A stretch of 52,672 nt of DNA from Perkinsus chesapeaki (lineage: Eukaryota; Perkinsozoa; Perkinsida; Perkinsidae), in assembly GCA_013115145.1 (NCBI GenBank), contig JAAPAO010000206.1, positions 1 to 52,672 of the forward strand, given 5' to 3'. This document shows positions 1 to 52,672 of the stretch, in pieces (positions within the stretch are counted from its first letter, which is position 1; every line of letters begins with the position of its first letter). A program made the translations under genes and the position numbers. The notes under the pieces were generated by a model that worked only from the letters and a program-made list of their open reading frames with translations, ran no database searches and was not told the DNA's origin.

Positions 1-13
1 ATCTTGGCTCAAG
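1..13 (+). other. Spliced-leader relict (3' 13 nt of dinoflagellate/Perkinsus SL)
   Basis: The bases ATCTTGGCTCAAG match the 3' end of the known dinoflagellate/perkinsozoan spliced leader (consensus ending CCATYTTGGCTCAAG). In a functional SL RNA gene this sequence is followed by a GT splice donor. Here it is followed by TTCAATTC, then about 30 nt and an ATG at 43. That arrangement is what a genomic copy of a trans-spliced mRNA looks like (SL relict from mRNA recycling). The 5' part of the leader lies outside the window, so its length cannot be judged. Confidence 0.7.
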
Positions 14-42
14 TTCAATTCTTGTGTTACGCTAGTAACAAA

Positions 43-168
43 TGGCGACGTCGGGCGCGGAGTTAGCATCCACCGTATCATTGCTGAATCGTTTTTTGCA
101 AATACGTTGGGAAACGTCAAGGAGAGCAAGATTTACATTTTCAAAGGTCGTGCATTTTGCTTAGGGTA
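43..168 (+). CDS. Short coding start downstream of SL relict (partial gene, unknown)
   Basis: An ATG at about 43 opens a frame beginning MATSGAELASTVSLLNRF that runs for about 41 codons to a TAG near 166-168. It could be a short protein, or a first exon ending at the AAG|GT near 142. The predicted peptide is amphipathic and basic near its end (WETSRRARF). I do not recognise a family. Its position about 30 nt behind the SL relict supports it being the 5' end of a once trans-spliced transcript. No convincing downstream exon was found before the CAP gene, so it may be a truncated retrocopy. Confidence 0.35.
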
Positions 169-748
169 GTTGGGAAAATTAGTATTATGCGGGTTTAGAT
201 AGGCTCCATACACATAATGCCTAATTGGTAAGTGAGTTACTTATAACTGTAAATGAACTAGTTGGGGAAGTTGGTATTTCCGAGAGGTCCGCAAAGGCCT
301 ACATGCCACCCCGCTTGAAGCACGGGTTCAAATGATAAATATGCAATAGCCAACACCTCGAAGGGGATCGGATAAAATATGAATAACAAGCGAGGCGGTC
401 GGATGCTATGAGTACTACACTTAAGCACGACGCTCCGAAAATCTGGATAATATGGCGGTTATAATCGATCTTGTGAGGGAGCTCCGAGCGAGTTAAGATG
501 ATGCATGTCTGGCGTTTACGGATGGAAGAATACGTAGGAGACGCTAACAGAGGGCGAGAAGGTCTCGCTGGCACTGAGAACGCAAAACCGCCCGGCAAAG
601 AGTGGATTTAATACTTTTAATAGAGATGATTTATTATGAGGATGATGTAATAAAATTTACTATATTTACGGTACCTCAGCAAGATAATAATAAAGAATGA
701 TATCATGGCGTTTACAGGAATAATATGTTTGCTGTAAATAATGTTATA
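169..748. other. Spacer, no supported gene
   Basis: A minus-strand open frame of 99 codons lies at 299-598, but its composition is unremarkable, it has no recognisable motif and it sits next to nothing related. From 600 the sequence becomes AT-rich. I see nothing else supported here. Confidence 0.4.
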
Positions 749-1973
749 ATGATTTCCTTACAACATTATACTATTAAGTTGTTAATAGTAGTAATACATG
801 TACTTATCAGGCCCCTCCCCTATTTACCATCAAGTGGCATGCTAGGTTACATATCTTACTGCAAGTATAATAATATAATAATATATCTTACATTATATAT
901 CATGCATCATAGCAACGTGGTGCATTCATGGCAATTTGACAGGTGATAATTAGATTAAGTCATATAACGTATGTTGTTATTATTAGTAAAAGTGGTCCTG
1001 AAGGTTGGGTTGAAGACCACAACTACTTTCGCTGCTTACATGACGCCCCACCTCTCAAATGGGACAATCACCTTGCAAAATTATCACAAGAATGGGCTCA
1101 GGAATTGGATGATAGAAACACATTTGGGCATTCTGATTTATCGAAAGATCCATTACCGAGAGTTGAAGTACTAACATTTTGGACCGGTAACGCAGCACCA
1201 TCGTGCAATAGTGTTAATAAAGATTATGGGCAGTCATGTGCTGTTTTGTCGTGGTATATGCAATATGATCAGTATTGGAGATGTAATAATGATGATTGGA
1301 AAAGTATATTAAAAAACGGTAAAATGTCGCACTTTAGCGCAATGATACATAAGGGGCATGATATTGTGGGTTGTGGTAAAAGTAATAATCATTTTGTGTG
1401 CCAATATGGTAATAGTAAATGCACAACGATGGACAATTGCCCCACTGGTGACAATCCCCCACCATTAGCGAGCATGAATCTAGATAATGATAAAAGATGC
1501 TCCAGAAAGGATTCGTGTATTGCATGCAGAAATCTTGATAAATGGAAATCAGGTCAATGTGGAGTACCTAAGTTCAATCTCGTAATAATAAAAATCTTTT
1601 AATTATTATCATTACTTTTATTAGTATAAAGAATATTCAGCTGGAGATGGATGGTTTACTACTGTAATAATAATGATAGTATACTTCGTATTATGTTATT
1701 ATTTCAGAAATGGGTTGGCTCGGGATCACCACCAAGTTCTAATACTGATAAATCATTAACAGTAATAATAATATTGTTATTATACTTATTCTTATTTTAA
1801 GTTATCTACGCTCCGTAAAACAGCACAATCAAATAGTAATATTGAAGGGAAAGTAATAATTATATGCTATGATATTATTCACTTTAAATTAGGATTTCAA
1901 CCATCAACACAGCTCAGCATCATTACCACCTCATTATAATATTATCTTAATACTGCTCATTGTTATCATATAA
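749..1973 (+). CDS. CAP-superfamily (SCP/PR-1) protein with hydrophobic C-terminus
   Basis: The core exon (about 981-1581) carries a CAP domain: WVEDHNYFRCLHDAPPLKWD, then LAKLSQEWAQEL, then GHSDLS and a Cys-rich end. These match the family's first helices (HNxxRxxH..PPLxWDxxLAxxAxxWA). Three further exons fit by splice signals and frame: 1708-1761, 1802-1852 and 1893-1973. They add a Ser/Pro/Asn-rich stalk and a final hydrophobic run (YNIILILLIVII) ending at TAA. This suggests a membrane or GPI-type anchor. The three donors all read GTAATAAT. The 5' end is less certain: an upstream exon 749-942 begins MISLQHYTIKLLIVVIH, signal-peptide-like, and joins across a 38-nt intron (943-980) in phase. 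CAP proteins are usually secreted; the target of this one is unknown. Confidence 0.78.
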
Positions 1974-2183
1974 TAATCGTGTTTTGCACTTGTTATATTA
2001 TATTTAATGTAATACCGACATGTACTACTAAAAAGCACTATTCCGTGTATTCGGTTGTATATACTATACTGTTGTGTAGTAGTAGTAATAGTCTAATCTG
2101 AATAATGAGTGTCAGGTCCATTGGTAAGTGGCGAGGACTTCCAACGTGGCCTCCCTTGGTAGGAGTTTAAGTTCGAATCGGCG
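1974..2183. other. AT-rich spacer
   Basis: The stretch after the CAP stop is rich in TAATA/TATTA runs like those inside the CAP introns. Nothing else is supported. Confidence 0.5.
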
Positions 2184-2224
2184 TGTTTGTGACCTTAACT
2201 GGATTTCAGTTAAGGTCACAAACA
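2184..2224. repeat. Perfect inverted repeat, 18-bp arms, 5-nt loop
   Basis: The left arm TGTTTGTGACCTTAACTG (2184-2201) and its exact reverse complement (2207-2224) flank the loop GATTT. It lies just upstream of the decayed retroelement end. It is one of several such foldbacks in the window (see findings). Confidence 0.9.
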
Positions 2225-2361
2225 ATGCACTGTCGAGCTTGATAGTGCTCCTCATCCGAGACCTGACCCTCTGTCTAACATAAGAATTCACACGGCTTGA
2301 GTAGGGAAGCTTGTATGCTAGCGGGAGAGGGACTCCATAGAGCTTGTAGTTCAAAGCGAGC

Positions 2362-2692
2362 CTATCGTCGAAGGGCAGGACCAGAGAGAGAATGGTAATG
2401 GCTGCCCAACGGTGTTGGAAGAATATATAACATAATGCGAGAATTGTACAGAATAAACTTTAGGCACTTGCGGAATGGACGCCTGATCGAGTGTAGCTGT
2501 GTGGCAAAACTAAATACTTCGAGTCCTATAGATGAAGCTTGTGGTCTCGCACCTTGGGAGCCATTGTTTCTTTGATAGTTATACACAGGCCCTTGGTCGC
2601 GTAAGTGAATTCTGCCAGGAGGAGTAGGATCTCTTGATACTAGTTACATTCTTCTGGGTGAACCATACAGTGACTATAACAGTTTAGGTACT
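2362..2692 (+). mobile_element. Non-LTR retroelement 3' end, decayed copy 1
   Basis: About 230 bp (2458-2692) is roughly 90% identical to 30287-30563. The shared part runs from a coding remnant (FRHLRNG in both copies) to the common end ATAACAGTNTAGGTA. The region 2362-2450 shows weaker similarity, with stops and a frameshift relative to copy 2. Both copies are on the + strand and diverge at their 5' ends while sharing the 3' end, as 5'-truncated non-LTR insertions do. No target-site duplication could be fixed by eye. Confidence 0.65.
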
Positions 2693-3128
2693 AGACTCTC
2701 GCTCTGAAGCTGCACATGGAGTGGATAGTCTAAATAAACCAATCTTGGCGTTTGACTATCAACTCACACTTGGCAATTTCGAGCTGAGATTCTCAGTAAT
2801 AAAGACACACGCTTTTTCTGTTAATCAACACAAGGCCAGAATGGTGATTGAGACTGCTATCAGCGAGTGATAATAGCGAGTGATCGGCTAAAACCAATGT
2901 CGTTCTTATATGGAAAGAAGCGCAATACTCTTGACATAATCGCTTCGGAAGGATTGATTGAATACATATTCTGGATACAATAAATCTTAGAAATCGAGGC
3001 TTGAATGCCTCTGAATACAAATACCCTCAACTACTTGTTTCGAGTACAAAGATTCTGAAACATCTGCTTTCGAAGAGAAACAAAAAGCAGTTTGTAACTT
3101 CAGATGACATGATAGGGAGGCTTGCGTC
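2693..3128. other. Spacer, no supported gene
   Basis: Only short overlapping minus-strand frames without recognisable motifs are present. Confidence 0.4.
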
Positions 3129-4073
3129 CTACTGATAAGGTTCAATACCCTCAAACAGGAACTTGACGCTGATATCTTCGGGATAGACACCATGGATATC
3201 ACGCCAATCCAGATGATGCCAGTGGGAAGCCCCTGTAATGTAGAACATAACCACTTGAACACCAAAACCCGTAGGGCACTTCAGTCTCCAGAAACCAGTT
3301 ACTTTCTCTGTACTGACCCATTCATCCTCAGAAAGGCAACCAAGTCTCTGACCCCAACGGAGGAAGCTTGTCCACTTATTAGGGAGGCTGAAGATATTAG
3401 TGTCGCCTCCCCAGGGCACAATGCCATCGACACTGGCTTGGAGGCTGAGGAGAGCCCTGTTATAAATTAAGCTTTTATCTCCCATCTTTTGATCACATGT
3501 GTTAAGCCCCTCATCACCACCTTTCCCAATAGCCAGAACACCAGCGGCGCTTACCGCTTTCTGAACAATACCTTCGCATAGGAGAGCCTCAATAAGCATT
3601 CCACCATTTGAGAACCCATAGCCATACACAGGAATATTCCCATAAACTTCACGGCGAGCTTCGACGATGGATCTCATGTAACCAATATCATCGTTCGATG
3701 AATGGCAGCATCCGCCAGCATTTCACCCCGAACCTTTTGCTTCGGGAAGGATGATCTCGTACCCATACTTATTGGCATACTTGCGGAAATCAGTGTACCA
3801 GAGGAAATAATCTGAGTCTTCACCAAAACCATGCAGGGCAAGGAACAGGTAAGAGACCTCCTTCCTTTTTGGAGTGTAAACTGTATAAGTTCTTGGGCCA
3901 TCAGTAGTGTCGGTTGTCACCGTCTGGTGGATGACCTCGTCCAGATAAGGTGACTCTCTGGAGTGCACGGCGGTAACGAGAGAGAAGTAGAGGGGTAACT
4001 TCGATACCAGACACATCATCTTGAGTATGCAAGATAAAACTGACCAATTGAAACCGAATTTAGAGTTGTTCAT
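3129..4073 (-). CDS. PHB-depolymerase-like secreted esterase with one in-frame TGA
   Basis: One frame runs from an ATG at 4073 to the stop at 3129 (314 codons), broken only by a TGA at 3723-3725 (codon 117). The protein shows alpha/beta-hydrolase features of the PHB depolymerase/feruloyl esterase-like family. These are the early LALHGFGEDSDYF strand-turn, the NAGGCC motif, the nucleophile elbow GYGFSNGG (Ser about 155), DGIVPWGG (Asp about 216) and GASHWHH (His about 284). The N-terminus contains MCLVSKLPLYFSLVTAVHS, a plausible signal peptide, so translation may start at an internal Met. The TGA stands exactly where the family has Trp before NAGGCC, so a one-base TGG-to-TGA change explains it. 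It may be a recent pseudogene, a polymorphism, a read-through product or a sequencing error. Both sides of the TGA remain well conserved. Confidence 0.85.
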
Positions 4074-6220
4074 CGCGCCTTGCAGGGTGTCATGATAATA
4101 TTGTCGCTCGCCTAATGTCTTCTCACAAGACGAGATGTGTTGGCAAACATTTGGTTGTTGTGAGCGTTATAGCGAATGCAAGCAATCCTGTATAACTGTG
4201 GGTTCTAGAAGTATCACAGTTACAGCCTTTAAGACATATTAATCAGGGTCGGCTAACATTAAGAATCAACTTTCTTCATGTGTACATGCGTGTGTGACAC
4301 ACAGTGTGTGACACACCTACACTGTAGGTATTACAGTAGAGTAAGTTCACCGATCGGCTTGAGGCGAATATCTCCCGCAGCAACATCCCCGGGGGGGTAA
4401 GGGATTAAACAAGAAGTCGAGTTTACACGGGCTCTTCAGTAAACTTGGACAAAATACATTTCACTGGAATGGATTTTGCTATCTACAAAGTAAACGGCGG
4501 GCAGAACTGGACGAGTTAATGTATAGTTAACGCTTGCATGTCGTTGCAAATGCCCTTTGCAAATCTCCCTCATGGGGAAGCGTTATTAAATTCGCTCTAA
4601 CTACAAATATGCGTTGTATTTCATCGAGTCATTCTCCGAATGATTGAAAATGGGTATGTTAACTTCCTACTATTAGTAGTAATAACACTCAGAGAGCCCC
4701 TACCTATGTGGTTTCGTGTACTGTTACAATTTGACAGTGCAATTTGTACTGCTAGAACTACATCATCAACAACCACGTCGGACCCTGTGGCTCGCGGGCT
4801 GTAAGTAGTATCCGCATTCCTGCTTTCATCTGATTCAGTTCGTCATGCAGCAACTTCATTCACACATGATGGGTGGCGTAATACAGCCTGTATTATGCAG
4901 GTGTGTTGTATTTCTGTAATGTCGAATTGATAAATGAGTAAATTGCTACAAGTAACTGTTAGGTCAGCATTACTGATCTCCTCAGTATATAATACCATGT
5001 ACCACTCATTGAGTAGTTTGTATTCTGCTTCTATACCGTTTTGTATTTACTTCTTCAAGTAAACCTATTGTTGTGTTTTGCTATTCTAATTCGTCTCGCA
5101 CTTTCGCCGCACGTGTGGCAGAGCTCCTCTGCAACAAACTACATTAACAACATCCCTTGCTTCTTCGGCTCAGCTCTAAGACTTGGTCCTTAGATATATT
5201 ACACAGCATTTATCTCATATGATGGGTATTACACAATACCGGTTTTGCCGGCTTCAAAGTCCTCCGAGATCACCTTCTCTATGTTTTAAGAGAAGACGCA
5301 TCATCCACTGTAGGATACACTTGGTATCCTATTCACTTGGTTCATTCGGTACTCCTTATGTAAGCTTCATTGTTAGTTATTCTTATGATATTCTTCCTCA
5401 AATAACTCGAAGTACGCAAACTACGGATGACAAAAAGTTAAGATTCAGACGTAAGGCATGTCGTATTAAGATGTAATATTCGTGCTCTGAGACAGTGGCA
5501 TCTATAGCCACGTCACCTTCTGCTACCATGCTTCAAGCACGGCATGATATTCTAATCATGTTACTTGTGTGTTAAAAGTGTTTTTAGTGTTGTGTTAAGT
5601 CATTCAAATAGCCTATACAGAGCTTTATCATTTGCTCTACTTTACCGTTATATGGTATATCTTATACCAATACGTACATAGGTACACATGTTACGGTGCA
5701 TCATGAGTGTACTATGCCACTGCGTGTTTACCGTCGTGTGTCCTATTTTATGTAAGATATCCGCATCTGTCTTGTATAATATTTATCTAATACCAGATAT
5801 CCATATTCCATACATCGCACATTTAAACTTCTCTTAACCTTCTTTACATGGTCCTTCTGACAAAGAGCTATGCAACACTACAACAGCGTCTCATTCGGAA
5901 TTTTGTGGCGCGTGACTATTTTTAAAATCCAATGCAGCTATTCTCCTTTCGTGCCATGAAAGATAGGCTAGTTCTTAGGGAATTGCATATTTAATAGTTG
6001 TACTAATAATAATGACTGCCTCTGATGCTGCATCATCTATATATACCATGGATACTACAGATACTGAGGAACATATAGGTAATATAAGGATAATATTGTA
6101 CTAATCGGTAAGGGACCTTGTGTTTTTAGTAATATATTATTATTAATACATTATATGTTATTAATATAATATATTGTATTTGTATATAATAAAGTATTTG
6201 TATTTAATGCATTTCTTCCA
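4074..6220. other. Long AT-rich spacer
   Basis: There are small open frames only (for example 5183-5476 +) without family motifs. Near 4291-4318 there is a short GTGTGTGACACAC palindromic stretch. I see no supported gene in this 2.1 kb. Confidence 0.45.
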
Positions 6221-6388
6221 TTTTAATAATATATAGCATCCGTGTATAATTCGGTAGGGCAGTTTTAATAATATATAGCATCCGTGTATAATACGGTAGG
6301 GCAGTTTTAATAATATATAGCATCCGTGTATAATACGGTAGGGCAGTTTTAATAATATATAGCATCCGTGTATAATACGGTAGGGCAG
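6221..6388. repeat. Tandem repeat, four 42-bp units
   Basis: Four units (6221-6262, 6263-6304, 6305-6346, 6347-6388) each begin TTTTAATAATATATAGCATC and end CGGTAGGGCAG. They differ at a single position (TTCGG against TACGG in the first unit). A partial fifth unit follows. The period is a multiple of three, which gives an artificial open frame on the minus strand. The repeat lies upstream of the FAD synthase region. Confidence 0.95.
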
Positions 6389-6442
6389 TTTTAATAATAT
6401 TTTTAAAACAGTTTTTCTTCAAGTTGCTTTTCCTTATCGGTA

Positions 6443-6634
6443 ATGGAAAGACAAAGTGACATGCAGTTGGAGGGAACTATAGATATCAAGGCGAACAGCA
6501 AGATTATTCTTCGTCGTAAATGGATTGACTATATAAATGAAAATGTACCATATATAGCTTTAAAAGTACGTAACTCATTCATGGCCATATTAAAGCATGA
6601 AGGTTTTCGCATTAGGCTTTGTACTAATCCCTAG
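6443..6634 (+). CDS. Possible short ORF or 5' exon upstream of FAD synthase
   Basis: An ATG at 6443 opens 63 codons beginning MERQSDMQLEGTIDIKANSK. A GTACGT donor lies inside it after ALK (about 6565). It could be an upstream exon of the FAD synthase or an unrelated small gene. No domain is recognisable. Codon usage looks coding-like in the first 40 residues only. Confidence 0.25.
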   Translation: MERQSDMQLEGTIDIKANSKIILRRKWIDYINENVPYIALKVRNSFMAILKHEGFRIRLCTNP

Positions 6635-7199
6635 TAAATGTACTCATCAGCATTGATGCCTTTTTGCAGAAATACTGCAAAATCGCGACTTAATAATTGA
6701 TTGAATTCTTTATTTCTTTGCCCTATCACGGCACACTGTCAGTCCGACACAGGTATTCTCCTTTATATTTTATAGTAGACATATTTGTTATCTATTTCAC
6801 ATGTAATCTCTTCAGGTAGTAAACCTAGTCGAGCTTCATCGCCGGCTTTGAGGTAATAGGGCCCCCCGCCTCAATTCCGTCTCATCTTGGGTATCACTTT
6901 CAACTAAGGGCTTTAAATGGTGGAAATGTATTACTACTTAACATTATTTTGACAGTTTACAGATCCTTGCTTTCCAAATGTAAAGTCATTAAAAACTGAT
7001 ATTGCAGACGTGAGTTTGAGCCGAAGAGAATTCGGCCTAAATACTTGGCAAAATCTCTCGGCGACGGGGACGTTTCTAGAACCGTTGTTAGTGGCCGTGC
7101 GGATGGAGGAAATGAGAATTTTTATGGGTTCTCCGGAACACTTGTGATTTTCGCCAGATTGTTCGGATTCTTAATTTGCATTATATGGTATTTTTTCAG

Positions 7200-8919
7200 T
7201 GACGGCCTGACACCTTCAATAGCGGACGGATCAAAGGCGATACGGGAAAAGGTATCTTAGCTCCGAGCATGCATGATCTATATGCAGCTCCTTTGTAGAC
7301 CGCTAGTAGTCTGGCAATTATTGAGGAGGCTTATAGGAAATATAAAATAGATGAGCTTTGCCTGGCATTTAATGGAGGTAAGGAAATTCGAATTTTCTAT
7401 ATTTATATAATAACATATATTGTTCCTATCACCCACCCCCTCTCTCAGGTAAAGACTGCACAGTCCTATTAAGAATGGTACATTACGTTTTACGTCAAAT
7501 ACATCAAACTGATGACCTACCATTAAAAACCCTTTACATAGCCGATCCAGAAAATGACACTTTTGATGAAGTTGAAAGTTTTATAGCGGAAATGCAAAAG
7601 GAATATAATCTCGATATTCTTCGGGTAGGTTGGGGAACTCTATTTAACAAACAGATAACGAACCTGAAATTTTACGGCTAATTAGAGGTATCAATATATG
7701 TTTTATTATATTATCTATAAAGACTATATTTATTATATGATTACTTATATTTATTCCTTATTATAGATAATTGTATGAGATGTTCCCATACCCCTAACTA
7801 TTAATAAAATATAGAATTAAACCTAATAATATATATTAATTAGATGTACTATAGAGTATATATAAGAATATCTACTAATAATGTGTATATAATATAAAGT
7901 ATAATATTACAGCAAGTTCTATTTTCTGTTTTTCCCACATTTTTCGTCCAAAATTTTCAGTGAGCTGGAGGACATTTTGGAATGAAAGTTTCGATATGAG
8001 TTTTCAATATAAAAATAATAAATATGCTTTTTCGGATTATCTCGATTTTCTACCACTTTTTCTCGGGAAAATTAGTAATTTTTCCCCTCGTGTTTTTACG
8101 TTGATTTTGATTTTCCGAATCGTTGACCGTTTCTATATTAATTCTGTAGATGGATCTATTTTAGATATTTCAGAAATTTGTAAAGATAATTTTTTTGTTT
8201 TTAGGTGGTCGGAGGTGTGAAGGTTGGTCTTGAAAAGGTTAAGGAAGAGCATCCTGAGGTTAAAGCAATTTTCATGGGGACGCGCTCCACTGGTGAGATG
8301 GAAAAATAATATGTTTTAAATGTTTTTCCAGATCCTTACTCCGCTGATTTGTTACCGTTTTCGCCGACTACCGCGGGATGGCCGGACTTCATGAGAGTTA
8401 ATCCTATTCTTGATTGGACTTATGAAGATGTTTGGGAATTTATTGACACGTAATAGAGGAAAGGAGATTTCGTTTGGGAAATACGATGGTCGCAGAGGAA
8501 CGCCAGTTACTAAGTAGGAGTGAATGCTTTCTTTTCACGGTCAAGGAAGATATTACCAGAACTTCCACGGTATCCCCTTCGAACAGTTTTCGATTATGGA
8601 GGGATATAATGTCGTGGATAGGCAGCTGGATGGGTCCCCGAATTTGTCAGCAATTAGATGTCCGTAGATTAGTGGTTGTAATATCATATCAGGTTTGATG
8701 TTAAATATTGCGAACTATATAAATATGGTTACACCAGTGTTGGCAGGAAAAGTGACACAATACCTAATCCTGACCTAAAGATACCTCTCAGTAATAAATA
8801 ACTCGTGCTTCGCTCCGCTAGGATGTTTTTCCCCAGAGGACGGTGGAATATCATACAGGCATGCTAGAGAGCTTCAAGATGGGTCTCGGGAACGTTGTGG
8901 CCGGTATGTTAAACGATAA
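7200..8919 (+). CDS. FAD synthase (FMN adenylyltransferase, PAPS-reductase-like fold)
   Basis: The enzyme makes FAD from FMN and ATP. Exons fit by splice sites and frame: 7200-7251, 7299-7377, 7449-7624, 8205-8292, 8332-8449, 8693-8790, 8837-8919. Motifs in order: [13 protein letters not shown] (PP-loop), [64 protein letters not shown], and the C-terminal [15 protein letters not shown]. This is the order of yeast FAD1 and the C-terminal half of animal FLAD1; no molybdopterin-binding domain is seen. Introns are 39, 46, 47, 71, 243 and 580 nt. The first exon and start codon are unresolved; an open frame extends back to about 7045. Confidence 0.9.
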
Positions 8920-9079
8920 AGTGTTTATATTGTTATTTACTATCGTTACAGTTCCTTTTTGTATTATACCGCTTATTAAGACAATTGCTCGTAATGAGAG
9001 CTTTAGGGGATTGACTCAGCGTTGAGTTTTTTGGTGGAAGAATATCTGACGGTGTTGGAGTTTTTGTTATGAGAATTTA

Positions 9080-10093
9080 ATGGCAAGCTCATCGGTATCA
9101 ATTTTATTAAAGCATCAGAAGCAGCCGACAAGGCCAAAGGTTATTATAGAGCCACCTGTGACTAAAGTGGAGATAAGGACTATGGAGTAAGGAGGAGCGG
9201 TGTGGGATAGTGCGACACAAAAAAGGGGACAGAATTGCTGGCGAAGGTTGAGAAGTGTGAATCTGTTCTGGTATCTGGACTTTAATTTATGAGCTACGGA
9301 ATTGAATCCTCCTGATGTTGAATTTACGGTATGAGATTGTGACACAAAAAAGGGGACAGAATCTCATCGCGTACTTTTCACTGTTGGAAGGTGGGAATTT
9401 CCGTCATGCTTTGGATAAATATCTCCGGCAATTCAGTTGTGCAATTTCACGTGGCTAGCGGGGAACTCATATTAAGAAAATGGTTGATAACGAATCGATG
9501 TATAGGAATTTTGGGAGTAATACGGAAAAACGTATAGGCAAATTTACGAAGGGCATGAGTGAAAAATGTGGTTGCAAATGCGAGATTAAAGAGTCGGAAA
9601 GACGGAATCTAACAAGAGCATTTTATGAAGGGTATTGATCTTGATATAGATCGGGCTCCTTGGGAGTTTATGGTGAAGTTTAAGAATGCAGGGATAGAAT
9701 GCAGTGAATCGAGAAGGAGGTTAACGAGTGTAAATGAAAATCCAGCTTAGTAACACGGGAATGGTGGCATGCTGGCTGATGGCTAAGCCGTTATCTCGAC
9801 TGAGGGAACGAATCCGCGCTATTAGCAGAGTTTCGGTCACTTCTGGTCCTGACGCACTAATTTTGGGGGGGATATCCGGAGATATTGTTGTTTTCCCTCT
9901 CAGAGAGGCGATGTGGGAGGGCATGGATGACATTGAATACTTATTATTTAATAGTAGGACAGTGACGCCAGATAGGAGCTCCTCAGAGGGTGTTAAACCA
10001 GCGTATTTGGATTTGGAAGGGATGCTGTATGGTGCTATGAAATGGAGTGATTATGAGAGAGATAAGGTTATAATGGGGAAAGGGAAGTCATAG
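9080..10093 (+). CDS. Unrecognised multi-exon coding region
   Basis: An ATG at 9080 begins MASSSVSILLKHQKQPTRPK and runs to a GTAAGG donor at 9187. Further coding-like pieces are about 9607-9725 (FMKGIDLDIDRAPWEFMV) and 9734-10093 (ending KWSDYERDKVIMGKGKS at a TAG). The exons between are ambiguous: 9396-9560 is open in two frames. The piece 9734-10093 includes a hydrophobic GGISGDIVVFPL segment. No family is recognised. The region starts only 160 nt after the FAD synthase stop and could be joined to the hydrolase-like exons downstream. Confidence 0.4.
9214..9362 (+). repeat. 22-nt direct repeat, two copies
   Basis: The 22-mer beginning GACACAAAAAAGGGGACAG occurs at 9214-9235 and 9341-9362, both inside the probable intron after 9186. 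Shorter relatives (GGGGGACAGAATTGTGTC) appear in an intron near 14353. Function unknown. Confidence 0.9.
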
Positions 10094-10264
10094 AGGGAGG
10101 ATCTCTTTAACTGGTTTTGTATTTAATCGTATTTTACTTGTTGTATTCTTTAATTGCCTATCAACTCGTCTATCGCTCCGCAATAGTTCCTGGTATTAAT
10201 ATTAGATATTCTATCAACAGTATGTTGTAAGAGACAATAAGGGCTCGTTTTAACTACTCGAATA

Positions 10265-12594
10265 TTGACATGTGCCGGGATCGAACCAGTGTGCCATGTC
10301 TTCTGTCAGGTGCTCCCTCGCTTGTGTAAAGAAGAGTATAAAGTATCCTCCAATACCGGGATTGATGTCACCGTTACTATCAGAACACTTTGTCTGTCAT
10401 CGCACGTTTGCCCTGATAAGGCATCTCGGAAAGTTGCTGGTGGTAAAGGTCCGGAGAGCCAAAAGCTTTACCGTTTTGAAAGTCGGCCGTGCATTTTGAT
10501 GCTGCACGATTTGGGGGAAGGAAGAGCGAGTTGGCTGCAGTGGATGAGATTGGCGGTTGATATTTTCAAGGATGGTATCTTTGATATTATCATGTGCGAG
10601 GTCGACCTCTGGCGAAAAGATCCTTCGCCTTGGTTTGCTCACTTTCCTGTGATTTTGCCGGAAATTTTGGGGCATTTGGAAATCGATAAGATACACGTTT
10701 TGGCGGACGGGTTTGGGAGTGGCTGTTTTATAAGGTGTTTGACGGAGTGGCGTATCCGAAACGACCAGACCGCACTGCGAAGATTTTCGGGAACGACGCA
10801 TCTTTTGCATAATTGTGATTATGCTCCAGCAGTTCATCTAGAGGAGGGAAAACTGAGCGAAATTTTGAGGCGCGCGGTCGAGGAGAGTCGAATGCAGTTG
10901 TGGCTCACCTGGCAAGATTCGGTTATTCCATCAAAAGTTACGAGAACTCGCAAAAGTGTCCGAAATCGGATGACGCTATTACATGGAGCGTTCGAGGAGC
11001 TTGCCAAGGAGCTGCAAGCTCAAAGGCGAATTCTGGGGATGGATTTCGATCTGATAATTTCGAGCGAGTTGCCCTACTCGGTGATGAGCACGGAATTGGT
11101 GGGAAGCTCGGCGAAGAATATTGCGAAAACGAATTTAGTGAATTTGATTGCGAATGAGGATTTCACGGATTCGGTGAAGACATATTTTGGCGAAGGAGAA
11201 AAGTGCGGGTTGAGGTTGATAAGGGAGTGTTTTAAGGAGGATCTGTTTATAGATTTGGATATCTTTGGAGCACTGAATAGGATTATTAACGAGGTAATAG
11301 AGGGAATCTTAGCTTGAAGCGTGCATGGTTTTGTTGAAGTTGATAAGCGTTCCAATGTTTCATATTAGTGCGGCTCGAAGGCGAAGTGATGAGACGCTTT
11401 AACTGAACTAGGAGCGCATTGTAAATTATCATACTTCCTACTGCGCTGTATTTATCATTTATATAACGTATTGAATGTTCTATAACAATTACATTTATAC
11501 TTGTAATATATAGTGTAGTTTTATAAAATATTACACTATAATAGCACTTGTACGCTTCTATTATAAATGGTATCATACTGACTGATTAGTATTAATAGAA
11601 GGAGTAAGTTGTATATCTCACGAATATATTGTAATGATAAGTATCATCTGGAAACATGTTAATTTTCAGGTACCCGAAGGAGGAGCGGTATTACCAGCTT
11701 TGATGACTGAAGAAGAACGAAGGAAAAGGTAATAGGGAGGCATCTGCTGGCAGACTCACAGAAATGTGTGCTTAATGCGGAGATGCAATCTCGTTGGAGT
11801 TCTTTGTGGGAAGGTTTCCTCCGAAGGAAGAGTCAGTAGCACTGGTGTTGGAAAATGAAGCGAAGGAGGCAGCTGCGATGATGAGGAAAAGTGAAATCGA
11901 TCAGGTGATCGATTAGGATTATAGCTATTGTTTTAGTGGCGAAAAACAAGGCTGTCGAGCTAGCATTGAGTGGTTTAAGTGAGGATTATGAGGGAGAGCG
12001 GTCATTAATAAAGAAGGTTATAATGAGATGGGGATGGGCCATGTGGATTTGACGGAAATTTGGTATCAATTATGAGAAATGTGAATAGTGATGTAAAAGA
12101 TTATAAATACCTTTGGTAATCTATTGAGCTGCGAATTAATGGATCAAAGAAGAGCGTCTATTTTATATTGTAATTGATAGACTATTTCGTTGGGTAAAAT
12201 AATAAGGGATTCAGTAAACATTCATATTTAGTGTGATTATTCAGTTCCGTGATCATTATTGTTATGTGGGCATGGTAGGAGCATGTGAGATATTTGTGAT
12301 AAATTACTTACTTTACCATACTCTCTCAATAGCGCATTTACGCTAGGTTATGGATACCGTATTATTCCAATAGGGCAGGCAACTATAGATTCTGTATATC
12401 TTATAAGCCATTATAGTGGGAAAATTAGCCCATATTGAAATTAGGGTTTGTCGTAGAAATTACTGGGTGATTAGTGAGGTAATTTTTATTAGGTGCTGGC
12501 GGACTCTATTGAGACTGCCGATCATGAAGAAAGGATAAGGCTGAGGAGGGCAACTACGAAGAGTTTGATGGATGATAAGATTGATAGTATACGG
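10265..12594 (+). CDS. Alpha/beta-hydrolase-like protein, nucleophile apparently lost, with helical C-terminal exons
   Basis: A long open frame (to 11293, or to the stop at 11317 if unspliced) shows CILMLHDLGEGRASWLQW, then IMCEVDLW, then EILGHLEIDKIHVLADGFGS. This is the usual order HG loop, strand, helix, nucleophile elbow. At the elbow the expected GxSxG reads ADGFGSG, so Gly occupies the nucleophile position. Downstream exons fit in phase: 11670-11728 (VPEGGAVLPALMTEEERRKR) and 11814-11904 (EESVALVLENEAKEAAAMM). A later coding-like block (VLADSIETADHEERIRLRRA) lies at 12493-12594. These are charged and helical. The 5' end is uncertain, because the frame has no ATG before residue 80 or so. 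A hydrolase is a fold-level call only; no substrate can be inferred. Confidence 0.5.
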
Positions 12595-13403
12595 TAATAG
12601 GGTAAAAGGGGAAGGTGGAGCTAAATAAAAATATCATATTGTCATCTTACTCATCACCTACATTATAAATTAAGGAAGTATTTGGGCAAACGTAGAATTG
12701 GTGAGTTTCAAAGCACTTCAGCAAGGACTTCCTTTGGACTGTAGACTTTACTACTTGTATATATTGCAAACTTGATCGGTGTGTCACGGCTTGTCCGCCT
12801 CCCTCACTCACCATTGTTTGGGTAAGCCGTGACTTCCGAGTATAGTTTTGCAGCGCATAACCTGTAGCTTTTAATGATTGGTATTTTATTCAGAATAGAC
12901 CACGTTATTTAAGACGTCGGCATTCGATAGTGTTATCTACATTGTGAATATCCGACAAGGCACTTTTCAAGTATATCATTTATGATCTGTTAATGTTCAG
13001 ATTGAATAGAGGGATTGAAAAGAGTATCGCAGACAGATAACCGACTTCTGGCCTTCTGGAAATTGAATTCTAACTCATCACGATTTCAACATGCTGTTGT
13101 TGTTGTATTAAGTGGTGTTGAGTTTGATGGGGCTGGACAAATAGGGATGGTCTCAGCTATGAAGGATATTCTATTTGGATTCCTCCACGTCTGTTTAGGA
13201 GGGTGTTTTTATTATTCTTTTAGATCCAATTTTTAATATATTTGCGGGTTGTGATGGGTACTGATAGGCGATGCGAAGTAGTAATAACCTTTATATTGTT
13301 ATAATAGCAATCACATAACATCAGTGTAATTATTGTTATTATTATATGAATACTACTAACAACACTCGCTCGCCTCTCCATTTCATAGCCTATGAATGAA
13401 AAT
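12595..13403. other. Spacer
   Basis: A 73-codon frame at 13015-13236 has no family signal. A TCACGGCTT/AAGCCGTGA inverted pair lies at about 12784-12832. Nothing else is supported. Confidence 0.4.
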
Positions 13404-13442
13404 AGCAGCTGAAGCCCTATGAATCATAGGGCTTCAGCTGCT
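13404..13442. repeat. Perfect inverted repeat, 19-bp arms, 1-nt loop, followed by CTG run
   Basis: The left arm AGCAGCTGAAGCCCTATGA (13404-13422) is exactly complementary to 13424-13442 around a single A. The right arm runs straight into GCT repeats. The core motif AAGCCCTATGAA recurs at about 13926. It lies 130 nt before the start of the Q-rich scaffold gene. Confidence 0.95.
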
Positions 13443-13572
13443 GCTGCTGCTGCTGCTCAGCCTCGATCATTATACAGCTATACTCCTGTGTTGGCTACTC
13501 TCTGATGCCCGGTGAAAGGAGAAGTGCTGCCCGAGAAAAAATACTAATTTTATTCAGTATTATTACATTTGT

Positions 13573-16500
13573 ATGGCAGAAGCAACATCATCATCACAGC
13601 AGGCGGCGACGGCCTCTAGCAGCGCCGGTAAATGGATATGTTTCGGCTTAGATGAATTGAAGAAGTTCCAAAGCTTGCCCAATTGCACTGAGAAACCGAA
13701 AGACTTTCCTGTCATTATTGATAAGGATAATGAGGAATCACCTTTATTGGGGGGTAATAAGAATGGGAGTTGGAGGAAATGTGGTATTAAAAGGGCGCAT
13801 GAATTTGCTGAAGTGAAAGTTGCAATGACCTTGTCGGTTTCGTTGTTATGATAGTAAAAAGAGGAAAGATCGGTAATTGTACTTCTGAAAATGACTGACT
13901 CGCTCGAGTTTGTCGTAGAACTTCAAGCCCTATGAAACATAGACCGACACTGCAGTGTGTTCGTATACAGCAGGAACGGAGCTTAATGACGGTAAATCTG
14001 ATGAAGTATATTCACGGTGATATCTATTAGTATTGTAGTGTGGAGAACTTGAACTTGGTTTGATGGGAAATATCCCTATTGAAAATAGAAGCACTCATTT
14101 TTGGTAACAGCATTCTTAGGTTGGATATCTTTTCTGGATAGGGGGACAGCAATTGTGTTGCAATAGGTTACCGCGGAGATCAGCGTCGAGGCCAAGGAGG
14201 AGGGGGGCGTCCAAGGGTGACAAGCGCAACGGCATCTGGGTGGACAGGGTAGGCGAAATCGATCAGCTGATCGATTATGGTTAGCTAATATTATTCAGGG
14301 ATTATCATGATCGTTCTGGTGCGAAGGAGGTTGGAAAACCGGGCCAATGGAGGTATGTGGGGGACAGAATTGTGTCAAGGAATATGATACGATGGGAGAT
14401 GATAGGTTGTAGCAATAAACAGGTCTGACTATGCTGAAAACTCAACAACCTAGAAGTGTAATGCTCCTAATCGCTGGATTGATGAATTATAATGTTGTCG
14501 GCCTGTCCGCCATATAGTTGATGTTATGAGGTTTGGCAGGTGACGGTCGAAATTGCGTTGTTGGTTAGCTTCTGGTGAAGTGTTATTGTTTTTGTTTATT
14601 ATATCTTTGATGATGTATTTGGAACCAGCTTCGCCTCTCGGGTTATCAACAACCTTTATTTGAGCAGCAAGCAAATTCTGCACAGTGATTTATTTACGCA
14701 ACGATTATTGGAATCATCTTAATGTACGAAATGAATGTGATGTCTCAGGGATGGTGAAGAGGATCGAGCAGGGGATAAGCATCATCACCAAAGGGGAGCT
14801 AGAAGGTGGTATCTTTAATTCTATATAGTGCGGTATTAGGGGTTATCAGAGATGATGATCGTGGTCGATACTCATCTGGTGGTGGGCCTTCTTATAAGGG
14901 CGGTGGTGGCGGCCCTCGGAAAGGTGCATCCCAGGGGTAGGGTAGATGGTGATGGGTGTTAGATCGAATAGGGGTACTGTTAATAATAATTAAACTGCAC
15001 GCTAGAATGAAGCGTCATAATTTTCAGTTAAATTCATAGCTGTTGTTCATATTATATGTTGAGCAATATTAGTATTTATAGATGAGCATCGGTATGGGGT
15101 ACGGTTCCAGGAAAGTGCTCATGGTTATTAGTGATGGAGAATAAGGGTGCAGCAGCAAAGCTATGTAGAGACAATGAAATGTTTGTCAATTTCTCATCTT
15201 CGATATATACCAAGTCAGAGCGATCTTGCCGGTCCTCAGAGTATAGACGTGGTAGAAGAAAAGGGAATTATTTGGTGGAACTATTGGTTTTTAGGATTTT
15301 AGAAACTATTTACAATTATTGGTTTGATTTAATTAGAATCGAAGTGCATTCGTGTTGATCCACCTCAGTTTGATCTGATAGCTTCAACGGAGCTATCGGA
15401 TCAAACTGAGGTGGATCAATGATAGCGTCATCGCATGGTTCATAATAGTTAAACCAGTGCAATAATTATTTGGTCTTCTCTTAGAGATGGCACGTCACCA
15501 AGTAGCCCCCCTCCGGGTCGCGGTGGTGGTGGTAGGAAGGGGCCTTTGCCTACTGTGGGCGGGGGAGGCTTAGATCAATTTACTTTGGGTGATATCAGGA
15601 AGGCAGAAAAGACACTGGAAAAGGTGAGAGCAGTTTCATTTTGTTAGTTGCCCAGGCAGATGGGAAGTCGCTTTGTAAAATATTGTACAGCTCTATCCGA
15701 TAAAAACAATGTGAAAATTTTCGAAATTTTCTATATTATTGGCCATGGTTCGACTGCTAAGTTTGAGAAAAACCTTATTATTGTAATTTATGTGTATTTC
15801 GATGTCAGTCTCATATGAGTCTTGGACAGTATGCTAGGAAAGTGGCCCAAGGCGAGATTGCTAAGACATCTGATGAAGACGAGAAGTAAGTTATCTAGCA
15901 TCATGCATGCATCAAGCTGAGATTCCCTTTTAGTAATTTCCTCGCTGATGATGACGGTTTCTTTGCGAGTGAGTTGCCGGGTGGTGAGAATGACGGTGGA
16001 AGAATGTCGAAGTGGTTGAAGCCGACCGAAGGGAATGCAGGGCCACCAATAGTAAGTTGGTGCTCCGGAGGGAACTGAGGGGGAAGTAGTAGCTGAAATA
16101 TTTCACACAAGTGCTGCTGCTTGAAGGAAATTATGATTAAGAATTCCGTGGAAACTACTCCTTTTTTGCCGCTGGTGTGTATGAGTTTATAGTCCAACGC
16201 CGAAAATGGCTTAGTTGGACTATATATTCCATGGGCAACTGCTGCTGACGGGAGAGTTTAATACGCATACTGATTTTCCACTGTATGTTGCCTGTGTGGC
16301 CGCTGGTACGACTTATGTGTGAAGCTCGTTCGTTTCGTAATAAACGTCTATTATTTATTTCTGGAGTAGTAATACTTCAATAATTATTTTTCTTTCCTTT
16401 ATAATATTATTCTCCGAATTAATTATTTTCTGTAATATACTTTATTTTCCTTTATTAGCCTTCATACCTTCCCTTTATTCTGTAATATACTTTATGTTCC

Positions 16501-18990
16501 TTTATTAGCCTTCATACCCTCCCTTTATTCTGTAATATACTTTATGTTCCTTTATTAGCCCCAACCCCATTTACCAGCCGGAGCCAAGACCCTGGAGGAG
16601 TTGGAATCATCTCAAAAACAGAAGCAACGGAACGCTGCTGCGGAGTCTGCGAGATTGCAGCAACAACAACGACATCAAGGCTCCACACCTGTGAGTCGGC
16701 AATTTCGTGGCGCGTGAAAGTAAATTCACATCGAATAGAGGATTATTAATTGCAAAGAAACCAAATGATGAAAAGGAGTTTATTGAAGTTGAAAAATATT
16801 GCTGTGACACTCGGAGCATCACTATTTCTTTGACAGAAATTCTATCGGACAATTTCCTGAGACGGCGAAATATATCGTGAAGCTGGCGATGGCAGTTTAC
16901 AGAATATTATGGATGTTTCAGGGCAGCAACCAAGCCGGATTGCAGTTGTTATCGATGTTGCACTCTAAGGGAGCTGGACAGCAAACCAGGGCTAGTCAGC
17001 CGCCTCCACCTCCTCCTGTTGGGGTGAGGCCACCTCCACCACCACCGATACAATCATCGCAATATATGCATCCATCAGCTCCACAAGTTGGGCAGGTGAG
17101 AAGTGAAGGGAAGTAGTTGTGAAGATGGATTCAGTGCAGAGAGGCATTAGCCTAATACTAGAACTGGCAGAATTGGCGTCTTTGTTGTAGAGATATTAGT
17201 TTGCTACCAATCGATTATATGCAAAAATATTTGATAAAGATTAATAATATTGAATAGTATTTTCCAATGTAGATCACTTGTACATGTTTGCCGTATAATA
17301 AATTGAAGTCTGCTACATCCCATACAGGTATAGTTGTTCATCTCTGTCGTGTCTCAGGGCCAGGCACAACAGAGTAGGTTTACTCCTCAACAAGTAGCTG
17401 AAATGCTTCAACAAGGAAGGCATCAACAGCAGGTGCAGGAGGCCGCAGCCCAGAGAGCTCGACAACAGCAGGCCGATGCGAGACAACAGCAAATTGAAAG
17501 CTTGCTGAGATTACAGCAAGAACTAGCAAAGGTGAGCAAATCAGCTCAGAACTTTTCGAGAGTGGATTTTTTTGGCCGCCGAGCTTTTGATAAAGTCGGA
17601 TGGTTTTTAGTTTAATCACTTTATTTTAACTCTATAAACATTTTTTCTCAGATATAATATTTTTCCTATCAATCTGTTCTATATTTTTGTCATAAAATTC
17701 CTATGATTTTTCTCAACAGCTTCTTATTAAAGGCTGGCCAACACCTTAAAGAACCTCCAAGTTTATCTTCATAATATCCTTTTCTGTGTTGTTTCGAAGA
17801 CAATAATGCATCGCCGAGAATCCTAGTAGATTTAGCTTTTACCCGAAAATATCAATTTTTGATATTTTTTATTAACATCACAGAACTTGGTCCTTCTTTG
17901 TCAGGCAAGAGCTCGCCAACAGCAGACTGGTCAACAACCCCCAGTCACTCCTCAAATGAGAGCTTTACTGGAGCAACTCCAGAGACGGCAGGTTGGTGGG
18001 CAGAAGACGCAATGCATAGATATGACCTTATTCACTGAATGAGAATAGCCTGGCTTAAAGGAAGGAGGCAATGGGATTTTCGGAAGTGGTTCATAGCAGG
18101 TCGAAGCGTGCAAGTTGGATGGACTAAAGATACGCTAGAGGAAATGTTGTTATGAAACCTTGGTACAGCCGTTGAGTTTCTACTAGGCATTCTCTAGATT
18201 TGCTTTTGAAATGTCCTGTCGTATAGTAAGTTTTCCGTCGGGGATAACAACGTGGGATTGTGGCTTTTTGGTCGTCGCTTGCATTGGTCGGGAAATGCGC
18301 AAGCGCGTCTCAGCGCCACTGTACAGTGAAAACCGTATGTGTTCAGACTGCTCGGCGATAAAAAATGCGCATTGACCAAGTTAACGGTTTCATTACACTT
18401 TTTCGGTAATTTCAGGCTCAGCGTCAGCAACAGCAACAGCAGCAACAACAACATCAGCAACAACAGCAAATGTTGGCTGCTGCGATAGCTCAACAAAGAG
18501 CGGCTCAAGAACAACAGCAAGCCAGCTCCGGTGGATATCCTCCTCATCACCAACAACAGCAGACTCAACAACAGTAAGGCAATTTTATAGGGGACAGAGA
18601 CTTACACGTACTTTGTCATAAATATGATAACAAAAAAATTATCAAGTCGATTAAACGTTGAGTAAAACTTTTTATCTTCCCCAAAAAAATTTGTCTGATA
18701 ATTCGCCCGACAGTAATGGTAATTTATGGATTTATTATACAAGTTGAATTTTCCCCTTATTTAGGATTGATCCCGTTTTGTTGGCCCGTCTACAGCAGCA
18801 ACAAGCCCAGCTGAGAATGCAACAGCAGCAACAGCAACAACAGCAGTGGGCAGCCGCTCAGGTAAGAGTGCATGCGAGTAGCGCTCGCCCGATCGATCGA
18901 TTTGGTTATTGACTTTAGCAAAATCCGGCAAGCTATGGTGGTTCGCAGCAGAATCAGCAGTCGGAGTCAGAGCAGTGCAATCAGCAGTAG
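13573..18990 (+). CDS. Gly-, Pro- and Gln-rich RNA-associated scaffold, possibly 4E-T/Cup-like
   Basis: About a dozen exons fit by splice signals, including 13573-13812, 14167-14248, about 14851-14937, 15485-15623, 15809-15885, 15934-16051, 16559-16689, about 16920-17096, 17905-17990, 18417-18573, 18766-18860 and 18921-18990. Order of content: an N-terminal GKWICFGLDELKKFQ; RGG-like segments (YRGDQRRGQGGGGRPR; SSGGGPSYKGGGGGPRKG); DQFTLGDIRKAEKTLEK; GGRMSKWLKP; AGAKTLEELE; a polyproline stretch (PPPPPPVGVRPPPPPP); then long CAG/CAA-coded glutamine tracts to the TAG. SKWL and KTLEELE resemble short motifs of eIF4E-transporter proteins (SRWF, ISVDELE), which is the basis for the tentative call. 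A cytoplasmic mRNP role would fit, but this is inference. The low-complexity tracts make homology searching by eye unreliable. Confidence 0.6.
14257..14276. repeat. 20-nt perfect palindrome, near-copy at 11895-11914
   Basis: AATCGATCAGCTGATCGATT is its own reverse complement. The same word with one central change (CAGGTG) lies at 11895-11914. Both sit at or just after an exon 3' end, and both are preceded by GA and followed by a T/A-rich intron. Confidence 0.9.
15355..15419. repeat. Inverted repeat, 29-bp arms, 7-nt loop
   Basis: The left arm begins TTGATCCACCTCAGTTTGAT (15355-15383). The right arm is 15391-15419, with a single G-T wobble, and the loop is TCAACGG. It is inside the intron between the exons ending near 14937 and starting at 15485 of the scaffold gene. 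On RNA it would fold into a hairpin of pre-miRNA-like arm length. Confidence 0.95.
16429..16561 (+). repeat. 50-bp tandem repeat, about 2.7 copies, ending at a 3' splice site
   Basis: The units start at 16429, 16479 and 16529 with TCTGTAATATACTTTAT and contain CCTTTATTAGCC. The last, incomplete copy ends at the TTATTAG used as acceptor for the exon starting PQPHLPAGAKTLEELE. The duplication therefore multiplied a splice acceptor with its pyrimidine tract. Confidence 0.9.
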
Positions 18991-19579
18991 AGGGTATGTT
19001 TTCCAATTGTCGAGTCTGGTGGGAGATGTTGATTTTCCTGTGTGCTATGTGGGTTGAGTAGTTAATTTGAGCTAGTGGTGAAACTGTTGGTAAAAGAAAA
19101 GAATTTGGTAACGTGGAGGCATCCTGATAAGAGGGCTTCGGACATCCTCTGACTCGTACGAAAGAAATGACATGTTCGCGAATATGAAGCTGGAAATTTC
19201 AAAGTGAAATATTATAAGATAGTAGAAGTGAGTTCGGAAGGAGTGATTTTACAGGTAAAATAATATAATAAATATATAAACTGATGTTTATATTAATTTA
19301 TGGCTCATTATTATATATTGAGAATTTTAATTGATTAATATACAAATATTAATATTATAGATGGAATCAGAAGTTTCCCTAATTGTTAGAATCGTGTGGT
19401 AGATAAGCATGCTACCATGTGGTGATGACAACAACGGATGTGTTGTATTTCCTCGTTTGCACTCTGACAGTCTAAGCCGCCACTTCACCATATATGAGAT
19501 TAATAATGTTACAGACTCTCCCAATCATCATTCATGGTTCGGAGCCCGAAATTGAAGCTGAAGTTGATTGTTGTTGTTA
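18991..19579. other. Spacer between scaffold gene and coiled-coil gene
   Basis: AT-rich stretches (19256-19365) and a GTGGTAG..GCTACCATGTGG imperfect inverted pair near 19400. No supported gene. Confidence 0.4.
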
Positions 19580-19990
19580 ATGTCAAATGATAGCGGAGAG
19601 AGGCCACATATCGGTTGGGAGATAGAGAAGATGACAGAGTCGGTAGATAGCACTCATCACAACATTCAAGATCTTAAAACTAAGATAACGGCTGTTGTGG
19701 GCCGATTGAACCAAATCAAGTTGGCAGTGTCATTGGCGTTGCCAGCGGCAAGTAAGCCACGTATGGGAAAGGCAAGCTGGGAAATGAACCGAGAAAATGC
19801 TGCGCCGCCTGGAGTGATCGCAACTCGGCGAATTTCCTCGTCGATGGCAGATGACGGCATTGCGCCGAAATCAGGCACGCGGACAGGAGGGTTCAAACGG
19901 ATGGATGCGGAAGTGACGAGGAGAAGATTGGAGCAATTGAGGAAGGAGATAGCGGATTATAAATCACATGTGGGAGGGGTGGTATGTTAA
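19580..19990 (+). CDS. Small coiled-coil protein, unknown
   Basis: An ATG at 19580 (MSNDSGERPHIGWEIEKMTE) opens 136 codons to a TAA at 19988. There are helical, heptad-like segments at residues about 15-45 (HHNIQDLKTKITAVVGRLNQ) and 108-130 (RRRLEQLRKEIADYKSH). Between them is a basic, Ser/Arg-rich linker. Codon use is regular and no stop interrupts. No family recognised. It could also be a 3' exon set of a spliced gene, since an acceptor-like TTACAG lies at about 19510-19515. Confidence 0.5.
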   Translation: MSNDSGERPHIGWEIEKMTESVDSTHHNIQDLKTKITAVVGRLNQIKLAVSLALPAASKPRMGKASWEMNRENAAPPGVIATRRISSSMADDGIAPKSGTRTGGFKRMDAEVTRRRLEQLRKEIADYKSHVGGVVC

Positions 19991-20839
19991 GAAGTTGAGG
20001 TTAGGCGAGGGTTCGGAATGAAGGGAAATAGCATTGATGGTATGGGGAAATAAAATAAATAATAAAGGAGAAAGATACATGGTTTTGATAATAATATGGT
20101 TATAGGACTCTACAGTGGAAATTTCAGCTCAAAACTCGGCGTAGTTGATAAGGACATCTCGCACTGAATAGCTCCGACCTCTCCAGATTGCGCGAACTGT
20201 ACAAGAACTGAATTTATATGGACATTTATAATGTGAATGTGTTATATAAGGAAAAAACAAAAAATTACACAGAAACCTAGTTTGAGATCGTAGAGCTTCT
20301 AAATTGGTATGAAGTTAACAGAGGTATCCAGGCTACTAGCCATAAAATACTGGAACAATACGAATGCCTCCACGGAGCGTTGTTGGTAGGTATATGAGAT
20401 GGCGGAGACTGCCGAGACTAGAAAAGGAGGGTTGAGAGGGACTATACGGAAAAAAGGGGCAGTTGATGATAAGAGCAAATCACTGTGAGTCGAAGTTGTC
20501 GGGTTGTCACAGTTGGCGCAATGTGAAGGACACATGCGGAATGTTTACTAGTTGATACTAGGTTACTAGGTTGTCAACATTAATCTGGAATCGCGTATAG
20601 AAATCCGACTAGAATAATATTATATCGTTTCGATTTTCTATGGCTTGAATTCAAGACTGAATTTTCTGTACCTTTCCTTTGCCGAATGAGATCCAAATTT
20701 CCACGATCAAATGGAAACGGAGGTCTGTCAAGTGAACGTATTCTGAATCGAATTAAATATCGTCACAGAATTTAGAAACATTCTGCAGTCAACTACTCGC
20801 ATCCAGTGTAAAGCTATCACTTCCTGTATAGCCTTCACC
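19991..20839. other. Spacer upstream of the multi-globin gene
   Basis: Contains only short minus-strand frames. I looked for another globin domain here and found none, so the ATG at 20840 is the best start for the multi-globin gene. Confidence 0.5.
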
Positions 20840-23800
20840 ATGAAGATAGTTGCCGAATGTAGGTATGAAAGGCTGGGTGGAGTCTCTGACATCGAAGCTG
20901 CGGTTGACCTGCTGTATGATAAGGCGTTAGCTGATCCACGTAAGTTGATAGCATGTGGAAACGAGGTGTTGTTATGATGATATGCTGCGAAAGTCACTAC
21001 CCGGATTTGAACTGGGGTTGTCTCGGCCACAACGTGACGTCCTGACCACTAGACGATAGCGACTCCAACTATTTTAATAGAGCGGTTACCTCGGCAAAAA
21101 GTCGGTAGATTTGAACCGTATAGGTACACGCGCTCACTTTGACAAAACTCAGAAGAAAATGGGACATATCAGAAAACGCATGCAGACCTTCCTTGTGAGC
21201 TACGTTGGAGGCCCGGCCACCTATGATGAGGAGGATCTAAAACCTGTAGAGACGGCAGCAACGAACTGGGGCTAAAATGGGGGCAGGTTCATTACAATAT
21301 GAATATTATGGATTATCACTTCGATGCCATGTTGGAGCATTTGGGCTCCTCGCTGGCTGAGATGGGAACTCATCCCGAGGCCATTGCAGATTGTATGCAG
21401 CTTCTGGGGAGGGTCCGGAAGTATATCACTACCGGATGTGAGAAGGCAGTTATGAGGTTAGTGTTGAGCATCAACTTAGGCACGGTGCGAAGAGCGTTGG
21501 CGAGGAAGGCACGAGAGCAAGGGAGAGACGAACTGTTTTTGGAATTGGGAGAAAGTGGAGGAATTGAGAATTTTATGACTAGAACGTAAGTCAGTCCGCA
21601 GGTGAGGGTCTCCATGGGGAACTTTTGAGGAGTTGGATTCATTTTCGGAAGATATTAGTTATACTATGATAATAGTTTTCGTACAGTACTGGTGAACCTC
21701 GCTATGCAGTTGGTGCGAAGTCCTATGGGTTAGATTATAATGAATCTTTATGATGATCTGACCCATAGGACTTCACGCCTATTAATGAATGACAATGTAA
21801 CGTATTAGATATATTATAAGTAATAATTATATTAATAATATCATTGTCAATTTATAATGGTATACACCCATGGTGTTGTTGGATTCATAAACTTCCTCAT
21901 CGAAGCTCTGCGGTATTCCAGCCTGCCGTTGTATAAATTTCATTCGTCACTTCTTCTGACTCATATAGCTATACGTTTCTCATCGTGGCGCCCGTAGCAT
22001 CCCTCGAACTATCCTGAGCTTTGAGCGGCTCCTATAAATCCAGAAGTAGATATTCGACTGATGGTGTTGTTCATACCGATTTTTTGGTAAGGTACGATAT
22101 CGTTAAGGTGGATGACAGGCTGAGGACATTCTTCAAGGGCAAAGACTTGGACGCTATCAAGCACCGGCAAACACTGTAGGCTAATTTCGAGTGTATTACG
22201 ATCCAGCATGTGCCCCCATCTTACGCATTATTAACTCAATTCACAATGTTACGGCAATACAATTCAACCGTGATGAACTGATGCAATGATAATCTTTAAT
22301 GTTGTGGAATGAGCGAGTGTGAATTAGATGCTTGTCTATGATTGTCAAGATATCATTGAACGTTCTGGTCAGGTATATGTGCGAGCTTCTGGGTGGCCCT
22401 CGCATGTATGAAGGGCGAAGTATGGTAGAAATACACGATAATTTGAAGATCAACGATTATCTATTTGACTGCTTCATAATGGACGCGGAGAGAGCACTGC
22501 ATGGTGAGCTCTTGGGGATGGGAGTGGTAGAGAATAGTTTAATCTTTTCATAATCCCGAGGATCTATTTTCCGCAAGGGTCATTTCCGGTCGATCGGAGA
22601 ACGACAGAATCGCGGTCATCAGTGAGCGAAGCTGCTGAATTAGCTATTTACTTTTCTCGAAGGAGCCGATAAGCGAGGCTTCTCCGCCCACTAGTACGCG
22701 GGCTGAGCTGATAAATAACAGCCATCATCATCACCACCGTCAAGTTTCGCGAAACAAGAGCTGCTGCTGGGCTGATTTGAGCCTTATTTCCTGGCGACGA
22801 TGCTCTTGGTAATATCCAGCAGCTCAGTCCAATCCTGCAGGGTCTTTGAGAAGCTGCCTTTGGAGCCTTCTTTTTGGTATTAAATTCGTGCTTTACATAA
22901 TTTCGGCGTTAATTAGAAAATTAAGTATTCCAGGCTGAAGGGTTTGAGTTAATTTCGTGGTATAGCAGTTGCGATATCGCCGTTCATCGTTGGTGGTAAT
23001 TGGCAGGCCTCAACCTGACTGAGGATCTTCACGACATAGTTGTATCGACACTAGAAGATCAGCGGAAATATATAGTCAAAGGGCACAACGACGGGGATAC
23101 AGTCAAACTAGTCGACGGAAAAACGGTATGAAAAATCAAAGCTGATCTTGGAATATCGTCTAGATTCTCGAACGAGTTGGCGGGGAGATGAACGTCGAGG
23201 CGGTCGTGGAGACGATGTAAGGAGCTCGGAACAATCTAATGACTGAGTTGGTCAGGTATTTCGGAGCCCAACGAGATCCGAGGATCAAATTCTTTTTTGT
23301 GATGGAGAAGGAGAAGTTGACTGCCGTTAAGAGGAAGGTTTCCGAGTTCCTTTGCGGAGCTTTGGGAGGCCAATCTTCGTAAGTATAAAAAATAGCTCAA
23401 TTGTGCTACAGGCTGAGTAGGATTGACGTGAATATCGTTCGAGCCGCTCACTACCCTATGAACATCGGAGATCATCAGTTCGATGCTCTGGTTGAAAACT
23501 TAGCAGCGGCGATGGAACTGATGGAAGTAGAAGGTTCGGTTAAGTCGGATGTGTTGGACGTTGTCAGTCATGTAAGCTGGGATCGTTGTAGGGTTTGTAG
23601 TTTGCTCTGAGCAGTTGCGGGGAGAGATTACCGCTGGCGCCACAAGTCGATTGGAGATCGCTCGAAAGAAGACAGAATCGGCAGGTGAGGTCGTTCGCGT
23701 ATCTTAGTGAGTGTTGCTGCGTGTTGGATATCTCTGTACCGAACTTGGCTCAATGTTCTCGAAGGACGTTTTTCAGGCACCGATGGGTTATATAAGACTA

Positions 23801-26800
23801 TTGGAGGAGATGACGGTGTTGTGAAGCTAGTCGATGAGCTGTAAGTTCTCCGTTAAAGAGAGGAGCTTCGGACTCTAGGATATTTAATATTTATTTGCCA
23901 AATTAAATTAGGTCTTCACTGTTACTAAATAGATCTTGAAACGGTGTAGAAGAATTGAAGCCTGTATAGACTCCATACATGCCCCAGCTCTTCTACGTTA
24001 TGTCAAGCCTCCATACTATGGAGGCTGCTTTAGAATTATATTAAAGGTTGACTCTTTACTAGTAAGGTTAATGCTGTAATTGAATGCACATTGTGGTATA
24101 GTGGTAAATGAGCTCTTGTTACTACTTATTGCAGATCCTTTAATAATTTCTCATCACTGTCCTATGAGTTGCTCCTTGTCATTCACTACTTCGCATCCCT
24201 AATAAGGATACATTGTTATTGGAGATTATGTTCAATTTCTCTCGGAATTTGAGGCCATAGAAGCGTTTGTTCAGCAGTGAGCTACACGTTGGGAAACCTA
24301 GATTGTAAAAACGCTAACGACCATAAGCGCATTGCCTTTTTTGCCTTCAAGCGGCGATTTTCAGGTATAAAATATGTCTTGTGGATGATCGCATTAAAAA
24401 GTTCTTCCAAGGGGAAAAGCTTGAGAGTGTAAAAGCGAACCAGACAGTCTTCCTACAGCAATTGCTGGGTGGATCGGCAGAGTAGGTCATCCGAAATCTC
24501 GCATAGCAGAAGCCAGCGGTCGGGATATCGAAGCATTCGGAGCTTTTTCCTGAGGGATTCCCTCGCAATAGACTAAGTTTGATAGCTCCCCTTCGGGCGT
24601 CGTTACATGTGATTTGAACTCCTTCCTCCCATCACCGCAGATGGTCCAGAGTCTGGACCATTCTGCCGATAATGGGCAGTGAGCTGCTGTAAAGTTTTAA
24701 ATTGAACGAGGTAAACTATCAGTGATTTGATAGGACTAAATCCATCTCCGCTAACGGTTGAAACGGTCCTTAGTAATGAGCAGTACATGCTGCAGCAATC
24801 ACGCTGGTCTATTTTAGGGCTACGGCCCGTAACATTGCCTCCTGATCCTTCAATCCCGTCTCGAGGCTCAGAGCGCCTCAAGTCAATATTGCTTGACGCT
24901 GCATCTGTTAAAACATTTTCGCGCGAATCTCTCAATGGGTGGGAGTTGGTCTCGAGTATGGAGGCATCTCGGTTCATCAGGTACAATGGCCGGGACTTAC
25001 CAAGAATTCATCAAACCATACAGATTCAAGATTGGCAATTCGACGCCTTCATGGATAATGCTCGGAAGGCGTTCGCGAATCTGGGGTAAGCAGCACCGAT
25101 TTCAGTCGTGGTGGAATCATTATTTTCAGAACTGATGACGATACCATCGACGAGTGTACGGTTTTGATGGAGACGACGAGGCGGGTGAGCTTTGGTGAGA
25201 AATGTTGGTGTAGGAAAATGGTCCGCAATAGGATGTCGTTTCGGAGGAGAACAGACAGTTTGATGTACGCCAGATGATGCATGATGCCCACAAGAAGGTT
25301 CTGTATGAGAGAATAGGCGGCGAAGTTAGTAAGTGGAGGAGGCGTAGTTAATTTTCACTAGAGTCATAACACATTACAATATCCCGGTATTTGTATGTTA
25401 TATTGCTTCCAATTGATAAGGCGAAGGTGCCTTTATGGTAAGGCGGAAATAGTGAAGGGTATATCGGGCATGCCTCCCATTGGAGGCGTGCAACGGAACT
25501 AATTGCATTGTGTGCGCTGAACAACTTTGAGTTTGATTATCACTTTGCTCTCAGCCATTGCCAGACTCTGCGACTCCATGTATGCTGCTGCACTGGATGA
25601 CGATCGGCTACGGTTCTTTTTTGAGAAGAATAAGGCAAAGGTGAGGAGACGTTCTTGAGCGGAGCGAAGCATTTTACAGTCGGAATTAATTTGTGCAATC
25701 TTGAGATATATCTCAATGTGTGTACGAATGTATAGAATGTGTGGTGTATGTACGAAACAGAAGATCTTGTATTTTATCAAGTCCTTATGACCTCATAATA
25801 CCGATTCAATACATACCAACTACTATCCTATTATATATATTTATAGCTTATGCACCACCTTCATAGTAATCCCTTCTTCGGAAATGCGAAAAATTCAGTC
25901 TCCTCGGTGGTGATCAGGCAGTAGTGCACTGCCTGGCTGGTTGTCTAGTCCAGCTCTGGTAACCATAGTCTGGGACCAGTGGGTCGACTAATACTCCGGT
26001 CGAAAAGCGTTTTGACCCTATACGTGCCAGGCACTAGCTGCATTTGTCATTTATTATTGGTTATTAGGTTCAATCAATCAAGAAGAAGATGACCCAGTTC
26101 ATTTGCGGTGCTCTTGGTGGTGAGTCCACCCCGTACCAATCCCGAAGCTTTTTAATATTGGTTTGTCACTCTGAATTATTGTATAGAAGGCTGCATAACA
26201 TGCCCTAGAAAACTCCTTCACACCGAAGTCAGTCTAACTCTGGTCTCGGTCCGAGAAAATTCGAGCCTTCTCGAACAATCCATAACACTAAGCTCTTTCC
26301 CAACCTACTGATCGCCTTATCAGGCCCGACAACGTACGACATAGCGGACCTACGACCAGCCCATTACTCTATGAACATAACATCACATCACTTTGACGCG
26401 ATGCTGTCTATCGTGAAGGAGGTGACGGATCTCTGTTGATGGATTGTTAGTTGATCGTCAGATTCTTATAGGAGAGTTAGAATTTAACAGAACTGATGCC
26501 CGAGAAGTACTACGAGCACTTCAGCCAGTCAGAGGCGATATCATTAATGGATGTGAGACGCTTAATTGAGTCGTATCTTATCTTCTATTTTCAAATTCAA
26601 GAGAAGTTGGTTCTGATTCTGAATTTCTGAAGCTCCGTAAAATATCTTCTCAAGTAGGGTTTATATTTCACACTGCCGGTTCTTGAAACCGTTACAGTGT
26701 CGCCGTGAAACACCCAAAGCGGCGAGTGTAAATTGTCCGTATATCTTTCCGCTCACCTTCACAATACACGATGTGAATGGTGTTATGCATCAGCCAGAAC

Positions 26801-28815
26801 CGGTTTGGTATGTCCCAGATACAGTACGTTCAGAGATAGCCAAGCGGGCGACCGAGAAGGGCCTTGATCAGATGTTCCTCAGAGTTGGTAAGTGGATTGT
26901 ATAATCGCTGTTAGCAGTATAACGATCAGGGGAGTCCGAGGGCATCACAAGGATAACTGCATCACTCTTCTCGATTCTTGGAACCGACGCTAGATTGAAG
27001 CAGTTCTTCAAGCCGGACAAGCGTGATCGTATCAAGGAGGGGGTAACAGTATTCCTAGTGGATCGGTTTGGTGGCCCCAAAAACTACCAAGGTGAGGTCA
27101 TCTCAAAGGTGAGGTAGATGAATGTTCCTGATAGGCCGCGACCTTGCTGCAACCCACGCTGGCCTTGACATTACAGACTATCACTTCGATGCCTTTGTTG
27201 CTGATTTTTTGAGGTCACCAAAATCGAGTCTGGTATACTGTGACCATATTTTTCAGGGCGTTGGGGGCGAGTGGTATTGATGAGACTGTTGTGGATGAGC
27301 TACTCGTGACACTGGAGCCTTTGCGCTCGCAGGTCCGCGTTATTCCTGTTATCTCTGACGTCAGCAGTTGCTCAGGTTCTCGGACAAAAAGATGAAGTGC
27401 CGGCTGCTTTGATAAAGAATGGTCAAACCATTATCGAAAGGTTAGGAGGAGATGATCAACTTGAAACTCTTGTCGAAACTTTGTAAGCTCTCTACTTCTC
27501 ATCATGTAGTGTGCCCATCATTTGAACAGTGCTTTCCGATCGGCAGACAGCATTTACTCACAGTGACGCTATGACATATCAAATCTTTGGTCGTAGTGGT
27601 CTAAGCTTTTCTGAGACAAAAAGACTGCCGAGCGGAATTTTCAGTACCAAAAAACGACATAGTAGCCAACCGTATTTTAAACGCGCCTATGTGCGGCATC
27701 CAAGCATTATAATAACCGTGATGTATACAAACCTCCAAGTGCAGATTTGGTCGATGAAAGCTATCCTGGATGGAGCCGCCTTGTGCATCACTCGTTGTGT
27801 TTTAGAATAGAAAAGGTTGGGAATGACAATCGACTGGAGTTCTATTTCGAGAAGGGCCACTTTAAGCTGAGAAATATCCGCCGACGGTTGTACCAGTTCA
27901 TGTCCGGAGCATTCGGAGGGCCAGTTCAGTAAGCTCAGTTTTTTATCCAGAAAAATACAATTCACTAGATACGACGCTGATCGGTTGAAGCCAGCACATT
28001 ACGATATGAACATCACCGATTTCCACTTTGACGCTTTCATTTCCGTCTGGACGGCCACATGTGAGTTGGCCAGAGTAGTCGACTCCTATTAGTCTCTGAC
28101 CGCAGGTAAGGAGTTCGACGTTGATAGTGAGTCCACGGAAGATTCAATCGAAGTGCTGAATGGAGTTAGATCGGCAATAACAGGAGGGTGCGTTATACGG
28201 ATGGAAATGTCACGCAAAAAGGTATATGCCTCGAAATGCTGATGCTGGCCGAAGCTGGTGGCAGGCTCAGCTGGAAAGCCCTGAGCAGCTCTTTGAACGT
28301 CTTGGCAAAAAAGAGGGTATCATAAAGATTACCGATAAGCTGTACACCATGGTTACCAGAGACCATCGTGAGTTACGCACCATTGCGATGTTTGAGGTGC
28401 TCTTATAGGTATTAATATGTTCTTCGAGGGTTCTAAATTGAAGGCCTTATGGAAGGGATTCACAACATATTTTATACAGGCTCTTGGAGGACCACAAGAG
28501 TATCGTGGGCGAGGCCTTGGTGAAGTTCACGGAGTAAATGACTAGGAGATTGATCGTCATCTGCACATGTTATTTCAGACCTTAGCGATCAATGACTATC
28601 ATCTAGACTGCTTTTTACAGCTACTTAACAGATCACAGCTTCAGCTTGGATTTGACCGCGAGACTTGTGATGATACTTTCGTAACATGATGCACGGCTTC
28701 ACCGGCTCAAGGCTTTTCGGTTTAGGCACAATTCGAGAAGCTTCGCCCTCAAATACTTCATGCACATTATGTGAGATCTGGTTATGTTCACACTGATGCT
28801 TCCTTTGATATCTAA
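20840..28815 (+). CDS. Octa-domain truncated haemoglobin (eight tandem trHb domains)
   Basis: One gene of about 32 exons and about 1,075 codons. Exon-by-exon splicing keeps frame through eight group-1-type truncated globin domains with only two or three doubtful junctions. Domain starts: D1 20840 (YERLGGVSDIEAAV), D2 21480 (LFLELGESGGIENF), D3 23164 (ILERVGGEMNVEAV), D4 23777 (LYKTIGGDDGVVKL), D5 25232 (VLYERIGGEVTIARL), D6 26819 (MFLRVGESEGITRI), D7 27376 (IIERLGGDDQLETL), D8 28265 (LFERLGKKEGIIKI). Every domain then has the CD/E region, a GG turn (degenerate only in spacing), the proximal F8 His and the G helix (for example NIMDYHFDAMLEHL, KINDYLFDCFI, DITDYHFDAF). B10 is Tyr in D1-D5 and D8, Phe in D6, Ile in D7. 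Haem binding and O2/NO chemistry are family knowledge. No signal peptide is seen, so it is probably cytosolic. Most introns are 38-50 nt. The junction in the D5 G helix (about 26430-26480) is unresolved. Confidence 0.9.
20993..21063 (-). tRNA. tRNA-His(GUG)-like sequence, probably degenerate, inside intron 1 of the globin gene
   Basis: On the minus strand 71 nt fold as a cloverleaf. The acceptor is GTCGCTA/TAGTGAC, the D stem GTCT/GGAC, the anticodon loop TTGTGGC (anticodon GTG), and the T loop TTCAAAT. The sequence AGGACGTCACGTTGTGGC matches eukaryotic tRNA-His closely. Two stem mismatches weaken it: A-A in the anticodon stem (TCACG/CGAGA) and A-C in the T stem (CCCAG/CCGGG). It may be a decayed tRNA or tRNA-derived insertion rather than a working gene. 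It lies antisense in the intron 20940-21123. Confidence 0.7.
21717..21774. repeat. Inverted repeat, 19-bp arms, 20-nt loop
   Basis: The left arm GAAGTCCTATGGGTTAGAT (21717-21735) pairs with 21756-21774, with one G-T wobble. It lies in the 506-nt intron (21586-22091) of the globin gene, one of its few long introns. Confidence 0.95.
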
Positions 28816-29898
28816 TGCTACTCATCTGCAGCATTCATGCAGCCGTACAAGTGGTGTTCGATAATGGGATGTTGCGTTGAATGAAGTACAAGAATGCTTG
28901 ATAGCTGGCAATATATCCAATTGTCTGATCCAAGCTATATCCAAGCTGACAATAGCTGACTTCATTGATAGTGAGAGAGAGCGAGAACTTCAACACCAAG
29001 GCATCTCTGAGCAAAGGCTTACATTGTCCGTCTCTACAAAAACTAACGACCCTACAGTAGGGTCCCTACCACTAATTTGGTAAAGGCTTCACTAGTAGTT
29101 ATCATGCCGCAACCTCGTGAACGAAACACCGAGCTAGTGGTACTAGCTGGTACTAGCCTAGTACGTATGCCTGTGCAGACATTTAGCGAAGAAAGAACCG
29201 CGCAAGGACGACATGGCTAATATTTAATCGCCCATGGGCCATGATTCACGGAGGTAACGCTCTACGTCATAACGGTAACGCTCTATAGTGACAACACTGA
29301 GAACATAGAGCCTCAGGAAGTCTATTACTTCAAGATATTACTATCAAAGGCAGCATCTTCAGAGTTATGCTTATGGTAAGGACCAATCAAAAGCCCCCCC
29401 CGCGTGGTTCTCCAGTTCCCAGCTACATCTTCCTCTCAGAATGACGCGGCACGCAGGTACTTTTAACCTCAACAAGCAGAAAATCTTTGTGGCAAAAAGC
29501 ACCAGAAAAAACAGAGTCATGCGAGAACCTCTTCGGGGCGTTTTATAACTTCATAAAATGAGAACTCTAATGACGCATCCGAAGTCTCAATCAAACGCAG
29601 GATGGCAATTTGTCAAGGGAGGGCGCAAAGACGCACTGCATTTCTGCGTCTCAAGGTCGTGTACAAGCCCAGACTCAATTGACTCGCCGTTGCTGAATAA
29701 TCCAACATTCAACAGCAACGTCAATGAGCCAGCTGATGGTTACTAACTTAGTAATACTAAGATCTGTAGCTCTCCCACAGTCTTATGAATCATAAGCTTA
29801 TGATACCAGACAAGGGCACCTTAGCATTTGTCGACTGCTGTTATACTTAATAGACTTACGTCTGAACTTTTTAGCTATGTGCCTCATGTCTAAGAGTT
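28816..29898. other. Spacer, no supported gene
   Basis: Short frames at 28877-29083 and 29558-29746 have no recognisable motif. They could be decayed parts of the retroelement whose end follows, but I cannot show it. Confidence 0.4.
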
Positions 29899-30563
29899 AT
29901 GTGGCTTGGTCAGGCACCGCATTCGACAGGTTCATTACAGTCGACTTACAAACCCTTACAAAGGGCTGTACGAAGTTCGAGGCAGAGAGAATGCTTGCAG
30001 TGCGTTGTGCGGACTAGCAAGAATGGTGCATTTTTACAACTCTTATCTGGGCACTCTCCTTTGTTAAACGCCTATGTGTATCGCCCTGGCATAAATGTCG
30101 AGGCTCATGATACAAACTGTAACCACTGTGGAGTGATCGATGATAGCTCACGCTTACTGCTTGATTGTAGGCGACCGGATCGGTCACGTTTTCGGCCTTC
30201 CTTTGTAGACGAGAACGGAACTCTCGGGCAGATAACAATCAGTGTGAATCGTTGTGCAGCGACCGCTAACTTTTGTGAGAAGATATATTTCAGACACTTG
30301 AGGAATGGAGGTTGAGAGCATTGAACAGCCTTACTGGGTTCATGGGGGGGCGCCTGATTTGAGTGTAGCTGCGTGGCAAGACTGAATACTTCGAGTCCTA
30401 GAGATGAAGCTTGTGGTCTCGCACCTTGGGAGCCATTGTTTCTTTGATAGTTATACACAGGCCCTTGGTCGCGTAAGTGAATTCTGCCAGGAGGAGTAGG
30501 ATCTCTTGATACTAGTTACATTCGTATTCGGTGAACCATACAGTGAATATAACAGTATAGGTA
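29899..30563 (+). mobile_element. Non-LTR retroelement 3' end, copy 2 (C-terminal coding remnant plus 3' UTR)
   Basis: The open frame 29899-30315 contains LLSGHSPLLNAYVYRPGI followed by CNHCGVIDDSSRLLLDC. This is the typical C-terminal region of reverse-transcriptase polyproteins, after the RNase H/thumb, with a degenerate zinc knuckle (CxxC..xxC). The segment 30287-30563 is shared with copy 1 at 2458-2692 and includes a nearly identical block of about 180 bp. The element is 5'-truncated; no RT catalytic motif (YxDD) is present in the window. Confidence 0.7.
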
Positions 30564-31496
30564 ATACCTATTAGGTTACCTATTTGCAGTGCTACATGCA
30601 TAAGCCATGCTTTTGACACCCCTTGATGTTATGGTGGCAGAGTCTGCCAGGCAGACCTGCTATTCCCGCTGGTGGCTCGCAAAAGTAAGTATAGTGATTC
30701 AGGGAATAGTTTTTCGGAAAAACTTTTTCCTGTATTAAGATAATAAGATGAATGCAATAACTACCGCACTCACAATGACTACTAACTGAATGCACTTCAG
30801 GCTAGTTGACACCGACCTAGGGGGGGCACAGGAAAAATATGTTGGACCTTAGTGTGCTTATTTGCAACGATTATCGACATTCTGATGTGCTTTAGTAAAG
30901 CCGGAAATATACCGAAATCGATTGGCCTCAAACTTATACGGTGAGTGTCTGCTGATTGATAATTGTTATGCTGGGGTTTAATCGGAGCGGTGGGAGATCT
31001 AGCAGACACTAGACGAAGAAGGAATGCTGAGCCTGCCTCAAATGAGTTTATAGTTACAGCGCTTTATGCTGATGTCATATTTAGTGTAAAAGCTTTCTGA
31101 ATTACACGAAGCAATCATTAACCGTCAGATGACAGGTAAAGTCGTTTGTATAGCCGACAAGGATCAATTCGATCAACATACATTGTGATAAGGTTAATAG
31201 CATGCCAATCGCTGGTGCCGTTATGTTTGCACTTGATCTTGTTTTGTTATCGTTTGAGAACCCCAGTAGTACATAAAGGGTTCACTATAAACTAAACACA
31301 CTGAAGCGTGAAATGGAGCAACAAGAATAAGCCCAGAAGGCGAGTATGGCGTAGGGTCAAGAATCAAAAGGCGAATGATTGGGACACACAACCCAGACAG
31401 TTAGTCATCTCTTAAGTGGCGTGAAGACCAATAGAAGTCATGGACTCTTCCTGTGCGCTACTGAATATCATCGTGTGATCTTCTACTAGTACAACT
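30564..31496. other. Spacer
   Basis: Begins with a short palindromic run (TAGGTAATACCTATTAGGTTACCTA) at the retroelement end. No supported gene follows. Confidence 0.4.
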
Positions 31497-31928
31497 TTAC
31501 TCTTCGCAGCTCATAGCATCATACATTTCACCGGCAGTGACATGGTCTATTATCGCACCTTCAGCCGGCTCTTCGTCACCTACATATAGGTCACAAGAGT
31601 CACTATCCCCGGGGAATTCCAAGATATTTAAACCTCTAGACTCTACTCCTCCAGGGATGATATTCCTGTCGTTCAATGCTTGTACGAATTGTTCAAGGTC
31701 CTCGAGATCCCAATGAAACTCAAAATATATGTCCCCATCGCGTTCGATGTAATCAGAGGAGACTGTAGCACATGGACCATTTGCAATAAACATGCGGGAA
31801 GGTTGGGTATCGTCATTAGGATATAGGATGGTGAGCCTCTCGTTGCCATTTTCCCACACTCCCCCATACACCAAAGGTTGACGGTCAATATTTTGTTGAG
31901 CCGTTACGACAATGCTGATTGTTGTATC
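31497..31928 (-). CDS. Unknown acidic protein, 3' exon
   Basis: The frame from an acceptor-like TTAAG (about 31929) to the stop at 31497 reads, in part, QNIDRQPLVYGGVWENGNER, later FEFHWDLEDLEQFVQALNDR and GDEEPAEGAIIDHVTAGEMY. It has no ATG at its start, so an upstream exon at higher coordinates is expected. The composition is acidic and globular-looking. No family recognised. The neighbouring 31939-32157 minus frame overlaps a hairpin and is not convincing as the missing exon. Confidence 0.5.
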   Translation of the reverse strand, partial: DTTISIVVTAQQNIDRQPLVYGGVWENGNERLTILYPNDDTQPSRMFIANGPCATVSSDYIERDGDIYFEFHWDLEDLEQFVQALNDRNIIPGGVESRGLNILEFPGDSDSCDLYVGDEEPAEGAIIDHVTAGEMYDAMSCEE

Positions 31929-32734
31929 TTAATTTTAGTTATTCATCGATAATTGTTATCAATGCCCTTCGCCCAATGACAGGCGTGCTGTTGTTGAACA
32001 GCAGGAACAGCTTGTTGAACGAAGGAACAACAGTTGTTCCTTCGTCCCCTAGGGGAAAGTCGTATAGACTCAGCACATAACAAGCGAGATCCTTTAGTAA
32101 GGGCTGGACTGTTGTACTGGTAAGTAGTTGCAGAGCAGGACAGCTACTGGTCAGCAAAGGAGTGGGTCACATTATTGGGCAATAAATGCTCAGAATAGAC
32201 GATCAATAACTGTTAGCTCACTCTGCCACCCATGCGCACTGAGTGGAGCTAAACGATACTACTTTGTATGAAATGGAACACTGTCTTGAATAAGCAAGAA
32301 TCTATCGATGGGCCACCTATGGTGGTCGATTGCTGCAAGACGTCACGCCGTTGGTCATTGTATCTCCGCCTACTTTGCCTTTAATCGTTTCCTTCTATCG
32401 TAGTAGCTTTGAGTATTATTATAGGCATCACTGTTCTGAATAATTGTCGTCTGTTACAGTCATTAGCGTACATATCATGTCGTCGGTAATGACGTGAATT
32501 CTTAGTTCGCTTACCCGTTTCGGCCCTCGCCGGCTGTACACAGAATTCAACTGATCTCGTATACGCATGTGCACTCACATTTTAGCTAAAAAGGGCATGC
32601 AGGCACATGTGGTAGGCTGGTTATTGAAGGTTTATTACAATGTCTATAATAACAAATGCTATAGAGAAAGGGAAGGGACAGATGCAGGATAGAAGATATC
32701 ATGATAATATGTGAAGAGCAATAACTCTTCAAAG
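31929..32734. other. Spacer containing a hairpin
   Basis: Apart from the inverted repeat at 32020-32044 I see no supported gene or RNA. Confidence 0.4.
32020..32044. repeat. Perfect inverted repeat, 12-bp arms, 1-nt loop
   Basis: CGAAGGAACAAC and its complement GTTGTTCCTTCG flank a single A. Confidence 0.95.
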
Positions 32735-34063
32735 CTCCGAATTTAAACACCAAACTCCTACTGCATGGTCAAGGCTTCACAAGAATGTGTGATCTAAGCC
32801 AATACTGTAACGTAAAGTTCCTAAGTCTAGACTTCAACATGATAAAGGAAATACAAGGTCTAGAGTATCTAGTAAATCTTACATCACTTCATCTGCAAGG
32901 CAACCATCTTACTAAGATATCGGGCCTAGATCGAAATATAAACCTAAGGGTACTCAATCTTAGCGATAGTCATATAACTGAGATTGGGGACGGCTTAAAG
33001 CACCTTACTAAACTCACCAACCTAAATCTGGCCAATAACTACCTGGTAGATTTCCACGAGGTGGTGGAGGACATTAGTGTGTGTCCACTAACAAGCCTTG
33101 ATATCAGTAACAATAGACTGGAGGACTTTGGAACGTCTCTCGACGATTTTTACGATCGACTGGGGAGCTTACGCTGTCTTTATTTGCATCGGAACCCAGG
33201 AGCGCGAAGAGTAAAAGGCTTAAGGAAGAATCTTATCTCGAAGCTTGCTGATCTGAACTGCTCGAACGATAGGTAGTGGAATCCGCACCGAGCCCAGAGG
33301 CCCATAAGATACATAATTAGACCTGTTACGATATATGAACGCCGTGGAGATGAGATTGACCGCAGAGAGTTGATGAAGGCCAATGAGATGAGAGATGATG
33401 AGTGGGAAAAGAGACAAAGGAAAATTACACAGTAATTATATTAAGCACTCCTACCACCGCCAAACATACCTTAGACGACGTAACATGGCATTGGAGAGAA
33501 TTGCTAGAGAGAACCTTGCCAGGGGGCTGAACCAGACAGTACAGAGAGACAGTACAGTATACCGCATACAAGACTGGAGAGAAACGAAGATCAAAGTGAA
33601 CACGTAAATGGTGACGCGAGAAGTAGATTGGTATAGGTGTCGCTGTGGGAGAACAGATAAGACAAAGAACCATTCATACACCATCAACAGGCCAAACAGT
33701 GACAGAGCCTCTGTCACAGAGGTAGAACATACTCCTATTAGGCTTATTGACGAATAATCGACATAGCTGACAATATATAGTAATCCTATGCCTATAATAG
33801 TATTATAATAATACCTTTTAAAGATACCATGGAACGATGAACAACTATGGCAGTCGGTCGAGGTTGACAGAGAAGCTCTAATTGCCGATGCTAATCTCAT
33901 AAGAAACACGAGACACCACACCTCAGTGAGAAATAATATAGAATTGCTTGTTCGAAACTCCTCCTGTAATAAGAGTGGAATGTACGATCCTCCTCCATCA
34001 CCAACATCTTTTCCCGTCATAAGATTCTCGTCCAATCGCTCGCACCCACGGATATTTGAATAA
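32735..34063 (+). CDS. Dynein axonemal assembly factor 1-like LRR protein (ODA7/LRRC50)
   Basis: The exon 32735-33272 begins after an acceptor and reads TKLLLHGQGFTRMCDLSQYC. It then carries consecutive leucine-rich repeats of about 22 residues (LVNLTSLHLQGNHLTKISGL; LTKLTNLNLANNYLVDF; CPLTSLDISNNRLEDFG; LGSLRCLYLHRNPGARRVKG). The 48-nt intron 33273-33320 joins in phase to give LNCSNDRPVTIYERRGDEID, matching the YLDDRPVF cap typical of DNAAF1. A charged tail follows in several exons (about 33477-33606; last exon from about 33827, ending NRSHPRIFE at TAA 34061-34063). DNAAF1 is needed to preassemble outer and inner dynein arms, which fits an organism with flagellated zoospores. The first exon with the start codon was not found; inner 3' junctions are approximate. 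Confidence 0.82.
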
Positions 34064-34237
34064 TAGTCGGATAATTGAGATGCGCGAATTGGTCGGATAT
34101 AAGAGTGCGCGCATCCGGATATTTGGGTGCGGTTTTTCGGATCCTCTTCGTGATAGAATCGGATAATTGATGCGGGTCGAGCAAGTCGATGATTTTACGG
34201 ATACTTGATGCGCGCCAGTCGGATATAAGAGTGCGCG
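34050..34237 (+). repeat. Cluster of CGGATA(T/A)-type motifs
   Basis: CGGAT occurs about eight times in 190 bp, as CGGATATTTG, CGGATAATTG, CGGATATAAG and CGGATACTTG, often followed by GCGCG. The 19-mer TCGGATATAAGAGTGCGCG occurs twice (34093-34111 and 34219-34237). The cluster overlaps the last codons of the LRR gene and continues into the spacer. It may be regulatory or a degenerate satellite. Confidence 0.8.
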
Positions 34238-34651
34238 AGTCGAAAACATGACCGGGAAATGCTGTAGTACCCTTTTAGAGTATGATTATGATATTGTTTT
34301 AACTACACAGTCAAATTCACTGCTATCGAGTTTGAGTTACCCATATCGAATACCAAGCTGGAGTTTGAAGAATAGAGCCTTGACTCACCCCTGTGTATAG
34401 CGACTTTCTTCCCAGGGCACTTTGTATTTTGGCGCCACCGTGCGGCGTTATAAACATGAGCGAGTACGTTCTATTTACCGCAGCGGGATCATTCCGCTTT
34501 AGAAATGACTGCTCATTGACGGATCGAGACTCAACTTAGAAAGGTGAACTGATGTGTAAATAATCACCGAAGATGTAGTGATTCCTTTAACGACTTAAAC
34601 GAACCAGATGAGAAAAGTCGCTTGACGGATGAGAAAGGAAGCTTACTACAA
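34238..34651. other. Spacer
   Basis: No gene or clear repeat recognised between the motif cluster and the convergent protease gene. Confidence 0.4.
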
Positions 34652-35779
34652 TTATAAGGGACTACCGATTAATGGCCGATCAGAGTAGCGAGCGAGTTTC
34701 ACCAATTTACGTTGCATATCAAACGATGACAAATAGGTGGTGAAAAACGGACGACCCAGAATAATCACCGCGCTAGAGCTTTGATGAGAGATCATTTTGA
34801 GCACGTACCATCCATCATCATGCTTCTGAGCATACTTCTTTGGTGGGATACGTATGACGAGTGGGCTTAGGGGATAAGAACCAACGTTGAACGTCAAGGT
34901 AGGCAAGAAGTTGTATGCTGCCTTCTCGATCAGCCAAAAGAGTCCACTTCTTTCGATTTTCGGATACCTACCGGAGTCATTGTTTACTGACTGACGTATC
35001 TCTTCCAGAAGGTAACCTAACTGCACTTGTGGGAAGCTGAGCGTGTATGTCCCGGTGTCGTATACAGCAACAGCACCAGACAACTGTTTCGTGGAAGCTT
35101 GACCTCTAGAGCTCACCAACCCAAGACTGTGCAGATTTGTAGCCAATACACTGGGGTATTCACCGTTCATTGGAACTGTCATAGTAGTTGCAGCTTTAAT
35201 AGGACATTTATCTTTCCACTGTCCCAACAGAAGGTGGCCACTGAAGGTTGCCACGCCACTAGCCGAGATGCTCACTGAAACAGAGTACTCCTGCACGATC
35301 TTATTATTAAATAGATCTAATGGTACTGTGTGAGGGTTATCAGTGTCAGCGAAGGCCAGACCGAGAAAGTTCACAGGCTTCCGAGTAGATACTGATCTAG
35401 TGAAACCGATGATGAGGCGGAATCGGGTTTTCAGTTTATGGCCACTCACATCAATCTCCCCCTCGTGCTGCACGGTAGTGATAGTCGAACCGTCCACGAA
35501 GCGGGTTGTATGATTCTTCATCTTGAAGGGGTCGCACGCACTTGTGCAAACATAGCATAGTCTGGGCGGGCATGAGCCTTTCCCATAGACCTTTTCGTAC
35601 CAATCTTTGTAAATAACTGAAGTTCCGCTCACGCCCGTGTCCATGAACAGGTCCAATGGTTGACCATCGAAGCTGATTCCGGTAACAATGCTATCGCCGA
35701 AGGGCAGGGAGATTTGGCCGATGACGAAGTGTAGACCAACCGAACCTACGAGATAAGATTCGATAGCCGTGAATTGCAT
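34652..35779 (-). CDS. Pepsin-family (A1) aspartic protease
   Basis: A single uninterrupted frame of 375 codons has an ATG at 35779. Two catalytic motifs lie at the expected spacing: LDLFMDTGVSGTS (Asp 47) and AVYDTGTYTLSFP (Asp 241). Supporting motifs are FVDGSTITTVQHEGEI (flap hairpin region), NFLGLAFADTDNP, and a C-terminal IILGRPFFTTYLSSFD, all typical of A1 proteases. Compared with the classical DTGS motif both sites differ in the fourth residue (V and T). The flap lacks the usual Tyr. The first 22 residues are hydrophobic in part and could serve as a weak signal; there is almost no propeptide. Pepsin-like proteases are a large family in perkinsids and apicomplexans, acting in secretory compartments or outside the cell. 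The gene has no intron, unlike most neighbours. Confidence 0.92.
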   Translation of the reverse strand: MQFTAIESYLVGSVGLHFVIGQISLPFGDSIVTGISFDGQPLDLFMDTGVSGTSVIYKDWYEKVYGKGSCPPRLCYVCTSACDPFKMKNHTTRFVDGSTITTVQHEGEIDVSGHKLKTRFRLIIGFTRSVSTRKPVNFLGLAFADTDNPHTVPLDLFNNKIVQEYSVSVSISASGVATFSGHLLLGQWKDKCPIKAATTMTVPMNGEYPSVLATNLHSLGLVSSRGQASTKQLSGAVAVYDTGTYTLSFPQVQLGYLLEEIRQSVNNDSGRYPKIERSGLFWLIEKAAYNFLPTLTFNVGSYPLSPLVIRIPPKKYAQKHDDGWYVLKMISHQSSSAVIILGRPFFTTYLSSFDMQRKLVKLARYSDRPLIGSPL

Positions 35780-35850
35780 TGAGAGATTGGGAACTTTGAC
35801 AGTGTCCGAGGAGATGATTTACCTCAGGCGAACAATAAAGTAGAGTCACA

Positions 35851-36144
35851 ATGAACTACCACTTTGAAACGCACGCGAGAACATCTTCGGGCGCCACGCG
35901 AGAGTCGTGTCGCGGATCATTATATAGGCTAAAGCAGTACTGCCGGGCCGGCAGTGCTGGAGATGAAGCCGAGCTTTACGGGCTTATTTCCTCAAACTGC
36001 CCCACCGAGCTTCCTACCACAGTGCGAGTGGTACTACTGCTGTACGATCTATTCCATAGGTTCTATGGAGAGAAACTGCGAACCGGAGGAGCGGCTCCAC
36101 AGAAAAGCGCCATCGGTCCCACAGGAAAGATAATGAAAATATGA
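35851..36144 (+). CDS. Small ORF of unknown function, divergent from the protease
   Basis: An ATG at 35851 opens 97 codons beginning MNYHFETHARTSSGATRESC. The protein is basic with a hydrophobic central stretch (TVRVVLLLYDLFHRFYG). It starts 72 nt from the protease start on the other strand, so the two would share an upstream region. No family recognised; may not be a gene. Confidence 0.25.
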   Translation: MNYHFETHARTSSGATRESCRGSLYRLKQYCRAGSAGDEAELYGLISSNCPTELPTTVRVVLLLYDLFHRFYGEKLRTGGAAPQKSAIGPTGKIMKI

Positions 36145-37547
36145 TGATACAATTTGCCACTGGGCCAACAGCGCGAAATTGGACAAAACGCGTTTGGCTC
36201 GGCCAACACAGCCAGCGACTGGCACAACTGTTCCATGGCGGCGCGAGAACTATTTCATAGACAAAGCATTTCTGTAGCGACACGCGAGTCATCGTTCAGT
36301 ACGTAATATTATTGCGTGTAGTAGTGGTACTTCTAGTGTAGTACGGTACTACACCTATAACTATTTGCAGTACACATTCTTCTATCACCCTTGTACTTTA
36401 TGAACCATTTTCGCCCCCCGGAGATTCTCGGTTCTCGTTGAGTTCAACTCGCCCCATCGTCGATGTGACATACGTTTGTAGCGTGAATGAGGATTCCTAA
36501 TAAAAACGATATCGGTATTCGGGTCTTTGAGAACGCCCTCTGAGTACACTGCTAGAATGGCTACTACAAATATCCTGTAGTACGAAGTTCGGTGAGCACT
36601 GTCGTCGGTTCACCTGCTGTTTGCTAAGAGAACCCCCCCCCCCCCCCCAGGAAAGTGTCCATAACAGAAGTTTCTCTGATTGGTAGATCAACAAGACTTG
36701 TGCGGCCCAGTGCCGCTCAAGAGGGGCGTAACTGCAATTAGGAGAGAGCCGAAATACCACGGGTCGTAGATTTCTTCACTGCTGAACATCTGTGTCGCAG
36801 TATTCTCGCGGACTTTATGAGTCCACGAAGAAGTCAGAGGCCCTGTGAAACCGGGATGACTCTGACTTATCCGAGGTTGCTCCTCATTCGGCCTTCCAAC
36901 ATCGAGCCGTGTAGAAGCACCGTTGCATTCGTAACTCTGGCAAGGAGTCTGCCGAGTAGCAGTCATGAATAATACGACGACCATAGAAGTTATATTTGGG
37001 GTTCGCTCTCCAACGAACCGTTCATGATAGGATATGACCCACATCAAGCTGATTCATTCCCTGCAAGGGATACACTCCAATCCACTTTTTGAAAGCTATG
37101 CATTCTGACGGACCCTTCCCACGCCGATCGCCGACGTGTACAGCATACGTGACGCCACCGACGTCCGGGCTTATGGCTACACCCCAAACCCTTCGGAGCA
37201 GGTAACAGGGAAACAGTTGCCTGCAGCGAAACTGTAGCAAGGCTAGATTTTGCGCATGGCTCAGCATTATATAGGACCTTGGAACCTGCCAATTCGGATA
37301 CCGACAGTTTGGGCGTTGTTGTGCGAGGAGACTCCTCTCGCACAACAACAATTCTCCGACGGGCGCCACGCGCCATATTTCTGTCCGTTCATTGAAATGC
37401 GCACAACCGCAGATAAACGGGAAGCTGAGTTTGAATGATCCACTATCAATTTGTCACTATCTACTAAGTTGACTCGCTTTATACGCCCTTGTGAACATAT
37501 GAGAATTGCATGTTTAGTTTTTCCGAATCACATAACAGTCTACTGCC
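36145..37547. other. Spacer with overlapping unconvincing ORFs and a C16 run
   Basis: A homopolymer of 16 C lies at 36633-36648. Minus-strand frames at 36688-37047 (includes MVVVLFMTATRQTPCQSYEC, possibly a signal peptide followed by a Cys-containing region) and 37022-37376 could be exons of a small secreted protein. They overlap in different frames and no family motif decides. An inverted repeat lies at 37315-37349. Confidence 0.35.
37315..37349. repeat. Inverted repeat, 13-bp perfect arms
   Basis: GTTGTTGTGCGAG (37315-37327) pairs exactly with 37337-37349. Pairing extends a few bases further with a 2-nt bulge. Confidence 0.9.
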
Positions 37548-38315
37548 ATGTGGAACCACATGCTACTCTCCGTCTTCCTTGAGCTGTTTGTGGTATCTTA
37601 CAGTGAAACTGGAATTCCTGGTGGCGAATATTGCGCGAAAGTGTATGGCCCTTATGTATCTAAGGTGTTGTCCTCTCCTTCTGGTACGGTATCGCTCTAT
37701 TTCGCTAGTCAGACTACAACTATCAGCATTAGTGATGTCGCGTATCGTCTGGACGAATCCACGGGGCTGATAAAGATGGATATCGAGGCGCTGAGGTACG
37801 GTGCTCGAAGATTCCCGTTCATTGCCCATCTCTGGAATATGAGGTATGACTCTATCAAGAATGAAGTTCAGGTCTTCAGCTCTGCCGCCGCGGAGAGTAT
37901 AGCTTTTGAAGCCCGGTGCAAGTTTGGTACACACCCTCTGAGAGCTCCAAGACCTGAAGGTTTAATCCATAAGCCTCTCCCTCACAAGCAGTTCTGCATT
38001 TCTCCCCGTCACGGGATGTATGGCCGCTTCACGTTTATGGGCTACGCAGGCTTCAACGCCGAGTTTAGGTTAAATAGTACGACCATATCGCTATACCATG
38101 TGAAGTATAGAACAAAAGGTCCCAACATAAGAGGCATCCGGAAGATCCGCTACGAGATTCCTGAACATCTTCCTGAGCTCTCTGAATTCCCTCATCTCGG
38201 TTATTACTTCAGGCTCAGATATAATATCACAGCTGAGACTATGTTTATTTTCGGTCCTCCATTTGGATCTCGCATGGAGATGACCTCAGAACATTGTCGG
38301 CTACATAGTATATAG
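37548..38315 (+). CDS. Secreted protein of unknown family
   Basis: An intronless 255-codon frame starts with a clear signal peptide (MWNHMLLSVFLELFVVSYS). The mature part begins ETGIPGGEYC and contains a repeated beta-strand pattern (GTVSLYFASQTTTISISDVA; AEFRLNSTTISLYHVKYR). It has five or so cysteines and ends EMTSEHCRLHSI. The STTISLYHV and TTTISISDV segments look like an internal duplication of about 140 residues. I do not recognise a named family; it resembles lineage-specific secreted proteins. Neighbouring the secreted protease may be coincidence. Confidence 0.7.
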   Translation: MWNHMLLSVFLELFVVSYSETGIPGGEYCAKVYGPYVSKVLSSPSGTVSLYFASQTTTISISDVAYRLDESTGLIKMDIEALRYGARRFPFIAHLWNMRYDSIKNEVQVFSSAAAESIAFEARCKFGTHPLRAPRPEGLIHKPLPHKQFCISPRHGMYGRFTFMGYAGFNAEFRLNSTTISLYHVKYRTKGPNIRGIRKIRYEIPEHLPELSEFPHLGYYFRLRYNITAETMFIFGPPFGSRMEMTSEHCRLHSI

Positions 38316-39953
38316 AGAGATGTCAGTGGTACCGTTACGTTGCCGATATCTGGGCGCCGACAATTGGTTACCCTGCAACATGAGGGATAACTTCTACCTC
38401 TCTTTTATGACTTGTGAATCTACAAGTACAGAATGTTCTCATTTGTTGGGCAAACCGTGACATGTTGTGAGCGTGCGATCTTACGTGGAGAGGTTTGAAT
38501 GTTCAAACATTTCGTATTACTCTCACTGACTCACGTACGACGCGCTTACGTCTTGCCTTCGTCAATTAGCTAGAAACACAAAAGGTGTAACTACGAACGG
38601 GCACATTATATCAGCGAGAAGTAAATTATAAAATAGTAAATAGTAAAATATCTTTCCAAAGATATTAGTAGCAGTAAAAAAACAAATTTTTTTTACTTAA
38701 ACCGCTCAGCAATACCCACACCCAATAACTCTTAAAAGAGTAAATGGATCATCGAAGTCGAATACATTATTGTATTGACTAAACCTCCATTAGGGTGGAA
38801 AGGTATACAACTCCTCATCACGGCTTAGGGTTTTGTCAAGAGTACTCTTGTGAACGAAAGGAAATCACTACATAAGTGATCCTGTTCGAGTACGGTCGAC
38901 ATACATTAATAGCACGGAGACGCGTTATTGGGGTGAGAGTTGAGGGAAGTGTGGTATGACGCACGACACAAAGATCTGTCCCATTAACATAAAGAGCATA
39001 AAGAGCGACACGCCCGAGACCGACTACAACGGCATGGGAACTGCTATCGACATTATGTGAAGACTCGCAGCTTCATGTGGTGGAACAGACAGAGTTCACG
39101 TACAATATGGCGCATTGTGCTACATGAGGAGTGATATTCATGAACATACACGATCTGTGAGCTCAAATCAATGATTTGAAATCATTGACTTCATAGATTG
39201 GCGACAAAGATTTGACGGATTGGGACAAAGTAGACTAGCGAAGACGTAGCTGCGAAGTCATAGATAGAATTGCGCTGCTTCAGCTGAATAGCCCAGTTCG
39301 GTTGGTGTAGCACTTGACAGTCGAGCTAGCAGGTCATTGTTACCTCGAATCGCAGGCTTGGATTCGAAGACTCGTGTTTATTAACTAAACAAGTCAGTAT
39401 TAGATACGTCAACAGACGTAGAAATAAAATCTAAAATAATCCTTGGATGCCTAGAGGATATAGCTACTAATTATTTCAGTGAAAGATAATACGTTTGGAT
39501 GCAGGAAGAGAACAGTAGTTCACAGAATGAGGCGATTGTGACAAGTCGACGACAAGAATAAAGTACGGAATGCTGGGAATGGAAATTAGTCTTCATGACG
39601 CCGCGCGCTGCTGTGCAAGCAACAGTGTATCTAAAGTAAAGATCATTCCAGTTTATGTTATGAGAAATCATACGCAGCTTGAGCTCCATGTCATCTAGAA
39701 TAGGCAATAGATCATCTTTCACCTGAAGAAGGCGGCTTCCCGAACGCGGATGACAAATCTTACGAGCTTTAACAACAGTTCTTGCCGTTTTGCTAGTCGC
39801 ACTGAACTCTCGTACGGTGAAGCCGAATCGTCACTGTCATCAGCCTGAGCAACAACACCTTCTCAGTGACGCAGCCGAGCCTACTTACCAGCTCACTCTT
39901 CCCTAGTTTACCTTCTTGGTGGTAAGATGATCCTGGAAATTAACACCTTGCTT
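38316..39953. other. Spacer, with possible minus-strand exons near 39600-39860
   Basis: The 38.3-39.4 kb part is AT-rich and holds a palindrome TCAATGATTTGAAATCATTGA at 39168-39188. On the minus strand, 39720-39850 reads DDSDDSASPYESSVRLAKRQ and LVRFVIRVREAAFF, and 39600-39720 reads DDLLPILDDMELKLRMISHN. These look coding and could be the end of the channel gene or a separate gene; junctions are not clear. Confidence 0.4.
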
Positions 39954-42900
39954 CTACTTGGAAGTTCCAACCTCACCTCGGGAAAATTCTCGTCGGTGCG
40001 AAACTGGACCAGAGTTGTCAATATTTTCCTTTCGCATTCCAGAGGCCAAATCACTCATATCGCTCACCCCACGGCTGTCTTGATCTGAGCATATCAAAGA
40101 AGATCCTCCAGCGCTGTCAAGTGCTCTAGTGCCCACGATGTGCAACAAGAGTCCGACCAGCCTTAAGCGAGGCCCTGAATCGATCTGCCTGAAGCCCGGG
40201 GTGATCGCAGAACTAAGCAGGCGAAACTGAGTCGATTCTCTATAAGCCAATGATACTTACATATTTAAGCTTCTCAGTTGCGTCCCGCTGCATGGCATGG
40301 AGTAAATGAGGGAACGCACAAAAGGTTTCTGACCAAAGACAACATTCCAACACTTCACCGGAAAACTGCGCAGTACGAAATAACGCCGCAGCGTCCAGGG
40401 AGAATAACTCAGCATCGCTGTAAGCTCTGACGGTGAACTGTCGATGCTCCTAAGACAGAAACGGCAAATTAGACATGTCCAAATGTCACATGGCAAATGG
40501 GGAAAACAGCGAGGCGATTGCGTCGAGTGTCCCTTTTCCTATTTAATCAACTGTCGCGTAGATTGCTGTGTTGTTCCGTATTGTCTCTTGAGGATTGTCA
40601 GTTCATTCTACCGATTCGGTTGCCCAAGCCATGAACTACGGAGACTGAAGTGCAAATTGGAGACATTCCAGCTACCGACCATTAGAGCTTCCACAGTGAA
40701 TTGATGGGGCGATGTCACTCACCTGGCAAAATAGCTCGACCTCACCGAAGTAGCATCCTTCCTTGTAAAACCAAAGCGGTGGACGTGGTGAATCTGAAAC
40801 GTAATAGTAAGTAATCAGTTCGCACACTTCCTTTAATATCCTGTACCTCCCTTCGTGCCTTCATCCTTTATGCTATCCAAAGGGGCTGCTTCCACACCAA
40901 CTTGACCCTTCACAAGGAATAACACTTGGTCAGCAATATCACCTGATGATAATCCATCCACAGCCAGAGCATGCGACCAACCGTACCGATGTTCCAGAAG
41001 ACGCCCTTTTTCTCATCTGTCGGACTTTTAACGACACGCTGCAGTAGCGGGGCGAGATAACATATCTATCAGCCACATAGAGCTTTCGAACGCCATTGCA
41101 GGATGATGCTCACCAAAGCGTTCCTGTTTCGGGAATCAGAGAATATGTCAAGAGAGAGATGGCGACCGCCGTGCATCGAATAAGCTAATTTCGTCCTGAC
41201 CTGAATGAAAGTTCGACGTGGGTGGGCCGGCCAAGACTTGCCTCCACCGGGAAAGTGGCCATAATAATGGCGACTTGCCGAGGGTTCACCAAAGTCTCCA
41301 TTTCTGAGTGCGCCAGCATGAGGTCATCTGCATTGATAGGATGTGAAATAACTTAAGCTAGAAGTGTACTTAAGTCCTTCACAAGCTTCAAATCGATCTC
41401 GGCATTGGAACAGAACTCGACCAAACGAGAAAGACGCTGATTGCGCATCTTCTTTTTCTTGTCTCGAAGTGCCAGAATATCTATCCAATAAAAACCAGTG
41501 CTCACTGAGAGCCTACGCAACTTACTGCTGACTCTGCTGATAATCTGGGCGTAGACAGCAACGCCGAGACACATGATTGCCATAGCGAAGACCTAGAGAT
41601 GGCGAATGAAGCACCAGAGGGGACAGACATCGCACATATTCGGCCGGCGTGTTGGGAGTGATGTCACCATACCCGACAGTTGTGACTGTTGTAACAACCC
41701 AGTAGACCGAGGCCACATATCTGAAGATGAGGGTTCAAGTTACAAGAAGTAATGATGAAAATACCCCACCGAACTCCAAGCGGCCTGATACATTGATTAA
41801 CTAATTCTTCGGTGTCGAGGTAGGGAAGATCGTAACATGTCTCATCCTGAGAAAGCCATCGGAAATAGTTCAAGTCCGAGCACTACGTAAGCATATAGCT
41901 GGCGACGGGGCCAACTCCTCTTTGAGAACTCCTCCGCTCGAGCGATCAGGTACCTCAAGAGGACGGCTCAGCAGCGAAACGAGGGTGTGGCGGGCTTTAC
42001 CATATGCAAGCAATCACGTGGATGGCTGTTGCTAGAAACACACCAAAGAGGGCAAACTCTGCCCATGCCTCACTTAAGAATCTGTAATAGCAAATGAGGC
42101 AGAACTAATCCTCTATGGTAGCACTTACCGATGAAAGACGCCACTCAAGAGAGCGCGATGTTGAAGTACTTTAAAAAGTCGAAATAGCCTTAGTAGACGC
42201 AAGAGGCGTATTGCATCGAACTCGGTGCTAGCCTGAGTTGATATATTAAAGTCAATATCAGCATTCTCAAGCAGCTTACCGTATCGAATTGTGGAATGGC
42301 TATCGCGATGAGCGGAAGACATGCCAGGAGATCGAAGATGAACCAAGTACAGAGGTAGTGATAAAATATACGGCTAAGTGAGGAGATCACAAAGGCAGTG
42401 CCGAAGTGGATCCTACTTGCCATGCTGCTCCAGCATCCCATCTTCGGACCTTCGATACATGAGACGGAAGTTTAGAAATAAGTCAATAACAAATATTATA
42501 TCCACGAGGACTGTGATGACCTGATGAAGAGGTGTGTCTACCGAGCCATGGTTGTAGGGATCCAGAATAGAGCCAGAGGTTTAGTGTGAGCGAGGTATTT
42601 GTAGTGTATCGGGCTGTATATGAGCTCCTACTTATAGGAAAAGGTTAGATGCAGTCAAACAAATTTACTTCGTTTTGCCTGTCCAACGGTTCTATCATAT
42701 CTCCGCCCAAGGAGTTAAGTTGGGTTTCTGTTGTCTGCCTGCCTTACTTTCCAGAACATCCGTGAGTCACCGGGTGTAAGAAAGCATAATTTAAATGTTT
42801 CAAAAGTCGCAGTGTACATCTGCCACAAGCATGAAGAAATAAATAATAATCTGCCTCCTCACCAGAACCGTGAAAATAAGTGGTATCCATCCGCGAATAT

Positions 42901-43834
42901 ACCACTTCCTCTCCGGCGAGCTAAGAGGAAGTAGGTGAAGGAACGGCCAAGAACGATTGAATATTACAACACAGGAAGCCAAGGCATACAATCATTATTG
43001 GGATTCACGCACCCCTTCATCGATTTACAGTATCTCTTCACGCAGCTTCGTGGCGGAGTTACTTCCTCACCAGAAGAGGGTCTGTTCTCATCGGAGCCCG
43101 GCCTGCATAGCAGAAATGAACAACTGGAGTAAAGGTTGATCGAGAGACTTTTTATAAAGCAAGCCTGGCAAGTACAATCTTACGTGGTAGCAACCTCATC
43201 CTCCACATCATTCGGCGAGGGCTCTATCAGGAATCGCTCCACTGTTCGAGGACTGAGAGACTTTGAATGATAATAGTGAAGTGTGGAAACTAATCACTCT
43301 ATTTTCCGCTTCCAGCGACGCCGCTTTTTCATCGCAACCTTAGCCTGCTTCACCGTTCGGTTCACATCGGATGCTCGACGTGCCTTCAGGACAAGTATAT
43401 CGAAGTGACCCACTCACGTAAACAGTTAGTGTTCCGAAACGTCTCTGAGAAATAATTGACCGGTCACCGACCTCTTACCTCATCTTCGAGGCCCTGCATT
43501 GGATCAGGGAGAGCCTCGCTGGTTGTGGGTGTGACAAGGTTGTCAAAGAACCGTGTGTGCGCCCTTGTGGTACCGTTGAGTGAGCACATCGATGCAGGCG
43601 GCGAAATGAGCTCGAAATCACGTCTTAAAAATTGACTGACATGTACTGAGGGGGAAATCAGTTAAATGGCAACTGATACTCGCTTGCTGGCGTACACTGG
43701 TTCCGCAGTTCGTGAAAGTTTTCAAACTCCAATGAATCATCCGCCGGCTGCTCGGCCTGCTGTCGCTGACGTCCACCGCTGTTATCCACATCGTTCTGCT
43801 CGGAAACGGGAGGGACATCAGGATCACTTGCCAT
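39954..43834 (-). CDS. Voltage-gated-type K+ channel with C-terminal cyclic-nucleotide-binding domain
   Basis: Start at 43834 (MASDPDVPPVSEQNDVDNSG). Exons with small introns follow on the minus strand: a basic stretch AKVAMKKRRRWKRKIE (about 43320); S2 VDIIFVIDLFLNFRLMYRR (about 42440-42560); S3 CTWFIFDLLACLPLIAI; S4 IRLLRLLRLFRLFKVLQ (about 42190); S5 WAEFALFGVFLATAIHVIAC; the pore YWVVTTVTTVGYGDITP (about 41690), whose TVGYGD filter is K+-selective; then S6 and linker MAIMCLGVAVYAQIISRVS and DILALRDKKKKMRNQRLSR. The CNBD follows: DIADQVLFLVKGQVGVE, CYFGEVELFCQEHRQFTVRA and AELFSLDAAALF (40260-40450). The last exon ends at 39954. It belongs to the EAG/HCN/AKT-type superfamily and acts in a membrane. 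The exact ligand and gating cannot be told. Several N- and C-terminal junctions are tentative. Confidence 0.88.
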
Positions 43835-43848
43835 AATGAATGCTTCAA

Positions 43849-44712
43849 AAAATATATATTAAAAATAAAACCTGCTAAGCGATAGGCAACTCACGTAATA
43901 CGATAACTCAATAACTCTCGTCTGCAACTATCCGCGAAGCAGCTAGTCATCAACGAAGCTGTCAAAACACTTTCCCCAGAGTGGAGCTCCACTACTGGAA
44001 GCTAGTAGTATTCACACATATCCTAGCTGCATCATGCAGCCTGCATGGTGCCGAATGGGACATCGAACATCTAACAATTTGATCCGCTATCGCTCAAACG
44101 AATTGTTGTGGGTAGCAGTCTAAGTAATGTTATGGGAACGAGACGTAAATTGTCCTTTGACATTACGGTATGAGCATTATCGACAAACTCCAGCTCTTTC
44201 ACCGGCGATGAATCACCGCCACGCGTGCGGACCTAGAGCAGAGAGCAGCTAGAAATAAGTCGTGTTTAATCATTCGATACAAATTCGTTAGTATTTTCGG
44301 AGCGGGACTCGACTCGAAAGGACAACCTTTACAATACGGTTTTATATAGAGACCAAACTTCGAGAGTCGGGACCTGAGATTGGTGGTCACCAGAATCGCA
44401 CGATATCGTGGCACTCAGAAGCCCCCTACTTGCCACTGACAAGTTTTCAGGCAACAAGAAGATGATAACTCGACACCGTCGGTGTCACACTGAAACATAA
44501 GACTGCCGAACCACAGAGCCGCGTTTCATGTCCACCAAGCACATTCTCATCCTATTCCAGAAGTCTTACGCTACTATGGCATTGTCACACCTTTGTGTGA
44601 CGGCGTGAATCATGTTTAATCAAAGGTATGGTAACTTCGCACCTATTTCATAACAGAACTGTGACGAATGATTCGTCCATAATATGAGCTTCATAATATG
44701 AAGCTGAAACAG
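43849..44712. other. Spacer, no supported gene
   Basis: Short hairpins occur at about 44583-44600 (GTCACAC..GTGTGAC) and 44688-44702 (AGCTTCAT..ATGAAGCT). A 71-codon minus frame at 44199-44414 has no family signal. Confidence 0.4.
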
Positions 44713-45063
44713 TCATATGAAGTTCATATGGCTGTTGTTTGACTCCATACCGTTATTGGCAGTTGGGAATCTGGGAGCGAAGCCCTCCCACCACCCACAG
44801 TACAATTGATTCCTCAAGCATGTCTTCATCGACATGTCCGCTGGAGTCCATTTTGGTGGCGATTCAATAATGAAAGTATTAGGATCTGGTTTACACAAGT
44901 CGTACAGATCCACACAAATAGTTCCAGTACTGGTGAATGGAGGGAGAAGATGAAGAGCTTTAACTTTTACAACATACTCTTCAACATGATATCTTGAATA
45001 CAAAGCTCTTTTTAAACAGTCATGGATCTCTGGGGTGCAACCTTCGATGGAAAGTAAACACAT
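44713..45063 (-). mobile_element. MULE-type transposase C-terminal remnant
   Basis: A 116-codon frame ends YCGWWEGFAPRFPTANNGME followed by SNNSH. This W-x-G..P..TNNG-[IL]-E-x-x-N pattern is the region of the third catalytic acid in Mutator-like (MULE) DDE transposases. The preceding part (EIHDCLKRALYSRYHVEEYV) is helical, as expected. The first two acids and the zinc ribbon are not visible upstream, so this is a fragment or one exon of a decayed element. An alternative is a domesticated transposase exon. Confidence 0.5.
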
Positions 45064-45836
45064 TTAAATTGTTTTTACCAACTCCAAGCAATAGTCTACT
45101 TAGTAGACTCAACTATTTACACTGACAATACCATAGCTGAGGATAGCATTCTGTGTTCTCAGCTCAGCCGAGTCAGCTGGTCTCATGTATACTCGGTATA
45201 CGGTCGTCGCTTTGCCAAACTTTCAAAGGCCTAGCCTGCTACGGTAGAAAATATAGTAATCGTGACCGTCCATTTTGGATCGCGGTGATCAGATCGGTCA
45301 CATTTTGGGAATACTGTGCCCCACTGGGAAATTCCTGGTTCCCCTCATAGTTATGGCGTCCCTGTTCAGCCAGTGATAACCTGGCAAGACATTGGCTGCA
45401 TCGTGGAAGCGCTATGCAGTGTAGCGATTCACATTCCGTTTCGGCTCAGCTTAACCTCGAAGAGGAAATCCCTCTTCGATTATCTGAACAAGATTCCTCT
45501 GAGAAATCTAAATCATTCAGTGAGTGAACTCCACTTCCCAACGGCCAACGTCCCTTCATTCCGAAATGTGAGGAAAACATGATGGATGCGTCTCTCGCCC
45601 TAGCGTCGAGATAACTTACCTTAGTTGAGCATTATGTAGACGACCGCCCGAATGTGCTTGCCGCATATTCTTCCCTCAGCATTTTCGACTCCAAAATTGA
45701 GAGACAAACAACCAGACTCATAGCTAGTATTGATCAGTGACTCAACACAAGCCGCGCTCTAGTTGCTTCAATTCTTATAACAAGAAATGACGGTTCCTAG
45801 CATGCCCGTGCTGCACTAAGACTACCCTACGAGGCT
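45064..45836. other. Spacer, ambiguous ORFs
   Basis: A + strand frame at 45316-45582 (LFDYLNKIPLRNLNHSVSEL) is open but unsupported. Near 45094-45110 there is AGTCTACTTAGTAGACT, a small palindrome. It may contain further decayed transposon sequence. Confidence 0.3.
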
Positions 45837-46600
45837 TCAGCTTCCGCGTACTCCTCGGCTACTATCGCAGAGCTCAAACGGTATCTCTAGTAGTAATGGT
45901 CTAGCGCTTGCAATACCTAGGAGCAAATTGGTTGCTTTGCAGTCCTTAATTATACGCCCACAACACTCGCCATTTCCTTTCCCAAAATTCTCCGCTTCGT
46001 CTGATCCTTCATCCTCCTCATCAAACAAGCGTGAAGCCGTGCCTACCTACTAATCGCCACCCAACCAACAAGCATTGAGCTCACTCGGCAGCTCCAGCAA
46101 AGAACCATACCGACTCGGAGAAGAACCCAAAGAGCCGGAGGAGCGCGATCTGGGCATCCCGTCAGAGCCTCGCCGATATTACATCTTACCGGAAGTACCG
46201 CGCTACCTCGCCATTTGCTCCCGGAGTCGGCACAATCGATGGTGTCACAGACAACCCAAGACTATCGGTCTGAACATCGTTCTTAAATTATCGCCTGGGA
46301 TGTTTTTGGCTCACCTCGCCTCCATCAGTAGTAAGATCTTCATCCTCGGTGTCTTCCTCGAATATCGGTGTCAAACGGAATACCTCTGAATCCGGCCGTT
46401 GTGAAGCGAACGAAGACTGAATGGAAAGTGATTAGGAAAAGGCCAGCTCCGAATACACCTTGTCGATTTTGTCGAGTCTGTTACGCATCCCTTCATTTGA
46501 AAATAAAGATTTATCAGCATTCACACTGCTTACGAGCACACATGTCCCGCCACTCACTAAGTAGGCTTCGTTACTCCGAATGGAAGTATCGCATTACTAT
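45837..46600 (-). CDS. Acidic, Ser-rich disordered protein, several small exons
   Basis: On the minus strand, exons separated by 42- and 45-nt introns fit in frame: about 46459-46590 (ADKSLFSNEGMRNRLDKIDK), 46315-46416 (VFRLTPIFEEDTEDEDLTTD) and 46190-46269 (TDSLGLSVTPSIVPTPGANG). Further coding-like blocks are RSRSSGSLGSSPSRYGSLLE (about 46130) and FDEEDEGSDEAENFGKGNGE (about 46000) before a TGA at 45837. Serine clusters next to acidic runs suggest casein-kinase-type phosphorylation sites. No domain recognised. The open + strand frame at 46075-46389 covers the same bases. I prefer the minus strand because of the matching splice signals. The last two junctions are not resolved. Confidence 0.5.
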
Positions 46601-47734
46601 TTTTCCGAATTTATCTGCTCTGTCCAGATTAAAAGTTCACAGGCCGAAAACGCGACTAGGTAATTTTGTGACGGTTTATATTTTAAAGGAGTGACGGAAA
46701 GCATCCGACTTTGCGTAGTTACGTTTGAAAAGTAACGATGCTCAGACTCCTCAGATCTCCGATATGTCCGCCATCGCAGTGATGCCCCCTGCCACAGTCT
46801 TTGGCACTTGGTTTTGAACCAAGAGCAAATATCCGAGCACAGTAACATAGGCGATATTTTAGGGAGGCAAAAGCAGCAATAAACAGCAGGCTCTTGTGAG
46901 TATACCTGTAACATGAACAAGATACTGAAAACCAATGAGCATGCCCGAGCTTTGAAAACGTTGATAACAAGATATAATATATATTACAATACGATATATA
47001 TATGGTAATAGTCTACAAAGATACTTTGGAGGTCAAATTACGAGCGTTTGAACGCTGCCGTGTAGTGTAAATTAGATAAATTCTAGGTTGAAGAACCAAG
47101 AACAATCCATAAGGAGACGACACAAGGGAGCAGGAAATCTATTCGCTTTTTGTGTCCATAGCAGTGATTATATAGCGTAGCTTCATCAACATCATTTGTG
47201 GATTTGTAGAGGTAATCTTCTGGTAACTTAACCCAGAACCCAATGAGACTGTCCAACACTGTTTGTGTGGTAATAGCCTTACTGATCGTTGGTTATCTTC
47301 CTTCATTCCTATTGTAGAATTCATTTAAAGACTCACTAAAGGGTGCTTCGGTGTGCGATACGCAATAATCTTGGGCACTTCGGTCGACTTGTGAACTCTC
47401 AGTACTCCGCATAGAACGCACTGTCAAGCAGTTCCTTCCTAGTGGTGAAGAAGCTCATTTTCAGCAACTTATTTCGAATTTAGGAAAATAAATTTATAAA
47501 AATTTGATAAAGAAGGTAAAAGATACTACTTCGGAGAAACGGCTGGCAGGAAATCTATTCCTCGAATAAGCCATTCGACTATTACTGCTACGCTGCATTA
47601 TTATTGAGGGAAGTCCAACTGGTACTTTGCCGCTGGGCAAAGAGAACGAGACTGTTTTACGCGTGTGTCATGTGGTGGCATACGTGATTATTGCCATTTA
47701 GCCGCATGCCTTCTAATGGCTTTACCCTCCCCCG
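46601..47734. other. Spacer
   Basis: Overlapping minus-strand frames at 46597-46970 have no family signal. 46970-47010 is a TATA-rich run (ATATATATTAC..ATATATATGG). No supported gene. Confidence 0.35.
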
Positions 47735-49066
47735 ATGCTACCGTCAAATTTAACAGATTATTCACAGTGCGCTGGTCAAAGATTCTCCGAGCTTGAATCT
47801 ACGAATCCCGGCTCACCAACAAGTACATGCGATAGCCTAGGAGCTGGTGAAGTTGCTAATGGTATTGATGCCATGATGTTGGATAGCCTGTCTGAGCCGG
47901 GGACTCCGAAGGGGGGAAGTTCTGATGTAATATCAGGAATGTCTGGGTAATTACGATATTAATATTATTTTTATGCCTCCACTTCCTCATTAAATTTATA
48001 TCTTTAAGCCGTCTCAGGTTAGCGAGTCCGATCTCTTCAACGATCTCCTATGCCTGGATGTTTCACCACCCTCTCCATCCCTAGGCCTTCTCAACATGCC
48101 CGATGAGCTTGTATGTGCAGTTCTATCCTTCTTACCAGCCGTGTCTATAATTAACACCTCTAGAACCTGCAAGTACCCCCCCCTAGACCGCTCTTTTTGC
48201 AGTTATCGCGTCAGATTTCTCCAGCTATGCGCCAATCGAGACGAGCTGTGGTATTGGGTTTATCACTACCGTTGGCCTCCTCGGAAGGATCGCTACGGTC
48301 GAAGGGTAATTCCATTGGCCAAATTCACTCCAGTTTAATTATTCAGTCAACTTTGCGCTACAAGCCGCTCGTACGGTGTTGGAAGGAAGAACTACAGCTT
48401 CGGTCCGATTCGGAAGCAACAGGGGTGGCCAAGGAAGAGGTGGTTCATCGGAGTTGGGGAGATCTAGACGCAGCTGTGGCCATGAGGAGGCGGGCAGCAA
48501 CTCAACTGAACGTTCGGAGCCAAACGAGCAGCTCTTCGTTTTCGCTGGCTTCGCGTTCGCCGTTCTCCGCGTCCCGGGCGGCACAGCTGGATCGTTATCG
48601 TCGAGTTTGTAATGAAGCTCGAGATGAGTGGATGTTATGGAGGGTTGTTTATCGTAATATTGAAGACCATCCAGACCCCAAGGATTCGCCCAATCACACC
48701 TGCGATAATACCAGGTTGAAAAGCCGAGAAAAAATGGGTTTGAATTGTGAATTTCAGATGCACCTTGTGGAGATGCCGAATGTTGCGAGACGTGTTTGTG
48801 TGTGATGAGACCGGGCACGTTCATGAATGTAACGGACGGACGATGGAGGACTCCGCCTGTGACAGTGCTATGTGGGACCGAGAGAATCAGTGCTGGGTCT
48901 GCCCGATAAGCATGAGAATTTTCCGGTAAATTTTCTGTTTTTCCCCTCTGAATTTTTCTACAGGTATGCGGCTCCGAGTAATGCTGCGGTTGAGCAAGGC
49001 ATCGAGCCTGGTGGAGAGGACTTCGGGCTGCTCAACCATGTTGGAGAGTCGGATTCTCGAGGTTGA
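47735..49066 (+). CDS. F-box protein with Cys/His-rich C-terminal region
   Basis: Start MLPSNLTDYSQCAGQRFSEL. Exons: 47735-47926; 48018-48172, carrying the F-box NMPDELVCAVLSFLPAVSII and NTSRTCK; 48215-48305 (NRDELWYWVYHYRWPPRKD, the usual DELW end of the F-box); 48347 to about 48710 (charged, ending in MLWRVVYRNIEDHP); about 48760-48926 (CDETGHVHECNGRTMEDSAC then CWVCPISMRIF); and 48965-49066. F-box proteins bind SKP1 and recruit substrates to SCF ubiquitin ligases. The C-x5-H-x-C...C...CxxC arrangement looks zinc-binding and could be the substrate-binding part. Introns of 38-45 nt match the rest of the window. The junction between about 48710 and 48760 is uncertain. Confidence 0.72.
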
Positions 49067-49089
49067 ATTGACAGACGAGATTGAGATGA

Positions 49090-50108
49090 GCTTTGTTGGG
49101 CGGCAGGTATAATTGATCCTCGGGCAGGAGAGGGTGAATGCGGAGAAGTTGAGGGCCAGGGGGGAGATGGCGGCGTCGCTGTTGGGAATAAAAAGTAACA
49201 AGAATCAACGGGGAGAAACTTGTGCTACTTACAGCCGATCGTGCTCCGGAATACCTGTCCTCGATTACTTGGATCTAGAGCCATCGGAGATGAGCCGTGG
49301 TTTTTCGATTGGTGCATTCCCGTGGTGCTTAGTTGTTACGAACCATAGTAGACATTGATAGCTGGATGGTATACAAGGGAAACTGGACTCGGCAATTTCC
49401 GACAACGGGCTGTAGCTCGCCGGGAAATTTTTCCCCGCTTAAAGCCAATAATCTGGCCAGTAGGGATACTAGTTTCGCGGATAGGGACTTGTTCAATTTC
49501 ATGATGAAGGATTACAGCTCCACGAGCAAAGGCATCACTCCCGGGTTGGACTTTCAACAACACCAGAGAATCTGCTAAAATTGCACAATCTGTGAAACTT
49601 CTTCGCTGCAACGTAGAGCCCTACTATAAAACCTCCTGGAAGGATCTTCGAGTAGGATATGTTTGCGCAACGCGGAGGATACGTTCGCACAATATCCTGC
49701 GATTTTAGCAGTACGAAGGTTTCCCTATCCGATCCCAACCGCTAAATTTATGGCCTTGAGCGCGAAAGCGAAGATTTCTGAATGGTATAGTCTGGATAAA
49801 TGGCATCTCACCAAAGTAGGGAGTTTCCCCGTTTTTCGTCGACTAAGAAGGTTCTGATGACACTGAGAGTCGCAGCATTCACGCTCCTTCATTCTGGATG
49901 AAAATTGATTGGAGAGGATCGAGCGGAAAGCAACGTAGTTTTCGCAGTGATCGTTCCTCCTTAGTTGTTTTGTTGACTGGTATTACCAAGGTTACGAGGC
50001 ATCGATGGCAGATGAACGCCGAGAGGCTGAGGCGGAGCGAAGAAATTTCGATAGGATGGGAGAAGCAAGATTTAGGGGGGTGAGGCATGCGATGTTGATC
50101 AATCTCTA
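49090..50108 (+). CDS. Unresolved multi-exon coding region
   Basis: Coding-like pieces follow each other on the + strand: MSFVGRQ then ERVNAEKLRARGEMAASLLG (joined in phase across a short GT-AG gap near 49110-49130); GWYTRETGLGNFRQRAVARR (about 49360); VEPYYKTSWKDLRVGYVCAT (about 49615-49675); and DWYYQGYEASMADERREAEA ending ARFRGVRHAMLINL at a TAG near 50106-50108. The C-terminal piece is a charged helix. No family recognised; frame choices in the middle are uncertain, and some pieces are open in two frames. Confidence 0.35.
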
Positions 50109-50437
50109 GTCACTGGAGCAAGCGCGAAAGTTAACCGGGATAACCATATTTAGCACCAACTTCGACTCCACAAATCGGTTCATTTAAAGGCTTCCCGGCA
50201 TTGCTCTTGTCACCTTCTTAGGCCGAGTTGCGAGGGCACAGATGCAGCGGCGCCAGCAGTAGCACTGTCAGACGGAAACGCAGTCATCCTACGAGAGCCT
50301 TCGAAAACAGCAGTGAAGAGATGCCCGATGATAGGCCATGTGCTCTTCGTCGATTGTTATGATTGTACATCTTCATCAAGTTGAGTTTGTTTCCAGTTGC
50401 TGTTGTGCAGTTAATCACGCCAGTGAACTGTCGTTAG
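50109..50437. other. Spacer upstream of the glycosyltransferase
   Basis: Short; no repeat or gene recognised. It could contain a 5' exon with a signal or anchor sequence for the downstream gene. Confidence 0.4.
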
Positions 50438-52243
50438 ATGGAGTGGCCTCAAATGATCAAAATAATGGCTTTGTTATTTCAAGTCAAAGCATCAGCGAAT
50501 TGCTGGAAGAATCGTTACACAGACTACTCTAACTCATCAGTGGGCTACTCACATTGTTGTAACCCATTAAATGGACCAGAGGGCCGCGCCGCATGCTTCG
50601 ACGGGAGGGGTTACACTTTTCGGGACTGTTGTTCGGCAAAGCCTGTTGACGGTTTCTCAAATCTCACAGAAGAGGCAAAGGAGGTCGGTATTGACAGCAA
50701 GTTCAATGTGGTGGAGTTTCTCACTGCGCCACCATTTCATGATCGGTTCGTCGAGCTCTACCCCTTCGTGTGCTCCCTACTTAGAGAAGGCCGTTATTCC
50801 ATGCAGTGTGATATTCTCGCAGTGAAGTGGTTCGGACATGCACCGTCAACCGAAGAGGAAGCACGCGAATTCAGCCCAGCTTTGGTGTGTTCAAGGCTAG
50901 ATATTAACGCCGACTTTTGTATGACCATTTACGGCCGAATGTGGCAGCACAGTGTTTGGCGACGAGACCTTCACCGAGGCCGACTTAACATGGCAGAATG
51001 CACCTATATGATGCGACTCATTTACTCCCTCGGCATCTCATTGGCCACGGACGTACCGCGGAAGAGTTACGATGAGAAATCTTCGAAAATGAAGGAATGG
51101 TTTTATTGGTGGTGGTCGGACAGAATGAGGCGATGTGAAGTTATTAATCAACGTCAAAGCTCCAACTTTACCCACAAGCTTCCAAGGACACCGCCAGGGT
51201 CTACATCACCTCATCGAACTGCGATTTTGATGTCGGTGGCGTATAATACAAAGGGAACCCCAATCGTGAAAGCAGCTCTGGAAATGTGGAAATGCTATGC
51301 GCAGTTTCACGGCTATACATTTTTAGTTGATGAAGAGCCTTATGACAGCTATGATGGTTTATACGCAGTCAAATTTCCGAGCATGAAAACCGAAGTAGCG
51401 CATCGTATTAAGAATCATGAGCCGGTTGACGTCAATCTTGGTAGCCCACCATCGGTTGGGTGGATGAAGTGGCGAGCGGCTCGTCGATGGATCGATGAGT
51501 TTGATGCCATCATCATCGTGGACCCTGACATGTTGGTCAGCTTCACATGTTATCATATTGCATTGCATCATTTACTTCGTCAAGGAGCCGATATCGTACT
51601 TCGAGACTATCCCCCGAAGGCCGAGCTGAACGCAGGGTTCGCAATAATACGAAACTCACCAAACGGTCGATACTTTCTCGATTCATTACTCACTAAGGCT
51701 AGATGGTACGGTCTAACACTAGCAGATCAGGACGCTCTAGCCGAAACAGCACTTCAGTTCGTTAGCAGTGAGGTCAATGACGAGCTTCCTCAGGAATCAT
51801 CTAGCACGGTGCTGAACCCTGTGCGATATACCGGACAATGTCTGGACACAATGATACTATACAAGACAGGTTTATATAGTGAAGCTGATCAGGTTGTCTG
51901 CTTTCAAAAACACCTGTCAATGTTGGCTGGCCCATGGGGGTCGCGAGGAAGTCGATCGCTGAGATTCGTGGATCCAAGAGAGATTGATATCAATTATCGA
52001 GTCACATTGACTTCGAGGATTAGCGGAACACCGATGATCGTTCACTGGGCAGGAAGCGTATCAAAGTTCACAGATATGTCAACATATGTTTACCGATTGA
52101 TCGGTATGAACCTCTCAGCCATGGTTGAAGGTTACGACTGGGCGACTGTGTGTCACGATGTCATCTGGGATAGCGCCTCTACGGCCTCTTGCGTGGCTGG
52201 TAGCTCCGAGGACCTTTGGTGTGATTCATATTTATGCGGATGA
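50438..52243 (+). CDS. Putative glycosyltransferase with DxD motif
   Basis: An uninterrupted 601-codon frame, the longest in the window. Residues about 260-480 have a nucleotide-diphospho-sugar transferase fold pattern: RTAILMSVAYNTKGTPIVKA, YAQFHGYTFLVDEEPY, MKWRAARRWIDEFDAIIIVD, then DPDM (DxD, Asp 362 and 364, metal/sugar-nucleotide binding). NAGFAIIRNSPNGRYFLDSL and LADQDALAE follow, and near the end IVHWAG. This order resembles galactosyl/mannosyltransferase families such as GT34 and related sugar transferases. The N-terminal 200 residues are Cys-rich (HCCNPLNGPEGRAACFDGRG), a region I do not recognise. No clear transmembrane anchor is seen at the annotated Met, so an upstream exon may be missing. 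Golgi or ER location is inferred from the family. Confidence 0.8.
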   Translation: MEWPQMIKIMALLFQVKASANCWKNRYTDYSNSSVGYSHCCNPLNGPEGRAACFDGRGYTFRDCCSAKPVDGFSNLTEEAKEVGIDSKFNVVEFLTAPPFHDRFVELYPFVCSLLREGRYSMQCDILAVKWFGHAPSTEEEAREFSPALVCSRLDINADFCMTIYGRMWQHSVWRRDLHRGRLNMAECTYMMRLIYSLGISLATDVPRKSYDEKSSKMKEWFYWWWSDRMRRCEVINQRQSSNFTHKLPRTPPGSTSPHRTAILMSVAYNTKGTPIVKAALEMWKCYAQFHGYTFLVDEEPYDSYDGLYAVKFPSMKTEVAHRIKNHEPVDVNLGSPPSVGWMKWRAARRWIDEFDAIIIVDPDMLVSFTCYHIALHHLLRQGADIVLRDYPPKAELNAGFAIIRNSPNGRYFLDSLLTKARWYGLTLADQDALAETALQFVSSEVNDELPQESSSTVLNPVRYTGQCLDTMILYKTGLYSEADQVVCFQKHLSMLAGPWGSRGSRSLRFVDPREIDINYRVTLTSRISGTPMIVHWAGSVSKFTDMSTYVYRLIGMNLSAMVEGYDWATVCHDVIWDSASTASCVAGSSEDLWCDSYLCG

Positions 52244-52672
52244 AAAGTATTTGATGATTCTTCATCATGAATGTCTCCAATCCAGCTCGTTAAGTTGCAG
52301 CGTTCATAGTTCAACCAGTCACTGCTCCGTGTGAAGTTACCACGCCTACCAGACATCAATTCTAGATTCATACCTTCATGGTTAGGGGATTATTGTACCA
52401 GTGTAGCGTTTGTGAAATCCAAGAGTAAGTACTCTGAGAGTACCCACGGATGGGCAAGTTACAATGGACAAGTTTAACACAACGCACAAAGGATATAATT
52501 GAAATCCCAAAAGGCACGGGAGTGTGGGTAGGGCGCACTGTACAGGCATAGCCTGTGCAGCGTGCTAGTGCCTCATCAACCACTTGGAGGGTATCGACTA
52601 CCTGATGCCTACAGGCCGATGACTCAAGTGATTGGTGGGGCACCTCCGTACCTAGGGTATTAATTTAGAGAA
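52244..52672. other. Spacer at window end
   Basis: Only short minus-strand frames; nothing supported. Confidence 0.4.

Follow-up and report, generated by a model that had tools for sequence, protein, structure and literature searches.

A single gene in Perkinsus chesapeaki, a unicellular parasite of shellfish, was found to encode a single spliced reading frame with eight domains of group-1 truncated haemoglobin (trHb), at 20.8-28.8 kb of the window, by which we mean the whole analysed stretch of 52,672 nucleotides. Judged from the sequence, the product almost certainly consists of an N-terminal region followed by four A-B pairs of group-1 trHbs, with a computed mass of 134 kDa and room for up to eight haems.

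Gene model and domain identity

The final gene model comprised 1,185 residues from 35 exons, and all 34 introns were of the GT-AG type (Table 1). The splice model was corrected against P0002, the NCBI protein of the same gene, which has 1,273 amino acids and exceeds the model by 88 residues, all in domain 4. None of the other four proteins in the alignment (P0003, P0010, P0014 and P0020) had this insert, and it was left out. The first-draft splice model served as the query for the single-domain scan, for the set of 35 homologues and for the NCBIfam run on P0001.

The first-pass annotation had the gene beginning at 20840 and estimated a product of about 1,075 residues, both of which were revised. 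The ATG at 20840 sits in intron 3 (20485-20862), the next exon running from 20863, and coding starts upstream at about 19580, with three further exons; translation could instead begin at an in-frame Met at 19631. The 118-residue N-terminal region aligned with the start of P0010, an Oxyrrhis-like transcriptome protein, and gave 18 weak matches to Pfam, none of them above the cut-off. Among the 10 longest neighbouring open frames, no functional link was seen.

Table 1. Positions in the window of the coding region and of the trHb domains
Feature	Position	Strand	Basis
Entire coding region, 35 exons, 34 GT-AG introns, 1,185 aa	19580..28815	+	Gene model; P. olseni P0003 alignment
Exons 1-3 (19580-19751, 19875-19969, 20390-20484); 118 aa ahead of domain 1	19580..20484	+	Gene model; P0010 alignment
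trHb domain 1, odd type, F8 His codon 21290-21292	20477..21502	+	
trHb domain 2, even type, TyrB10/GlnE11, F8 His codon 22434-22436	21527..23104	+	
trHb domain 3, odd type, F8 His codon 23449-23451	23120..23662	+	
trHb domain 4, even type, TyrB10/GlnE11, F8 His codon 25009-25011	23782..25270	+	
trHb domain 5, odd type, F8 His codon 26362-26364	25295..26841	+	
trHb domain 6, even type, F8 His codon 27155-27157	26866..27399	+	
trHb domain 7, odd type, F8 His codon 27997-27999	27424..28212	+	
trHb domain 8, even type, F8 His codon 28528-28530	28283..28788	+	
Stop codon	28813-28815	+	Gene model

The earlier claim that a single spliced frame carries eight trHb domains, for which eight profile matches had been set as the test in advance, was borne out. 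Pfam PF01152 matched the spliced product in eight stretches (E 6.9e-113), and the proximal F8 His was present in all eight domains. When the domains of the draft model were scanned singly, 8/8 scored above the 21-bit cut-off (42.8-61.0 bits). A scan against NCBIfam returned no globin hit for P0001, the draft model, or for P0010. Because each of the eight trHb domains has the haem-ligating His, the multi-haem polypeptide suggested previously is likely.

The top matches among solved structures, both by sequence and by fold, were group-1 trHbs, with E-values to 3aq5 of 7.4e-27 for the odd-domain profile and 1.8e-27 for the even-domain profile. Mycobacterium HbO, a group 2 protein, matched the domain profiles at 1.3e-8 or weaker, which places the domains nearer to group 1. 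The 2/2 globin fold was recovered for the homologue P0010, standing in for the spliced window protein. Its AlphaFold model had a TM-score, normalised to target length, of 0.91 to 3aq7 and 3aq5 and mean pLDDT values of 82.6-89.5 per domain, with 81-90 in the odd-to-even linkers and 71-77 in the even-to-odd linkers.

An erroneous chaining of two or more adjacent genes by the exon reading could have produced a similar picture, and three of the homologues, P0004, P0005 and P0006, do look like fused neighbours with their 10-11 domain calls, while P0028, P0029 and P0032 are four-domain models. We consider such an error very improbable here, given that a single frame runs across the 34 introns, that the P. 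olseni protein P0003, likewise a prediction, covers domains 2-8, and that all eight domains occur in the transcriptome-labelled homologues P0010, P0012 and P0022 (1,154-1,159 amino acids, eight domain calls each). The same three homologues also lend support to a single transcript for the predicted octamer. The model and P0003 were 76.3% identical over 933 aligned residues, with no gaps in the model and two in P0003, namely its missing start (238) and 14 residues just ahead of its end; the last residues of P0003 diverge from the model.

Two alternating domain classes

The array is built of four A-B pairs, in that the odd (A) and even (B) domains formed two clades, with support values of 98/94 and 99/95 in a tree with four single-domain outgroups; the odd/even split had 100/98 in the unrooted tree. 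The F8 His was found in 120/120 domains across 15 octamers, and it was the distal residues that separated the classes. In the window protein, TyrB10 and GlnE11 occurred together in domains 2 and 4 only, the other six domains being without the pair. Of the 15 octamers, 11 had the pair in domain 2 and 13 had it in domain 4, with only 4 for domain 6 and 5 for domain 8. GlnE11 occurred in none of the 60 odd domains. Position E10 was Lys or Arg in 56/60 odd domains (42 Lys, 14 Arg) and Ala, Gly or Ser in 48/60 even domains. As read from the alignment, E10 in the window protein was Lys in domains 3 and 5 and Arg in domains 1 and 7. The odd domains had a hydrophobic E7/E11 pocket. The previous description as eight globin units is accurate in that all are trHbs with an F8 His, but the sites are not equivalent, since they fall into two classes with different distal residues.

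In two divergent metagenomic relatives, the F8 His was lost in slot 6 of the alignment, or in slots 5 and 6, and the array was retained, so haem at each slot is not essential everywhere. Such relatives would fit an array that is chiefly structural, perhaps held via its N-terminal region, with haem serving signalling rather than chemistry. Also in line with a scaffold or sensor are the conservation of the N-terminal region in P0010 and a protein from Effrenium voratum in which a kinase domain is fused to diverged trHb-like domains (five by our own profile, two by Pfam). A pure scaffold would not need the F8 His that is invariant in the 15 octamers, however, and we regard this explanation as unlikely.

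Homologues and origin of the array

Exactly eight domains were called in 15 of the 35 homologues, 4-13 in 19 and one in a bacterial chemotaxis protein. A strict constancy of eight domains is not borne out by these counts. Some of the deviations come from models that are partial, fused or split by an insert, and the four-domain proteins P0028, P0029 and P0032 may be real short forms. P0032, named Oxyrrhis marina, was 80.9% identical over 618 residues to P0010 from transcriptome MMETSP0469, which we take to be Oxyrrhis. Oxyrrhis is free-living. A role restricted to parasites, one of the settings envisaged at first, looks unlikely with an octamer in the MMETSP0469 protein.

The P. chesapeaki array has its domain order in common with homologues from the Oxyrrhis-like group and from metagenomes, and positions 1, 3, 4 and 6 kept their identity across lineages with starred support, positions 5 and 7 with weaker support. 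This bears on the possibility that the protein is a plain high-capacity store of O2 (or haem), where linking would only multiply the sites and the two classes would be mere divergence. Multi-domain haemoglobins of invertebrates are a precedent for linked globins that add sites per molecule, and both the F8 His of all 120 domains and the same-family matches on five further contigs, each of which holds several domains, agree with a store. Its domains should be interchangeable, however, whereas the positions have kept their identities and the odd and even pockets are consistently different, which makes a mere store rather unlikely in our view.

Intron positions coincided between domains in 11 pairs, compared to a random mean of 1.16, and none of 10,000 draws was as high. 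The domain tree and the shared introns support an origin of the array by internal doubling, which would predate the split between Perkinsus and the Oxyrrhis-like lineage. The best tree paired d3+d7 and d2+d6, while d1+d5 (p 0.383) and d4+d8 (p 0.384) were outside the best tree and not rejected. Since the rival pairings d1+d3 (0.074), d5+d7 (0.103), d2+d4 (0.108) and d6+d8 (0.124) were likewise not rejected, a 1-2-4-8 order of doublings is only compatible with the data.

A viral or prokaryotic origin was considered but not supported, as no relatives of the metagenomic octamer P0014 were found on viral or prokaryote contigs in a search sensitive to close relatives only. A single-domain query with domain 4 gave no matches. 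With the even-domain profile, the two hits were a fragment from P. olseni and a trHb from Hyphomicrobiaceae.

Possible functions and comparison with known globins

The mechanism we favour over the others, at slightly less than even odds, is that the B domains would perform O2/NO chemistry and the A domains a different job alongside. In trHbN, an NO dioxygenase, TyrB10 and GlnE11 are the distal hydrogen-bonding residues that trigger ligand gating, according to PMC3820574. The even domains, chiefly 2 and 4 with this pair, would hold O2 tightly and turn NO into nitrate, and the odd domains, with their hydrophobic E7/E11 and basic E10 residues, could for example store ligand or transfer electrons to the B neighbour. 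Several observations were counted against this proposal. Domains 6 and 8, both of the even type, lack GlnE11; domains 1 and 7 have Arg at E10, whereas Lys is the sixth ligand known from Chlamydomonas (PMC7082302), as in hexacoordinate trHbs of the THB1 type; and NO dioxygenases depend on a reductant, yet a Pfam scan of the spliced product identified no reductase domain in the chain. A more specific version, in which four covalent donor-catalyst pairs form a relay, is doubtful. The odd domains, possibly Lys-ligated, would then hold electrons and pass them to the O2/NO-active even domains, and the single chain would be a self-contained array whose order was kept since before the Perkinsus/Oxyrrhis-like split.

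Each domain resembles the trHbs of Tetrahymena pyriformis (3aq5) and Mycobacterium (trHbN, 1idr) in fold, sequence and F8 His, but those proteins have one domain of about 120 residues and the Perkinsus chain has eight. Compared to group-1 trHbs, the odd domains have two extra residues ahead of helix E, in addition to the missing GlnE11. Tandem globin-unit repeats are named in the title of Hade et al. 2017 (IUBMB Life), on multidomain truncated haemoglobins, a study that reportedly describes multi-unit trHb N in protozoa, perhaps including P. marinus. Truncated haemoglobins were originally described as single-domain globins, and Chlamydomonas THB5, among other proteins with several 2/2Hb domains, likewise has consecutive trHb domains in one chain (both from PMC7082302). 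By its description, THB5 has four domains, as opposed to eight in alternating A-B order in Perkinsus. The chimeric globins of Guillardia theta, also a protist, are two proteins of more than 1,000 residues that contain six globin domains; unlike the Perkinsus trHbs, they are of the 3/3 type with a putative cytochrome b5 N-terminus, according to PMC4101818. Tandem trHbs are already known as a kind, and what the present array would add is the alternation of A and B over eight domains.

A chain of eight domains in two classes is a natural test of what globin linkage provides, whether more sites, cooperation or a division of labour between domains. Since different lineages have the same domain order, the assembly can be dated, and residues specific to a position indicate which domains are worth comparing. 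P. marinus is reported to be without catalase (PMC6642578), and Perkinsus gains a candidate for a large haem protein.

A spliced gene for eight truncated haemoglobin domains

The globin gene, rebuilt with the NCBI protein of the same gene as a guide (P0002, FOL47_003438 in P. chesapeaki, annotated as 'hypothetical protein'), extends from 19580 to 28815 and contains 35 exons that encode 1,185 residues. All 34 introns are of the GT-AG type, and the frame has a single stop, located at its end. The first-pass annotation had read eight tandem truncated haemoglobin (trHb) domains in one spliced frame, and eight Pfam PF01152 stretches were recovered on the final model, confirming that the product is a multi-domain trHb. 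Each domain of the draft model, the first splice reading, also scored above the PF01152 cut-off when scanned singly, and a weak Protoglobin match (29.1 bits vs a cut-off of 25) overlapped domain 1 without a stretch of its own. The start previously placed at an ATG at 20840 (span 20840-28815) was moved, as that ATG is intronic.

The model was 76.3% identical to P0003 from P. olseni across 933 aligned residues without gaps in the model; the N-terminus and domain 1 (238 residues) are missing from P0003, which also diverges and has a 14-residue gap near its end. Identity to P0010, an octamer from an Oxyrrhis-like transcriptome, was 46.6% over 1,156 aligned residues, with a largest gap of 11, and the 118 residues ahead of domain 1 aligned with the start of that protein. 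Domain 4 of P0002 contained 88 extra residues with no counterpart in P0003, P0010, the metagenomic octamer P0014 or the homologue P0020. The splice junctions, which were picked with homology in view, are supported at the sequence level, short of proven.

It was also noted that intron 4 contained an antisense tRNA gene, and that intron 7 (506 bases) held an inverted repeat with 33-base arms, 82% complementary, and a 2-base spacer. Three further introns were of similar size (499-524 bases).

Features in the window and at a second P. chesapeaki locus
Feature	Sequence	Position	Strand	Remarks
CAP domain open frame	window	940-1599	+	
tRNA-His (GTG)	window	20991-21064	-	ARAGORN and Rfam
Inverted repeat, like a small hairpin element	window	21712-21779		intron 7 of globin gene
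Leucine-rich repeat open frame	window	32725-33273	+	
Aspartyl protease open frame	window	34655-35818	-	
U3 small nucleolar RNA	window	38700-38899	-	Rfam RF01848, 102.7 bits
Single-domain trHb open frames	L003	1486-1851 and 2808-3173		121 residues each

Homologues in Perkinsus and beyond

A homology search with the draft product, limited to scoring the 7,992 candidates that had the most words in common with it, identified 35 proteins, P0002 among them. A profile built from this analysis and run on all of them gave exactly eight domain calls in 15, while the other 20 had 4-13 calls or, in a bacterial chemotaxis protein, one. In the homologues P0004-P0006, gaps of about 90-120 residues between domain calls suggest that annotation has merged arrays lying next to each other. 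Four calls were obtained in each of P0028, P0029, and P0032, the last named Oxyrrhis marina by its source; P0010, which carries the label MMETSP0469, was 80.9% identical to P0032 over 618 residues and is therefore called Oxyrrhis-like.

The named sources were P. olseni, P. marinus, P. chesapeaki, O. marina, and Effrenium voratum, and the remaining homologues came from metagenome and transcriptome sets. A close-relative search found no relatives of P0014 in viral or prokaryote contigs. The divergent P0030, P0033, and P0034 kept eight slots in an alignment, but P0033 had no proximal haem-ligating His (F8) at slot 6, and P0034 had none at slots 5 and 6; these two proteins are metagenomic. E. voratum P0035 combines a protein kinase domain with highly diverged trHb-like domains, of which our own profile counted five and Pfam two. 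Within the P. chesapeaki assembly, multi-domain matches were also located on contigs C779, C88, C340, C34, and C554, where the domain counts are lower bounds, and contig C13 contained two single-domain trHb genes. The two adjacent single-domain frames at L003 in this genome, intronless and of 121 residues each, were used as outgroups.

Two alternating domain classes

Residues were counted in 15 octamers, namely the model and 14 of the 15 proteins with eight calls (P0007, with 413 residues before its domain 1, was left out); the set counts one gene twice, as the model product P0001 and P0002, and in some of its octamers (P0021, P0023) the first or the last domain is of reduced length. F8 was His in all 120 domains. 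The odd domains had Met at E11 in 40/60 and Lys or Arg at E10 in 56/60, whereas the even domains had Gln at E11 in 36/60 and Ala, Gly, or Ser at E10 in 48/60. The B10, E7, E10, and E11 positions of the distal pocket, which we take to follow trHbN numbering, agree with the Tetrahymena alignment and with mutant names among the structure matches. The best match for both the odd-domain and the even-domain profiles was Tetrahymena 3aq5, named group 1.

A tree of 64 domains from 8 of the 15 octamers separated odd (A) from even (B) domains at 100/98. The position groups of domains 1, 3, 4, and 6 were starred in this tree, those of domains 5 (77/58) and 7 (86/77) were weaker, and domains 2 and 8 did not form single groups. 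Each class was also set apart by a single branch (98/94 and 99/95) in a tree of 48 rows from 4 of the 15 octamers, P0034, P0035, and four single-domain outgroups, in which the placement of the long Effrenium rows is unsure.

Thirty of the 34 introns were located within domains. Common alignment columns and phases were observed for an intron just before B10 in domains 2, 3, 4, and 7, an intron after the GG turn in domains 3, 4, and 7, an intron after the end of helix H in domains 1 and 5, and a further intron in domains 1 and 8. In total, 11 intron pairs coincided between domains, compared with a random mean of 1.16, and this number was not reached in any of 10,000 draws, although the draws place introns evenly and the homology-guided junctions may lift the count somewhat. 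A 47-base DNA repeat family had one copy in each of domains 1, 3, 5, and 7.

Predicted structure and proposed function

The AlphaFold model of P0010, inferred from 18 sequences, had a mean pLDDT of 81.9 and a pTM of 0.65, with per-domain means of 82.6-89.5 and values below 60 for residues 1-100; it carries no information on haem. Mean linker pLDDT was 81-90 from odd to even domains and 71-77 from even to odd domains, which suggests that the A-B pair is the stiffer unit of the array. The best 50 of 109 Foldseek matches to this model were trHbs aligned over one domain, with TM by target up to 0.91.

The F8 His suggests that the window protein may bind up to eight haems. Domains 2 and 4 would have a high affinity for O2 and be active on NO, given their TyrB10/GlnE11 pair, which is tied to trHbN in PMC3820574. 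We infer that the odd domains could serve as a relay or store. According to PMC7082302, Lys E10 acts as the sixth ligand of THB1, THB2, and THB4 in Chlamydomonas, and the reduced form of THB11, which shares this Lys, is five-coordinate; domains 1 and 7 of the window protein instead have Arg at E10.

Tandem trHbs are already known as a kind: Chlamydomonas THB5 has four trHb domains (PMC7082302), and globin units in tandem repeats are named in the title of Hade et al. (2017). Among the matches listed from the open-licence globin literature, with subscription papers mostly outside its scope, none had a title that dealt with tandem trHbs of Perkinsus or Oxyrrhis. Compared with the known tandem trHbs, the eight domains, the A-B alternation, and the conservation across genera may be new.
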